Assembly: GCA_026645935.1 (NCBI GenBank)
Contig: JAPKMP010000023.1
Span: forward strand, 1-56,030
DNA length: 56,030 nucleotides
Source of the DNA: Candidatus Villigracilaceae bacterium
GTDB lineage: Bacteria; Chloroflexota; Anaerolineae; Anaerolineales; Villigracilaceae
Reading direction: 5' to 3'
Below the pieces are notes generated by a model. That model did no database searches and was not told the origin of the DNA. It was given only the letters and a program-made list of their open reading frames with translations. This document shows positions 1 through 56,030 of this stretch, one piece after another (positions within the stretch are counted from its first letter, which is position 1; each line of letters opens with the position of its first letter). The position numbers and the translations under genes were made by a program.

Positions 1-1
1 G

Positions 2-142
<141 letters not shown>

Positions 143-155
143 AAATCGAATACCT

Positions 156-183
156 CCGCCGCCGGAAGGCGGCGGTTTCTTTT
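156..183 (+). terminator. Intrinsic terminator after coxC
   Basis: A perfect 8-bp GC stem (156-163 with 168-175, CCGCCGCC/GGCGGCGG) with a GGAA loop is followed by TTTCTTTT. It ends the oxidase structural operon and separates it from the assembly genes starting at 207, although some read-through is likely given the short gap. Confidence 0.85.
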
Positions 184-206
184 GAATATCGATCATTTGG
201 TGAAAT

Positions 207-815
207 ATGAACAAGAAACTATTTCTGACGGGCAGCGTTATCTTTGTGATCGTTGCCACAGCGGCGGCACTTTCCATTATTCTTGCCAGACCGCCTTCCT
301 TCCGCGGAACATCCTATGGCGAGCCTTTTCCGCCTGCTGCTGAGATCGAACTGACAAAAGCCGATGGAGAGGCCTTTCGGTTAAGCGACCAACGTGGGAA
401 GGTCGTCCTGCTCTTTTTTGGTTACACCTCCTGCCCCGATGTCTGCCCGACCACACTCGCGGAAATGAAACTGGTCATGGATGAGCTCGACGAACTTAAT
501 GAGCGCGTGCAAGTCGTTTTTATCTCCGTCGATCCGGACCGCGATACCCCTGAAAAGGTACAAGCCTACGTCGAACATTTCAATCCTGCATTTCTTGGGC
601 TGACCGGTTCCATGCAGGAATTGGAGCCGGTTTGGAATGCGTATTCGATCTTCCGCGAATCGGTTGAAAGCGATTCGGCGTTAGGGATTATCATCAACCA
701 CACGGCCCGCAGCTTTCTTGTGGACCCTCAGGGAAATTTGCGTTTGTCTTATGCGTATCAAACCCCTGTGAAGGATATCGTTCACGATATCAAATTGTTA
801 TTGGAGCAAGAATGA
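207..815 (+). CDS. SCO1/SenC family copper chaperone
   Basis: 202 aa. An N-terminal signal-anchor helix (about residues 7-27) is followed by a thioredoxin-fold domain. The copper site is visible: TSCPDVCPTT gives C76 and C80 (CxxxC), and the conserved distal His is H165 in NHTARSF. SCO proteins deliver copper to, or reduce, the CuA site of cytochrome oxidase subunit II on the outer face of the membrane. The last codons overlap the next gene by 4 nt (ATGA), so translation is coupled. Length and motifs are standard for the family. The position directly after coxC and before SURF1 supports the role. Confidence 0.93.
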   Translation: MNKKLFLTGSVIFVIVATAAALSIILARPPSFRGTSYGEPFPPAAEIELTKADGEAFRLSDQRGKVVLLFFGYTSCPDVCPTTLAEMKLVMDELDELNERVQVVFISVDPDRDTPEKVQAYVEHFNPAFLGLTGSMQELEPVWNAYSIFRESVESDSALGIIINHTARSFLVDPQGNLRLSYAYQTPVKDIVHDIKLLLEQE

Positions 816-1297
816 ATTTTACGCTGAAACGGATTTTCCTTTCCTTTCTGCTTGGGCTGGCGCTTGCTGCTGTGACCACCGAAACGGCGTACTTCCTTCT
901 GAAAAAGGAAAATCGCGAGCCGGGTGTCATCGAACTGGTTGTCCCCGCTGGCACGGCGGACATGATCCGTGCGGGCGGTGCGCCGCCGGAAATTCCCAAA
1001 GATATGCGCTTTGTGGCGGGGGATACATTGAAGGTCGTGAATCAGGATACTGAAAACCACCAATTGGGTCCATTGTGGATTCCGGCGCAAGCAACCGCCA
1101 CTTTGAAACTTGAAGAGGAAGATAATCTGATTTACGAATGCACCTTCCAGGCTGGTAATTACATGGGTATCAGCGTGCAGGAACCGGTCACATGGCGCAC
1201 GCGCATTTCCGGAATGTTCTATGCTGGATTCCCGCTTGGGATGTTGTTTGCTGTCTACAGCGGTTTGATCGGAGTCAAAAAGAAGGAAGGATCATGA
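812..1297 (+). CDS. Membrane-anchored cupredoxin-like protein
   Basis: 161 aa, not matched to a named gene. It has an N-terminal transmembrane segment (about 9-29), a beta-rich middle and a second hydrophobic segment near the C-terminus (about 133-155). The middle resembles a cupredoxin: H83 in ENHQLGP, C110 in YECTF and M118 in YMGI follow the usual His...Cys...Met order. However, the second copper His that normally follows the Cys is absent (Gln113 region). It starts at the ATGA overlap with the SCO1 gene and ends at another ATGA overlap with SURF1. It may therefore hold or pass copper during oxidase assembly, which is an inference from position and fold pattern. It could also be a non-copper structural relative. 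Confidence 0.7.
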   Translation: MNFTLKRIFLSFLLGLALAAVTTETAYFLLKKENREPGVIELVVPAGTADMIRAGGAPPEIPKDMRFVAGDTLKVVNQDTENHQLGPLWIPAQATATLKLEEEDNLIYECTFQAGNYMGISVQEPVTWRTRISGMFYAGFPLGMLFAVYSGLIGVKKKEGS

Positions 1298-2031
1298 GCG
1301 TCCTGGTGAAAATGCTGTCGCGCAAATTGGCGTTCACAACTTTATTGGTCTTAATCGGTTCAGCCGTTTGCATCCGCCTCGGCATCTGGCAATTGGACCG
1401 CCTCGAGCAGCGACGGGCATTCAATGCCCAGGTCGAGTCCATGCGGGCGGCGGATCCATTGGATCTGAATCTTGGAACGTCGGAAAATATCGCTTCGATG
1501 GAATGGCGCGCCGTAACGGTCACAGGGGAATATGATTTCGCGAACCAGGTCGCGTTGAGGAATCAATACAACGAAGGCGTTTACGGATTCCACCTCATCA
1601 CCCCGCTTCTTTTCCAGGGGAAGGCTGTTCTTGTGAACCGGGGCTGGATTCCCGCCGAGAGCGATTCGACCCCCGAGGATTGGCGTGACTATGATGAGAG
1701 AGGTGAAGTCAGGGTCACAGGGCAGATTCGGCTGGGGCAGGGCAAACCAGCCTTCGGCGGAATCCCCGATGCGCTGCCGACGGATGGGACCCGGCTCGAG
1801 GTTTGGAACAATCTCGATGTGGAGAAAATATCCTCTCAGCTGCCGTATCTCACCCTCGATGTATTCATCCAACCAAATCTTGAAGAAGGGGATGCCTTTC
1901 CGCCCATCCCGTACCAGCCGGTAATCGAATTGACGGAAGGTTCGCATTTCGGGTATGCTTTGCAATGGTTCACTTTCGCGGCGATCTTATTTTTTGGCTA
2001 TCCATTCTATCTACGAAAACAGGACGATTGA
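1294..2031 (+). CDS. SURF1 family cytochrome oxidase assembly protein
   Basis: 245 aa from the ATG at 1294, which overlaps the upstream stop as ATGA; a longer frame from 1192 has no such support. The architecture is typical for SURF1/Shy1: a first transmembrane helix near the N-terminus (LVLIGSAVCIRLGIWQLDR), a soluble extracytoplasmic middle, and a last helix near the C-terminus (YALQWFTFAAILFFGYPF). The signature GIWQLDRLEQR follows the first helix and VNRGWIP sits in the middle. SURF1 binds heme A and assists its insertion into subunit I. It overlaps or abuts both neighbours, which include the heme A pathway gene downstream. Confidence 0.93.
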   Translation: MSVLVKMLSRKLAFTTLLVLIGSAVCIRLGIWQLDRLEQRRAFNAQVESMRAADPLDLNLGTSENIASMEWRAVTVTGEYDFANQVALRNQYNEGVYGFHLITPLLFQGKAVLVNRGWIPAESDSTPEDWRDYDERGEVRVTGQIRLGQGKPAFGGIPDALPTDGTRLEVWNNLDVEKISSQLPYLTLDVFIQPNLEEGDAFPPIPYQPVIELTEGSHFGYALQWFTFAAILFFGYPFYLRKQDD

Positions 2032-2032
2032 A

Positions 2033-3349
2033 ATGAAGCATTCAATGAAAACATCGTTTGCTCGCAGGGCGGTCATGTTGCTTCTGGCTGTCTTTGTGTT
2101 GACGGTGGTCGGGCGGCTCGTGACATTGACTGGCGCGGCGGCTTTTTGCATCGGCTGGCCCCTCTGCATGCCGACGGACGTCCTCGGTTATTTAAAATTG
2201 ATCCATTTGGTTCTGGTGGGCATGGCATCCGTCGCGATGATCTCGGTCTGGCGCAAGGCCTGGCGCGAACAGCGTCATCATGCAAGTTTGCTGCCGCTTA
2301 CGACCGTAACGGGTATTTTGTTTTTCGGGCAGGCGTTCGTCGGCGCGATCGAGGTGACCCGCAATTATCCCGTGCATCTGGTCGTACTGCATACATTGAC
2401 AGCGGTTTCACTTTGGATCGCGTTGGGAGCGCTGGTGTTCGTTTCCGGCACACTGCAGGAGGACGGCATCGCGGATTATCAATTCGGCTGGCGGCAAAGG
2501 GTGAAGGATTTCTTTATCCTATCCAAGCCGCTGATCGTGACGTTATTGCTGGTGACGACCTATGGCGGATTGGTGGCCGGAGGTAAAGCCTGGCCCTCAG
2601 CTTCTTTAGCAGTGTGGACATTGCTTGGTGGCGCGCTGGCAGCGGGCGGTTCGAGCGCATTGAACCAATATATCGACCGGGAACTGGATAAGAACATGCA
2701 GCGTACGTCCAAGCGCCCGCTGGCGGATGGAAGATTGACCCCTGCTGAAGGTTTATCTTTCGGACTGGCGTTGTGTTTGCTCAGTTATTACCTGATGGCG
2801 GGATTTGTAAATTTACTCGCCGCTTTGCTTTCGCTTGCGGGAATTTTCTACTACGTTTTCTTTTACAGCGTCTGGTTGAAGAAAGCGACCGTGCAGAATA
2901 TCGTCATTGGCGGCGGGGCGGGAGCGATCCCGCCAATGGTGGGCTGGGCTGCGGCAACGGGAAATCTCAGCCTCGGCGCGTGGATCCTTTTTGCGATCAT
3001 CTTTATGTGGACCCCGCCGCATTTCTGGGCACTGGCGATCGTCCGCATGAAGGATTACGAGCGCGCGGGCGTGCCGATGCTGCCGGTCGTTCAGGGCGAG
3101 GAAAAGACCCGCAGACAAATATTGATCTACACCGTGGAGTTGATCATCGTCACATTATTGCTCCCCTTGTTCAATCTCGCCGGGACGATCTATCTTATTT
3201 CCGCGCTGGTGCTTGGAGGGCTTTTGCTCTATGCCGCATGGAGGGTCTTCCGCGAAGGCGGGAACAAGGTGGCGTGGATGATGTATCGCTGGTCGAGCAT
3301 GTACCTGGCGTTCATCTTCCTGGCATTGATGATCGATGCGGCAACGTAG
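2033..3349 (+). CDS. ctaB: Heme A synthase-half / protoheme IX farnesyltransferase fusion (CtaA-CtaB)
   Basis: 438 aa from the ATG at 2033, one base after the SURF1 stop. Residues about 1-150 form four hydrophobic helices resembling the N-terminal half of CtaA: a cysteine pair in CIGWPLC (C39, C45), H58 and H120, at spacing like the first-half heme ligands of heme A synthase. The second CtaA half is missing. Residues about 155-438 are a complete UbiA-type prenyltransferase with NQYIDRELD (N211, D215, D219), the CtaB motif that binds farnesyl diphosphate. CtaB makes heme O; CtaA oxidises it to heme A. The fusion would join both steps, perhaps with the half-CtaA working as a dimer (compact four-helix heme A synthases are known in archaea). 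CtaB activity is confident; CtaA activity is inferred. Confidence 0.88.
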   Translation: MKHSMKTSFARRAVMLLLAVFVLTVVGRLVTLTGAAAFCIGWPLCMPTDVLGYLKLIHLVLVGMASVAMISVWRKAWREQRHHASLLPLTTVTGILFFGQAFVGAIEVTRNYPVHLVVLHTLTAVSLWIALGALVFVSGTLQEDGIADYQFGWRQRVKDFFILSKPLIVTLLLVTTYGGLVAGGKAWPSASLAVWTLLGGALAAGGSSALNQYIDRELDKNMQRTSKRPLADGRLTPAEGLSFGLALCLLSYYLMAGFVNLLAALLSLAGIFYYVFFYSVWLKKATVQNIVIGGGAGAIPPMVGWAAATGNLSLGAWILFAIIFMWTPPHFWALAIVRMKDYERAGVPMLPVVQGEEKTRRQILIYTVELIIVTLLLPLFNLAGTIYLISALVLGGLLLYAAWRVFREGGNKVAWMMYRWSSMYLAFIFLALMIDAAT

Positions 3350-3365
3350 TTCTGATCTCCAAATG

Positions 3366-4931
3366 TCATTTCAATTGTTCGTATATCGCCGCCGTGTTCG
3401 TTTCGTAGATCAATTTATAATTTCGAGAATTTTTCAGGCTGATCTGAAGGGGTAGGGTGGCATCTTCCACTTGCAGGTAGAGGTGGGTGAGGTCAAGATT
3501 GTATTCGTCCTCCCAAACGGAGAGACAATCAGCATCTTTTCGGGCGCACGCCTGCAGGGATTCGAAACGCAATATTCTCTTCTCGAACATCCCATCGTCC
3601 ACCCATTCGTACCCGAAGATGGTGCCTAGGCTTTTGCGTTCCGTAATGGCGGGGAACCATTCCGTCCACGGATCGCGGAAGGGGGTCGATTCGCCTGTTA
3701 GGACTGCAAACGATGCAGAGGGTGGAGTGTTTTTGCTGATCCAAAAAAATGTTTCAACGTCCGATGATTGGAGGGAGAAATCCTTTCGTAGCCGTTCGCC
3801 GGTGGCAAAAGCCGCCATGAGCAGGTAGACGAAAAGGAAGGCGAACATCCAGCGTGCGGTTTTATGCTGGAGAACCTGTTGGACGGAGATGGGAGTTTTA
3901 CCCGGAGCGGATGGATCAGGTACAAGGTTGGAGAAGATGGAAACCAATCCAAGCCCCGCGAGAAGCGAGAGAGGAAGCATCAGGTACAAGGCGCCGCCGC
4001 GCGGCTCGAGCAGATAAAGGGCGAACATCCAAACGATCAGGAAGAATTCGCGCCGGGCAATGCTTGCAAACGATCCGATCAGCGCAAAGACGGCGATCAC
4101 TGCGAGGTAAGGCTCGTCGGTGAAAATGAACAGGAACCCGACGAAAATGCGGACGAGAATATTTGGGCTGTCTGCGCCGACTGCTGAGAATGCGGCTTGA
4201 AAGGGATCGAATCCATGCCTGAGGATTACAAAAAGCCACCACGGCGCAGAGAGCGCAATTACGCCGAGAGCAACAGCCAGGGAATGCATCATCCCTTTGA
4301 TCGAGCGATTCATCCATAAATAGAATACGCCAGCACTGATGGCTGTATGCACTGCGGCTTCAGGATGGGTAAGCAGTGTAAGCGCGCCAAAGAGCGCGGA
4401 TAAGGACAGATTTTTCCGGGTTGGTTTTTTATATAATCGCTGAACAAAGAAAAGCGTGATTACCGCAAAGATAAATCCCGGCGCGCGAGTGATGCCTCCT
4501 CCCGTCACATGCCATTCGAAAACGCGCGGGATGAACGCAAACGAGAAGACTGCAAAAACCGTTTGTAGTTTGGTAGATGTAAATTCTCTGGCAAGAAAAT
4601 AAAAAGCAGGGATGGCAAGTCCGCTGAACACTGCGGGGAGAATCCTCAAAAGGTCAAGGGTGGCGAGCCCGGTCATTTTCGCAAGAATGGCTATAAAGTA
4701 AATCGCCAGTGGGGGATAAACGAAAGGGATATCCGCATTATTGTAAGTTGTCGTGAATGGCAGGCGGAGTCCGTTCGATTCAAGGTCAACGATCATCTCG
4801 TGGAACAAGCCGCCATCATTGAGCGGAAATTGGGACATGATCGGTGCTGCGAGTCGTACTGCAAGTCCCAAAATGGTTAGGTAAACGACCGCAGCGGTCT
4901 CGATGCGTGAGTCTTGGTAGCCGGAAGTCAT
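3366..4931 (-). CDS. GT-C fold membrane glycosyltransferase-like protein
   Basis: 521 aa from the ATG at 4931, which overlaps the preceding gene's stop as ATGA (an upstream ATG at 4940 is less likely). About ten transmembrane helices follow a short cytoplasmic tail. The first periplasmic loop carries an acidic patch (NDGGLFHEMI), the position of the catalytic Asp in GT39/PMT-type enzymes that use polyprenyl-phosphate sugars. A soluble C-terminal domain follows the last helix (from about residue 390). It is the last gene of the minus-strand block that starts near 13448 and is convergent with ctaB. Substrate and product cannot be told from sequence. The family assignment (GT39-like, GT-C) is fairly secure, the specific role is not. 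Confidence 0.72.
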   Translation of the reverse strand: MTSGYQDSRIETAAVVYLTILGLAVRLAAPIMSQFPLNDGGLFHEMIVDLESNGLRLPFTTTYNNADIPFVYPPLAIYFIAILAKMTGLATLDLLRILPAVFSGLAIPAFYFLAREFTSTKLQTVFAVFSFAFIPRVFEWHVTGGGITRAPGFIFAVITLFFVQRLYKKPTRKNLSLSALFGALTLLTHPEAAVHTAISAGVFYLWMNRSIKGMMHSLAVALGVIALSAPWWLFVILRHGFDPFQAAFSAVGADSPNILVRIFVGFLFIFTDEPYLAVIAVFALIGSFASIARREFFLIVWMFALYLLEPRGGALYLMLPLSLLAGLGLVSIFSNLVPDPSAPGKTPISVQQVLQHKTARWMFAFLFVYLLMAAFATGERLRKDFSLQSSDVETFFWISKNTPPSASFAVLTGESTPFRDPWTEWFPAITERKSLGTIFGYEWVDDGMFEKRILRFESLQACARKDADCLSVWEDEYNLDLTHLYLQVEDATLPLQISLKNSRNYKLIYETNTAAIYEQLK

Positions 4932-6475
4932 GGAGTGCAAACCTCGTCAAGCTGATCTGTCACTTCCACGAAATTGTATGGATCGTCCCAGTAGGAAAAA
5001 TAAACGTGATTTTCCAAAAGCGGCAACTTAGTTCCGAAATATTGGTTGAAGACGATTCTGAATGTATTGACCGGTGTGACGTCCGGGGAGAGTGAGGCGT
5101 AATCCTGGTTCGGGAAGTAATATGCATTCAGGATCGAACCGCGTTCGCGATGGCAGGATTCCTCTTCGATATTCAGGTTTGTATAACCACCGGGCCCATG
5201 ATCTCCCTGAATGATGATGATGGGCGGGCGCGCGGAATTTTGGAGAATGGCATCCACGGCTTGCAGGGTGAGTTGATTTATGAATTGCGTCTGTTCGACG
5301 TATCCCCGAATGTAGTTTTCTTGTGAGCCTGGGAATCCTGTCGCATCATTGACGACATACGGCTGATTCGATTGGATGGGATTTCCCTCCGCATCGAATA
5401 CAAAGGGAGGGTGTGGTCCCACCACATGGGTAAAGATGAACTTGGGTCCCGGCTTTCCCGCCAGTTCGCTGAGCTTGTCGAATGAGTAAAGGGTGTAAAC
5501 GCGGTGGGATTCGTAGCCGGGAAGCATGATCTCCCCCTTTCTCAATAATGGCGCAAGAGTGGTTACCGAAAGGATTAATTTCTCGAATTCCGTCAAAAAT
5601 GGACTGCCCGGCGTATGGTATTGGTCGAAATCGGTAAGTTGTGTAAAGAGAACGGGGCTGGCAATATCCATGGTCTCGTACCCAGCCTCGTCGAGTGCGG
5701 AACGCAGGCGGCTGGATTCGAGCAGTTTATAGGCAGGCGCGCGATTATCGTCGTCCACATCCGTGAGAAAGTTGACATATTCCATGTTCATGGAGGAAGC
5801 AAGAGAGAGGGCAGTTTGCATGTAATTGCTATTGCTCGAGTCGGCAATATAAAATCCGCGCTCGCTCAAGGCAGAGAGGAATTCAGAGTTGTCGAATCCG
5901 TAGGTATCCTGAAGGATATCTTTGCGTCCGTATCCATCCAGAATGATGTAGTAGATGTCCGGAGAATCCGCGCCTGCTTCCAGGTGAATCTCCGGTTGTT
6001 CCGATTGCCACATTTGAACAAATTTAATATCGCGCTGATTGGCAAACAGTGCGTTCGCCGTTGTAAATACGGGAAATATCGCCGCGCCGATGGCAAAGGC
6101 AGTCAACGCATCGTTGACCAATTTCTTGTTGCGGATGCTTCGCCATGCCGTGGGTGTCCCAAGGAAGCCCATGATGAGCGTCCATGCGATCAGGGTGATG
6201 GTCTCATTACCCACGCTCCCTGCCGCCACAAAAGCGAGGTTGATGGCTTGAAAGAGGTGCCCAAACAATCCCAGCCACAGCAAAGCCCATGAGGCGGCGT
6301 AGGCGGAGTAATTCAAATCTTTGGAGAGTCGAAAAAGAATCCAGTAAACGACTCCCGCCATAAGGAGGAAAAAAGCCAGCGGGCGGAACATGTGGTCGAC
6401 AGGCACTTGTGAGGCGTTGTTCACGTACATGGATATGACAATGTAAATGGCAAATAAAAACGGGTGGATCGGCAT
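4928..6475 (-). CDS. Membrane alkaline-phosphatase-superfamily enzyme, paralog A (sulfatase/LtaS-like)
   Basis: 515 aa from the ATG at 6475, which shares a base with the upstream stop (TGATG); a TTG one codon earlier is possible. Four or five N-terminal helices precede an extracytoplasmic alkaline-phosphatase-fold domain. Visible active-site parts are D180 in IILDGYGRKD (metal ligand), T221 in NYMQTALSLAS (likely nucleophile, as in LtaS and phosphoethanolamine transferases), HVVGPHPPFVFD and QGDHGPGG (second metal site). The likely chemistry is transfer or hydrolysis of a phosphate or sulfate ester of a surface polymer or lipid headgroup. It is paralogous to the genes at 9962 and 11871 but is the most divergent of the three. 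Substrate unknown. Confidence 0.75.
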   Translation of the reverse strand: MPIHPFLFAIYIVISMYVNNASQVPVDHMFRPLAFFLLMAGVVYWILFRLSKDLNYSAYAASWALLWLGLFGHLFQAINLAFVAAGSVGNETITLIAWTLIMGFLGTPTAWRSIRNKKLVNDALTAFAIGAAIFPVFTTANALFANQRDIKFVQMWQSEQPEIHLEAGADSPDIYYIILDGYGRKDILQDTYGFDNSEFLSALSERGFYIADSSNSNYMQTALSLASSMNMEYVNFLTDVDDDNRAPAYKLLESSRLRSALDEAGYETMDIASPVLFTQLTDFDQYHTPGSPFLTEFEKLILSVTTLAPLLRKGEIMLPGYESHRVYTLYSFDKLSELAGKPGPKFIFTHVVGPHPPFVFDAEGNPIQSNQPYVVNDATGFPGSQENYIRGYVEQTQFINQLTLQAVDAILQNSARPPIIIIQGDHGPGGYTNLNIEEESCHRERGSILNAYYFPNQDYASLSPDVTPVNTFRIVFNQYFGTKLPLLENHVYFSYWDDPYNFVEVTDQLDEVCTP

Positions 6476-8457
6476 CAATTACCTTCCAGTGAGTATAGGA
6501 TGTAAGCATTATTGAAATTTTCCACGATAGGAAGTTCGGAGAGCAATAAATCCATTTCCTCCCAGTCCTCAGGTGTAAATCGCTTGCTTTCAACGCGCCG
6601 ATTGTCCGCTCCCAGTTTAAAATAAAGCATGTGCGTGTATCCTTCGTTTCGCCAGGAGTTCAAGATCGACTCCGCGTTTCCATAAACCTTCCGGTCGTGA
6701 TACCAGCGGTCGATGATCTCATCCGGTTCGCATTTGGGCAGGCAATAAAGACTTCGCGGCTCCCATATAAACAATACCCGTGATGATGAGGGCAGGTCTT
6801 GAACGGCCTGCATGGCAGGAACAAACGAACCAAGATTTCGTTCAAGATATTCCTCGCGGCTTACGACGCCAAAGACCACACCTGCCGGATTCTGCTTGAA
6901 AAAGTCGCGGACGACTTCGACGCTCGTGAAGATGAACACCATTGTCGCTAGTATCCCGGCGATCATCCCGAGCCGGATCGTCGAAAGTCTTTCCTTCTCA
7001 ATGACATGGTATCCCGCGCCAGCCAGAATTGCCCAGGCGGGAAATACGGGAAAGAACAGGCGGGATTGGATCAACAGGGCGGAGATTCGGCTGCCAAAAG
7101 CCCAGACCACCCAGGCGGTCAATAGGAAGACATATATACTTTGAAGACTTAGTTTTTGATCTTCAGCGAAGGTTCGATGTTGAATCAATGTCACGAGACT
7201 GAATCCCAGGAGAAGGGGTCCGATCGAGGCGGAATAGCCTTCGCCTCCCTCCACGCCGAAAACGGATGCCTGGACCGGGAGCAGGATCATATCGAGCCAA
7301 TCGCCAAAGATCGTGCCGCTTTGATAAAATGCAACGCGAATCGAGTCCATGGCGCCAGCTGGATACAAAAGAGGATAAAAAGGATTCCCTGTTTGCAGCC
7401 AATTCTTGAACATCCAGGGCAGGAGCATGAGGCTGGCAAGCGAAGCAAAAAGAAAAAGGGTCGATGCCAATTTGGATAACGCTTCCCGCCTCATGTTGAA
7501 CGCGATAACCCCAATGCCGCATATTAAAATAATTCCCCCTGTGTATTTGGTGGCGAGAGCCATCCCTGCGAATGTGGCAGCGAGAGCCAGGTCTCGCCGT
7601 GTCTTGCTGGAAGCCCAATTGTCCAATGCGATCAGGCAGGTCAAACCGTAAAGCATTGCGGTCCAGTCGTTGTATCCCCAGGCGGGGGATTTTGCGAAAG
7701 TGAATCCACACAGTAAAGCGAGAACAGATGCCCATCCGGCCCCGGCGGAGAAACGAATTGTTACGTGCTCAAAGAGACAAACGAGCGTGAGCATCGAAAT
7801 AAACCAGCCGAGGATTGTCGCCGCCTCCAACCCGCCGAGACGAATGGCGAGCAGAAAGAGCATCTCCGTCGATTGGGGCATCCCGACATAAATAATATCC
7901 GGCGTGTAAATGATTCTGCCGGTTTCCGCATAGAGTTGAGGAAGGGACAAATGATAAGCAAGAGCGTCATAATGGATCGGAGGCGCGAACGCGAAGAATA
8001 ACGAAGGGATGAGGATAATGATGGTCAGAGAAAACCATGCGCGTTGGATGAGGCTCGGTCTGGGAAAATGGATATGCCGCCAGCTGCGCATCCATGCAAG
8101 GCATTCTCCGGCTGTTACGACCAAGATAACCCCGAGAAGGATCAGGACCGGGATGATCTCGATGCCGACGGTCATCCCGAGCGCAAGCGTCAAGATGCCA
8201 ATCAAACCCATCCCGATGGCGGCGTTTGTAACAAGGTCAACGTGTGTTGCTATATCATCTTGACTCCACAGGATTTTCCGCCCGAGCCCGCCGGAAAGCG
8301 TGAGAATGAAAAGCGCAATCAAAATCTGCCAGACGGTTTTGAACAGCCCAAATCCGCTTTCGGCATCAAATGGTTTGTGAACGTAATAATAGCCGAGTAT
8401 CGAACCAAAAATAATCAGGATGACCAGTACAGCGGGCAAAGTTTTGATTTTTGTCAT
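6475..8457 (-). CDS. Polytopic GT-C type membrane protein
   Basis: 660 aa with about 12-14 hydrophobic helices and a soluble C-terminal tail (roughly the last 130 residues). The large loop HYDALAYHLSLPQLYAETG is typical of bacterial GT39-like (ArnT/PMT_2-type) membrane glycosyltransferases, where an acidic residue early in the first large outer loop acts as catalytic base. KYTGG and NPFYPLLYPAG, further along, are common in such Chloroflexota proteins. It starts at the ATG at 8457, 14 nt after the stop of the upstream gene, and its stop shares bases with the start of paralog A. It therefore belongs to the same operon as the phosphatase-like enzymes. Donor and acceptor unknown. Confidence 0.7.
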   Translation of the reverse strand: MTKIKTLPAVLVILIIFGSILGYYYVHKPFDAESGFGLFKTVWQILIALFILTLSGGLGRKILWSQDDIATHVDLVTNAAIGMGLIGILTLALGMTVGIEIIPVLILLGVILVVTAGECLAWMRSWRHIHFPRPSLIQRAWFSLTIIILIPSLFFAFAPPIHYDALAYHLSLPQLYAETGRIIYTPDIIYVGMPQSTEMLFLLAIRLGGLEAATILGWFISMLTLVCLFEHVTIRFSAGAGWASVLALLCGFTFAKSPAWGYNDWTAMLYGLTCLIALDNWASSKTRRDLALAATFAGMALATKYTGGIILICGIGVIAFNMRREALSKLASTLFLFASLASLMLLPWMFKNWLQTGNPFYPLLYPAGAMDSIRVAFYQSGTIFGDWLDMILLPVQASVFGVEGGEGYSASIGPLLLGFSLVTLIQHRTFAEDQKLSLQSIYVFLLTAWVVWAFGSRISALLIQSRLFFPVFPAWAILAGAGYHVIEKERLSTIRLGMIAGILATMVFIFTSVEVVRDFFKQNPAGVVFGVVSREEYLERNLGSFVPAMQAVQDLPSSSRVLFIWEPRSLYCLPKCEPDEIIDRWYHDRKVYGNAESILNSWRNEGYTHMLYFKLGADNRRVESKRFTPEDWEEMDLLLSELPIVENFNNAYILYSLEGN

Positions 8458-8471
8458 ATTGGGTTAAGTGC

Positions 8472-9950
8472 CTATTGATTTGGGCGTCTCAGGATGATGG
8501 CGGTATCGTCTCCATATTCTATCTTCCATCCCAGCGTTTGCAGTTTGCGCGCCAGGGGCGAATCAGGCGGAATGATCGTCCATTCGATATCGTATTTTTT
8601 CAGAACAGACTCCCAGCCGTTCCCGGCAGTCAGCGCGGCTTCATATTCGCGTACAAGCACCTCGCCATAAAAATCCGTCTGGCTATCCAGAAAAACCTTG
8701 TGATGAGGCCACGCGCGGAATAACAAGTAACCGCCCCAGTTGAATTCGTTGAACATGTTCCCGGATTGCGGATGTGTTTCGAGCCAATCGGATGCGGCGA
8801 CCGGGAACACATTCGGGTTGAATTGAACCGCCTCCCTCCGGACCTCGGTGCGGAATGCCAGAGCTGTGGCAATGCCCACCCAGATAACTCCGCTCCAAAG
8901 TCCCGCCCGAAGCGATTTTTCCAGACTGGAAAAGTTCGATTCCAATGTCATCAGGGGAGAGGCAGGCGCAATTTTTTTTCCAAGAATAGCGGATAGAATC
9001 GGCGCCGCTGCGATCGCAAACAAGGGAATGTTGCGCGCCATCAGCAGGCCAAGTATGGCAAAGCCTGAGAGTAAAAAAATATGTGCCGTAGGCGTCTTTT
9101 TCCTGTTTGCAAGGAAAATAAATATTGTCGCCAAAAGCAGTAACCCGAATAGCCAGGTCACAGGTTGGGTGAAATCAGCTGGCATGGTTTCAAGCGTACG
9201 TCTCAGGATATACCGGCTGTTATTGTTCAATACCGCCTGCCAATTTCCAAACCCGCTTGGTGTGAGAACGGTCATCGGCAGGGATGCCGCTCCAACAAGA
9301 ACGATTTTCCAGTTGTTTTTAAATGATTGTGTCCAAATCCTCTCCCAAAGCCAGCCGGAAAAGTAAGCGAACCAAGCCAGTACTCCGAAGATAAATCCTC
9401 CATGCAGGTTGACCCATGCCAGCATCAAGATCATGAACTGCCACAATGGGATTTCTTCCCCCTGCCGCGTGCGATCCAGGCGTTCGAGCCATGCTGCCAG
9501 TAAAAGGAATGTAAATATGTGAGGTCTTGGAAGCCAGTGCAGACTCGATGCGGCGACGGAAAGAATGACGATGAAAAGCGCTGTCAACGGGATCCGGCTT
9601 TGCTGTTCCGCATCGGCATGGACGACAGCGAAGGCAACTCCAATTATCGTCGCGCAGATAAAGATCACTCCATCCATTCCAAGAGTGCGATATGCCAAAG
9701 TTAAGATTACTTGACTGAGCCATTCATACGCGGGGCGCGGCTCTCCATTCAGGGTATGGGAGAAAATGTCCCTTGTTGGGATCTCCCCGTGATCGATAAT
9801 GTAGCTCCCAAGCGCTAGATGACGTCCCAGGTCGCTATCCAGCGACAACATGCGCGGACCAAACGTCAGCGCGGCGAAAAGTATTGTCACGAAGAGGATT
9901 TCCCTCAAACGCGGCAGAAAAAAAATCCTTTTGTGTGTTGGAGCACTCAT
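8472..9950 (-). CDS. Polytopic membrane protein, GT-C/oligosaccharyltransferase-like
   Basis: 492 aa, about 10-11 transmembrane helices and a soluble C-terminal region of about 110 residues. The first outer loop reads SDLGRHLALGSYI, followed by IPTRDIFSHT and YEWLSQ, a pattern seen in bacterial membrane proteins distantly related to GT-C glycosyltransferases. The C-terminal segment includes FNEFNWGGYLLFRAWP and VFLDSQTDFYG. No named gene is recognised. The 11-nt gap to paralog B upstream and 14-nt gap to the GT gene downstream put it in the same transcription unit. Likely a sugar transferase or assembly protein for the same surface polymer (inference). Confidence 0.65.
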   Translation of the reverse strand: MSAPTHKRIFFLPRLREILFVTILFAALTFGPRMLSLDSDLGRHLALGSYIIDHGEIPTRDIFSHTLNGEPRPAYEWLSQVILTLAYRTLGMDGVIFICATIIGVAFAVVHADAEQQSRIPLTALFIVILSVAASSLHWLPRPHIFTFLLLAAWLERLDRTRQGEEIPLWQFMILMLAWVNLHGGFIFGVLAWFAYFSGWLWERIWTQSFKNNWKIVLVGAASLPMTVLTPSGFGNWQAVLNNNSRYILRRTLETMPADFTQPVTWLFGLLLLATIFIFLANRKKTPTAHIFLLSGFAILGLLMARNIPLFAIAAAPILSAILGKKIAPASPLMTLESNFSSLEKSLRAGLWSGVIWVGIATALAFRTEVRREAVQFNPNVFPVAASDWLETHPQSGNMFNEFNWGGYLLFRAWPHHKVFLDSQTDFYGEVLVREYEAALTAGNGWESVLKKYDIEWTIIPPDSPLARKLQTLGWKIEYGDDTAIILRRPNQ

Positions 9951-9961
9951 CGTGGGGAAGT

Positions 9962-11542
9962 TTACTCCATGGGGCAGGAGACTTCGATTTTATTCGTAAC
10001 ATCCGCGTATTGATAGGGTGTCCCATAAGAAGCGTAATAACTCCTGTCTTCGAGCAAAGGCAGATCAGTTCCGAAGAAAGTATTGAAAACGACCCGGAAT
10101 GAGTTTACCGGTGAGATGGATGGATACAAACCGTCATAAGATTCGTCTGGGAAGTAATATGCATTGAAGATGGAAAACCTTTCCTTCAGGCAGGACACAC
10201 CCTCGAGCGAAAGCATGTCGAACTGGTTTCCGGGTCCATGGTCTCCCTGCAGGATGATGATGGGCGGCTCAGGAGAAGTTTTGAGAATGATGTCGATCAA
10301 CTCCATCAATTCGCGGTTGAGATGGGTCAGTTGCCCTGAATATCCTTCGATATACTCTTCGCGCGAGCCCGGGTAACCGCCTCCATCTCCCAGGGTATAT
10401 GGAAAATCCGCCTGTATAGGATTGCCCCTTTCGTCAAACACAAAGGGGGGATGAGGTGCAAGGATGTGGACAAAAACAAATTTTGGCGTATCCAAACCAG
10501 GGTTGGTTTTCAATGTCTCCAATTGGTATTGTATTGTCTTGCGGTGGTTCGAATAGCCGGGAAGGGAAATCCCGATGTCCCATTGCTGGGCGAAGATATC
10601 CAAAGCCGTGGTCGAGAGGAGCAGTCCATCGAATTGATTCAGTGGCAGGGGATTCATTGGAAGGTAGACATCGCTATCCTCCATAGAACTGATCAATGTG
10701 GAATTGGGAATGTTGATCGTTTGGTATCCAATCCCTTCCAATGCGCGGCGGACCTCGCTATGACGAATTGCCTCACTGAGCGGAGCTCGGTTGTTGGTGG
10801 AACTCAAACCGCCAGCCCAATCATTCAAATAATTAATGTTCAAAAGGGAGGATAACGATAATTGGGTTTGCGGGTAATTCGTGCGACTCTCTCGCGCGAT
10901 GTAAAAGCCGCGCTTTTCGAGAAACTGGAGGAATTCCCCGTTGTCGTAGCCGAAACTTTCCATCAGAAAATCATCCCTGCCGTACGCGTCAAGGATAATG
11001 ACATAGATATCCGGTTTTATTTTTACTTCTTCCGGAAAAACAACAGGCTCGGTAATAAGTTTTCCCGAGCCGGCAGCCCGCGACTGGTCAAATGCCTGTC
11101 TCGTAAAAACGAGGACAAAATAAATGGGAACGAGGAGAAGTGCCCACGAAGTAATATTCAGAAAATTTGTGAGCAGCCCGGGATTCTTTATCCGCGACCA
11201 GGACCATTGACTTCCTAAAAAGATAAGCAGCCCGCCCCATCCGATCGCAAGGAGGAGGTCCAATGAAAAATTCGGGGGAATTGAAAGGGAATCGAAAAGC
11301 GCGTTCCGTAAATGACCCATGAAGAGCCAACCCAGAAGAAGAGTGGCGATCCAGCCGGCGCGCTGCTGGTCGTTGCCGGTATATCGTCGCAGTAAAAGTA
11401 AAACAAAGAACGTCACGGTAATGAGCAGGAAAGCAGGTCGAATTAGCCAGGTGACGGGTATTTCCTGTGGCTGATTGGTGAAAACACCCAGCACTGCGTA
11501 GAGTGCAAATAAATATGGGTGGAAAACGATGGGTTTTTTCAT
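9962..11542 (-). CDS. Membrane alkaline-phosphatase-superfamily enzyme, paralog B (sulfatase/LtaS-like)
   Basis: 526 aa with N-terminal helices up to about residue 150 and then the catalytic domain: D185 in VIILDAYGRDD, T226 in NYPQTQLSLSS (likely nucleophile), HILAPHPPFVFD and LQGDHGPGN. It is clearly closer to paralog C (11871-13448) than to paralog A. B and C share NYPQTQLSL, IRHSEV.RALE.IGYQ.INIPNSTLIS and the C-terminal SFRV.FNTFFG segment. A decayed sigma-factor fragment lies just upstream at the same relative distance as the real sigma gene lies upstream of C, so B or its ancestor arose by tandem duplication. Substrate unknown; a surface phospho-transfer or phosphatase role is inferred. 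Confidence 0.75.
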   Translation of the reverse strand: MKKPIVFHPYLFALYAVLGVFTNQPQEIPVTWLIRPAFLLITVTFFVLLLLRRYTGNDQQRAGWIATLLLGWLFMGHLRNALFDSLSIPPNFSLDLLLAIGWGGLLIFLGSQWSWSRIKNPGLLTNFLNITSWALLLVPIYFVLVFTRQAFDQSRAAGSGKLITEPVVFPEEVKIKPDIYVIILDAYGRDDFLMESFGYDNGEFLQFLEKRGFYIARESRTNYPQTQLSLSSLLNINYLNDWAGGLSSTNNRAPLSEAIRHSEVRRALEGIGYQTINIPNSTLISSMEDSDVYLPMNPLPLNQFDGLLLSTTALDIFAQQWDIGISLPGYSNHRKTIQYQLETLKTNPGLDTPKFVFVHILAPHPPFVFDERGNPIQADFPYTLGDGGGYPGSREEYIEGYSGQLTHLNRELMELIDIILKTSPEPPIIILQGDHGPGNQFDMLSLEGVSCLKERFSIFNAYYFPDESYDGLYPSISPVNSFRVVFNTFFGTDLPLLEDRSYYASYGTPYQYADVTNKIEVSCPME

Positions 11543-11616
11543 GAAGGTTACTTAATAAATACAGGAATAATTTTCGAAGGTGAATTTCTAAATCTTTTTT
11601 CCGAATCAGATATCCG

Positions 11617-11822
11617 CTAATTTAATTTTATATTTTCCATTGGATGTAGGGACGACAATGACGGTTGAATGCCTACACTACTATTTATCTCACATTTTTG
11701 GAGGTAGCACCAATAAGCAATATGTAACGTAATAGCAGGAAACATACTCTGATCAAGAGTCCGTTCAACATTTCGTCGCGACGTTCGCGCAGGAGATTGT
11801 ATATGGCGGTATCGTCGCGCGG
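11617..11822 (-). pseudogene. Remnant of the 3' end of the principal sigma factor gene
   Basis: This stretch lies in the 328-bp gap between paralogs B and C. Bases 11758-11822 align without gaps to 13701-13765 inside the intact sigma gene, with 52 of 65 positions identical by hand count. On the minus strand they read DDTAIYNLLRERRDEMLNGL against [20 protein letters not shown] in the real gene. Weaker similarity continues to about 11617: LSSLHP.ENIKL resembles [13 protein letters not shown] at the sigma C-terminus, and bases near 11644-11674 match the 13545 region. Frames are broken and a stop precedes the conserved part, so it is not functional. It is best read as the scar of a tandem duplication that copied the sigma 3' end together with the phosphatase-like gene. 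Confidence 0.75.
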
Positions 11823-11870
11823 AGAGTGTAAGAATATAATTTATTGATGGCATGGTCGTCGCAATTAGCT

Positions 11871-13448
11871 TCATTTTACAGGACAGGCATCATCTATTTT
11901 ATCGGTTACTTCATGGAATACATAAGGTGCCGCATAGGTCGCGTAATAACTTCGATCGTCGAGCAGGGGTAGATTTTCCCCAAAAAAGGTGTTAAAGATG
12001 ACGCGAAATGAGTTAACAGGCGTAATCGATGGGTATAAGCCGTCATACTTTTGACCGGGAAAATAGTAGGCGTTCAGGATGGAATACCTTTCCCACAAGC
12101 ATTCTTCCAACTCTAGTTCCAACATGCCGAAACGGCTTCCTGGTCCATGATCGCCTTGGATAATTATTATGGGCGGCTTGGATGATTGTTCCAGGATCAC
12201 GTTTATGACCTCCATCAACTGTAAGTTTATGAAATCTACCTCCTCTGCATACCCGGATTGATATTCATACAAAGTTCCGGGAAATCCCTCGCCATCTGCC
12301 AATGTATAGCGAGTTGGTGGCTCGACAGGATTACCCTCAGAATCGAGAACGAAAGGAGGATGAGGCGCAAGAATATGGATATAAACAAATTTTTTACCGG
12401 GCATTTGCGGTATGGATTTCAGCGCTTTAAATTGATATATGATCGTACTGCGGTGCATTTCATGACTTGGTACAGGGATCTTCAAATCCCATTCTTGAAT
12501 AAATGGTTCCAAACTAGTTGTGGCAATCAGTAGCCCCTCGAACTGGTTAATCTCGACATTCAATATGGGAAGATATACATCGCTGTCATTGTTATTGCTG
12601 ATTAATGTTGAGTTTGGAATGTTAATTATTTGATACCCAATCTCTTCCAGCGCGCGGTGGACTTCACTGTGTCGGATAACTTTATTAAGAGGTTCACGGT
12701 TGTTTGTGCCCTCCAACCCTTTTGACCATTTTGTTAAGTATTGAAAGTTCAAGAGGGAAGCAAGTGACAGTTGGGTTTGCGGGTAGTTAGGGCGGCTTTG
12801 GTTACCAATATAAAAATTCCGTTCCTCCAGAAAAGAAATGAACCTGGAATTGTCGTACAAGAAAATATCATGGAGAAAATCTTCCCTGCCATAGGCGTCA
12901 AGGATGATGACATAGATATCCGGTGAAGTCTCGCCAGGATCGGTTAGAAAAACCGGCTCTACAAGAGGACCATTGGAGCGGGTTGTTATATTCTGTTGTA
13001 TCGCTTGTCGAGTGAAAGCGAACACGAAATAGAGGGGAAGGATAATAACCACCCATGAAGTAACATTTAGAAAGTTTGTGAGCAACTCAGGCTGTTTTAT
13101 CCTTTTCCACAACCAAATACTCCCTAAAAAAGTCAGCAGTACTCCCCATGAAAAGATAAGGAATACATCGATGGCAAATGTTGGTTTAACAAAAAAAACC
13201 TCGTAGATTGTGTTTCGCAAATGACCTGAAAATAGCCATGCCAGAATCAGTGTGACGATGAATCCGGCGCGTTGTTCGTCTTTGACCGTTTTTTTCAAGC
13301 CAAGCTGGATAAGGAAGAAAATACCCAGTATAAAAAATGTGGGACGAACTACCCATATTATTGGAATTTCATGCGGCCTCTGGGAGTAAACACCAAGAAC
13401 AGCGTATGCCGCAAAAAAATATGGGTGAAGGACAGGTGGGCTCTTCAT
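11871..13448 (-). CDS. Membrane alkaline-phosphatase-superfamily enzyme, paralog C (sulfatase/LtaS-like)
   Basis: 525 aa. N-terminal hydrophobic helices (to about residue 148) are followed by the catalytic domain with D184 in VIILDAYGRED, T225 in NYPQTQLSLAS, HILAPHPPFVLD and IQGDHGPGS. These cover the metal ligands, nucleophile and His positions expected for LtaS-like and sulfatase-like enzymes. The base composition is more AT-rich than paralogs A and B, suggesting relaxed selection or a different history. Its ATG is only 62 nt from the sigma gene stop, with the sigma terminator lying in that gap, so it is probably expressed from read-through or from a promoter inside the sigma gene. Substrate unknown. 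Confidence 0.75.
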   Translation of the reverse strand: MKSPPVLHPYFFAAYAVLGVYSQRPHEIPIIWVVRPTFFILGIFFLIQLGLKKTVKDEQRAGFIVTLILAWLFSGHLRNTIYEVFFVKPTFAIDVFLIFSWGVLLTFLGSIWLWKRIKQPELLTNFLNVTSWVVIILPLYFVFAFTRQAIQQNITTRSNGPLVEPVFLTDPGETSPDIYVIILDAYGREDFLHDIFLYDNSRFISFLEERNFYIGNQSRPNYPQTQLSLASLLNFQYLTKWSKGLEGTNNREPLNKVIRHSEVHRALEEIGYQIINIPNSTLISNNNDSDVYLPILNVEINQFEGLLIATTSLEPFIQEWDLKIPVPSHEMHRSTIIYQFKALKSIPQMPGKKFVYIHILAPHPPFVLDSEGNPVEPPTRYTLADGEGFPGTLYEYQSGYAEEVDFINLQLMEVINVILEQSSKPPIIIIQGDHGPGSRFGMLELELEECLWERYSILNAYYFPGQKYDGLYPSITPVNSFRVIFNTFFGENLPLLDDRSYYATYAAPYVFHEVTDKIDDACPVK

Positions 13449-13461
13449 AGCTCAATCTAAA

Positions 13462-13497
13462 TAAAAACAGCAATACACCCGAAGGTGCATTGCTGTT
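13462..13497 (-). terminator. Intrinsic terminator of the sigma factor gene
   Basis: A 14-bp stem (13466-13479 with 13484-13497) has a single mismatched A/C position. Read on the minus strand it closes on a C(UUCG)G tetraloop, an exceptionally stable loop, and is followed by TTTTTAT. It sits between the sigma stop and paralog C, ending about 14 nt before the latter's ATG. Confidence 0.88.
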
Positions 13498-13510
13498 CAT
13501 TATAAATCGG

Positions 13511-14728
13511 TTATTCACCCAGGTAATCGCGTAATTTCCTGCGGATGGAGGGGTGACGGAGGCGGCTCAAGGCTTGCGCTTCGATCTGCCGGACGCGTTC
13601 GCGGGTGACGCCCATTTTGCGTCCCACTTCTTCGAGGGTGTAGGCTTGACCGTCGAGCAAACCGTAGCGGAGTTGCAGGATGCGCACTTCGCGCGGCGGC
13701 AGTCCGTTCAGGACTTCGCCGAGGTGTTCGCGCAGCAGGTTGTAGGTGGCGGTGTCGTCGGGCGGCGGCGCTTCGTCGTCTTCGATGAAATCGCCGAGAA
13801 CTGAATCCTCTTCGTCGTCGGTGGGAGTTTCAAGCGAAAGCGGCCGGCGTGCAACCTGGATCATGTTCTCCACTTTCTTGGGAGGCACGTCGAGCGCATC
13901 GGCAAGTTCCTCCACGCTGGGTTCGCGTCCTAGTCGCTGCGTCAATTGGTGCTGGACTCGCAGGAGTTTATTGATCTGGTCGCCCATGTGCACAGGCACG
14001 CGGATCGTCCGCCCCTGGTCGGCAATGGCGCGGGTCACAGCCTGGCGGATCCACCAGGTTGCGTATGTTGAAAATTTATGTCCGCGGCGGTAGTCGAATT
14101 TCTTGGTGGCGCGGATCAGGCCGATATTCCCCTCCTGAATCAGGTCAAGAAAAGGCACGCCGCGTCCCATGTATTTTTTGGCTACGGAGATAACGAGTCG
14201 GGAATTTGCCGTGATGAGGTGTTCGCGCGCCGCCCAGCCGTCTTCGATGAAGCGGCGGAGTTCAAGACGACGTTTGGGAGAAACGCTCCCGTGCGCCAAT
14301 TCCTCGCGGGCCGAGCGTCCACGCTCGATGCGTTGGGCGAGTTGTACTTCCTCTGTGGCGGTGAGCAGGGGAACGCGGCTGACCTCCTTGAGGTACAAGC
14401 CGATCGTGTCGTCGGTATCGATATTCGCGAGATAGTCGTCCAGCGCAAGATCGGGCTCGGGTTCAGCTTCGCCGCTTTCTTCCACCGCGGCAAGCTCGTC
14501 CTCGGTGGGTTCCGGTGCCATGCTTTCCTCGACGAAAGGGATGCCCGCGCTGAGCAGCGCTGAAAACGCCTCCTCCAGTTGTTCCACATCCTGCTCCGCT
14601 TCCGGGAAGAAATGCAGGATGTCGTCGAGAGTAACAAAGGATTTCTGCCGCCCCAGTTCGATCAAACGCGCTATTGCGGAATATTCTTCTTCATCGTCTT
14701 CGCTTATCAGTATTTTATCTACATCCAT
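13511..14728 (-). CDS. rpoD: Principal RNA polymerase sigma factor (sigma-70/SigA type)
   Basis: 405 aa. The acidic N-terminus (about 1-105) is region 1.1-like, and region 1.2 starts near [11 protein letters not shown]. Region 2 holds the core-binding and -10 recognition segments ([53 protein letters not shown]). Region 3 follows, and region 4 carries the -35 helix-turn-helix ([21 protein letters not shown]). All diagnostic residues of a group 1 or group 2 sigma are present. The start at 14728 has GGAAGAG a few bases upstream. It has its own consensus-like promoter (14776-14804) and a strong terminator. The promoters read elsewhere in this window (TTGACA-17-TATAAT type) fit this sigma's expected specificity. 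Confidence 0.93.
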
Positions 14729-14775
14729 TCACTCTTCCAACTTTCGATAAGAATTGTCTAACAACTTCCAAAAAT

Positions 14776-14804
14776 AGAATACACGTTTTTTAACCGAAAA
14801 GCAA
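14776..14804 (-). promoter_or_regulatory. Sigma-70 promoter of the sigma factor gene
   Basis: On the minus strand: -35 TTGCTT (14799-14804), a 17-nt spacer, and -10 TATTCT (14776-14781). Transcription would start near 14769, giving a leader of about 40 nt with GGAAGAG before the ATG at 14728. The rest of the 14729-14955 gap holds the DUF4340 gene terminator and nothing else I can recognise. Confidence 0.7.
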
Positions 14805-14910
14805 TAGGCTTACGGAGTAATGATGACCTGCAACGATTTTGTATTACTCATCCGCAGGTCTCCAACAGGTGATTTCTACCCCGCAATTGGGATCGGTGGA
14901 ACGTTTTCCG

Positions 14911-14940
14911 TAAAAAATTTGCAGGGGTTAAAGCCCCCGC
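14911..14940 (-). terminator. Intrinsic terminator of the Gld-like ABC operon
   Basis: On the minus strand a 7-bp stem (14934-14940 with 14921-14927, one G-U pair) encloses CUUUAA and is followed by AAATTTTTTA. It lies 15 nt after the DUF4340 gene stop and closes the four-gene operon that begins at 18963. Confidence 0.85.
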
Positions 14941-14955
14941 GTAAGCAACGCTGTT

Positions 14956-15675
14956 TTACGGAGTTGGTGTAGCTTCCGGCGTGGTTATCGTTTCGGTCGT
15001 TGGAACAGGCGTCCCGGTGGGGAGAGGCGTGGATGTTGGGGTCGGGGTTGGCGTGTTCAGGTAAGGCGGCGATGCTAAAAGATTCTCCAACGTGTCGATT
15101 CCGCTCACAGCCACCACAAGGACCTTTTTTCCATCCACGTTCACGTAAAAACCGTTTTCGGTCGGGGTTTTATCGCCTACTTCAAGGATACTTTTGCCGC
15201 CGTCTTCGAATTCGACCGCGATGGTGTAGGCGGGTTCATCGAGACCAAAGATGGATAGATCATCCGCATTCTCAATTGGAGTTATGATGCGCAGCGTTCC
15301 AAGCTGAGTCGCTGCCGCCTCAGCCGTGCCCGGGTCTGCTTCTGCTTTTTCAGGCTTGGATAACACCCAAACCTTATCCTCGTTCCGTTCGATGCGGGAG
15401 GCATTGCCGTCCGCGTCTGTGACCTCGATGGCAGAGACGACTCGCTCTTCGTCATAGACAAACGATTCTTCCGCGGCTGGGGTTTCGGTCGCATTCGCCT
15501 CCTCCTCCGCCTGACGATTGATGAATATCGCCGCGCCGATAACAAGCGCAAAGACAACGACAGCGATCCAGGTTCCAGCCCGGAAAACGGGTTTGCCCTG
15601 CCGCGATTCGACCTGGGCACGCGATGTCCTTGGCGGCTTTAACGCCCGTGTCGTTTTTTTCTTTTTTGTCGCCAT
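14956..15675 (-). CDS. DUF4340 domain protein of the ABC cassette
   Basis: 239 aa. A basic N-terminus (KKKKTTRALKPP) and one transmembrane helix (about 33-51) precede an extracytoplasmic domain. VSAIEVTDADG, KVWVLSKP and GKKVLVVAVSGIDTLENLLASPPYL are typical of the DUF4340 family. The C-terminus is a low-complexity Thr/Pro tail (TPTPTSTPLPTGTPVP), a spacer style common in Anaerolineae surface proteins. It starts 3 nt after the GldG-like gene stop. DUF4340 proteins usually accompany GldG/GldF-like ABC transporters; the molecular role is not established. Confidence 0.82.
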   Translation of the reverse strand: MATKKKKTTRALKPPRTSRAQVESRQGKPVFRAGTWIAVVVFALVIGAAIFINRQAEEEANATETPAAEESFVYDEERVVSAIEVTDADGNASRIERNEDKVWVLSKPEKAEADPGTAEAAATQLGTLRIITPIENADDLSIFGLDEPAYTIAVEFEDGGKSILEVGDKTPTENGFYVNVDGKKVLVVAVSGIDTLENLLASPPYLNTPTPTPTSTPLPTGTPVPTTETITTPEATPTP

Positions 15676-15678
15676 GGT

Positions 15679-17292
15679 CTAACCTCGCCTGCGGCGTGAA
15701 AGCCAGGTGGAAATGCCGAAGAAAACCACCATCCCCGGAATGACGATCACCATCACGAGAACCAGGAGGAGAAAACGCCAGGTTTCGGTGGGTGGGGTGA
15801 ATACTCTCGCTGTGCTCGGGCGGGTGGATAGGTTGAGCAGATCTTCCTGTTCGGCTGCCCAATCCACAGAGTTGACGAAGAAGTTTCCGTTGCCGTACAC
15901 ATCAAAATTCCCATCGATCGCGAAAAGCGAATTGCCCACGACAACCACGCGCCCGGTTGTTGCGGAATTTTCTCCGGCCACAGCCATGTATAGCGGACCG
16001 GGCGTATCGGTCTCGGAGTTGAAGTTGGGATTATCGTTCACATTCTCGTTCGGTCTTGCCCAGGAGTTTTCCGCGGTGCTGATCAAACCGGTCTGCGAGA
16101 CGTTCTCCTTTTCACCCGATATGGTGAGACTGCGCGCCTGCGGCATGATGACGATGAGGTTCTCGGATAATCCCCGGGTGATGGGATGATCGTTATATCT
16201 CAGTGAGACAGCCGCATAGGGGTTGTCGGGATTCGACCCGTCTATGATGACGTCTTTATTGAGGATGATTCCCCAATCCTCTGCAAGATAATCCGCCAGC
16301 GGATCGGGCGCATCACCGAATTCAGTGAAGAAGATCGGGTCTTCGAGCACGATCAGCGACCCGCCGTTATCCACGAACTCCTTTAGCAATTCCACTTCAT
16401 CTTCGCTGACAGGTTTTTGCGGTCCGGCGATGATGATGGAAAGCGCGTCTTCGGGAATCTTACGCGTGGTGAGCAGATTGAGCGTGTTTACAGTGTAGTT
16501 CTTGGCTTCCAGCGTGCTTTTGACGATGCCGTATGTGATCTCGCCGGATTCGAATGAGATTTCGCCGTGCCCTTGCAGGAAATATACCGCGCGCGCGCCG
16601 GGGCTGATAAGCCGCAGAAGAGCCCGGGCAATTTCGGTTTCGGTGGAGAAATTGGCGATCTCCTTCGTCTCACCCATCTCCAGCAAAATCTTTCCGTCGC
16701 CTGTCACGCCTGCCAATCTGGCGGCGACCGGATCGAGGTCCGGATTGATAAAGCTGTATGTGAATTTGCCGTCGCTGTTGTTCTTGAATTTATTCAGGAG
16801 TTCTTCAGCGCCTGAGATGTTCGAGTTCGTCGAATAGAAAGCCGTTGCTTTAACAGGGTCTTTCAACTCGGCGAGAATCTGCAAAGTCTCCTTTGATAAG
16901 GTGTTGGATTTATCCTCGGTAAGGTCGTAGGGGGAACCGAGCAGGTCGGTATTCTTGAAGACGATGTAGTTAAGGGCGATCAGGATGCCGACGAATGCCA
17001 GGGTGAGGATCAGCGAGTTCGAGCCGTATCGCGCCTGACGCCCGGTGAGGAAGCGCCGCACCGCATCAGGATTGAGAATGGCAGATACCGCCAGTGAAAT
17101 GACCAATAATCCGATACTGATCTGCAAGGCGAGATTCACGCCTTCCTGAATATTCTCCGGCAGGGGGAACATGCCGATCGAGCCGAGCAGGTTCGCAAAG
17201 CCGATCAACCCTGTGGATATACATGCGACGAGGGCAACGATCAACCCGATCACCGCATATTTTGCGTTTTGATTCTTCTTTTTGCCAGCCAT
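15679..17292 (-). CDS. GldG-like ABC transporter auxiliary membrane protein
   Basis: 537 aa using the ATG at 17292, which shares a base with the upstream TAA (TAATG). The frame stays open to 17718, but that part overlaps the permease gene and is not real coding. Three N-terminal helices (to about residue 105) and one C-terminal helix flank a large extracytoplasmic domain. SKETLQILAELKDPVKATAFYS and FLQGHGEISFE fit the ABC-transport auxiliary domain seen in gliding-motility GldG and in the mammalian IFT52-like family. Such proteins pair with GldA/GldF. What is exported is unknown; a gliding role cannot be claimed here because no other gliding genes are visible. Confidence 0.82.
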   Translation of the reverse strand: MAGKKKNQNAKYAVIGLIVALVACISTGLIGFANLLGSIGMFPLPENIQEGVNLALQISIGLLVISLAVSAILNPDAVRRFLTGRQARYGSNSLILTLAFVGILIALNYIVFKNTDLLGSPYDLTEDKSNTLSKETLQILAELKDPVKATAFYSTNSNISGAEELLNKFKNNSDGKFTYSFINPDLDPVAARLAGVTGDGKILLEMGETKEIANFSTETEIARALLRLISPGARAVYFLQGHGEISFESGEITYGIVKSTLEAKNYTVNTLNLLTTRKIPEDALSIIIAGPQKPVSEDEVELLKEFVDNGGSLIVLEDPIFFTEFGDAPDPLADYLAEDWGIILNKDVIIDGSNPDNPYAAVSLRYNDHPITRGLSENLIVIMPQARSLTISGEKENVSQTGLISTAENSWARPNENVNDNPNFNSETDTPGPLYMAVAGENSATTGRVVVVGNSLFAIDGNFDVYGNGNFFVNSVDWAAEQEDLLNLSTRPSTARVFTPPTETWRFLLLVLVMVIVIPGMVVFFGISTWLSRRRRG

Positions 17293-18035
17293 TAGCGCCA
17301 TCTCCGAATTTCGATTGCCGTGGTGCCGATGAACAAACCAAGCGAGATCAGGCTGAGGTAATACACAATTCCGCCGAGCGTCATCGTTCCGGCGTTCATC
17401 TGGTCGAAGGGATTTTGGATGCTGAGGTAATTGAAGACCTCGCCGCTTTGCGGGAGCAGGCCTGCGGGAAGTCCGATCATGAAGTAGAGGAAGAACAACA
17501 AACCCAGTGTGACGAAGAAAGCGGCGAACTGGTTCGTAAAGATGGCGGAGATTCCCACGCCCAGGGCAAGCATGGTTCCGCAGATCAGGATCAAGCCGAT
17601 GTAGGAGGAAAGCACAACCAGCCAGTCGATGCCGGGATCGACAAAGTTGTTCAACACGATGGGGTAAACCAATGTGATTCCGAGGAGGGTCAGCACGAAA
17701 AGCATGGCTCCGAGCCATTTGCCGATGACCAGTTCTGAGTCACGCACAGGAGATGTGAGCAGGAGTTCAAGCGTCCCCATACGGGCTTCATCGGAGAGCA
17801 GGCGCATGGTGAGCGCCGGGGCAAGGAATACCATCAGGAATACGAACAAGCCATTGATGGGTTGAATATCCGGCGCGCCGCCGCCCCCGAAGAAAGCCTG
17901 CTGGCTGGTGTAAAACAATATCAGACTGAAGTAAATGCCCATGGGCAGGAGGATCGCCAGCATTACAACAAATGCCAGCGGCCCGTTGAAATAGTTATCG
18001 TATTCGCGTTTAGCGATGGTCCAGATGTTTTTCAT
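17292..18035 (-). CDS. ABC-2 type permease (GldF-like)
   Basis: 247 aa with six predicted transmembrane helices. It begins MKNIWTIAKREYDNYFNGPLA, the standard N-terminus of ABC-2 permeases that enter the membrane after a short amphipathic segment. The loop LLSDEARMGTLELLLTSPVRDSELVIGKW (described, not a catalytic motif) contains the E..GTLE.LL..P consensus that contacts the ATPase in this family. It lies 4 nt downstream of the ATPase gene and overlaps the GldG-like gene. Together they form a minimal exporter with an auxiliary protein. Cargo unknown. Confidence 0.85.
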   Translation of the reverse strand: MKNIWTIAKREYDNYFNGPLAFVVMLAILLPMGIYFSLILFYTSQQAFFGGGGAPDIQPINGLFVFLMVFLAPALTMRLLSDEARMGTLELLLTSPVRDSELVIGKWLGAMLFVLTLLGITLVYPIVLNNFVDPGIDWLVVLSSYIGLILICGTMLALGVGISAIFTNQFAAFFVTLGLLFFLYFMIGLPAGLLPQSGEVFNYLSIQNPFDQMNAGTMTLGGIVYYLSLISLGLFIGTTAIEIRRWR

Positions 18036-18039
18036 GGGA

Positions 18040-18963
18040 TTATTTCTTCCCTTCGTTGTTGGTGAGCTCGAGGAAGATCTCCTCCAAACTCATGCCAAGC
18101 GGACGGAGCTCAAGCAGGTCGTACCCGTCTTTGATGACCTGGCGGGCGACTTCCGGACGCAGATCCTTGCCGGAGGCGAATTCGAATTCCACGCCGCCGT
18201 CATCGAGCGTTTCCACCTTGCGCACGCCCTTGACGCTCTTGATGGAGGAGGCAAGTTCGTCCGCTTCGCCGCGCACGCGCACGACGACCCTTTCCGCGCC
18301 GAGCAGCCGGGCTTGCAGGTTCTCGGTGGTATCTTCAGCGACGATCTTGCCTTTATTGATGATAAGCACGCGATCGCAGAGGTTTTGCGCCTCGTTCAGC
18401 AGGTGGGTGGAGAGCAATACAGTGCGTTCCCTGCCGATCTCGCGGATCAATTCGCGCACTTCCACCACCTGGCCCGGATCGAGACCGATTGTCGGTTCGT
18501 CGAGGATCAAAACCTCTGGCCGGTGCAGAAGCGCCTGAGCCAACCCAACGCGCTGTTTCATGCCTTTGGAGAGGTTGCCTACATATCCATTCGACCGGTT
18601 GATCAAACCAACCATATCCAGCGCCTCTTCGACGCGCTCGTCCACGTCCGGGACGTGGCGCAGTTCGCCCATGTATTTCAGGTAATCGAAAACGATCATG
18701 TCGTGATAAAGTGGCACGGTCTCGGGCAGGTATCCCACCCGTTTGCGTACCTCCAGCGATTCTTCCACCACATCGTAACCGGCTACGATCGCCTCGCCAT
18801 CGCTTGGCGGCATGTACCCGGTCAGGATTCGCATTGTGGTTGTTTTGCCCGCGCCGTTCGGACCCAGAAAGCCCACAATTTCGCCCTGCTGGCAATCGAA
18901 ATTGAGGTTGTTGATGGCGCGGCGCGATCCGTAATCTTTAGTAAGACCGCTAACCTTGATCAT
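18040..18963 (-). CDS. ABC transporter ATP-binding protein (GldA-like)
   Basis: 307 aa. Walker A GPNGAGKTTT, Q-loop region GYLPETVPLY, signature LSKGMKQRVG, Walker B VLILDEPTIGLDP and the H-loop LLSTHLL are all present, so it should hydrolyse ATP. A C-terminal extension of about 90 residues (from AEDTTENLQARL) resembles the regulatory tail of NatA/GldA-type exporters. GAGGAG lies 5 nt before the ATG at 18963. It is the first gene of the four-gene cassette. The 189-nt gap upstream (18964-19152) has a T-run and the AlaX promoter but no feature that clearly regulates this operon. Confidence 0.88.
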   Translation of the reverse strand: MIKVSGLTKDYGSRRAINNLNFDCQQGEIVGFLGPNGAGKTTTMRILTGYMPPSDGEAIVAGYDVVEESLEVRKRVGYLPETVPLYHDMIVFDYLKYMGELRHVPDVDERVEEALDMVGLINRSNGYVGNLSKGMKQRVGLAQALLHRPEVLILDEPTIGLDPGQVVEVRELIREIGRERTVLLSTHLLNEAQNLCDRVLIINKGKIVAEDTTENLQARLLGAERVVVRVRGEADELASSIKSVKGVRKVETLDDGGVEFEFASGKDLRPEVARQVIKDGYDLLELRPLGMSLEEIFLELTNNEGKK

Positions 18964-19140
18964 TGCTGCTCCTCAGATTGTTTTTTTTCGCACTTGGGAT
19001 AATTCGCAAATAAAAGACACAGCCACAAATCTGGGCGGTGCCTTTTTTTATTACCGCAGATTACTATACAATATATGAAAGACCGAAGTCAAGCAGGTAT
19101 AAAACCTCTAATCCAATCCTAATTTTCAAAGCCGTTCGGC

Positions 19141-19146
19141 TATAAT
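19141..19146 (+). promoter_or_regulatory. -10 box of alaX, leaderless arrangement
   Basis: A perfect TATAAT is followed by only 6 nt (TTGGAC) and then the ATG at 19153. Initiation about 7 nt after the -10 box would put the transcript start on the start codon itself. No Shine-Dalgarno sequence is present. No convincing -35 is seen at 16-18 nt. Confidence 0.65.
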
Positions 19147-19152
19147 TTGGAC

Positions 19153-19911
19153 ATGACAGAACTCCTTTACCAGACCAATGCCTATCTAAAAGATTTTTCA
19201 GCCGTCGTAACATCCGTTGAACCCGAAACCCGCGCCGTCGTCCTTGACCGCTCTGCATTCTACCCCGGCGGCGGGGGCCAGCCCTGCGATTTTGGAACCG
19301 TCGAATCGAACGGCGTGAAATACCCGGTGGAGAGAGTCAAGAAACAGGGGGACGACGTACTTCATTTTCTCGGCGGGACCGAGCCATTACCCCCGTCCGG
19401 GTCCGCCTCCGCCGGGACCCTGGACTGGGTGCGGCGATACCAGCTGATGCGCACGCATACGGCATTGCACATTCTGTGCGGGACGGTGTTCCGTGATTAC
19501 GGCGCTAAAGTCACCGGCGGCGACATGGATCCGCTCAAGGGACGCATGGACTTTGAGTTCGAGTCGATGCGTGGAGAACTCGTCCGCGAGATCGAAGCGG
19601 CGGTCAATGCCGAGGTGAAGAAAAACCGCGAGATCAGAGTCAAAATCCTCCCGAGGGAGGAGGCGTTCCAGATCCCGGATTTGATCCGGACGAAGATCAA
19701 CCTGCTTCCCGAAGGAATCCTGCAAGTACGCACCGTCGAGATCGTGGGACTGGACCTGCAAGCCGACGGCGGGACTCATGTGGCGAACACGTCCGAAGTG
19801 GGGACGATCAAGGTGGTCGAATATAAAAGCAAGGGCGCGATCAACAAGCGGATTTACATCGAAGTGCAATCGCCCATTTTGGTGAGGCGATTCACCGTCT
19901 GTACTGTATAA
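19153..19911 (+). CDS. Alanyl-tRNA editing protein (AlaX family)
   Basis: 252 aa from ATG 19153. AlaX proteins are free-standing versions of the AlaRS editing domain and hydrolyse Ser-tRNA-Ala and Gly-tRNA-Ala. The N-terminal beta-barrel carries FYPGGGGQPCD, as in AlaRS. The zinc-site HxxxH is H102 and H106 (RTHTALHIL). The second zinc motif, normally Cys-x3-His, reads DGGTH (D205, H209), so an Asp stands where AlaRS has Cys. NTSEVG follows. The gene is monocistronic, with a -10 box immediately upstream and no ribosome-binding site. The editing assignment is firm; how Asp affects zinc binding is uncertain, and some AlaX relatives may share it. Confidence 0.9.
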   Translation: MTELLYQTNAYLKDFSAVVTSVEPETRAVVLDRSAFYPGGGGQPCDFGTVESNGVKYPVERVKKQGDDVLHFLGGTEPLPPSGSASAGTLDWVRRYQLMRTHTALHILCGTVFRDYGAKVTGGDMDPLKGRMDFEFESMRGELVREIEAAVNAEVKKNREIRVKILPREEAFQIPDLIRTKINLLPEGILQVRTVEIVGLDLQADGGTHVANTSEVGTIKVVEYKSKGAINKRIYIEVQSPILVRRFTVCTV

Positions 19912-19939
19912 TCACAAAAAACCGGCGGTGGCGACCGCC
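19907..19939 (+). promoter_or_regulatory. -10 box and leader hairpin upstream of lipoprotein gene
   Basis: TATAAT at 19907-19912 overlaps the alaX stop codon and is a plausible -10 box for the next gene, though no good -35 is seen. Downstream, GGCGGT/ACCGCC (19924-19929 with 19934-19939) forms a 6-bp hairpin in the predicted leader without a T-run, so it is not an intrinsic terminator. Confidence 0.45.
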
Positions 19940-19965
19940 CTCAGAGATAAAAGGAGAATGTAGAA

Positions 19966-20376
19966 ATGAACGCGAAAAAATTATCGATCCTGCTCGCCGC
20001 AATTGTTTTGATCGCTGCCCAGTTGGCATGCGCGGTGGGTGAACCTACCCTTTCGAACGTCCGCGTTTCAAGCGATGAGAATGGCGAGAATCCGACCACC
20101 ACCTTTGGCACGTTCGATACCATCTATGTGGTTGGCGACCTTGCGAATGCCGTGGAAGGAAATCAAGTCACTTCCCGCTGGTATGCTGAGAACGTCCCAG
20201 GTGTGGATCCAAATTTCTTCATCGACGAATCCACCATTGATATCGGCGCAGAACCCATCGGCTTTGTGTACTTCTACTTCGAAGCGCCCTCCGATGGCTG
20301 GCCAACCGGGACCTACAAGGTGGAAGTGTATTTCAATGGCACGTTGAACAGCACGGTTTTCTTCACCATTCAATAA
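19966..20376 (+). CDS. Small exported protein, probable lipoprotein
   Basis: 136 aa of unknown function. A Lys-containing N-terminus, a hydrophobic core (LSILLAAIVLIAAQ) and a Cys at about residue 22 (QLAC) suggest lipoprotein export, though the lipobox has Gln at -3 instead of the usual Leu. The mature part is predicted beta-rich, with paired segments such as TIYVVGDLANA, GFVYFYFEAPSDGWPTGTYK and VEVYFNG, which look like an immunoglobulin-like fold. AAGGAG lies 9 nt before the ATG. A strong terminator follows at once, so it is a single-gene unit. Lgt and LspA to mature it are encoded in this window. Confidence 0.75.
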   Translation: MNAKKLSILLAAIVLIAAQLACAVGEPTLSNVRVSSDENGENPTTTFGTFDTIYVVGDLANAVEGNQVTSRWYAENVPGVDPNFFIDESTIDIGAEPIGFVYFYFEAPSDGWPTGTYKVEVYFNGTLNSTVFFTIQ

Positions 20377-20393
20377 CACAATATTTCCGAGAG

Positions 20394-20424
20394 GCGGCTG
20401 TCCAAAACGACAGCCGCTTTTTAT
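20394..20424 (+). terminator. Intrinsic terminator
   Basis: A perfect 9-bp stem GCGGCTGTC/GACAGCCGC (20394-20402 with 20409-20417) with loop CAAAAC is followed by TTTTTATTT. It ends the small lipoprotein unit. Confidence 0.92.
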
Positions 20425-20487
20425 TTCTGCCTTTCTGAAAGAGCATTCTTCCGGAAACCGGGAATATAATTGTGGATGGAGGCAGGT

Positions 20488-21456
20488 ATGAGGTATAAAA
20501 AGCTTGGGAATACCGGTTTGAATGTATCCGAATTATGCATGGGAACGATGCAATTCGGCTGGTCGGTGGGAGAGGCTGAGTCTCATCTGATATTGACTGC
20601 ATCTTTTGAATCGGGGATCAATTTCTTCGACACAGCCGATATCTATTCCAAATGGGTGGATGGCAACCCCGGCGGGATCGCAGAGACCTACATCGGTAAC
20701 TGGCTGAAGGAAAACAAGGTCAGGCGCGACCAGGTTGTGATCGCAACCAAGGTTCGAGGGGAGATGGGGCGGGGACCGAACGACAAGGGCTTGAGCCGGG
20801 TCCACATCATGAATGCGATGGAAGGTTCGTTAAAACGCCTTCAAACGGATTATGTCGACCTTTACCAATCGCACTGGTCGGATGAAGACACGCCCATCGA
20901 GGAGACCATGCGAGCCTTCGACGATCTAGTGCGACAAGGCAAGGTGAGATATGTCGGCGCCTCGAATTACGATGCCTGGGAATTGATGCAGGCGCTCTGG
21001 GTTTCGGATAAATACAACCTCGCCCGTTACGACTCCATTCAACCGCACTATAACCTGATTCACCGGGACGAATTCGAGCGTGAATTGCGGTCTGTCTGCA
21101 AGACCTACAACATCGGCGTGATTCCGTACAGTCCGCTGGCGGGCGGTTTCCTTACTGGGAAATACCGCCGCGACGAGCCGCTGCCTGAAAGCCGGCGCGC
21201 CGAGGGCAGGAAAAAATCCATGACGGAGAAGAATTTCACCCTGATTCATGAAATGGATCGAATCGCGCTTGTGCATAAAGCCACCATATCCCAGATTGCC
21301 ATAGCATGGATGCTTGCCGACCCGATCATCACAAGCCCCATCATTGGCGCGACCTCCATTGCGCAATTGAATGAAAACCTCGGCGCGTTGGAGGTCCATT
21401 TGACCGAAGAGGAAAGGGACAGCCTGAACAAATTAACCGAATGGAGAGTCGGGTAA
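20488..21456 (+). CDS. Aldo/keto reductase
   Basis: 322 aa from the ATG at 20488, which has GGAGG 5-9 nt upstream and gives the usual family start MRYKKLGNTGLNVS. TATAAT at 20465-20470 lies just upstream. An in-frame ATG at 20476, 5 nt after the -10 box, could also serve. The AKR catalytic tetrad is visible: Asp and Tyr in FFDTADIYS, Lys in IATKVRG and His in YQSHWSD. The NADPH-binding C-terminal part has SPIIGATSIAQLNENL. Members of this branch (YajO/AKR11-like) reduce aldehydes and ketones with NADPH in the cytosol; the physiological substrate is unknown. The next gene starts 48 nt later with its own possible -10 box. Confidence 0.92.
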   Translation: MRYKKLGNTGLNVSELCMGTMQFGWSVGEAESHLILTASFESGINFFDTADIYSKWVDGNPGGIAETYIGNWLKENKVRRDQVVIATKVRGEMGRGPNDKGLSRVHIMNAMEGSLKRLQTDYVDLYQSHWSDEDTPIEETMRAFDDLVRQGKVRYVGASNYDAWELMQALWVSDKYNLARYDSIQPHYNLIHRDEFERELRSVCKTYNIGVIPYSPLAGGFLTGKYRRDEPLPESRRAEGRKKSMTEKNFTLIHEMDRIALVHKATISQIAIAWMLADPIITSPIIGATSIAQLNENLGALEVHLTEEERDSLNKLTEWRVG

Positions 21457-21504
21457 TAGCCTCCGAGTCCGGTTAAAATACCCCGACCAAACCAAGGAGA
21501 GAGA

Positions 21505-22917
21505 ATGGCAGATTTATCAGAATCCAAGGAAAAACGAGTATTTAGCAACATCCTCGGCGCGGTAGGGAACACGCCGCTTGTCAAACTGGAACGCATCGGT
21601 AAAGATTTGCCCGTTCCGCTTTATGCAAAATTGGAATTCATGAATCCTGGCGGCTCGGTCAAGGACAGGGTTGGCGTGAACATCATCGAGCAGGCAGAGA
21701 AGCGCGGCGAGATCAAACCCGGCGGGACGATCGTCGAAGCCACGTCCGGCAACACGGGCGTCGGCCTCGCCATTGCAGCAGCGTTGAAGGGTTACAAGAC
21801 CATCTTCGTCATGCCGGATAAGATGAGCAATGAAAAGATTCTATTGCTTCGCGCGTATGGCGCGAAAGTGGTCATCACGCCCACCGCGGTTGGACCGGAC
21901 GATCCGCGCTCCTATTACGAAGTGGCGAAGAAATTCGCGCGCGAAACGCCCAACGCGATTTTGGCGAACCAATATCACAACCCAGATAACCCGCAGACGC
22001 ACGTGCTCAGCACGGGACCCGAAATCTGGGAGCAGACCGACGGCAAAGTGACCGATGTCATCATCGGCATCGGCACCGGCGGGACGATCACCGGCGTGGG
22101 GCGCTATCTCAAATCGAAGAACTCGAGCATCGTCATCGTCGGAGTGGACATCGAAGGCTCGATCCTGACCGAGATCTGGCAGAACAAAGGCGTGATCCCG
22201 CCCGGCGCGTACCCCAAGACCTACAAAGTGGAAGGCATCGGCGAGGATTTTTTGCCGTCCACGATGGACATCAATTATGTGGACGCCATCGAACGCGCGG
22301 GCGACCGCGAGTCGTTTTTGTGGGCGCGTCAACTCGTGCGGCAGGAGGGGATTTTTGCGGGCGGCTCGTCCGGCTCCGCGATTGCTGGCGCGATCAAGTA
22401 TTGCCGCAAATTGACTCCCGACCGCCTACCAGTCGTCATTCTGCCGGATTCGGGCTCCCGCTATCTTTCCAAGTTCTACGACGACAAATGGATGCGCGAG
22501 TTCGGATTCCTCTCGATGGAATTCGGCGAGACGGCTCTGGGCGACCTTTTGATCGCCAAGCCGAACAAGGCTTTGTTCACGGCGACACTGGGCGACTCGA
22601 TCCGAAAAATTGTATCGGTCATGCACCAAAATGCGGTATCTCAAATGCCGGTTGTCGGCGCGGATGGATCCCTGGTCGGTCTCATCGAAGAGGTGGACCT
22701 GCTCAATCACATGCTCGAGAAGCACGAACACAATCATGATGAAACCATCGACTCGCTCGTTCAAAATGCAGGGGCGGTCTTCCCGCCGGAGACTCCGCTC
22801 GAGGAGGCGATGCCTTCACTCACTGCCGGGTATGCCTTGATCGTCGTGGAAAACAGCAAACCGACCGGCATCCTGACCAAAATCGATGTACTTGATTATG
22901 TGGCGGGGAAAATTTAG
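21505..22917 (+). CDS. cbs: Cystathionine beta-synthase type PLP enzyme with two CBS domains
   Basis: 470 aa. The N-terminal PLP fold II domain contains NTPLVKLERI, K53 in PGGSVKDRVG (Schiff base), SGNTGVGLA and the phosphate-binding loop GTGGTITG. The C-terminal part (from about residue 345) has two CBS modules (KIVSVMHQNAVSQMPVVG and the later TAGYALIVVENSKPTGILTK), which usually bind adenosyl ligands and regulate activity. This arrangement is cystathionine beta-synthase rather than plain cysteine synthase, but it lacks the N-terminal heme region of animal enzymes. It makes cystathionine from serine and homocysteine, or cysteine/H2S by side reactions. AAGGAGAG precedes the ATG. No cystathionine gamma-lyase gene is next to it. 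Confidence 0.9.
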   Translation: MADLSESKEKRVFSNILGAVGNTPLVKLERIGKDLPVPLYAKLEFMNPGGSVKDRVGVNIIEQAEKRGEIKPGGTIVEATSGNTGVGLAIAAALKGYKTIFVMPDKMSNEKILLLRAYGAKVVITPTAVGPDDPRSYYEVAKKFARETPNAILANQYHNPDNPQTHVLSTGPEIWEQTDGKVTDVIIGIGTGGTITGVGRYLKSKNSSIVIVGVDIEGSILTEIWQNKGVIPPGAYPKTYKVEGIGEDFLPSTMDINYVDAIERAGDRESFLWARQLVRQEGIFAGGSSGSAIAGAIKYCRKLTPDRLPVVILPDSGSRYLSKFYDDKWMREFGFLSMEFGETALGDLLIAKPNKALFTATLGDSIRKIVSVMHQNAVSQMPVVGADGSLVGLIEEVDLLNHMLEKHEHNHDETIDSLVQNAGAVFPPETPLEEAMPSLTAGYALIVVENSKPTGILTKIDVLDYVAGKI

Positions 22918-22950
22918 CAGACCAGCAGTATGTAGCAAATTGAAACATGG

Positions 22951-22990
22951 CTCACCCGGAAACAAAGGTTTCGTGGGTGAGTTCGTTTTT
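22951..22990 (+). terminator. Intrinsic terminator of cbs
   Basis: CTCACCC..GAAAC pairs with GTTTC..GGGTGAG (22951-22963 with 22968-22981, small internal bulge), loop AAAG, followed by TTCGTTTTT. It lies 33 nt after the cbs stop. Confidence 0.88.
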
Positions 22991-22999
22991 AAGGGCAAA

Positions 23000-23068
23000 C
23001 GGGACGCGGATTAACGCTGAAAACGCGGTTTTTTTATTTCCACGCCATCCGCACTCGTCAGCGTCCCG
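23000..23068. repeat. Imperfect inverted repeat in intergenic region
   Basis: CGGGAC (23000-23005) pairs with GTCCCG (23063-23068), and GCGGAT (23006-23011) pairs with ATCCGC (23047-23052), with a one-sided bulge. The inner part has a T7 run. It lies after the cbs terminator in the 306-nt gap 22918-23223. It resembles a folded palindromic intergenic unit, but no second copy is seen in the window. Confidence 0.45.
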
Positions 23069-23149
23069 GTTAAATTTGGGGTTAATTATGTTGATTTATA
23101 TGAATTCCCCCATCGCGCGGGATCATAATGTTGTGAAATAATTCCTTAA

Positions 23150-23178
23150 TTTAAAAAGAACAAATTTTCTATTATAAT
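23150..23178 (+). promoter_or_regulatory. Sigma-70 promoter of DUF1761 gene
   Basis: TTTAAA (23150-23155), a 17-nt spacer, and TATAAT (23173-23178). Transcription would begin near 23185, leaving a leader of about 39 nt that carries AAAGGAG before the ATG at 23224. Confidence 0.6.
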
Positions 23179-23223
23179 GTGTCTTGTCGTAATCGATTTA
23201 TTCATAAACCAAAGGAGAATAAA

Positions 23224-23634
23224 ATGGATTTCATCAACGTCAACTGGTGGGCAGTACTGCTGTGCGTGATCGTAAGCATGATCGTTGGGAGCGTTTGGTT
23301 CAATCAAAAAACGTTCTTCCCGGCCTGGTGGAAGGCAATCGGCAAAGCTGAGGCTGGGCAACCCGGTATGGAAAACATGGGCATGACTTGGGGATTGACC
23401 GTCCTTGCATCCTTCGTTCAAGCCGTCGCCATGTGGTTCATGACCGATGTGATGGGCAGCGATTCCTGGAGCAGCGGCATGTTATCCGGTTTTATGCTCT
23501 GGCTTGGATTCGTTGCGCCTTCCAGTCTGACGAATAAACTTTTTGCCGGACAGTTGAAAGCCTGGGCGATCGAGATGGGAAATCATCTCATCACGTTTTT
23601 GCTCTTTGGCGCGATCATGGGCGCGTGGCATTGA
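23224..23634 (+). CDS. DUF1761-like small integral membrane protein
   Basis: 136 aa with four predicted transmembrane helices (about 8-26, 55-75, 82-102, 112-132). The ATG at 23224 is chosen because GGAG lies 7-8 nt upstream and it gives the family-like start MDFINVNWWAVLL. The loop VWFNQKTFFPAWWKAIGK after helix 1 and the segment GFMLWLGFVAPS are typical of the DUF1761 family. Function is unknown. It is a single-gene unit with its own promoter and a terminator shared with the convergent lipoprotein gene. Confidence 0.8.
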   Translation: MDFINVNWWAVLLCVIVSMIVGSVWFNQKTFFPAWWKAIGKAEAGQPGMENMGMTWGLTVLASFVQAVAMWFMTDVMGSDSWSSGMLSGFMLWLGFVAPSSLTNKLFAGQLKAWAIEMGNHLITFLLFGAIMGAWH

Positions 23635-23653
23635 AAAGTGCGGGTATCGATGC

Positions 23654-23691
23654 AAAAAAGATGCGGCTTTTGCAAGCTGCATCTTTTTTTT
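23654..23691. terminator. Bidirectional intrinsic terminator between convergent genes
   Basis: AAAAAAGATGC (23654-23664) pairs with GCATCTTTTTT (23679-23689). The stem is followed by a T-run in both directions, so it can end both the DUF1761 gene (+) and the lipoprotein gene (-), whose stop codon starts at 23694. Confidence 0.88.
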
Positions 23692-23693
23692 GT

Positions 23694-24476
23694 TTATCTT
23701 CCCGCAAACTGGAGCATGACAGCGTCTTCGAGTAAGCTGACAATTTCCTCGTCGCTCCCGACGTAGAGCGCCAGCAGCCTGCCTGCTTTGAAGAAGTGCG
23801 GATCATCCGCGAAGGTGATCATCGTTGTGCCAGCCATGCTTCCGTCTTCGCTGATGGTTTCAGCAGTCATTTCCATTTCTGATTTCGAATTGAATTCGAA
23901 GATTTGCACCTCAGCGCCATTGACCCTGAGAATCTGTCCCTTTACAGGAATAAAGGGTTGTTCGATCAAATCGCCTTCGACCACATCCGCGCCCTTGCTC
24001 ACCAGGACGCCGATCAGGCTCAATCGGGTGAAATCACCGGCAAACTCAGAGCCGAAGGCGTTTCTCAACAGCGTGAGCATGGCTTCGTCGCTGCCGTCGT
24101 ACAGAACGATCAAGTTTGCGAGGCGGAAGAAATGTCGTTCATTCAACCAGTTGATATCCGCATTGTCGACGGATCCATCGGCGTACACATGGTCCGAGTC
24201 CTTCAACATCGCGGCTTCGCTCTCGTACTCGAAAGTTTGAATCGCCTCGCCGTTGACCAAAAGGATTCTGCCGGGCACTGAGAAGAATGGCTGCTGGATC
24301 GCATCGCCTTCCGCGACCGTTGCGCCTTCCGATTCCAAGATATGAATCAATGTTGCGCGATTGACGGGATAGACCTTATCGCTGCCTTCCGAAGAACGCG
24401 GCTCCTGCGCGATTCCAGAACAGGCAGCAAGAACTGCCAGCGCGACAAACGACAGGAGTGAGAATAGTTTCTTCAT
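23694..24476 (-). CDS. Lipoprotein with two tandem repeats of about 100 residues
   Basis: 260 aa. Signal peptide with a clear lipobox (AVLAAC, Cys about residue 19). The mature protein is an internal duplication. Repeat 1 (about 43-145) has LIHILESEGATVAEGD..QQPFF..PG.ILLVNGE, HFFRLANLIVLYDGSDEAML and FAG. Repeat 2 (about 150-259) has LIGVLVSKGADVVEGD..EQPF, PVKGQILRVNGAEV, HFFKAGRLLALYVGSDEEIV and FAG. GGAGGT lies 5 nt before the ATG at 24476. No known domain is recognised by eye. Each repeat suggests a small alpha/beta unit, and the GSDE motif recurs. The gene is divergent from alr across a 77-nt gap. Confidence 0.8.
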   Translation of the reverse strand: MKKLFSLLSFVALAVLAACSGIAQEPRSSEGSDKVYPVNRATLIHILESEGATVAEGDAIQQPFFSVPGRILLVNGEAIQTFEYESEAAMLKDSDHVYADGSVDNADINWLNERHFFRLANLIVLYDGSDEAMLTLLRNAFGSEFAGDFTRLSLIGVLVSKGADVVEGDLIEQPFIPVKGQILRVNGAEVQIFEFNSKSEMEMTAETISEDGSMAGTTMITFADDPHFFKAGRLLALYVGSDEEIVSLLEDAVMLQFAGR

Positions 24477-24519
24477 TGAATACCTCCAAAAAATTTTTCA
24501 GAGCTAAAGACGTTAATCC

Positions 24520-24547
24520 TTCGCAAAAGTTCCCGGTCTGATAAAAT
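24520..24547 (+). promoter_or_regulatory. Promoter of alr with leaderless spacing
   Basis: TTCGCA (24520-24525), 16-nt spacer, then TAAAAT (24542-24547) preceded by TGA (extended -10). Only six bases (CCTGCA) separate the -10 box from the ATG at 24554. No Shine-Dalgarno is present, so the transcript likely begins at the start codon. Confidence 0.65.
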
Positions 24548-24553
24548 CCTGCA

Positions 24554-25684
24554 ATGTCAAAGATCATGCGTCCGACATTCCTGGAGATAAATTTAAACCA
24601 GTTGCAAAAGAACATAGAAGCCATTCGCGCTCGCGTCGGATCCGCAAAAGTGATGCCGATGGTTAAAGCCAACGCGTACGGCCACGGCGTGGACGGAGTC
24701 GCGCTTTTCATCGAACCATGCGTCGACATGCTCGGAGTCGCGCTGGTGGAGGAGGGGATTCAACTTCGCCAATTGGGAATCAAGAAACCGATTCTGGTTG
24801 CAGGCGGGACGTTGATCGAGCAGTTGCCGCTTTTCTTCGAGTACGATTTGACCCTCACTGCTTCTTCCCTTGACCTGTTGCTGGCTGCTGACCATTTGGC
24901 TGAAGCCACCCGAAAGCGGCTTGCCGTTCACCTCAAAATCGATACCGGCATGGAACGGGTCGGCGTCCGCGAATACGAAGCGGAAGAGTTTATCCTGAAA
25001 TCGTTTGCATGTAACCACTTGGAGATTGAAGGGATATATACTCATTTGGCAAACTCGGAATTGATGGAGCCGGGCGGGTTGCCGCCTCACGTCGTAACAT
25101 CGCAACAACAGCTTGAGCGTTTTCATGAAGTTTTACATTTTTATGAAAAACACAGTCTGCCCGTTCCACCGATCCGACATCTCTGCAACTCCGGCGGGAT
25201 ATTGAATCTTCCCGAAGGTCATTTGGATTTGGTCCGGACCGGTGTGTTGTTCTATGGAGTCTATCCTGGACGGGATATTCCCAAAACTCTCGACGTGAAA
25301 CCGGCAATGACATGGAGATCGAAGGTGGTATATAGCAAAGTGACACAGCCCGGGCGTTCAGTCAGTTACGGGTCGTTGTGGAGGGTGGAGGGGAGTCCGA
25401 GGCGTGTGGTTACCATTCCCTGTGGCTATGCGGATGGTTACTTCCGTCGTATGACGAATCAGGGACGAGTTGTTATCAATGGGAAACCCTACCCGCAGGT
25501 GGGGCGCATTTGCATGGATCAGTTTATGGCAGATGCGGGAGACGATAATGTCAATGTCGGTGATCGTGTAACTCTGCTCGGGGACGGGATCACCCCCGAA
25601 GAACTGGCGGATTGGGCGGGCACGAACGAGTATGAAGTGATGACAAATATCAGCACACGCGTGCCGAGAGTGTTCGTAATGTAG
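24554..25684 (+). CDS. alr: Alanine racemase
   Basis: 376 aa, normal family length. The N-terminal PLP barrel has K38 in MVKANAYGHG (Schiff-base lysine), HLKIDTGMERVG and RHLCNSGG. The C-terminal domain carries VSYGSLWR with the catalytic Tyr that acts from the other subunit, and PCGYADGYFRRM and VGRICMDQ. The enzyme interconverts L- and D-alanine and feeds D-Ala-D-Ala for peptidoglycan. That implies this lineage makes, or at least uses, peptidoglycan precursors. The start ATG lies 6 nt after a -10 box with no ribosome-binding site, so a leaderless mRNA is likely. lspA follows after 54 nt. Confidence 0.95.
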   Translation: MSKIMRPTFLEINLNQLQKNIEAIRARVGSAKVMPMVKANAYGHGVDGVALFIEPCVDMLGVALVEEGIQLRQLGIKKPILVAGGTLIEQLPLFFEYDLTLTASSLDLLLAADHLAEATRKRLAVHLKIDTGMERVGVREYEAEEFILKSFACNHLEIEGIYTHLANSELMEPGGLPPHVVTSQQQLERFHEVLHFYEKHSLPVPPIRHLCNSGGILNLPEGHLDLVRTGVLFYGVYPGRDIPKTLDVKPAMTWRSKVVYSKVTQPGRSVSYGSLWRVEGSPRRVVTIPCGYADGYFRRMTNQGRVVINGKPYPQVGRICMDQFMADAGDDNVNVGDRVTLLGDGITPEELADWAGTNEYEVMTNISTRVPRVFVM

Positions 25685-25738
25685 AACAAATCCATAGATT
25701 TGTTCTGCGCGGTATGGCATAATTGCGTTTTGAGGTGA

Positions 25739-26266
25739 GTGTTGAATTCAAGAGTGAATGATTTTTATATTCTGTTCGTTGTGGCGGGCGTTTCGGTCGC
25801 CCTTGATCAGTGGACGAAGTGGTGGGTTCGCGAAAACATAGCTTTTGGCGGGCAGTGGCTCCCGGAATGGATCGCCTGGCTGTATCCTTATGCGCGGTTT
25901 GTGCATTGGTATAACAGCGGGGCGGCCTTCGGCATGTTCCAGAACGGCAATCTGGTGTTTACGATCCTTGCGTTTATTGTGATCGGCGCAATCGTTTATT
26001 ATTACCCGCGCATGGAGGAAAACGACAGGACGTTGAGGCTGGCGATGGGTTTGCAGTTGGGCGGCGCCGTGGGTAATTTGATCGACCGGCTGATGATGGG
26101 CAAGGTGACCGATTTCATTTCCATCGGCGCATTTCCAGTTTTCAACATCGCAGACGCTTCGATTTCTGTGGGAGTGGCGATCCTTCTGCTCGGTGTGTGG
26201 CTTAAGGAAAGGGAGGAGAAATTGAAGGCGGCAATGGCGGTGGTCGACCCGGCAAAGGAAGGGTGA
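25739..26266 (+). CDS. lspA: Lipoprotein signal peptidase (LspA), copy 1
   Basis: 175 aa starting with GTG at 25739 (GAGGTGA just upstream). Four transmembrane helices. The aspartic protease pair is D116 in GGAVGNLIDRL and D139 in FNIADASI; N59-x-G-A in YNSGAAFGMF is also conserved. LspA cleaves the signal peptide of diacylglyceryl-prolipoproteins within the membrane, after Lgt (encoded at 40183). A second lspA follows 5 nt downstream; the two are clearly paralogous (DQWTKW, WLPEW, GMFQ.GNL.F, GGAVGNLIDR, TDFIS.G). A CATAAT box lies upstream near 25718. Both copies look intact. Confidence 0.95.
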   Translation: MLNSRVNDFYILFVVAGVSVALDQWTKWWVRENIAFGGQWLPEWIAWLYPYARFVHWYNSGAAFGMFQNGNLVFTILAFIVIGAIVYYYPRMEENDRTLRLAMGLQLGGAVGNLIDRLMMGKVTDFISIGAFPVFNIADASISVGVAILLLGVWLKEREEKLKAAMAVVDPAKEG

Positions 26267-26271
26267 TCTAA

Positions 26272-26820
26272 GTGACTGACAAGATTATCATCAACGATGA
26301 AATACAGGGACGCCGCGGGCGTTTTTTTATATTTTTTACCGCGGCATTTGCCATCATCGCCGTCGATCAATGGACGAAGTGGCTGGTGAGGCGCGATATC
26401 CCTCTTGGTGTATCCTGGCTTCCCGAATGGCTGGAATGGCTTTCGCCTTACGTGCGGTTTCTGCATATTCAGAATCGCGGCGCATCCTTCGGCATGTTCC
26501 AGGACGGCAACCTGATATTCATCATTGTTTCACTCCTGATCGTATGCGGAATTTTGTTTTATGTGACCAAAATGGAACATGACAGCAAGTGGATGTGGGT
26601 GGCGGCGGGATTGTATCTCGGCGGCGCGGTCGGCAACCTGATCGACCGCGTCCTCTTTGGCGCGGTCACGGATTTCATTTCCGTCGGCACTTTCTACATT
26701 TTCAATATCGCGGATGCCAGCATCAACGTCAGTGTTGCGATGCTGGTGATTTTGGTTTGGATGAGTGAGCGAAAGACCTCGATTTCAGGTGAAGAATCGA
26801 AACCGGATGATCATCCATGA
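26272..26820 (+). CDS. lspA: Lipoprotein signal peptidase (LspA), copy 2
   Basis: 182 aa starting with GTG at 26272, five nt after copy 1 ends. All LspA motifs are kept: VDQWTKW, NRGASFGMF, D125 in GGAVGNLIDRV and D148 in FNIADASI. It differs by a longer hydrophilic N-terminus (MTDKIIINDEIQGRRG) and C-terminal tail. Tandem duplication is the simplest origin, followed by divergence. The two may have different substrate preferences, or one may be redundant; nothing in the sequence decides. The stop overlaps the rluD start by 4 nt (ATGA). Confidence 0.94.
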   Translation: MTDKIIINDEIQGRRGRFFIFFTAAFAIIAVDQWTKWLVRRDIPLGVSWLPEWLEWLSPYVRFLHIQNRGASFGMFQDGNLIFIIVSLLIVCGILFYVTKMEHDSKWMWVAAGLYLGGAVGNLIDRVLFGAVTDFISVGTFYIFNIADASINVSVAMLVILVWMSERKTSISGEESKPDDHP

Positions 26821-27743
26821 ATGATCGGGTGGAGACTTTTCGATATAGCGGAGAAAATCCTGACCGGCTGGATAAATTTCTGGTTTCCCAACTGCCGGAG
26901 TTTTCCCGCGCGCGCATCCAGGGTTTGATCGCGGATGGCTTTGTCAAGGTCAACGGAGCGCATGCCAGGAAGGCGGGGCAAACCATCGAAGAGGGTTTCA
27001 GTATCGAGGTGCGCATTCCCCCGCCAGCGCCGGGCGGGTTGCTTGCGGAGAATATTCCGCTCGATATTATTTTCGAGAACGATGACTTGATCGTGGTGAA
27101 TAAACCGGCGGGTATGGTGGTTCACCCCGCGGCGGGGCACGACTCCGGCACATTGGTCAATGCTGTGTTGGGCTATGATCCGGATATGGAAGGGATCGGG
27201 GGCGAAGAACGTCCAGGTTTGGTGCATCGGCTCGACAAGGATACTTCCGGTCTGATCGTGCTTGCGAAGAACGAGCGTGCTCACAACTGGCTTCAGGAAC
27301 AATTCCGGCTTCGAAAAGTGGAAAAGACCTATCTCGCATTGGTGGATGGGCATCCGCCCACGCCGTCTGGCCGGGTGGAAGCGCCGATCGGCCGCGATCC
27401 AAGCCACCGAAAAAAAATGGCGATCGTCCAACCGGGAAAAGGTCGCGAAGCGATTAGTGAATATAAGGCTCTGGAGTCGTTCAAGAGACATACGCTCCTG
27501 GAATTTCATCCGTTGACTGGAAGGACGCACCAGATCCGCCTGCATTGCAAATTTTTAGGATGCCCAATTGTCGGAGATTCTGTTTATGGTCGGCGGTCTC
27601 CATCGGCAGAGATCGCGCGTCATTTTTTGCACGCATATCGCCTGAAGATCGTACTCCCAGGTGATGATCGACCTAGGGTTTTCGAGGCGGATTTACCCGC
27701 TGAATTAAAAAAAGTTCTGGAAGAGGTTAAGAGATATGAATGA
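26817..27743 (+). CDS. rluD: RluD-type 23S rRNA pseudouridine synthase
   Basis: 308 aa. An N-terminal S4 RNA-binding domain (about 14-75: [22 protein letters not shown]) is followed by the RluA-family catalytic domain. The catalytic Asp is in [30 protein letters not shown] and GRTHQIRLH are all present. RluD modifies U1911, U1915 and U1917 in helix 69 of 23S rRNA in E. coli; the other possibility is another RluA-family member. It overlaps lspA copy 2 (ATGA) and the downstream aldolase (8 nt), so these genes are translationally linked. Confidence 0.92.
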
Positions 27744-28779
27744 AATGGAATATGTCGACTTGCGTTCGGATACGGTCACCAAACCGACCCCTGAAATGCG
27801 GGAGGCGATGGCGGAAGCGGCGGTGGGAGATGACGTTTTTGGGGACGACCCGACTGTGATCGAACTGCAGGAACTGGCTGCGAATATGATCGGAAAGGAA
27901 TCTTCGCTCTTTGTCCCTTCGGGTACGATGGGAAATTTGATTGCGATCATGGTGCATTGTTCGCGGGGAGAGGAAGCGATCATCGGGGACAAGTCGCACA
28001 TCTATTTAAACGAGGCGGGCGGGATGTCTGCATTGGGCGGCGTGTACCCGCACCCTGTGCCGAATCAGAAGGATGGGACGCTTAGGCTCGGAGATATCCG
28101 CGGTGCGATTCAACCTGACGACCAGCATCGGACGATCACCCGGCTCATATCCATCGAGAATACACAGAACGCCTGCGGCGGCATACCCTTGTCTGTGGAA
28201 TATACGCGGCAGGTTGGGTCGCTTGCAAAAGAAAATGGATTGAAATTTCACATCGACGGCGCGCGTATCTTCAATGCCGCCGCGGCTTTGGATGTGGATG
28301 TAAAGGAATTGACCGATCCAGCGGACTCGGTCATGTTTTGTTTGAGCAAAGGGCTTGCGTCGCCGGTCGGCTCGATGCTGGCAGGCACAAGGGAATTTAT
28401 TGCCCGCGCGCATCGTCTGCGCAAGATGCTGGGCGGTGGAATGAGGCAGGTAGGCGTGCTTGCGGCGGCCGGGTTGATCTCGCTGGAAAAGATGGCCGGA
28501 AGACTTAAACAAGACCATGCCCGGGCGAAGAATCTATATGAAGGCTTGAAACAAATTGGGGGATTAAGAATCGAGGCGGGACCTTCATCCAACATGGTTT
28601 ATTTCAAACTTGCCGAACATATTAGGATGGCGGAGGATGAGGTCATCTCTGAAATGAAAAAACGCGGCGTTCTGGTGGATTGGTCTGCCCCGAGGGAATT
28701 CCGCCTGGTGACGCACTACTGGGTGGACGATACCGGAGTGGAAAAAGCGGTGCAGGCATTCCGCGATGTGTTGGCATGA
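27736..28779 (+). CDS. ltaE: Low-specificity L-threonine aldolase family
   Basis: 347 aa. Fold-type I PLP enzyme with [12 protein letters not shown] at the N-terminus, [35 protein letters not shown] and the PLP lysine in [12 protein letters not shown]. It cleaves L-threonine or allo-threonine to glycine and acetaldehyde. It starts 8 nt inside the rluD gene and ends 5 nt before the convergent HD-GYP gene stop, with no obvious terminator in the gap. The family also includes phenylserine and hydroxy-amino-acid aldolases. Confidence 0.92.
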
Positions 28780-28784
28780 CAATG

Positions 28785-31700
28785 TCAATTGTCGATCACG
28801 CCGGAATCCTGCAGAAGCAAATTTTCGAAACTAGTCACCATATCCGGGTCGAAGAGGATTCCGGATTGCTCGCGCAAAAATCCGAGCGCTTCGTCATTTG
28901 ATATTTTTTTACGATAGGGGCGGTCGCTGGTTAGCGCGTCGAAGGCATCCACCACTGCGAACAGCCTGGCAAGTTCGGGAATGTTCGTGCCTTTCAATCC
29001 GTCCGGATATCCGGAGCCGTCCCACCGCTCTTGATGGCTGCGAATCACAGGGATGGTTTCTTGCAGAAATGGGATACCGCTCACGATTTTAGCGCCGATG
29101 TCCGGGTGGAATTTCATGATCGTCCATTCTTCGGCGGATAGTTCCCCGGGTTTGTGAAGGATGGTGTCGCTAATTCCGATCTTGCCGATGTCGTGCAGTA
29201 ATGCGCCTCGTTCAAGGATTTTGAGCTGGTCCTGCGAATACCCCAGGCTTTTTCCCAATTTGACAGCGAACTGCGTGACGCGCGAACTATGGCCTTCCGT
29301 TTCGCGGTCGCGGGCATCCAATGCGGAAGTCAGGGAGGCAAGAGTTTGGTCATAGGTCGCTTCGAGCTTGTCGTATGCCTCTTTGATCTCCTTCGCCTGC
29401 CGCCGTGATTCAACCAACAACAACGATCGTTCGAGAGCGACAGCGGCCTGATTCACAAGTGCCTGCAGATCGTTGGGGTTGGCGGCTGTCTTTTTGAGGG
29501 GATCATCGTGGGTATCCATCCAGATCGCTCCGTAACTACGAACGGGGGTCTGGATGGGCAGGCAGGTGCGCAGGATGGACTTTCCCTGTGAGATGTAGAT
29601 CATTTGACTGGATTTGATCGCATCATGGACGAGACTCATGGGATGATCGGAAGCGATGCGGTTCCCTTCCTCGTCCACCCTGACCTCGGCAAGGATGCTC
29701 TGGTCGGGATTTAGCAGGACAATCCCTGTCGTTATGCTCCTGGCAAGTTTATGTGCGGTTTGGGCGATATCGGACGCTGCATCTTCGATGTTCTCCGACA
29801 AAATGATCTTGTTACTCAGGCGGTAAAGCAGGGAGGTAATGCGCAGGGAGGCGCGTAATTCCTGCTGCAGCCATGCGCTTTCGAATGCGCCGCTCGCCTG
29901 AATGGAGATCAATTCGGCGAGCGCTTCATCGTTTTCGGTAAAGAACGTTTCGTTCTTCTTTCCGAACGCAAAGATCGCGCCGATGTTGACCTGGTGCCAG
30001 CGGATTGGAATTACAAGTAGACTGCGAAGCGCCGGGTTGTCCAACCGTAAATTTGCCGTCTTGGGATATTTCCTCACATCACGAATTCGGAACGGTTGGG
30101 AAGCGCGCAAGGCGAGGTCGTTCAATTCGCCCGATGCAAATGCCGACGTCACGGCGCTAAACAAAAGAGGTGCCGAACCGGAGCAAGCCTGTTGGATGAA
30201 ATTCTGTTCCTGTCCCAGCTGGATGTAGATAAAAGTAAATTTTGCCTGCAAGATCTCACGCGAACTCCAGGCAACCTCCTGGGCGGTCTTTTCTGGATCA
30301 AGCGCGGAGGTGAGTTGACTGCCTGTTTGAACGAGTTCCATCAAACGTTGATGGTGTCCGGAGCGTTCCCACGCGCGGATCAGTTCCGCCGCTGCCATTT
30401 CAGCCATGCCGATCTCGACGCTTCCGAAGTCGCCTGGTTTTTCACTGTTGAGCGTGATCATCCCGGTGACATGCCCGTTCATGATCAATGGCACAGCCAC
30501 GCCGGAAAGGTTCGTTTCGCCTTCGAAAGGAATGTAATCCTTTTCGGACAGTATGTCATCGATGACCTGGGTCTTCCTCTGACGAAGGGCGCGACCCATG
30601 ACCCCCTGGGCCGCATTCTGCCGGTACCCGGTCGGAACGATATTTGCACCCCGGCCCGCAGAAGCGATAAGCATGAAATCCTTTTTTTCAGATTCATGCA
30701 GGAAGATCATCACCAAATTGCAAGTCAGTGCGCGCTCCAATGTGTTGACTACAAGCTGCGCCGACACCGGCTGGTCGAGCTGATTTTCGAGCTGCTGGCT
30801 TAATTCCAATAAAAGGGTCAATTGCGCATTTCGTTTTTTCTCCGTTGCCGCCTGGCGCGCGAGGGTCTGAATCTGGTCTGCTCGAATCCGGCCGCGGATT
30901 CCCTCCGCGGTCATAATGAACGGCCTGATGTAACGATCGAGCCTTCCGCTCCACACACCCGCCCTCTTTTGGGGTAATCCCAATTCGGTCTCGTGATCCT
31001 CATCGCCCCGGTTCAATTCCTTTATCAAGCCGCTTGTGGTCATGACCACAGTGGTGGCCACGTAATAGATCATCGCCGAAAAAAGGACGAAGAATCCCAA
31101 TGTCGCTTCGCGGGCGGAAAGGACGAATTTTTCCGCCCCGTCCAGGCCGGGACCGATCGTGAAAAGGAGCGCGCCCATGAAGATCAAATGCGCAACCTCC
31201 GAAAAGAATGCGATCATGACCACCCTGCGGCTCAGGATGTCTCCATCAGGAATGATGATTCGTTCCCAGGGGATCAATTTCCCAAAGACAGTCAAAAAAA
31301 TGATGGCGGCGGGCACGACAAGGTTTTCACTTCCCGGCGTCTGGATGAAGAGGAAACTTAAGACAACCCAGGGAATGATTTGCAGATAATTTAAAACGGC
31401 ATCGAAATGGAATGATGGGAATATGACCGTGACCCCGCTCGCGAATGCAGAGATAAGAAAAACCGCCGCCAGGTAAGGCATGAAAACCGGCGATCCGTTT
31501 GGATGGGAGTCGAATCCTGAAAACGCAAGCACCATCCCAGCTGCGAAAGTGGTCAACGCAATCATCAGACGGGAGAAATCCACCCAGCGAAGACGGTCTG
31601 CCCGTTTGCTCACGGCGACGACCACCTGCATGATGCCGCCGATCAACATCGCAACCCCGCCGATGACCTGCCCGGATTTCATCAGCAAGAGGGATGAAAA

Positions 31701-31964
31701 AAATAAAAACGGGAGGGTCAGTGTTTGCACAACAATCTCGCGTTTTTTGGGAAACCGCCAGACGCAATTCAGTTGAAGAGAAAGGGCGAGAACGAAACAG
31801 GCCAGACCAAGAACCGCTGGCAACCCCGTGAAATAAAGATCGCTCCCAATGCCGAAATGGTCGGGAATCAGGACCAGCCCCGCCCCGACCCCTTCCAGGA
31901 GTAGCGAGACGAGCAGGCTGAAGTTTTTTTCCAATCGTTGCTTCATGTGGTCGGAGGATAGCAT
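28785..31964 (-). CDS. Membrane GAF/HD-GYP domain receptor, c-di-GMP phosphodiesterase-like
   Basis: About 1059 aa from the ATG at 31964; the frame extends to 32054, and an internal ATG at 31946 is equally possible because no ribosome-binding site is clear. Roughly ten transmembrane helices occupy the first 330 residues, then come two or three GAF domains. The HD-GYP domain at the C-terminus has HDIGK, FHPDIGAKI, HQERWDGSGYPDGLKG and FAVVDAFDALTSDRPYR. HD-GYP proteins hydrolyse cyclic di-GMP to pGpG and GMP, and the metal and GYP motifs are complete. GAF domains sense small ligands or redox state. It is divergent from the purine nucleoside phosphorylase gene and convergent with threonine aldolase. 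Confidence 0.85.
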   Translation of the reverse strand: MLSSDHMKQRLEKNFSLLVSLLLEGVGAGLVLIPDHFGIGSDLYFTGLPAVLGLACFVLALSLQLNCVWRFPKKREIVVQTLTLPFLFFSSLLLMKSGQVIGGVAMLIGGIMQVVVAVSKRADRLRWVDFSRLMIALTTFAAGMVLAFSGFDSHPNGSPVFMPYLAAVFLISAFASGVTVIFPSFHFDAVLNYLQIIPWVVLSFLFIQTPGSENLVVPAAIIFLTVFGKLIPWERIIIPDGDILSRRVVMIAFFSEVAHLIFMGALLFTIGPGLDGAEKFVLSAREATLGFFVLFSAMIYYVATTVVMTTSGLIKELNRGDEDHETELGLPQKRAGVWSGRLDRYIRPFIMTAEGIRGRIRADQIQTLARQAATEKKRNAQLTLLLELSQQLENQLDQPVSAQLVVNTLERALTCNLVMIFLHESEKKDFMLIASAGRGANIVPTGYRQNAAQGVMGRALRQRKTQVIDDILSEKDYIPFEGETNLSGVAVPLIMNGHVTGMITLNSEKPGDFGSVEIGMAEMAAAELIRAWERSGHHQRLMELVQTGSQLTSALDPEKTAQEVAWSSREILQAKFTFIYIQLGQEQNFIQQACSGSAPLLFSAVTSAFASGELNDLALRASQPFRIRDVRKYPKTANLRLDNPALRSLLVIPIRWHQVNIGAIFAFGKKNETFFTENDEALAELISIQASGAFESAWLQQELRASLRITSLLYRLSNKIILSENIEDAASDIAQTAHKLARSITTGIVLLNPDQSILAEVRVDEEGNRIASDHPMSLVHDAIKSSQMIYISQGKSILRTCLPIQTPVRSYGAIWMDTHDDPLKKTAANPNDLQALVNQAAVALERSLLLVESRRQAKEIKEAYDKLEATYDQTLASLTSALDARDRETEGHSSRVTQFAVKLGKSLGYSQDQLKILERGALLHDIGKIGISDTILHKPGELSAEEWTIMKFHPDIGAKIVSGIPFLQETIPVIRSHQERWDGSGYPDGLKGTNIPELARLFAVVDAFDALTSDRPYRKKISNDEALGFLREQSGILFDPDMVTSFENLLLQDSGVIDN

Positions 31965-32110
31965 AAGAAGGTAATTTTTTCTACTATTCAGGGTGACAAT
32001 TTGCAAGGTGATTTGTTTTACTCTGAATAATTTTCCAATATATCGAAATTGCATGATGACTAAATTGAAATGGTTCCTCTTTTTGTGCCGGATTTTGACC
32101 CGGCTATTTC

Positions 32111-32119
32111 TGATATAAT
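32111..32119 (+). promoter_or_regulatory. Extended -10 promoter upstream of PNP gene
   Basis: TGATATAAT at 32111-32119 is a perfect TGn-TATAAT extended -10 element. No -35 hexamer at a good spacing is visible, which suits extended -10 promoters. The start point would be near 32126, giving a leader of about 55 nt. Confidence 0.6.
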
Positions 32120-32181
32120 CGCCAGCGAGAGCCGGAAAACAGGGGATGCACCATTAACTTATCGATTACAAGGTCATGCTG

Positions 32182-33018
32182 ATGCAAAAATTCATTACGC
32201 TTGCTCAAATAGACGAAGCCGCAGAAAAGATTCGCGGAAAAATCCCGGTCAAACCGCAGGTCGGATTGATCCTCGGCTCGGGTCTGAACGGGTTGGCTGA
32301 TTCCGTCCAGAATCCGATTCACATTCCATACAACGAACTGCCACACTTTCCTGTTTCCACTGTATTCGGCCATATCGGGCGTTTTGTGATCGGCACATTG
32401 GAAGGCAAACCCGTCATTGTGATGCAGGGCCGAATCCATTATTACGAAGGGTACAGCATGGGTGAGATCACCCTGCCCGTCAGAGTCATGCACCGGCTTG
32501 GGGCTCACAGCCTCGTCGTTACGAATGCCGCGGGCGGGGTCAATTCGGAATTCGTCCCCGGCGACGTGATGCTGATCACCGATCAGTTGAACCTGATGGG
32601 CATGTCCGGTTTGAATCCTTTGATGGGTCCGAACCTCGACGAGATCGGACCCCGCTTCCCGGACATGAGCCAGCCCTACGATCGTGAATACATCGATATG
32701 GCAAGGAAGACGGCAAAAGAGAATAAATTAACACTCCGCGAAGGCGTCTATGCCGGGTTGAGCGGACCCTCCTTTGAATCTCCGGCCGATCTGCGATTCC
32801 TTCGTTTGGCAGGCGCGGATGCGGTCGGTATGTCAACTGTGCCTGAGGTCATCGTTGCGCGTCACGGCGGGATGCGCGTCCTTGGTTTCTCCGGCATCAG
32901 CAACAAAGCCAACCTCGACGGCTCCACTATCACGACGCATGAAGAGGTTATCGAAGCCGGCAGGATCATCACACCGAAGATCGAAACCATCGTCCGGGGC
33001 GTCCTGCGCGGAATGTAA
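32182..33018 (+). CDS. Purine nucleoside phosphorylase (trimeric PNP/MTAP family)
   Basis: 278 aa from the ATG at 32182; AAGG lies 8-11 nt upstream, and an ATG at 32176 is an alternative. Family motifs are GLILGSGLNGL (phosphate site), TVFGHIGRFVIG, MQGRIHYYEGY, TNAAGGVN (purine site), YAGLSGPSFESPADL and GMSTVPEVIVARHGG. It splits inosine or guanosine (or related nucleosides) with phosphate to base and ribose-1-phosphate for purine salvage. The FGHIGRF and VGMSTVPE arrangement suits high-molecular PunA-type PNPs rather than methylthioadenosine phosphorylase. It is followed after 11 nt by a membrane protein gene of unknown function. Confidence 0.92.
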   Translation: MQKFITLAQIDEAAEKIRGKIPVKPQVGLILGSGLNGLADSVQNPIHIPYNELPHFPVSTVFGHIGRFVIGTLEGKPVIVMQGRIHYYEGYSMGEITLPVRVMHRLGAHSLVVTNAAGGVNSEFVPGDVMLITDQLNLMGMSGLNPLMGPNLDEIGPRFPDMSQPYDREYIDMARKTAKENKLTLREGVYAGLSGPSFESPADLRFLRLAGADAVGMSTVPEVIVARHGGMRVLGFSGISNKANLDGSTITTHEEVIEAGRIITPKIETIVRGVLRGM

Positions 33019-33029
33019 GTGCGATTGCA

Positions 33030-33707
33030 ATGGTAGACCTATTAAAATTCCTCGCCACCTACGAGGTTTTGATTTACATTGTGTTGGCGATCGGAGGCAT
33101 GTTTTCCTTTCGCTGGTTATTTCGTTCCTGGCGGGAGTGGCGGGTGGCTGTCTTTAGTCTCGAACGCGAATTCTCCCTAAGACGGCTCGGCAGATCCACG
33201 CTGATATCTTTTCTGATAGTGTTGTTCTTCTGTTTCGAGTTTTCCCTGACCTCTTTTGTACTCCCCGGGCTTCCCTCGGATTTTTTTCTCGTCACGCCTA
33301 CACTTGATTTGATTTCCACCCCCACCGGAACGCTTTCTGCCGATATGATGACCCAATTCGCAAACCAGCCGGGTTCGATTCAACCAAATGCTTCAGGCTG
33401 CACGCCCGGCCAGCTCGAGGTGACATTCCCTGGACCCGGCGAAGAGATCAAAGGGGTGATCGAACTGACGGGCACTGTGAATATTCCGAATTTCGGATTC
33501 TATAAATATGAAGTCGCGCCGAACGGAAGCAGTACATGGGCAACCATTGCCGCGGGAACCAGTGTGGTGGTGGATGCCTCCCTCGGCCGTTGGGATACAA
33601 CCGCACTTACGCCGGGAGATTATCAATTGAGGCTGGTTGTGATCGATAATCAAGGGACCAGCCTGCCGCCTTGTATTGTGCCTGTGCAGGTGATTCCAAA
33701 TCAATAA
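33030..33707 (+). CDS. Membrane-anchored protein with extracytoplasmic Ig-like domain
   Basis: 225 aa, function unknown. Two hydrophobic segments (about 10-30 and 55-80) with a basic loop between (RSWREWR, RRLGRS) anchor it. A Thr/Pro-rich linker (TPTLDLISTPTG) leads to a C-terminal beta-rich domain with two Cys (about residues 134 and 217). GPGEEIKGVIELTGTVNIPNFGFYKYEV and LTPGDYQLRLVVIDNQG look like a fibronectin-III or Ig-like repeat. It starts 11 nt after the PNP stop and is followed 14 nt later by a GNAT gene, so it is probably co-transcribed. Confidence 0.7.
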   Translation: MVDLLKFLATYEVLIYIVLAIGGMFSFRWLFRSWREWRVAVFSLEREFSLRRLGRSTLISFLIVLFFCFEFSLTSFVLPGLPSDFFLVTPTLDLISTPTGTLSADMMTQFANQPGSIQPNASGCTPGQLEVTFPGPGEEIKGVIELTGTVNIPNFGFYKYEVAPNGSSTWATIAAGTSVVVDASLGRWDTTALTPGDYQLRLVVIDNQGTSLPPCIVPVQVIPNQ

Positions 33708-33721
33708 GGTGAGGTCCATCG

Positions 33722-34261
33722 ATGTCTGAGATTCAAATTCGCCCAACTGTCGCCACAGACCTGGCAAGATTAATGGGTATCGAACATTCTGTGACGAGCG
33801 AAGCGGTTTGGCAGTTGGAAGTCCGCCGTGAAACCGGCCAGGTCGCAGCCACTTTCCGTGAAGTGCGCCTGCCGCGTGCCATTCAAGTCCCGTATCCTCA
33901 CAATCATTTTTCCCTTGCAGACGACTGGATAAAACGGTCGATGATGTTCACGGCTGTCATGGGGGCAAACCAGGCTGGGTATATCAGTCTGCTGGAGAGG
34001 GGAACCGGTTCGACCGTTTGGATTTTCGATTTGGTGACGGATGCGGCTCACCGCCGCCGGGGAGTGGCATCCGCTTTGCTGGCAGCCGGGCAAGCCTGGG
34101 CGGAGTCGCGATCGCACCGCCGCCTGATTCTTGAAGTGCAATCAAAGAACGTCCCGGCTATCCGGTTGGCGCAAAAATACGGTTTTGAGTTCTGCGGTTA
34201 TAATGACCATTATTACATCAACAAGGATGTGGCTTTGTTCTTCGCAAAGATTTTGAAGTAA
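33722..34261 (+). CDS. GNAT family N-acetyltransferase
   Basis: 179 aa. The acetyl-CoA motif A is VTDAAHRRRGVASALL, followed by motif B-like VQSKNVPAIRLAQKYGFEFCGY. This pattern is close to RimI-like protein acetyltransferases, but the N-terminal half (up to about 80) is divergent. The substrate cannot be assigned. GGTGAGG lies shortly before the ATG. It is followed by a possible terminator hairpin. Confidence 0.85.
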   Translation: MSEIQIRPTVATDLARLMGIEHSVTSEAVWQLEVRRETGQVAATFREVRLPRAIQVPYPHNHFSLADDWIKRSMMFTAVMGANQAGYISLLERGTGSTVWIFDLVTDAAHRRRGVASALLAAGQAWAESRSHRRLILEVQSKNVPAIRLAQKYGFEFCGYNDHYYINKDVALFFAKILK

Positions 34262-34292
34262 ACGAAAGATGTACGCCGCTTTCGTATTTATT
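34262..34292 (+). terminator. Possible weak intrinsic terminator after GNAT gene
   Basis: ACGAAAG pairs with CTTTCGT (34262-34268 with 34279-34285), loop of 10 nt, followed by ATTTATT. The stem is 7 bp and the T-run is poor, so termination may be partial. The next gene begins at 34304. Confidence 0.4.
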
Positions 34293-34303
34293 GGAAGGGC
34301 AGA

Positions 34304-36217
34304 ATGATTAACGGTTGGCCGCAAACATTGCTGGCGGGGCTCCAGACGATCAATCAGATTCTCACAGCGGGAATCGCCATTACGGCATTTTCGCTTTTCT
34401 TATATTCGCTATCGTTCAATCTTCGCGACAGGGTGGCGCGCTCGTTCGCGATCATCCTGCTTTGCGTCGTCATTGTTTTTACCGCCGAATCCCTGCAGGA
34501 TAACACCGTCTCCATACATACGCTTGATCTGTTGATGCGCCTGCAATGGTTCGGTCTCGCGTTTCTCCCAGCAGCGTATCTGCATCTTTCAGATGCCTTG
34601 CTGGTGACGGCGGGACGTCCTTCCCGCGGCCGCAGAAGGCTTGCCGTGCGCGGCATGTATGCGGTATCTGCTTTCTTTCTTCTCCTGCTTGCTTTTGGAT
34701 ATTTACTGGGCCCGATCGTTCCCGATGGCAAGCCCGCCCCGTATCTTCAGCGCACTCTTTGGACCGAGATTTTTACGATCTTTTATGTCGCTGCGATGGC
34801 GTGGGCGGGAATTAATTTTTCCCGTGCCTATTCCTTGATGTTGACCCGTTCGGGCAGGCGGCGCATGCTGTACCTGATGGCTGGGGCGACCGCTCCTGCA
34901 CTCGGTTCCTACCCGTATCTTTTGTTCGGGTACTCACTGGCTGCCCAGCATCAATTCCTCTTTTGGAGTGCAGCGGTGACGATCAATGTGATGGTGGGCG
35001 CGCTGGTGATCGTCATGGCGTATGCTGTGGCATTTTTCGGCGTCTCGTGGCCCGACCGTGTCATTAAAAGCCGCCTGTTCAAGTGGATTATGCGGGGACC
35101 GGTGACCGCATCTGCAACCCTTGCGTTGATGACGGTGGTCCGGCGCGGCGGTGAGTGGTTTGGAACTCCATACAGCGCTTTTGTCCCATTCACAGTGGTG
35201 GCATCTGTTTTATTGATGGAACACGCCATTACCTTTGCCGCTCCGCTCTGGGAACGCTGGTTATTTTATGGGCGCGACCGGGGTGAATTGGAACTGCTCC
35301 AAAACGTGGAAGAACGCCTGCTTACCCAGAGCGACTTGCAGCAGTTTTTGGAATCTGTCCTCGCGGCAGTACGCGACCATCTGCAATCGCCCTCCGCTTT
35401 CGTCGCTGCTTTGGACGATGAGACATTGCTGCCCGTTGTAGTGGCTGGAAACAGAGCCCTCCTTGAGCAGGAGAGTTTGACGGAAGCGCTGGACCACGTC
35501 AATGGAGATGTGCGACATGAATTCCAGTGGGGAAACTACTGGGTGCTTCCGCTTTATGCGCGAAAGCGCGCGGATATGGATCGGGACGAATTACCACCGT
35601 TGCTCGGATTGCTTGGCGTTGCACGGAATGAAAAAAAGACCGCCATGGAACACGACCAGCGTGAATCGCTCTGGCTGCTGGCAGAGCGGGCAGCACTCGC
35701 TCTCGAAGACCGCCAATTGCAGCAACGGGTATTTCGCTCGCTTGCCGATCTTCAGCCGCAGGTGGAGATGATCCAACGGATGCGCGCCGCAAGCCGATAT
35801 GATTCTCATGCAAACCTGCTCAATGCGCCGATTCCCCAGGAAGCAGACCTTGCCAACTGGGTCCGTGACGCGCTTACGCATTATTGGGGCGGTCCGAAAT
35901 TCACAAATAACCCGCTCACAAAATTACAGGTGGTGCGTGAATTGGCTGACCGCGAGGATGGAAACACCTCCAATGCCCTGCGCTCACTGTTGCGGCGGGC
36001 TGTGGATGAGGTCAAGCCGCGCGGAGATCGCAAATTCACCACCGAATGGATTCTTTATAACATCCTCGAAATGAAATTTATCGAGGGCCGCAAAGTGCGC
36101 GACGTGGCGTCGCGGCTTGCCATGTCTGAAGCCGACCTGTACCGCAAACAACGCGTGGCGATCGAAGCGGTCGCCAGGGCGATCATGGAAATGGAAGTGA
36201 ACCAACTGGAAAGATAA
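34304..36217 (+). CDS. 7TM-GAF protein with C-terminal helical, HTH-like region
   Basis: 637 aa, no named family recognised. The N-terminal 300 residues have about eight transmembrane helices and resemble the histidine-kinase 7TM sensor module (MRLQWFGLAFLPAAYLHL is characteristic). A GAF-like domain follows (about 320-480; NVEERLLTQSDLQQFLESVLAAVRDHLQ). The last 130 residues are helical and end with KVRDVASRLAMSEADLYRKQRVAIEAVA, which resembles a helix-turn-helix of the sigma region-4/LuxR kind. No histidine-kinase, cyclase, EAL/GGDEF or HD domain is present, so it looks like a one-component membrane sensor. GGAAGGG lies before the ATG. It sits upstream of the S1/FtsK genes. Confidence 0.72.
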   Translation: MINGWPQTLLAGLQTINQILTAGIAITAFSLFLYSLSFNLRDRVARSFAIILLCVVIVFTAESLQDNTVSIHTLDLLMRLQWFGLAFLPAAYLHLSDALLVTAGRPSRGRRRLAVRGMYAVSAFFLLLLAFGYLLGPIVPDGKPAPYLQRTLWTEIFTIFYVAAMAWAGINFSRAYSLMLTRSGRRRMLYLMAGATAPALGSYPYLLFGYSLAAQHQFLFWSAAVTINVMVGALVIVMAYAVAFFGVSWPDRVIKSRLFKWIMRGPVTASATLALMTVVRRGGEWFGTPYSAFVPFTVVASVLLMEHAITFAAPLWERWLFYGRDRGELELLQNVEERLLTQSDLQQFLESVLAAVRDHLQSPSAFVAALDDETLLPVVVAGNRALLEQESLTEALDHVNGDVRHEFQWGNYWVLPLYARKRADMDRDELPPLLGLLGVARNEKKTAMEHDQRESLWLLAERAALALEDRQLQQRVFRSLADLQPQVEMIQRMRAASRYDSHANLLNAPIPQEADLANWVRDALTHYWGGPKFTNNPLTKLQVVRELADREDGNTSNALRSLLRRAVDEVKPRGDRKFTTEWILYNILEMKFIEGRKVRDVASRLAMSEADLYRKQRVAIEAVARAIMEMEVNQLER

Positions 36218-36290
36218 CCGCTCGTCCCGGAAGTTGGAAATGCGGAGGGCGCACCGGGAACTCGAAGCGGCGATTTATAAGGAGTTTTAT

Positions 36291-37253
36291 ATGGCAAACG
36301 AAAAAGTAAGAAACGAAGGTATACCGGGCGGGATCGATGAAGGCTGGTGGGAATCTGTGCTTGCGGAGGAAATCCGACACTCGCCAATGAACCAGCGCGG
36401 GGCGTTGATCCGGCCTGAGGTCCGCAAAGAGGCGGCAAAGGAGAATTTCTCCGTAGAGCGGAACGTGGATTGGAGTCAGATTAAGGATCTTTACATGAAG
36501 GACCGCATCATCGAACTGGCTGTTACCGGGCACAATCGCGGAGGCCTGCTCGTGGAAGGCGAGGGACTTTTTGGCTTTGTTCCTTTCTCGCATCTGGTCG
36601 GATTGGCGGGACGTGATGCGCTCGAACGCAATCAAGACCTTGAACCGTATGTCGGGCGAACCCTGCGCCTGAAAGTCATCGAATGCGTGCCGGAAGATGG
36701 GCGGGTCGTATTTTCGGAACGCGCCGCCCAAACCGAACCTGGCAAACGCGCGGAGTTGTTCCACTCCTTGAACGCCGGACAAAACGTGCATGGCACAGTG
36801 ACCAACATCACCGACTTCGGTGTGTTCGTAGACCTTGGCGGCGTGGAAGGGTTGATTCACATCTCGGAGTTATCGTGGGGGCGCGTCAACCACCCTTCGC
36901 ATTTTGTAAAACTGGGCGAGCCGATCGAAGTGCAGGTGCTCGACCTCGCCCCTGAACGATGCCGCGTGGCGTTGAGTTTGAAACGTCTTCTACCCAACCC
37001 CTGGAATAACGCTGCCACCGGTTTTCCGATCGGTTCGATACATACCGCAACGATCACAACCGTGCTTTCTTATGGGGTTTTCGCGCGCCTCGATCAATTT
37101 GGCGTGGAGGGTTTGGTGCATGCCTCCGAAATTCCGCATGAGGACTCCGTTCCTCTCAAGGAGATTCTTGCCGAGGGTCAATCCATTCAAGTGCGGGTCC
37201 TGCATCTCGATCCATCGCATCATCGCCTTGGCTTCAGTTTGAGGCTTGAATAG
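36291..37253 (+). CDS. S1 RNA-binding domain protein (RpsA-like)
   Basis: 320 aa from ATG 36291, which has AAGGAG 6 nt upstream. The frame opens earlier at 36234, but that part lacks support. It contains three S1-type OB repeats: about 65-145 (degenerate), 155-225 (VHGTVTNITDFGVFVDLGGVEGLIHISELSW, the best match) and 240-318 (IGSIHTATITTVLSYGVFARL...VEGLVHASEI). Full ribosomal protein S1 in many bacteria has four to six repeats; this shorter form may be a second S1-like protein. A role in translation initiation or RNA binding is likely. It ends 3 nt before the FtsK gene. Confidence 0.88.
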   Translation: MANEKVRNEGIPGGIDEGWWESVLAEEIRHSPMNQRGALIRPEVRKEAAKENFSVERNVDWSQIKDLYMKDRIIELAVTGHNRGGLLVEGEGLFGFVPFSHLVGLAGRDALERNQDLEPYVGRTLRLKVIECVPEDGRVVFSERAAQTEPGKRAELFHSLNAGQNVHGTVTNITDFGVFVDLGGVEGLIHISELSWGRVNHPSHFVKLGEPIEVQVLDLAPERCRVALSLKRLLPNPWNNAATGFPIGSIHTATITTVLSYGVFARLDQFGVEGLVHASEIPHEDSVPLKEILAEGQSIQVRVLHLDPSHHRLGFSLRLE

Positions 37254-37256
37254 TTA

Positions 37257-39449
37257 ATGACGCGCTCCCAGACTCCCCGCCGGTTCCAGCACGAGGAATA
37301 TCCGCAGCGCAGCGACTGGCTGGAGCGTCTCACTCGATTCAACACCCAGTTCGGGCGTTTCCTGCGCGATGCCGTCGGTGTGGCTTTGATCGCGTTTGCA
37401 GCCATGTCCTTGTTTGCATTGTGGAATTGGACCGATGGCATTCTGCTTACCGCGGTCACATCCATCTTGCGCACCTGGTTCGGGTGGGGAAGTCTCTTTA
37501 TATTGATCGGGATTGCGTATCTCGGATTCTCTCTGCTTCAACATGAACGTGGATCCATCCACTGGGGTCGGATTCTTGCGCTCGAACTCGCCTCTCTCCT
37601 GACCCTGGGCTTGTTTGCTGTTTCCCAGGGCAATGACCTCTTCCGGGCGGAATCCGGCATGGACGGCGGTCGGCTGGGGTGGGGCATCGTCCGCCTGTTT
37701 TGGCAGACAATGGGAGAAGTTCCGGGGACATCGATCCTGTTCATTTTGTGGATGCTCGCGGTTGCCACCGGATTCGGACTTTGGGCGCGTCTCGAAAACT
37801 GGCTGGTAAAAATCGCTGGTGATGAAGCGCCGATGATCGTCTCTACGCCCATCCCTGATCAGGAACACGGGAAAGAAGTGCCGATTAAAACATCCGCACC
37901 GAAGAAAAAGTCCCAGCCTCTCCCGCCCGAGTTTCGTCCGCAGTTGAAAGCTTCCGAAAAGAAACAGGAAAAGGCATTCAAAGCACCGCCCCGCGGAGAA
38001 GACCTGCCGCCGTTGAACATCCTGCTCGGTGACTCGAATGTCCGCGCGGATGAACGTACCATCAACCAGACAGCGGGCCTGATCATGAAGACCCTTTCGG
38101 AATTCGGCATCCCTGCCACCGTCATTGGTTATCGCGTGGGTCCATCTGTGACCCAGTTCGCGGTCCAGCCGGGTTTCATAAAGAAGGGGAACGAAGAAGA
38201 AGACGCACAGCAGATGAAAGTGCGCGTGGCTCAGATTGCCGCGCTTGAGAAGGACATCGCGCTCGCATTATCGGCACAACGATTGCGGATCGAAGCGCCT
38301 GTCCCCGGCAAACCGTATGTCGGCATCGAAGTCCCGAATACGAACACCTCCGTTGTCCGTCTCCGCGCTTTGATGGAATCGGATGCGTTCTACAAGGTCG
38401 GCGCGCCTCTCGCGATTGCCCTGGGGCGGGATGTTTCCGGGAATCCGCTCATGGCGGATTTGGCGCGCATGCCCCATCTGCTTATTGCCGGCGCGACAGG
38501 TTCGGGTAAATCCGTCTGTATCACCGCCATTGCCGCCTGCCTTGCCATGAACAATACACCTGAGGAACTGCGCATGGTGATGATCGACTCGAAAATGGTC
38601 GAGTTGATCCGCTTCAACGGTCTGCCGCATTTGTTCGGAAAGGTCGAAACCGACCTTAACCGCATCCTCGGTGTTTTGCGTTGGGTCGTGGTAGAAATGG
38701 AGCATCGTTACCGTTTGTTGGAGTCGATGCATGCCCGCGACCTGAACTCCTACAATAAAAAGGTTTCGCGTTCCGAAGAAGGTCAACCCCTTCCGCGCAT
38801 CGTTGTGATGATCGACGAGCTTGCCGACCTGATGATGTCCGCGCCGGACCAGACCGAGCACAACCTTGTCCGCCTTGCGCAGATGGCGCGCGCCACGGGC
38901 ATACATCTTATCGTTGCTACCCAACGCCCTTCAACGGATGTGGTTACGGGTCTCATCAAAGCCAATTTCCCGGCGAGACTTGCTTTTGCCGTTGCTTCAA
39001 GCATAGACAGTCGTGTCATCCTAGACTACACCGGCGCTGAATCCCTGCTTGGGCGCGGCGACATGCTCTTCCTCAACCCGGAGGTCGGGAACCCTGTCCG
39101 CGCGCAGGGCGTGTTGATCACCGATATGGAGATAGAGCGGTTGATTTCACATTGGCAAAAGAATACCGACGTTCCGGCAGAGGATGTACCGCCGTGGGAA
39201 ACCCTGCTGCAGGAACCGGGTGAAGATGAGGACGATGGCTTGGTGGAACAGGCTGTTTCCATTGTTCGCCAGCAGCAGCGCGCTTCGGCATCGATGCTTC
39301 AGCGCAGATTGAGAATCGGATATCCGCGCGCGGCACGCCTGCTCGACCAGTTGGAGACAATGGGTGTCGTAGGTCCCTCACAGGGCGGCGGGAAAGAACG
39401 CGAAGTCCTCGTCAGCAATGAAGACGAAATGGATGACCCGAATAAATAG
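37257..39449 (+). CDS. ftsK: DNA translocase FtsK/SpoIIIE
   Basis: 730 aa. Four or so N-terminal helices (to about residue 180) anchor it at the septum. A linker follows, then the RecA-like motor with Walker A GATGSGKSV (about 412-420) and Walker B VVMIDELAD (about 515-524), plus ARATGIHLIVATQRPS. The C-terminal gamma winged helix (about 655-710: VSIVRQQQRASASMLQRRLRIGYPRAARLLDQLE) recognises polar KOPS-type sequences. FtsK pumps chromosome dimers toward dif and coordinates XerCD. Length is on the short side (E. coli FtsK is about 1329 aa) but typical of SpoIIIE-like forms. Short gap to the S1 gene suggests an operon. Confidence 0.93.
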   Translation: MTRSQTPRRFQHEEYPQRSDWLERLTRFNTQFGRFLRDAVGVALIAFAAMSLFALWNWTDGILLTAVTSILRTWFGWGSLFILIGIAYLGFSLLQHERGSIHWGRILALELASLLTLGLFAVSQGNDLFRAESGMDGGRLGWGIVRLFWQTMGEVPGTSILFILWMLAVATGFGLWARLENWLVKIAGDEAPMIVSTPIPDQEHGKEVPIKTSAPKKKSQPLPPEFRPQLKASEKKQEKAFKAPPRGEDLPPLNILLGDSNVRADERTINQTAGLIMKTLSEFGIPATVIGYRVGPSVTQFAVQPGFIKKGNEEEDAQQMKVRVAQIAALEKDIALALSAQRLRIEAPVPGKPYVGIEVPNTNTSVVRLRALMESDAFYKVGAPLAIALGRDVSGNPLMADLARMPHLLIAGATGSGKSVCITAIAACLAMNNTPEELRMVMIDSKMVELIRFNGLPHLFGKVETDLNRILGVLRWVVVEMEHRYRLLESMHARDLNSYNKKVSRSEEGQPLPRIVVMIDELADLMMSAPDQTEHNLVRLAQMARATGIHLIVATQRPSTDVVTGLIKANFPARLAFAVASSIDSRVILDYTGAESLLGRGDMLFLNPEVGNPVRAQGVLITDMEIERLISHWQKNTDVPAEDVPPWETLLQEPGEDEDDGLVEQAVSIVRQQQRASASMLQRRLRIGYPRAARLLDQLETMGVVGPSQGGGKEREVLVSNEDEMDDPNK

Positions 39450-39559
39450 CCTCCATTGCGCCTGGACGACAGACTAATTCTGCCCATTAAATCCATCGAG
39501 TAATAATTCGTTATCCGATTTCAATATCCTTTTATGCTTAAGCGAGATACCCTCAGACC

Positions 39560-40183
39560 ATGGAAAAAAAACTGACCTTCTCAGACCGCGCAAGAATCGT
39601 CTTCAAGGGAATTCTTGATCCGATCGGCGGATTTCTAAATCGACTCGGCCTGACACCGAACACCATCACATTACTTGGCCTGGCTGGCACGACCATTGGC
39701 GCATATATGATCGCACGCGGACATATGACCACTGGCGCGTTCGTTCTCCTCGCGTCTGTTCTTGTGGATGCGTTCGACGGAACGATGGCGCGCTTGAGGG
39801 GCGAACCCAGCGACTTCGGCGCATTCGTCGATTCGGTAAGCGACCGTTACGCAGAACTGGTCACTTTTGGCGGCCTGCTTTATTTTTTTCTCACTCAAAA
39901 TGATACGGCGGGAGTGGCGGTCTCTTTTCTTGCGGCGGCCGGTTCCGTGCTGGTTTCCTACGTCAAAGCCCGCGCCGAAGGTTTGGGTTTCACGGCAAAA
40001 GTCGGAATCCTTACACGCCTCGAGCGGTACATCGTTTTGATCCCCCTGCTTGTATTCAACCAGCCTTTTATAGCGGCGGTCATCATTGCCGTGTTGGCAA
40101 ATATCACCGCCTATCAGCGCATTTTGCACGTTCGCAAACAGGGACGTGAACGCATCAACAAATCGAAGGAAACTGCGGTTTGA
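39560..40183 (+). CDS. CDP-alcohol phosphatidyltransferase (PgsA/PI-synthase-like)
   Basis: 207 aa with about five to six transmembrane helices. The CDP-alcohol motif is complete in the segment DAFDGTMARLRGEPSDFG followed by AFVDSVSD (DGxxAR..G...D...D). FLNRLGLTPNTITLLGL and LTRLERYIVL are similar to archaeal-type and actinobacterial phosphatidylinositol-phosphate synthases, so inositol or glycerol-phosphate may be the acceptor; it could equally be a PgsA homolog. The stop shares its last base with the start of lgt (TGATG), linking phospholipid synthesis with lipoprotein modification. The 110-nt gap upstream has no clear promoter apart from weak AT-rich patches. Confidence 0.85.
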   Translation: MEKKLTFSDRARIVFKGILDPIGGFLNRLGLTPNTITLLGLAGTTIGAYMIARGHMTTGAFVLLASVLVDAFDGTMARLRGEPSDFGAFVDSVSDRYAELVTFGGLLYFFLTQNDTAGVAVSFLAAAGSVLVSYVKARAEGLGFTAKVGILTRLERYIVLIPLLVFNQPFIAAVIIAVLANITAYQRILHVRKQGRERINKSKETAV

Positions 40184-40980
40184 TGGAAGGCGTCACCCTC
40201 GGCCCGCTGTTGCTGCAATGGAACGGATTATTGATCGCTCTTGGCATAGCTGTGGGAGCGTTTGCATCTGCCCTGGAGGCCAGGCGCCGCTTTCATGACG
40301 CGGAGATCATTTACCATGTCTTCGTACCTGTGACTCTCTGGAGTTGGATCGGGTCGCGCCTCTGGCATGTGTTGACTCCGCCTCTTTCCTCCGTTCAGCT
40401 TGGGCTGACCACCGGGCATTATCTTTCCCACCCGCTCGATATCCTCTCATTTTGGACAGGAGGATTTGGAATCCCCGGTGCGATTCTCGGCGGGACGGCG
40501 GCTTTATGGATCCTTGCCCGCAGAGATCAGCTGCCGTTTTGGGAGATGACGGATGTTCTCGCGCCGGGAATCGCGATCGCCCATGGGATTGGCCGTCTCG
40601 GGAATTATTTCAACCAGGAGTTGTATGGCCTGCCGACGGATGTGCCCTGGGCGATCTTTGTTGCTCCCGTGAATCGGCTGGCGGGATATGAGGGAAATGA
40701 TTTCTATCATCCCTTATTTATGTATGAAATTCTCACGCTTTTGGCTTGTGCGGTAATCCTTCTCTGGCTTCCACGCGGCAGGTTTGCGGATCACATAAAA
40801 GCGGGTGAACTCTACCTGATTTATCTTGCGTGGTATTCATTCATCCGGTTTCTTCTTGAATTCCTGCGATTGGATGTTTCTTTGGTGAACGGAGCAAATA
40901 TCAATCAGGTATTTTTTGCCTGCTTGCTTGCGGTTTCCGCCGGGCTCCTGCTGTACCGTCGGTTTGTCCGGGTTTTGTAA
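40183..40980 (+). CDS. lgt: Prolipoprotein diacylglyceryl transferase
   Basis: 265 aa from the ATG at 40183 (overlap TGATG; a TTG at 40180 is unlikely). About seven helices. The Lgt signature HGIGRLGNYFNQELYGLPT matches the catalytic/lipid-binding segment (Arg and Asn residues within), and GGFGIPGAILGG with HPLFMYE is also conserved. The enzyme moves the diacylglyceryl group of phosphatidylglycerol to the lipobox cysteine, the step before LspA. It is co-transcribed with the CDP-alcohol transferase that may supply its phospholipid donor. Confidence 0.94.
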   Translation: MEGVTLGPLLLQWNGLLIALGIAVGAFASALEARRRFHDAEIIYHVFVPVTLWSWIGSRLWHVLTPPLSSVQLGLTTGHYLSHPLDILSFWTGGFGIPGAILGGTAALWILARRDQLPFWEMTDVLAPGIAIAHGIGRLGNYFNQELYGLPTDVPWAIFVAPVNRLAGYEGNDFYHPLFMYEILTLLACAVILLWLPRGRFADHIKAGELYLIYLAWYSFIRFLLEFLRLDVSLVNGANINQVFFACLLAVSAGLLLYRRFVRVL

Positions 40981-41056
40981 GGAATTTGAGAAGGAAACGG
41001 GCGGGGGATAAGTTATAAAATAGATGCAGTCTTTTTCCAGATGAAAAGGAAGAACC

Positions 41057-41992
41057 ATGATTGAAACGAACGATTTGAGCAAGCAATTCCATGATTTCGT
41101 GGCTGTCGAAGGAGTAAACCTCTCGGTTCAATCCGGGCAGATACTCGCGCTCCTTGGGCAGAACGGCGCCGGTAAGACAACCACCGTTCGGATGCTAACC
41201 GCGTTACTGCAACCCACGCGCGGGACAGCTCGCGTTGCCGGATATGATGTCGCAAAGAACGGGCACGATGTCCGCGCCTCGGTGGGGGTGTTGACGGAGC
41301 ATCACGGTTTGTACATGCGTATGACCGCCGAGGAGTACATGGACTTTTTCGGTCAGGTGTACAACCTCCCGGCTTCTTTGCGGAAAACGCGCACGGAGAA
41401 TTTATTGGAATACTTTGGTCTGGCAGAGGCCGCCAGACGGCGCATCGGCGAATACTCGAAAGGGATGCGGCAGAAACTTGCGCTTGCTCGCGCCATGATC
41501 CACGAGCCCGGCGTGTTGCTGCTGGATGAACCCACCTCCGCAATGGACCCGGAATCCGCGAGGCTGGTAAGAGACGAGATCGCGCGGTTGAAATCCGCCC
41601 AACGGACGATCCTACTTTGTTCCCACAACCTGACCGAAGTGGAACTGCTGGCAGACAAGATCGCAATCATCTATCGCGGCAGGATTCTGATTCAAGGGAC
41701 ACTTGATGAGTTGAAACGGGACGTGCTCGGTCATCCTGAATATGTCGTCAGATTTTCGAATCCCTGGGATGCAGGCGGGTTGGAACTGCCCGAGGGGATG
41801 GAGATGCTTACGAAAACGCCGACCAGTTTCAAGGTCCGGGTGGAGGCGCCTGAAGAGTCGAATCCGATCCTGATGCAGAGACTGGCTTCCCTGTCTGTTC
41901 CTGTGGTTGCATTCCAGGAAGAGATGCGCACTTTGGAGCAGGTGTATCTGAAGGTCATGGCAGCTGTAAGAGGAAAAGATTATGTTCAATAG
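41057..41992 (+). CDS. ABC transporter ATP-binding protein (NatA-like)
   Basis: 311 aa. Walker A GQNGAGKTTT, Q-loop region VGVLTEHHGLY, signature YSKGMRQKLAL, Walker B VLLLDEPTSAMDP and H-loop LLCSHNLTE are intact. A C-terminal extension of about 90 residues follows (EYVVRFSNPWD onward). The gene overlaps the permease by 11 nt. Together they form an exporter whose cargo is not evident. Only four genes away is lgt, but no functional link is shown. Confidence 0.88.
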   Translation: MIETNDLSKQFHDFVAVEGVNLSVQSGQILALLGQNGAGKTTTVRMLTALLQPTRGTARVAGYDVAKNGHDVRASVGVLTEHHGLYMRMTAEEYMDFFGQVYNLPASLRKTRTENLLEYFGLAEAARRRIGEYSKGMRQKLALARAMIHEPGVLLLDEPTSAMDPESARLVRDEIARLKSAQRTILLCSHNLTEVELLADKIAIIYRGRILIQGTLDELKRDVLGHPEYVVRFSNPWDAGGLELPEGMEMLTKTPTSFKVRVEAPEESNPILMQRLASLSVPVVAFQEEMRTLEQVYLKVMAAVRGKDYVQ

Positions 41993-43415
41993 ATTGCGCC
42001 CGGTCTGGCTTGTGGCGAAACGCGAATTGCGCGACCAGTTCCGCGATTGGCGGGTGCTCCTGCCGATGGCGATCCTGACCCTGTGTTTTCCGTTCCTGAT
42101 GAACGAATTTGCAAAGGAAACCATTGAATTCCTGAATCAGTACGGCGCGAACCTCGTCCTCGAACGGCTTATCCCGATCTCGATCATGATCATCGGTTTT
42201 TTTCCGATCACAGTTTCGCTGGTTGTGGCGTTGGAATCTTTTGTGGGTGAAAAGGAACGAGGCACGATCGAGCCGTTATTGACAGCGCCCTTCGATGACT
42301 GGCAGTTGTACTTTGGCAAATTGCTGGTAGGCGCGGTCACGCCATTGACAGCCAGTTATATCTCCATCGGTCTTTATTTATTCATGATCTCCCGCCAGGG
42401 ATTGGCCTTGCCGGATGGCATGGTGATGCTGCAATTGTTCCTGTTGACCACCGCTCACGCGATCCTGATGGTCAGTGCGGCGATTGTCATTTCGGTCCAG
42501 TCCACCTCGGTAAAAGCGGCGAATTTGCTTGCATCGTTCATCGTGATTCCGGTTGCGATCCTGATGCAGGGCGAGGCGGTCCTGTTATTCTGGGGAAACG
42601 AAACTGTTCTTTGGCTGGGAATTCTAGGCGTTCTGATCATTGCCCTGCTGTTGATCCGTGTCGGTATCTCGCATTTCGAGCGGGAATACCTGCTTGGGCG
42701 CGAGATCGACACCTTGAATTTCAAATGGATCGTGCGCACCTTCTGGCGGAATTTTAAAGGCGGAGCCGTATCCCTGCGCGATTGGTATGGTCGGGTCCTG
42801 GCTGATTCGCTCCGGCGTGCGCGACCTGCGCTCCTGCTCATGTTCCTGATCGCATTGACCAGTGCCTGGGCGAGTTACGAGTGGATCATGGTCAATGTAT
42901 CCGACACGATTGAAAAAGCATCTCCGAAAGACCTGGCTACCATCGAAGAAAACATCGAAGAACTCCCCGACCTGGCAAGCATGCGCGGACACCTCGACGC
43001 CTCTTTCCTGTTTTTGAACAATACCCGCTCGATGGTGATCATTTTCCTCGCCGGGTTGACCTCCTTCAGCGTCCTTGGAGTCCTGATTTACATTCTGAAC
43101 ATCGCCTTGATCGGCGGCGTGTATGCGCTTTTGGAATTGATCGGAATATCGCCCATTCCAATTTTTCTGGCCGGAGTCCTGCCGCACGGCATCTTTGAGA
43201 TTCCTGCATTGATGATTGGGAGCGCAGTGGTGCTTTACATCGGCGCGGTCCTTGTCACGCCGCAAACGGGAAAATCGATGGGGGAGGTGATCCTCGAAAT
43301 GCTGGCGGATTGGGCAAAGATCTTTGTCGGCGTGGTGGTTCCGCTTCTTGCGCTCGCGGCTGTGATCGAGGCGTATGTCACGCCGGCCCTGCTCCTCAAA
43401 GTGATCGGCGGTTGA
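41982..43415 (+). CDS. ABC-2 permease fused to SpoIIM-like membrane domain
   Basis: 477 aa. The first part (about 1-235) is an ABC-2/NatB-type permease with VAKRELRDQFRDWRVLLP and the ATPase-contact segment EKERGTIEPLLTAPF. The second part (about 280-477) has helices with LFLNNTRSMVIIFLAG, GVYALLELIGIS and PHGIFEIPALMI, the signature of SpoIIM/DUF95 proteins. In sporulators SpoIIM works in peptidoglycan remodelling during engulfment; in non-sporulators SpoIIM-domain proteins are often next to NatA-like ABC genes. The fusion implies the two act as one complex. The 11-nt overlap with the ATPase gene supports this. No sporulation genes are visible, so an endospore role is not implied. Confidence 0.85.
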   Translation: MFNRLRPVWLVAKRELRDQFRDWRVLLPMAILTLCFPFLMNEFAKETIEFLNQYGANLVLERLIPISIMIIGFFPITVSLVVALESFVGEKERGTIEPLLTAPFDDWQLYFGKLLVGAVTPLTASYISIGLYLFMISRQGLALPDGMVMLQLFLLTTAHAILMVSAAIVISVQSTSVKAANLLASFIVIPVAILMQGEAVLLFWGNETVLWLGILGVLIIALLLIRVGISHFEREYLLGREIDTLNFKWIVRTFWRNFKGGAVSLRDWYGRVLADSLRRARPALLLMFLIALTSAWASYEWIMVNVSDTIEKASPKDLATIEENIEELPDLASMRGHLDASFLFLNNTRSMVIIFLAGLTSFSVLGVLIYILNIALIGGVYALLELIGISPIPIFLAGVLPHGIFEIPALMIGSAVVLYIGAVLVTPQTGKSMGEVILEMLADWAKIFVGVVVPLLALAAVIEAYVTPALLLKVIGG

Positions 43416-43441
43416 CGGAATCCGAATTACCCGAAATCCAA

Positions 43442-43470
43442 TTAACAATTATTGGGAATTGGATTAAGAT
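43442..43470 (+). promoter_or_regulatory. Promoter of MBL hydrolase gene with leaderless spacing
   Basis: TTAACA (43442-43447, 5 of 6 consensus), 17-nt spacer, TAAGAT (43465-43470), then 6 nt (TCGCTT) and the ATG at 43477. No Shine-Dalgarno is present. Confidence 0.68.
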
Positions 43471-43476
43471 TCGCTT

Positions 43477-44232
43477 ATGGCAAAAGTGATCATCCTCGGG
43501 GCATCGAACGCGATACCGACAAAGGAAAGCGAAAATACCCACATGGTCATTGTGGGAGCCGAACGCACTGTATTGGTAGATTCGGTCAGTAACCCGATTC
43601 TGAGGCTCGAGCACGCCGGGCTGGACTTCAATGAGTTGACTGACATCATTGTCACGCATTTCCATCCCGACCATGTTTCCGGCATCCCGCTCCTGTTGAT
43701 GGATATGTGGTTGATGGGCAGGCAGAAGCCTTTGAATATTTACGGCTTGCATTACACCCTAGACCGTCTGGAAGACCTGATGGGTTTTTATAACTGGTCG
43801 GAGTGGCCTGAGTTCTTCCCCGTCGTGTTTTACCGATTGCCGACAAAAGAGATGACGCATGTGTTGACCTGCCCTGAATTTTCCATTAACGCCTCGCCAG
43901 TGCGACACATGATCCCGAACATCGGTCTGCGGATCGAGTTTACCGAAAGTAAAAAGGTAATGGCATACTCCTGTGACACTGAACCTTGCGACGAGGTTGT
44001 CCGGCTGAGCGCAGGCGCGGATGTGTTGATCCACGAAGCGACAGGTGAGGCGCCGGGTCATTCTTCTGCGATACAAGCAGGAGAAATCGCAACAAATGCA
44101 GAAGTCGGAAGACTTTTTTTGATTCACTATCCCACCGGCAGGTTCAAGAGAGGCGATATTGTTGCGGAAGCCTCAAAGGCATATCATGGCGAAATCGCGC
44201 TCGCGAAGGATTTCATGAAATTGGAGTTTTAA
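43477..44232 (+). CDS. MBL-fold metallo-hydrolase (RNase Z-like)
   Basis: 251 aa. Metal ligands are visible in THFHPDHVSG (HxHxDH, with F/P between), the H in PVRHMIPNIG, the D in SCDTEPCDEVV, and later His in HEATGEAPGHS and LIHYPTG. The order matches the RNase Z/ElaC-like and related phosphodiesterase branch. A tRNA 3'-end role is possible but not proven, since the exosite characteristic of RNase Z is not seen. The gene has its own promoter and starts with ATG 6 nt after the -10 box. It is convergent with the HNH gene, sharing a terminator hairpin. Confidence 0.8.
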   Translation: MAKVIILGASNAIPTKESENTHMVIVGAERTVLVDSVSNPILRLEHAGLDFNELTDIIVTHFHPDHVSGIPLLLMDMWLMGRQKPLNIYGLHYTLDRLEDLMGFYNWSEWPEFFPVVFYRLPTKEMTHVLTCPEFSINASPVRHMIPNIGLRIEFTESKKVMAYSCDTEPCDEVVRLSAGADVLIHEATGEAPGHSSAIQAGEIATNAEVGRLFLIHYPTGRFKRGDIVAEASKAYHGEIALAKDFMKLEF

Positions 44233-44253
44233 CGATTTCAACCATCATTTGCC

Positions 44254-44282
44254 AGAAAAAATCCCCGCACCTGGGGGGATTT
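44254..44282 (-). terminator. Intrinsic terminator of the HNH gene (possibly shared)
   Basis: AAATCCCC (44259-44266) pairs with GGGGATTT (44275-44282). On the minus strand the stem is followed by a run of T (TTTTTTC), a good terminator for the HNH gene ending at 44287. In the plus direction the T-run is only TTT, so it would be weak for the MBL gene. Confidence 0.8.
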
Positions 44283-44286
44283 CGAA

Positions 44287-44790
44287 TTACCAGCCCGAAA
44301 CATACGGTTCCCATTCGCGGTTATCACTGAGATGCTTGCCGAAAATATATTTCGCATCCGCGGGCGGCTCTTTGGGAATATGCAAAAGCCGCATATGAGC
44401 TTCATCAACTTTGCGCCCGCCCTTGCGATGATTGCACAACGAACAGGCGGTGACAAGGTTTGTCCACACATGCCTGCCGCCCATATGCCGGGGAATCACG
44501 TGGTCGATGGTCAGGCTTCCCTCCCGTTTGCCGCAATACTGGCAGGTATAATTGTCACGCCGGAAGACCTCGCGGCGTGTTAATTTGACGCGCGGGCGCG
44601 GACGATGAATCTGCGATTCAAGTCGAATGACCGATGGACGCGGGATCAATTGCGTAATGGTGCGGATGTGTCCGCGTCCGTTCGCGATCATACCGGCTTT
44701 TCCCGCAAGGATCAAAGTGACCGCCCGTCGCGTTGTGCAGACATGGATCGGCTCAAAATTTGCGTTGAGCACCAATACGGGTTCGTTCAT
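44287..44790 (-). CDS. HNH endonuclease domain protein
   Basis: 167 aa from ATG 44790; the frame opens further upstream but MNEPVLVLNANFEPIHV is the family-typical start. The HNH core reads CQYCGKREGSLTIDHVIPRHMGG...WTNLVTACSLCNHRKGGR, with the two CxxC zinc knuckles and His residues. Small HNH proteins of this type (often listed as HNH endonuclease family) are widespread single genes in Chloroflexota, Cyanobacteria and Actinobacteria; no restriction partner is present. Function is unproven. TATAAT at 44812-44817 (minus) would give a 14-nt leader without a good Shine-Dalgarno. It is divergent from the TIGR01777 gene. Confidence 0.85.
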   Translation of the reverse strand: MNEPVLVLNANFEPIHVCTTRRAVTLILAGKAGMIANGRGHIRTITQLIPRPSVIRLESQIHRPRPRVKLTRREVFRRDNYTCQYCGKREGSLTIDHVIPRHMGGRHVWTNLVTACSLCNHRKGGRKVDEAHMRLLHIPKEPPADAKYIFGKHLSDNREWEPYVSGW

Positions 44791-44874
44791 AAGGTTCCGA
44801 TAATCTGCGTGATTATACATCCAGAACGACAATTCGGTGAATGTGCCCTTTGAGGTACCATTGCAGGAGTAATG

Positions 44875-45759
44875 ATGAATATACTTATCGCAGGCGGTTC
44901 CGGTCTTCTGGGATCTGCTCTGAAAAGATCCCTCCTCGCCGACGGATACAAAGTGTTCATCCTATCGCGAAATAGCGGCGGGATCGACACCATTAAATGG
45001 GACGGGCTTACCACGAAGGACTGGGGACACCGCATTAATGAAATGGGTGCGGTGATTCATATTACCGGGAGGAGCACCGCCATTTGGCCCTGGACGGCCT
45101 CAAGGAAGAAATCCCTCGAAGATTCACGCATCCTTCCCGGACTTGCGCTTGTTCAAGCCATTCGGGAAGCGAATCACCGCCCGAGCCTTTTTGTGCAATT
45201 TTCCGGCATCAATTATTATGGCTTGCGTGGTGATCTTGCCGACGAATCCACCCCGCCCGGTGACGATTTCCTCGCTCGGTTGACGGTCAAATGGGAGGAT
45301 GCGACCCGAGCCGTCGAGGAGTTTGGCATTCGCCGCCTCGTTCTACGCACTTCGGTCGTTCTGGCAAGGGAGAATCCGTTGATGTTTTTAATGTCCCTGC
45401 CTGTGAAAATGTTCGTCGGGGGAAGGATCGGTTCCGGAAAGCAGGCGTTTCCGTGGATTCATATCAAAGATTGGGTCGGGGCTGCCCGGCATTTGATGGC
45501 GGATAAAAATGCACACGGAGCATATAATCTGGTCGCGCCCGTCCAGACTTCCCTGGAGGCTTTCTCGAAGGAACTTGCCCAAACGCTTCACCGCCCGTAT
45601 TGGTTTCCTCTGCCAGACTTTTTAATGCGGAACGTTTTAGGAGAAATGGGTATCATGATCCTCGATGGCAGGTTTTCGCAGCCCAAACGATTGCTGGAAT
45701 CCGGGTACCAATTTCAGTTTCCGGGTCCGCGTGAGGCGCTGGCCGATTTGTATGGTTAA
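44875..45759 (+). CDS. TIGR01777 family NAD-dependent epimerase/SDR39U1-like protein
   Basis: 294 aa from the ATG at 44875 (GGAG 5 nt upstream); another ATG directly before (44872) is too close. The Rossmann motif is GGSGLLGSALKRSL. FVQFSGINYYG and PWIHIKDWVGAARHLM are characteristic of the TIGR01777/YfcH family. The C-terminal domain (DUF1731-like) starts near AYNLVAPVQTSLEAF. Function of the family is not settled; the fold implies a short-chain reductase or epimerase using NAD(P). It is followed 22 nt later by a lipoprotein gene. Confidence 0.88.
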   Translation: MNILIAGGSGLLGSALKRSLLADGYKVFILSRNSGGIDTIKWDGLTTKDWGHRINEMGAVIHITGRSTAIWPWTASRKKSLEDSRILPGLALVQAIREANHRPSLFVQFSGINYYGLRGDLADESTPPGDDFLARLTVKWEDATRAVEEFGIRRLVLRTSVVLARENPLMFLMSLPVKMFVGGRIGSGKQAFPWIHIKDWVGAARHLMADKNAHGAYNLVAPVQTSLEAFSKELAQTLHRPYWFPLPDFLMRNVLGEMGIMILDGRFSQPKRLLESGYQFQFPGPREALADLYG

Positions 45760-45781
45760 GTCAAAGGAGATGATTAAATCC

Positions 45782-46453
45782 ATGAAAAAAATTTCCATCC
45801 TGTTGTTGTTACTGCTTGCGGCATGCGGTCCTTCCCGGGAATCGCAGGTTGTTCTTCCCAATCTTTTGCCGACGGCGACGGCTTATATCGACCCTTCCTA
45901 TCCGACAGCACAGGCAAACCTGAGTGCTCCGCAGCAAACCGCTGCTGGTATCGAAGTGCGCATGAACCGCGCGTGGGTGGAGGGTAAAAACGTCAATGCT
46001 GAAGTTTGTTTTACCCTGCCGGATGCATCCGATTGGTCCATCTGGGCGGCAAGTTTGACGTACGGCAATACATACTTGCAGGAATATGGAACGACGTTGG
46101 TAAGCCTCCAGGAATCCGCGAATGGCCAGCCTGGTCAGAGGTGCGATATTTTGACCTTTGTCGTCCCGCCGGATGCGGATTTGACGAATTCTGTGATTGC
46201 GATCGACGCCATCTCTGCAGTGCCCCAGCTGACAGACTACTGCGATATCTATCTTCCAAAGATCCAGGAAGCCATGCTTGAAAGGGGAACTGGCATCTCA
46301 GTGGATTGTTTCGATGTGAACGGCACCCTGACCATGCAGATCACCGGCAAACCCGCTGAGATGTCGCAGGAACAGGCGGAACAAATCGTCTACAGCGACG
46401 AGTTTTATACGGTACGCGGTCCGTGGAGTTTCCCGTTCAATTTGTCGCAATAA
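45782..46453 (+). CDS. Lipoprotein of unknown function
   Basis: 223 aa from ATG 45782, giving MKKISILLLLLLAACGPSRESQ with an excellent lipobox (LAAC, Cys15). AAGGAG lies 12-17 nt upstream; an ATG at 45770 overlaps that site and is unlikely. The mature protein has a beta-rich middle (GIEVRMNRAWVEGKNVNAEVCFTLPDASDW) and several Cys, and no recognised domain. The last third mentions ITGKPAEMSQEQAEQIVYSDEFYTVRGPW. Its position between a TIGR01777 protein and the tyrS leader suggests no shared pathway. The tyrS promoter -35 overlaps its last codons. Confidence 0.75.
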   Translation: MKKISILLLLLLAACGPSRESQVVLPNLLPTATAYIDPSYPTAQANLSAPQQTAAGIEVRMNRAWVEGKNVNAEVCFTLPDASDWSIWAASLTYGNTYLQEYGTTLVSLQESANGQPGQRCDILTFVVPPDADLTNSVIAIDAISAVPQLTDYCDIYLPKIQEAMLERGTGISVDCFDVNGTLTMQITGKPAEMSQEQAEQIVYSDEFYTVRGPWSFPFNLSQ

Positions 46454-46470
46454 AATTCCTGATGTATAAT
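46442..46470 (+). promoter_or_regulatory. Promoter of the tyrS leader
   Basis: TTGTCG (46442-46447), 17-nt spacer, then perfect TATAAT (46465-46470). Six bases (ACCGGC) separate it from the leader-peptide ATG at 46477, so the transcript would begin at or within a base or two of that ATG. Confidence 0.7.
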
Positions 46471-46476
46471 ACCGGC

Positions 46477-46527
46477 ATGTTTCTCAAACTTTCTGCCACG
46501 CAATACCCTTATTATCCCCGCTCATAG
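46477..46527 (+). CDS. Tyr-rich leader peptide of tyrS (attenuator control peptide)
   Basis: A 16-codon frame that reads MFLKLSATQYPYYPRS and stops at TAG (46525-46527). Tyr codons are at 46504 (TAC), 46510 and 46513 (TAT TAT), interleaved with Pro. It starts 6 nt after a TATAAT box with no Shine-Dalgarno, as in three other likely leaderless genes here. Directly downstream are an antiterminator and an intrinsic terminator that share bases, then tyrS. A ribosome stalled at the Tyr codons for lack of Tyr-tRNA would leave the antiterminator free; one that reaches the stop codon would cover its 5' arm and let the terminator form. Evidence is sequence-only, but the arrangement is specific. No Rho-like or T-box signal was seen. 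Confidence 0.72.
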   Translation: MFLKLSATQYPYYPRS

Positions 46528-46571
46528 CCCAACTGCGATGGTGTCAATGAACGCGCCCCATCATCGCGGGC
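46527..46571 (+). promoter_or_regulatory. Antiterminator of the tyrS attenuator
   Basis: GCCC (46527-46530), a 4-nt bulge AACT, then GCGATGGTG (46535-46543) pair with CATCATCGC and GGGC (46559-46571): 13 pairs including one G-U. The 5' arm starts at the leader stop codon. The 3' arm takes bases 46568-46571, which belong to the terminator's 3' arm, so the two structures exclude each other. Confidence 0.7.
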
Positions 46572-46583
46572 GCGTTTTTGTTT
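46550..46583 (+). terminator. Attenuator terminator upstream of tyrS
   Basis: AACGCGCCC (46550-46558) pairs with GGGCGCGTT (46568-46576), nine pairs with a 9-nt loop, followed by TTTTTGTTT. This is a strong intrinsic terminator placed 23 nt after the leader stop and about 40 nt before tyrS, so it must be bypassed for tyrS to be expressed. Confidence 0.88.
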
Positions 46584-46623
46584 GTATCATTACGACCGCA
46601 CGGTCTTGCAAGAGGAGAAGCAA

Positions 46624-47835
46624 ATGAACATTGATGAGCAAGTTGAACTGCTTATGCAGGGAACCGATTATGGCGACAAAGAGTTACAGAAAGCCATGGC
46701 TGCGGAACTGCGGGAACGGTTATTGATATCGGACAAGGAAAAACGCCCGCTGCAAGTGTACTGCGGTTACGACCCGACATCGACGGATTTACATCTGGGG
46801 CACACCATTTCCATGCGAAAGCTGCGTCAATTTCAGGACCTGGGCCATGATGTGACCTTTTTGATCGGAAACTATACGGCCTTGGTCGGCGACCCTTCGG
46901 ATAAAAATAAGGCGCGTCCGGTCCTCACCCAGGAGCAAGTCGCTGAAAATTCAAAAACATACGCCGAGCAGGCGTTCCGTGTATTGGATCGCTCAAAGAC
47001 AAAGGTCCGATACAACGGGGAATGGCTGGGCGAACTCTCGCTGGTGGATTTGATCCGACTTGGACAAAATTTCACCGTCCAACAATTCTTGGCGCGCGAG
47101 AATTTTGCAAGGCGCCTTGAAAAAGGAGAGCCGATCTTCCTGCACGAAACATTCTACGCGCTGATGCAAGGTTACGATGCCGCTGCAATGAAAACCGATG
47201 TGCAGGTCGGCGGATCGGACCAGTTGTTCAACATCATCGTGGCGGGACGTAAACTTCAGGAAACCCTCGGCCAGAAGCCGTTGGTCGGCATTATCACCGG
47301 CATATTGCCCGGCACAGACGGCATCCAGCGAATGTCCAAATCCACGGGCAACATTGTGCCCATCAACACCGGCGCGGACGATATGTTCGGCAAGTTGATG
47401 TCGATCCCGGATTCCGCGCTGGGAATCTATATGCGGCTTGTCACCCGCTTCAGCCCGCATGAAATTGCACAGATCGAGAAGGATGTGACTTCAGGGGCGC
47501 TTCATCCACGAGATGCGAAGATGAAAATGGCGGGGGAGATCACCAGTATCTTCTACGGTGAGGCGGAGGCTGAGTCGGCGCGGGAAAATTTTGTCAAGAT
47601 GTTCCAACAAAAGGAAGTTCCCGATGAAATGCCGGAGTATGAGTTGGAATCTGGTCAGACCATTGTCGATGTGATCCTCGGGGCGGGGATGGCGGAGAGT
47701 AAAAGCAAAGCGCGGCAGTTAATCGACCAAAAGGGCGTCCGCCTCGATGGGGAAGTGCTCATGCGGGGCGATGCTATATTTCCACATCCGGGTGTCTTGC
47801 AAGTCGGCAAACGGCGCTTTGTGCGTGTGAGGTAA
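46624..47835 (+). CDS. tyrS: Tyrosyl-tRNA synthetase
   Basis: 403 aa from ATG 46624 (AGGAG 6-7 nt upstream); the frame opens at 46582 but only this start has a site. Class I motifs: VYCGYDPTSTDLHLGH (HIGH as HLGH) and MSKSTGN (KMSKS). VGGSDQLFNI binds tyrosine/adenylate. The last 60 residues are an S4-like RNA-binding tail (LESGQTIVDVILGAGMAESKSKARQLIDQKGV). The long SDKNKARPVL insertion and S4 tail fit the TyrRS type common in many bacteria. It charges tRNA-Tyr with tyrosine. Expression is probably attenuated by a Tyr-rich leader peptide. A hairpin follows at 47841. Confidence 0.95.
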   Translation: MNIDEQVELLMQGTDYGDKELQKAMAAELRERLLISDKEKRPLQVYCGYDPTSTDLHLGHTISMRKLRQFQDLGHDVTFLIGNYTALVGDPSDKNKARPVLTQEQVAENSKTYAEQAFRVLDRSKTKVRYNGEWLGELSLVDLIRLGQNFTVQQFLARENFARRLEKGEPIFLHETFYALMQGYDAAAMKTDVQVGGSDQLFNIIVAGRKLQETLGQKPLVGIITGILPGTDGIQRMSKSTGNIVPINTGADDMFGKLMSIPDSALGIYMRLVTRFSPHEIAQIEKDVTSGALHPRDAKMKMAGEITSIFYGEAEAESARENFVKMFQQKEVPDEMPEYELESGQTIVDVILGAGMAESKSKARQLIDQKGVRLDGEVLMRGDAIFPHPGVLQVGKRRFVRVR

Positions 47836-47840
47836 AACGA

Positions 47841-47870
47841 AAAGAGGACTCCTGAAAAAGAGTCCTCTTT
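47841..47870. terminator. Hairpin between convergent tyrS and tRNA genes
   Basis: Perfect 10-bp stem AAAGAGGACT/AGTCCTCTTT (47841-47850 with 47861-47870). In the plus direction the stem itself ends in TTT, and in the minus direction it is followed by TCGTTTTA. It is probably a shared weak terminator for tyrS (+) and the tRNA cluster (-). Confidence 0.6.
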
Positions 47871-47871
47871 G

Positions 47872-47943
47872 AGGCGTCGACGGGATTTGAACCCGTGAAT
47901 GAGGGTTTTGCAGACCCTTGCCTTACCACTTGGCCACGACGCC
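47872..47943 (-). tRNA. tRNA-Cys(GCA)
   Basis: Reverse strand folds as a 72-nt tRNA. Acceptor stem GGCGTCG/CGACGCC; anticodon loop reads TCTGCAAAA with anticodon GCA; T loop is GTTCAAATC. Discriminator is U, as expected for tRNA-Cys. CCA is not encoded. The D loop is short (GTGGTAAGGC region). Confidence 0.93.
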
Positions 47944-48000
47944 GATAAACAAAAGGATTGCTGACCGAAAGCGATGTTCAATCTGCAATCCTCCAGTTTG

Positions 48001-48072
<72 letters not shown>

Positions 48073-48096
48073 GTTTTCGACCGGTTTGGTCGAGAG

Positions 48097-48169
48097 TGCC
48101 GAGACCCAGGATCGAACTGGGGACACCGCGATTTTCAGTCGCGTGCTCTACCAACTGAGCTATCTCGGC
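48097..48169 (-). tRNA. tRNA-Phe(GAA)
   Basis: Reverse strand folds with acceptor GCCGAGA/TCTCGGC, D loop AGCTCAGTTGGTAGAGC, anticodon GAA in CTGAAAATC, T loop GTTCGATCC, discriminator A. CCA not encoded. First of the three tRNAs from the promoter at 48201-48229. Confidence 0.94.
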
Positions 48170-48200
48170 CAAACCATAATCTTTTTATAAAGCGGTCGTG

Positions 48201-48229
48201 ATTTTACTCGTACTTAATGGGATTGTCAA
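48201..48229 (-). promoter_or_regulatory. Strong promoter of the tRNA-Phe/Gly/Cys cluster
   Basis: TTGACA (48224-48229), 17-nt spacer, TAAAAT (48201-48206) on the minus strand, with start near 48194 and tRNA-Phe at 48169. It is divergent from the rpoB promoter in the same 206-nt intergenic region. Confidence 0.85.
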
Positions 48230-48277
48230 GAAATGTATCGGGTAACAGCTGTTGAATGAAAAAGAAAGCTGATTTTC

Positions 48278-48306
48278 TTGACTTTTCATGATGGTTTCGA
48301 TATAAT
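48278..48306 (+). promoter_or_regulatory. Strong promoter of rpoB
   Basis: TTGACT (48278-48283), 17-nt spacer, TATAAT (48301-48306). The start point near 48313 gives a leader of about 60 nt. Five of six consensus bases in -35 and all six in -10. Confidence 0.85.
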
Positions 48307-48315
48307 GCTCAGTTG

Positions 48316-48330
48316 CTGTCCGCCGGACAG
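48316..48330 (+). other. 5'-UTR hairpin at the start of the rpoB transcript
   Basis: CTGTCC/GGACAG with loop GCC begins about 3 nt into the predicted transcript. It has no T-run sufficient for a terminator. It may protect the 5' end or act in autoregulation of rpoB; that is a guess. Confidence 0.5.
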
Positions 48331-48375
48331 TTCTAATTGTTTATATACGTCATTCACCCCATGTAGGAGAAAAGA

Positions 48376-51300
48376 ATGGCATCCTTGCCCCAGAAGAGTT
48401 ACGCGAGAATACCAGTCAGCCTAGATTTACCCAACCTGATCGAAGTACAGCTAGATTCATTTGAACGATTGAAGAAGGAGGGATTGGGGGACTTGTTCCA
48501 CGAAATCTCTCCGATCGAATCCTATAACAAGGGAATGAAATTATTCTTTCCCAGCCGCGGCCCCGAATCACAGCAGTGGGGGTTGAAATATTGGTTTGGC
48601 GATCCGAAACACACCATCGAAGAATGCGTCGAGCGCGACCTAACCTACGCCAGCCCTTTGTATGTATCCGTTCTGCTTGCTGGAACGGACGTCCCGGAAC
48701 CCATTAAACAGGATATCTTTTTGGGCGACTTTCCCGAGATGACTGACAAGGGCACATTCATTGTTAATGGAACGGAGCGTGTTGTCGTTTCGCAGTTGAT
48801 CCGTTCCCCGGGTGTTTATTTCGAAGCTCCTGCGGATCGCGCGACTGGACGCCTGCTTTCCATGGCTAAGCTGATCCCCGACCGCGGGGCATGGATGGAG
48901 TTCGAAACCCGCAAGTCGGATTATATTATCCTGAAATTCAACCGCAAAAGAACCGTTCCCATCACGGTATTTTTGCGCGCTCTTGCCGCCGTCAACGATG
49001 GAACAAAGGATTCTCCGATCAAACACGGCACAGACGAAGAGATCCTCTCCTTATTCAAGGATGTGGACAACAATCCCGACCGTCTGTTCATCACTTCCAC
49101 CATTAAGCAGGAACCGGATTGGGATCTAGGCAACCACACCATCGCTGAGGCGGCTTTGATCGAATTCTTCAAGAAAATGCGTCCGGGCGATCCCGCTACA
49201 CTCGACAACGCCCGTCAATTTCTCGAAGAGCAGCTTTTCGACCAACGGCATTATGACCTGGAGCGGGTGGGGCGCTATAAGTTGAATCAAAAACTCGACT
49301 TGAACATCCCAATCCCGCATCGCACAGTGACAAAGAATGATATCCTGCGGTTGATCCGTCGAATGATCCAGATCAATAACGGCTCGGAACGTTCGGACGA
49401 TATCGATCACCTCGGTAATCGCCGTGTCAAGACGGTGGGTGAGTTGATCCAGAACAAACTCCGCATTGGTTTGCGCCGCATGGAGCGCGTGATCAAGGAA
49501 CGCATGTCCATTCGCGACCAGGAACAGTTGTCGCCGGTGACCCTCGTCAACATCCGTCCGGTGGTGGCGGCATTGCGCGAGTTTTTTGGCTCTTCCCAGT
49601 TGTCTCAATTCATGGATCAGACCAATCCTTTGGCTGAATTACGCCACAAACGGACATTGTCCGCATTGGGTCCGGGTGGGTTGCGCCGTGAACGCGCCGG
49701 TTTCGATGTGCGTGATGTTCATCATTCCCACTACGGACGTATCTGCCCGATTGAAACGCCGGAAGGTCCGAATATCGGTTTGATCGGGCGTCTTGCCTCT
49801 TTTGCGCGCGTGAACGAATATGGTTTTATCGAAACACCCTATCGCAGGGTGTACAAATCCCTCCCCGCCGACAGCGATCTCCTGGACGGACGTACTCTCC
49901 GCGAAGATGTCTACGACCCGAAATCGGAGGAGCTGCTTTTCAAGGCGGGAACCGAGATAGATTCCAAGGTGGCGAAACGGCTGTCCCGCCTGAACTCGGA
50001 AATTGCCATCGTTCCGTTTGTATCCGACGATGTTGTTTACCTGTCCGCAGATGCTGAGGACAAATACACCATCGCCCAGGCAAATGCGGCGTTGACTGAA
50101 AAGAAGGAATTTTCGCGCGAACGAATTTCATGTCGATATCATTCCGGCTTCCTGTTTTCCACCGCCGAAAATCTGGATTTCATGGATGTTGCCCCGCATC
50201 AAGTCGTGGGCATCAGCGCGGCGTTGATTCCCTTCCTTGAACACGACGATGCCAACCGGGCGCTCATGGGATCGAACATGATGGCGCAGGCTGTGCCGCT
50301 GGTCCGGCCAGAAATTCCGCTTGTTTCGACGGGTATGGAAAGGCATGCTGCCCTGGATTCAGGCCAAGTCGTAGTGGCTGAGGCGGACGGTGAGGTTGTC
50401 TCCGTGACCGGATCAAGCATCACGGTCAAGGAAAAACGAACCGGCAACCGGATCTATCCGCTCCGCAAGTATCAGCGTTCCAATCAAAGCACATGCATCG
50501 ACCAGCGTCCTTCTGTTGTGAAGGGTCAGGTCATCAAAGCCGGTGACATTATCGCCGATTCGTCTTCGACCGATAATGGTCAACTTGCGTTGGGACAAAA
50601 TGTGGTCATCGCATTCCTCTCGTGGGAAGGAGGCAATTTCGAAGATGCCATACTGCTATCTGAACGTCTTGTTCAGGATGATCGTTTCACTTCCGTACAC
50701 ATCGAAAAGTACGAAGTGGAGGCGCGCGACACTAAACTGGGACCCGAGGAAATCACCCGCGATATTCCCAATGTCGGTGACGATGCCATCAAAGACCTCG
50801 ATGAAAACGGAATCATCCGCATCGGCGCCGAAGTCGGGCCGAACGATATTCTTGTCGGCAAGATCACGCCGAAAGGCGAGAAGGAACTTACTCCTGAAGA
50901 ACGTCTTTTGCGCGCCATCTTTGGCGAGAAATCCCGCGATGTGAAAGATACCTCCCTGCGGATGCCCCATGGTGAACGAGGCAAGGTCGTCGATGTAAAA
51001 GTATTTACCCGGGAAGAAAACTCTGACCTCGCCGCTGGCGTGGACCAGATGGTGCGTGTATCTGTCGCCCAGCGTCGCAAGATCACTGCAGGAGACAAGA
51101 TGGCGGGTCGGCACGGAAACAAAGGTGTAGTTTCGAAGGTTGTACCTGTCGAAGATATGCCGTTTCTTGAAGACGGCACTCCCGTTGATATCATCCTAAA
51201 TCCGCTTGGTGTGCCCGGACGTATGAATATTGGACAGGTTCTCGAAGTCCATCTCGGATGGGCGGCTAAGCGTCTTGGTTACCGCGCCCTTACCCCTGTG

Positions 51301-52272
51301 TTCGACGGAGCGAGTGAAGAGCAAATCGAAGCTGAACTCGCGCGCGCCTGGATCGTGGACCAAGCGTGGAAGGAGGCGGGTGTCCGTGCCTGGGAGTGGA
51401 TCAAAGAACAGGAATACGATCCAAATACAATCGAGGACGATGATGAAGTGCGCCGCCTCTACCTCGAAGATTGGCTGGATAAACGCCGGTATGATGTCTA
51501 CAGCCTGAACGACCCAACGTATGCGCATCGCGCCACCGCTCGTGAATGGCTGCGCGAGAAGGGCTACGACAACCCGGACGAGATTCTTCTCGAAGACCGC
51601 AAAGTCGCCATCCGCGACCCGCAATTGGATGATATGGCGATCATAGCCTGCTTGCGGCTCTGGCTTGAAGTAAATGGCATCACACGCCGCGTTGCTGAAG
51701 ACAAGGTTTACGAAACCGCGCAGGAGTTGGCTAAGGAACGGGGTATTCCGCTTCCGATCCTCGGCAAACAAACATTGCGCGACGGAAAGACAGGCTTGCC
51801 TTACGACCAACCCGTAACGGTTGGTGTGATGACGATTCTAAAACTACACCATCTAGTGGAAGACAAAGTCCATGCGCGCTCCACCGGTCCGTACAGTCTG
51901 GTGACCCAGCAACCGCTTGGTGGTAAGGCTCAATTCGGCGGGCAAAGATTCGGTGAGATGGAGGTCTGGGCGCTTGAAGCGTATGGGGCTGCTCATACTC
52001 TTCAGGAAATGCTTACCGTCAAATCCGACGACGTCCAGGGTCGTGTAAATACCTATGAAGCGATCGTCAAGGGCGAGCCGATCGAAGAGCCGAGCATCCC
52101 TGCGTCATTCCGCGTGCTGGTTAAAGAGTTGCAATCCCTCGGCCTTGCTGTTGAAGCCATCAATGAGAACGGCGATGTGGTCAAGTTTGGCAAGGACGAA
52201 GAGAAGACCCATCCGCCGAAACACGACACCGGATTGTTGAGCTTGGGCGAGGGGCAATCCAGAAAAAAGTAG
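48376..52272 (+). CDS. rpoB: DNA-directed RNA polymerase subunit beta
   Basis: 1298 aa. GGAG lies before the ATG. Conserved parts include [20 protein letters not shown] (rifampicin pocket region), [61 protein letters not shown] and [22 protein letters not shown]. Two oddities: about 140 residues (about 988-1130) stand between [13 protein letters not shown] and [20 protein letters not shown], where most beta subunits have about 20; and in HKRTLSALG a Thr (about residue 427) replaces the Arg equivalent to E. coli R529. It is the beta subunit of the core enzyme. It is not followed by rpoC here, and rplJL is not upstream. Confidence 0.97.
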
Positions 52273-52282
52273 TCATTTTCCA

Positions 52283-52311
52283 TTGACGCGGCAAAAATGG
52301 CGTGATAAAAT
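52283..52311 (+). promoter_or_regulatory. Promoter of the rpsL-rpsG-fusA-tuf operon
   Basis: TTGACG (52283-52288), 17-nt spacer, TAAAAT (52306-52311), starting 11 nt after the rpoB stop. The leader would be about 155 nt and contains a strong hairpin. No terminator separates rpoB from this promoter, so read-through from rpoB is also possible. Confidence 0.8.
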
Positions 52312-52377
52312 GCCATGCCTTTGTCAAGGAAGAGGGTGCGGCTGTCTCTCCCGCCCCAAAAACAAACTGGCAGCTAC

Positions 52378-52415
52378 AAATGAGGCCATCAGGGATCGTG
52401 TTGATGGTCTCATTT
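52378..52415 (+). promoter_or_regulatory. Leader hairpin of the str operon
   Basis: AAATGAGGCCATCA (52378-52391) pairs with TGATGGTCTCATTT (52402-52415): 13 Watson-Crick pairs plus one G-U, loop of 10 nt. There is no T-run, so it is not an intrinsic terminator. It lies 58 nt before the rpsL start and may be a ribosomal-protein binding site, which is a guess. Confidence 0.6.
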
Positions 52416-52473
52416 ATTGCGAAAAAATAAAGATAAATCGTCGATTAGAAGAATTGGAATTCGGAGGCTGATC

Positions 52474-52890
52474 GTGCCGACAGTAAACCAGATGGTCCGC
52501 AAGGGCCGCAAAGACAAGAAATCGAAAAGCAAAGCGCCTGCCTTGCAGTTCACCTTGAACAGCTATAAGCAGCGTCGCTTCCGCCAGGATAAAGGCGCGC
52601 CCCAAAAGCGCGGTGTTTGCACCGTTGTGCGCACCATGACGCCGAAGAAGCCGAATTCAGCGCTTCGCAAGATCGCCCGTGTTCGCCTGAGCAACGGCAT
52701 CGAGGTGACGGCTTACATTCCCGGCGAAGGACATCAATTGCAGGAACACTCGGTTGTTCTTGTCCGCGGCGGACGTGTAAAGGATCTGCCTGGCGTGCGT
52801 TATCACATCGTGCGCGGTACTCTCGACACGACCGGCGTTGCGAATCGGAAGCAAGCCCGTTCCAAATACGGCGCGAAGCGGCCCAAGTAA
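52474..52890 (+). CDS. rpsL: 30S ribosomal protein S12
   Basis: 138 aa from GTG 52474, with GGAGG 6 nt upstream; the frame opens at 52417 but the S12 N-terminus is (M)[13 protein letters not shown]12 motifs are [20 protein letters not shown] and [17 protein letters not shown]; the residues linked to streptomycin response (K43, K88 in E. coli numbering) appear normal. S12 is a decoding-centre protein. It is the first gene of the str operon. Confidence 0.97.
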
Positions 52891-52911
52891 TTAAGATGGA
52901 GTAATTCAGTC

Positions 52912-53379
52912 ATGCGCAGAGCAAAACCCGAAAGAAGGGAAATCCTTCCCGATATCCGTTACAACAGCCTTAACCTGCAGATCGTGATTCAGCATGTTCT
53001 GAAACGCGGCAAGAAGAGCGTTGCCGCAGGGTTGGTGTACGACGCCATGGATTTAATTAAAGAGCGCACTGAAAAGAGTCCGATGGAAGTCTTCGATACA
53101 GCGCTTAAAAATGTGGGTCCCGCCATGGAAGTCCGCCCGAGACGCGTCGGTGGCGCGACGTATCAGGTGCCAATGGAAGTTTCGGCAGACCGCCGCACAA
53201 CATTGGCGATACGCTGGATTCTCAGTTCGGCGCGCGAACGCTCGGGCAAGTCCTTTCCAGATAAACTGGCGTCGGAATTGATCGACGCCGCCAATGAAAC
53301 CGGGGCTTCGATCCGCAAACGCGACGAAACGCACAAGATGGCAGAAGCGAACCGCGCGTTCTCTCATTATCGAATTTAA
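52912..53379 (+). CDS. rpsG: 30S ribosomal protein S7
   Basis: 155 aa. MRRAKPERREILPD and VGGATYQVPMEV with RWI, and the C-terminal KMAEANRAFSHYRI, identify S7. S7 organises the 3' major domain of 16S rRNA and in E. coli represses the str operon by binding its mRNA between rpsL and rpsG. Here the gap between rpsL and rpsG is only 21 nt, too short for such an element, so if S7 regulates this operon it would have to act elsewhere, such as at the leader hairpin. GGAG precedes the ATG. Confidence 0.96.
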   Translation: MRRAKPERREILPDIRYNSLNLQIVIQHVLKRGKKSVAAGLVYDAMDLIKERTEKSPMEVFDTALKNVGPAMEVRPRRVGGATYQVPMEVSADRRTTLAIRWILSSARERSGKSFPDKLASELIDAANETGASIRKRDETHKMAEANRAFSHYRI

Positions 53380-53422
53380 TCTTGATTATTAATAACGATG
53401 AAGGAATAGGTAAAAGATAGTA

Positions 53423-55495
53423 ATGGCGCGTGAATATCCGCTCGAACAATATAGGAATATTGGCATTATTGCCCACATTGACGCCGGTAAAACGACCACC
53501 ACCGAGCGGATCATGTTCTATACCGGTTTAACTCACCGGATAGGCTCTGTTGATGAAGGCACCACCGTGACGGACTGGATGGTCCAGGAGCGGGAGCGTG
53601 GAATCACAATTGTTTCCGCCGCTGTCTCCGCAGAGTGGAAGGGATACCAGGTCAACATCATCGATACCCCGGGCCACATCGACTTTACTGCCGAAGTTCA
53701 ACGTTCCCTCCGTGTATTGGATGGGGGCGTTGTTGTGTTTGATGCCGTCCAGGGAGTGGAACCACAGTCCGAAACCGTCTGGCGCCAGGCGGATCGTTAC
53801 GGCGTTCCGCGTATTTGTTTTGTCAATAAGATGGACCGCGTGGGCGCTTCCTACGAACGAACCATCGAGACCATCATCGACCGTCTCGGCGCCAACCCCA
53901 TACCGATGCAGGTCCCGATCGGTTTTGAGGCATCCTTCAGGGGAGTCGTTGACCTCCTTTCGATGCAGGCAATCGTTTGGGAGGACGATCTCGGCAAGGA
54001 ACCAAAAATCACCGAAGTCCCCGGGGACATGAAAGCGCAGGCAGAAGAAGCCCGCGCAAAAATGGTGGAAAAGATCGCGGAACTCGACGACGACCTCATC
54101 CATAAATTCCTCGAATCACAGGAAATCACCGTACCCGAACTCAAAGCAGCTTTGCGTAAGGGTGTCATTGCGAACAAGGCTACCCCTGTTTTCTGCGGTT
54201 CTTCATTGAAGAACAAGGGGGTTCAGGTAATGTTAGACGCAGTTGTTGATTACCTTCCTTCCCCGGCAGATAAACCTACCATTTCGGCTTCCGAACCTGG
54301 TAATCCCGAAAACACATTCGAACTCCCGACTGTCGACGATGCTCCTCTAAGCGCGCTCGTCTTCAAGATAGTGACCGATCCCTATGTTGGGCGTCTTGCT
54401 TATATCCGTGTTTACTCCGGCGTCTTGAGCCAGGGACAAACCGTCCAGAACAGCACCAAGGGGAAGAAAGAACGCATCGGGCGCCTTTTGAGAATGCATG
54501 CCGACCGCCGCGAAGATATTACTGAAATCCGTGCAGGCGATATCGGCGCAGTGCTTGGTTTCAAAGAATCCTTCACGGGCGATACCCTTTGTGATAATAA
54601 GTCGCTCGTTTTGGAAAGCATCTCCTTCCCCGAACCCGTTATCTCCATCGCCATCGAGCCGAAGAGTTCGAGCGACCAGGAAAAGATGGGTGAAGCGCTT
54701 CGCAAGCTCGCTGAAGAGGATCCCACGTTCCGTGTCAATTCCGATGAAAACACCGGTCAGACTGTGATCCGCGGTATGGGCGAGTTGCATCTTGATATCA
54801 TCGTTGACCGCCTCCTGCGCGAGTTCAAAGTTCAGGCGAACGTCGGCACCCCGCGCGTTGCTTATCGCGAATCGATCACCAAACCCGTCAAGGAAGTCAA
54901 CTACAAATACGCGAAGCAAAGCGGCGGCAAAGGGCAATACGGTCATGTTGTCTTCTCTCTCGAGCCGGGTGACCGCGGGAGCGGCATTGTCTTCGAAAAC
55001 AAGATCGTCGGCGGCGCGATTCCGAAGGAATTCATCAATCCGGTCGAAAAAGGTTTCCGTGAAGCTTGCGAGAGCGGCGTCCTTGCCGGCTACCCGGTCG
55101 TGGATGTGAAGATCACGCTGTTCGACGGCTCCTTCCACGAAGTCGACTCGAGCGAAATGGCGTTCAAACTTGCCGCCTCGATTGGTTTCAAGGAAGGCGC
55201 TAACAAGGCAAATCCCATTCTGCTCGAACCGATGATGAAAGTGGAGGTTGTTGTACCCGAGGAATATCTCGGTGACGTGATGGGCCAGATCAACAGCCGC
55301 CGCGGTTTGATTCAGGGTATGGACGTCCGCCCCGGCAATGCGCAGGCGATCCGCGCCATGGTTCCATTGGGCGAAATGTTCGGGTATGCCACCCAGCTTC
55401 GTTCCGCCACCCAGGGACGCGGTGTCTTTAGCATGGAATTCGACCACTACGCGCCGGTCGCGCAGTCGGTTGCTGAAGAAATTTTGAAATCGTAA
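53423..55495 (+). CDS. fusA: Elongation factor G
   Basis: 690 aa. G-domain motifs: [14 protein letters not shown] (G1), RGITIVSAA (G2 region), DTPGHIDF (G3), NKMDR (G4), and [10 protein letters not shown] (G5 region). Domain II follows, then domains III-V with [15 protein letters not shown] and [13 protein letters not shown]-like segments. It drives translocation of tRNA-mRNA on the ribosome. Between rpsG and tuf, the standard place in the str operon. AAGGAAT lies upstream of the ATG at 53423. Confidence 0.96.
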
Positions 55496-55519
55496 CGGTT
55501 ATTACCAAGGAGCATCATT

Positions 55520-56030
55520 ATGGCGAAAGGAAAGTTTGACAGGAGCAAGCCGCATCTGAACGTAGGGACGATGGGACACATCGACCACGGGAAGACGACC
55601 CTGACGGCCGCGATCACGAAAGTGGCGGGACTGGCGGGGCAGGCGGAATTCAAAGCGTATGATCAGATCGACAATGCGCCGGAAGAAAAAGCGCGCGGGA
55701 TCACGATCAACATTGCGCATGTCGAATACCAGACGGACAAGCGGCACTATGCCCACGTGGACATGCCGGGACACCGAGACTACATCAAGAACATGATCAC
55801 CGGCGCGGCGCAGGTGGACGGCGCGATCCTGGTGGTGGCGGCTCCGGATGGACCGATGCCGCAGACGCGCGAACACGTGCTTTTGGCGCGCCAGGTGGAA
55901 GTGCCGAGTATCGTCGTGTTCCTGAACAAGGTCGACATGATGGACGACCCGGAGCTGCTCGAACTGGTCGAGTTGGAACTTCGCGAACTGCTCTCGAGCT
56001 ACGGCTTCCCGGGCGACACGACCCCGATCG
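55520..56030 (+). CDS. tuf: Elongation factor Tu (3' end outside window)
   Basis: The first 170 codons are present. Motifs: [12 protein letters not shown] (G1), [14 protein letters not shown] (G2), VDMPGHRDY (G3) and NKVDMMDD (G4). EF-Tu delivers aminoacyl-tRNA to the ribosome. AAGGAG lies before the ATG at 55520. Codon usage is visibly more GC-rich and biased than fusA, as often for tuf. The gene runs off the right edge. Confidence 0.96.

Follow-up and report, generated by a model that had tools for sequence, protein, structure and literature searches.

Leader-peptide attenuators are known in Proteobacteria and Actinobacteria, and His leaders preceding hisS/hisZ have been added in bacilli (PMC2965389) and His leaders in Firmicutes (PMC9413887). 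In Actinobacteria, trp, trpS, leuS, ilv and cys cases are listed, whereas no conserved structures were reported for other amino acid pathways apart from ileS T-boxes (PMC1262725). Leaderless short ORFs with a run of the regulatory amino acid have been described for the polycysteine attenuators of mycobacteria (Canestrari et al. 2020; PMC9031893). By comparison, tyrS in Firmicutes is controlled by a T-box, and T-boxes have been reported in two Dehalococcoides genomes (PMC2494555). In the literature that we searched, which did not include most subscription papers, no tyrosine leader peptide and no leader-peptide attenuator in Chloroflexota was seen, and PMC4833913 contains no occurrence of tyrosine or tyrosyl. 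Here we analysed a window of 56,030 nt (contig JAPKMP010000023.1 of assembly GCA_026645935.1, a Candidatus Villigracilaceae bacterium of the order Anaerolineales), in which a tiny tyrosine-rich reading frame upstream of tyrS very probably switches on this gene when charged Tyr-tRNA runs short.

The earlier note had proposed that a 16-codon Tyr leader, an antiterminator of 13 pairs and an intrinsic terminator of nine pairs plus a U-run control tyrS by trp- or pheST-type logic, and our analysis confirms these elements to the base (Table 1). Two refinements emerge. First, the note placed the start of the antiterminator 5' arm at the leader stop codon, whereas the four outer pairs are not conserved across the genus, and the conserved core starts 10 nt after the first base of the stop. 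Second, the spacing between the -10 hexamer and the ATG, which the note missed, implies that the mRNA probably begins at the leader's start codon. The promoter match by itself is at chance level for the region, and the promoter and terminator scan did not list the terminator, whose nine-base loop exceeds its limit. The region MFE was not significant and was not used as evidence.

Table 1. Features of the tyrS leader region and its surroundings (window positions).
Position	Strand	Feature	Remarks
46442..46447	+	-35-like hexamer TTGTCG	10 of 12 matches with 17-nt spacer; such sites at chance level in the region (3 found, shuffle mean 2.3)
46465..46470	+	-10 hexamer TATAAT	ends 6 nt before the leader ATG; +1 expected at or next to 46477 (inferred leaderless mRNA)
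46477..46527	+	leader ORF MFLKLSATQYPYYPRS	ATG at 46477; 16 codons; stop TAG at 46525-46527
46504..46515	+	regulatory codons Tyr-Pro-Tyr-Tyr	Tyr at 46504-46506, 46510-46512 and 46513-46515; last Tyr codon 12 nt before the stop
46527..46530	+	outer antiterminator 5' bases GCCC	able to pair with 46568-46571; not conserved across the genus
46535..46543	+	core antiterminator 5' arm GCGATGGTG	region that a ribosome at the stop codon would cover (inferred)
46550..46558	+	terminator 5' arm AACGCGCCC	intrinsic terminator 46550-46579
46559..46567	+	terminator loop CATCATCGC	also the antiterminator 3' arm
46568..46576	+	terminator 3' arm GGGCGCGTT	
46575..46579	+	U-run (U5) of the intrinsic terminator	
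46613..46617	+	Shine-Dalgarno-like AGGAG of tyrS	read by eye
46624..47835	+	tyrS, tyrosyl-tRNA synthetase (403 aa)	PF00579 E 1.5e-67; S4 domain E 1.3e-6
47871..48169	-	tRNA-Cys, tRNA-Gly and tRNA-Phe	between tyrS and a 1298-aa rpoB-like ORF (named by eye) at 48376

The antiterminator and the terminator are mutually exclusive. The segment 46527-46571 folds into exactly 13 pairs, 46527-46530 with 46568-46571 and 46535-46543 with 46559-46567 (-16.9 kcal/mol), whereas the terminator segment 46549-46577 folds at -17.7 kcal/mol. In folds of transcripts growing from the stop codon in steps of three, the antiterminator is the best structure from 46568 to 46574 and the terminator from 46577. With the bases up to 46536, 46538 or 46540 masked, as by a ribosome at the stop, the terminator forms. 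However, the MFE of the complete leader is the terminator in every state modelled, also with a ribosome stalled at any of the three Tyr codons (-20.6 to -23.9 kcal/mol), while with such a stalled ribosome the antiterminator is best when the transcript ends at 46570 (-15.6 to -16.3 kcal/mol), so that antitermination would have to be kinetic. In the model that we favor, transcription starts at the leader ATG and a ribosome follows RNA polymerase. When Tyr-tRNA is charged, the ribosome runs to the stop codon and, if its footprint has the expected length, sits over the antiterminator 5' arm, and the terminator forms before tyrS. When charged Tyr-tRNA is short, the ribosome stalls on the Tyr codons, and the free arm pairs with the terminator's future loop as soon as that is made, so that the terminator does not close in time and tyrS is transcribed. 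The start site, the translation of the leader, the ribosome footprint, the kinetic trapping and the response to charging are inferred.

Consistent with this model, the layout is conserved within the genus. A search of 61 genomes (the window's own plus 60) found tyrS in 57, including 35 of the 37 same-genus genomes, and all 35 of these loci share the order TATAAT, start codon, 14-17 codons with adjacent Tyr, stop and terminator. The TATAAT lies 6 nt before the start in 34 loci and 7 nt in one, the start is ATG in 34 and GTG in one, and the distance from stop to terminator is 22-26 nt. Tyr is the commonest residue (113), YYY occurs in 28 loci, and both codons are used (TAT 71, TAC 42) in otherwise variable peptides. 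A 36th same-genus locus (L070, of a 2.7-Mb genome, G159) has lost the leader and terminator, and a TATAAT now sits just before its tyrS. In addition, a same-family locus (L072) has a TATAAT and a terminator-like hairpin before tyrS, but no Tyr leader was found. An alternative in which the peptide is a TnaC-like arrest peptide sensing free tyrosine or another ligand in the exit tunnel is very unlikely. A conserved short ORF before an alternative structure, and a more conserved peptide end (YxYxxGL before the stop) outside the order, would fit it, but apart from Tyr the residues vary widely among the 35 peptides, which are only 14-17 residues long, and the gene-tail forms described below have quite different residues before the Tyr.

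In an alignment of the 35 loci (32 distinct sequences), the antiterminator core is 95.8% and the terminator 99.0% paired, and one antiterminator pair changes on both sides (G-C to A-U in 6 sequences). The covariation score of both helices together is 0.096 against 0.080 in shuffles (0 of 500 as high), although this test does not correct for kinship, and the number of pairs with double changes does not exceed shuffles (451 of 500 as high). A covariance model of the region after the stop, searched in 57 genus genomes, gave a match in 49, of which 48 were strong (E 7.7e-15 or better, one per genome) and one weak. Of the 48, 35 are the rows from which the model was built and 13 are new, and the two of these 13 that were inspected (L348 and L349) lie before tyrS with a Tyr leader, that of L349 having two non-adjacent Tyr. 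Six weak extra hits occurred in four genomes. Eight genomes had no hit, comprising two in which no tyrS had been found, G159 with its deletion, and five others.

Among named genomes, a scan of 450 relatives kept the best 80, titled mostly Anaerolineales or Chloroflexi MAGs, many of which are the same assemblies as above, so this is not an independent sample. Of 79 loci with enough upstream DNA, 56 have the separate leader, 12 the gene-tail form, 3 the upstream gene only and 8 neither, and a few leaders keep two non-adjacent Tyr (L247, L252, L278). The strict layout (exact TATAAT, N4-8, start, 7-40 codons, terminator) lies upstream of 56 of the 79 loci and occurs in 0 of 790 dinucleotide shuffles. 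All 56 have at least two Tyr in the last 13 codons, whereas the next residue, Ser, reaches that in 23. These observations bear on the simplest alternative, an ordinary intrinsic terminator of the upstream gene with a chance short ORF and another tyrS promoter downstream. An ORF that is lipoprotein-like by eye, without a Pfam match, ends at 46453, terminators between genes are common, and promoter-like sites in the region are at chance level. However, a TATAAT sits between that gene and the terminator at a fixed 6-nt distance from the ORF start in 34 of 35 loci, the ORF keeps Tyr codons with mixed synonymous codons, the spacer pairs with the loop, and shuffles did not reproduce the layout, making this explanation very unlikely.

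Interestingly, in other families of the order there may be no separate leader. A gene for a ~170-aa PH-like protein (two hydrophobic stretches by eye; weak bPH_6 matches, E 0.0014 and 0.0044 in the two proteins tested, below cut-off) lies before tyrS and ends in YYxRx, with the terminator after its stop. Searches with an alignment of this protein found it in 8 of 61 genomes among the relatives and in 82 of 301 genomes of the order, of which 77 genes were read, the other five having only short fragments. A class search found it in 0 of 150 genomes, but that set held four non-g1 genomes of family f1 and none of families f6-f9, f12 or f14 (our family and genus labels), where the gene is common. 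By an automatic test (terminator arm starting 12-75 nt after the stop), 44 of 47 genes with a terminator have at least two Tyr in the last nine residues, against 2 of 30 without one, and among those beside tyrS the counts are 44 of 46 against 2 of 23 (Fisher 2.2e-15 and 2.2e-13). These values ignore kinship. On the tree of the PH-like protein, built without the last 14 residues, the terminator changes 8 times and the Tyr tail 11 times, and only about 2 independent pairs remain on well supported branches (p 0.5), so that this control lacked power. The 44 come from seven families (f1, f6, f7, f8, f9, f12, f14). The last Tyr codon is exactly 12 nt before the stop in 42 of 44 tails and in 48 of 75 distinct separate leaders.

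In three loci (L175, L180 and L192), the PH gene is followed at once by a TATAAT-N6-ATG leader (MISRLYAYYPEIP, MQVRSISYYFSLD and MFASLYPYYYAIF, respectively) and then by the terminator and tyrS. The PH tail has one Tyr in its last nine residues in L175 and L180, and two in L192. Family f5 is the natural negative, as 11 of its 12 loci (L212-L223) lie beside tyrS, none has a terminator by the test and none has two Tyr in the last nine residues. The tail could instead be a functional C-terminus of the PH-like protein without a regulatory role. It is shared within clades of the protein, and two loci keep two Tyr without a detected terminator (L192 and L164, the latter with YYY and tyrS). We regard this as unlikely, since homologues without a terminator after the gene lack two Tyr in 28 of 30, among them L175 and L180, which have a separate leader, and since the distance of the last Tyr codon to the stop is that of most separate leaders. 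It is probable, though not established, that the charging sensor for tyrS can be the C-terminal end of an unrelated full-length protein gene, that selection for Tyr-tRNA sensing fixed YYxRx and the stop on a PH-like membrane protein, and that separate leaderless leader peptides replaced it, or arose beside it, in several lineages, with intermediates that carry both. Leader peptides could thus originate from, or be captured by, ordinary genes, and regulatory codons may hide in the last codons of annotated proteins, where a search for short leader ORFs would not look.

The arm sequences change entirely between genera (GCGATGGTG/CATCATCGC here, ACGTTTTGCGT/ACGCAAAACGT in locus L167 and CGCTTTACG/CGTAAAGCG in locus L160), while the layout and the Tyr codons stay. 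A regulatory protein, for example TyrRS itself, that binds the leader RNA and switches the terminator with the Tyr codons being incidental would be expected to conserve sequence. This reading is very unlikely, although autoregulation by E. coli threonyl-tRNA synthetase is mentioned in PMC2965389. In single-base spacer shuffles, p was at or below 0.05 in 26 of 35 genus loci and in 22 of 46 gene-tail loci with a terminator (L154 was left out as it has no tyrS). When spacers were swapped between 52 non-identical loci (one for the genus, six other separate leaders and 45 gene tails), the own spacer paired with its own terminator loop and 3' arm better than the median of other loci's spacers in 40 of 52 (Wilcoxon 8e-7), comprising 35 of 43 outside family f8 and 5 of 9 in f8. 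Thus family f8 (L147, L148, L155-L158, L161, L163, L165) and L150 do not show this antiterminator, and in 8 of the 9 f8 folds all or part of the stop codon lies in a hairpin before the terminator.

Beyond the order, of 63 class loci scanned, one of which (L076) is in the window's family, 12 have a short ORF with YxY near its end, in a scan without a shuffled control. Two other leader types appear. The first, YxYxGG[DG]YAP (L080, L085, L087, L089, L146), has a hairpin inside the ORF and a terminator 31-43 nt after the stop, and pairing of its spacer with the terminator loop is not supported (p 0.13-0.94). The second, Y[ITV]Y[SCPF][SAG]GL followed by the stop (L119, L123, whose stop lies 137 nt before tyrS, L125, L132, L134, L142), has its last codons and stop in a long hairpin with downstream bases, followed by a terminator-like hairpin, without a relevant Rfam match. 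By the automatic test used for the named genomes, most class loci show no leader, 21 of 27 in one set (5 with leader, 1 too short) and 37 of 40 in the other.

We next compared tyrS with other synthetase genes for T-boxes. Rfam at its own cut-offs listed only three tRNAs in the window, a permissive scan of 46300-46750 gave one chance-level match (Mahella-1, E 3.2, other strand), and 17 relative loci gave only a microRNA-family match in one (L041), far below its cut-off. T-box matches at E 0.001 or better occur in 150 of 150 class genomes, over the family cut-off in 126, with seven in the window's own genome, although 5 of 14 control genomes also gave a signal. In a search of two genomes, pheS of the same genome (L308, 88.9 bits, E 4.3e-18, just below the cut-off of 93) and pheS of the second (L305, 106.3 bits, E 1.4e-22) match, as do three PF00587 loci (L310, L316 and L320; 84.2, 77.3 and 58.7 bits, all below the cut-off), whereas the tyrS loci (L343 and L340) do not. 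One genome thus seems to use two kinds of charging sensor for its synthetases. Upstream sequences of pheS, the four PF00587 genes and one of two trpS copies were read in six genomes, by eye only, and no leader peptide was seen at those without a T-box match.

Taken together, the tyrS locus has a leader ORF with clustered cognate codons, an intrinsic terminator before the gene and a mutually exclusive antiterminator, as trp/his/pheST-type attenuators appear to have, and likewise precedes a synthetase gene. It differs from them in the amino acid and gene, in its occurrence in Chloroflexota, in a probably leaderless leader mRNA, in an antiterminator 3' arm that is the terminator loop, and in relatives where the codons are the tail of a full gene, while a 1:2 protector hairpin is not established. 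It would add tyrosine and tyrS to the amino acids and genes under leader-peptide attenuation, and gives a natural series of gene tail, tail plus leader, leaderless leader and loss. With the mycobacterial polycysteine attenuators it shares a short, probably leaderless ORF with a run of the regulatory amino acid, but those act on cysteine-related operons, and no conserved terminator hairpins were reported at the mycobacterial cys leaders (PMC1262725), whereas here an intrinsic terminator precedes tyrS. Compared with the tyrS T-box of Firmicutes, the gene, the proposed signal (Tyr-tRNA charging) and transcription antitermination are the same, while sensing here would be by a translating ribosome instead of direct tRNA binding.
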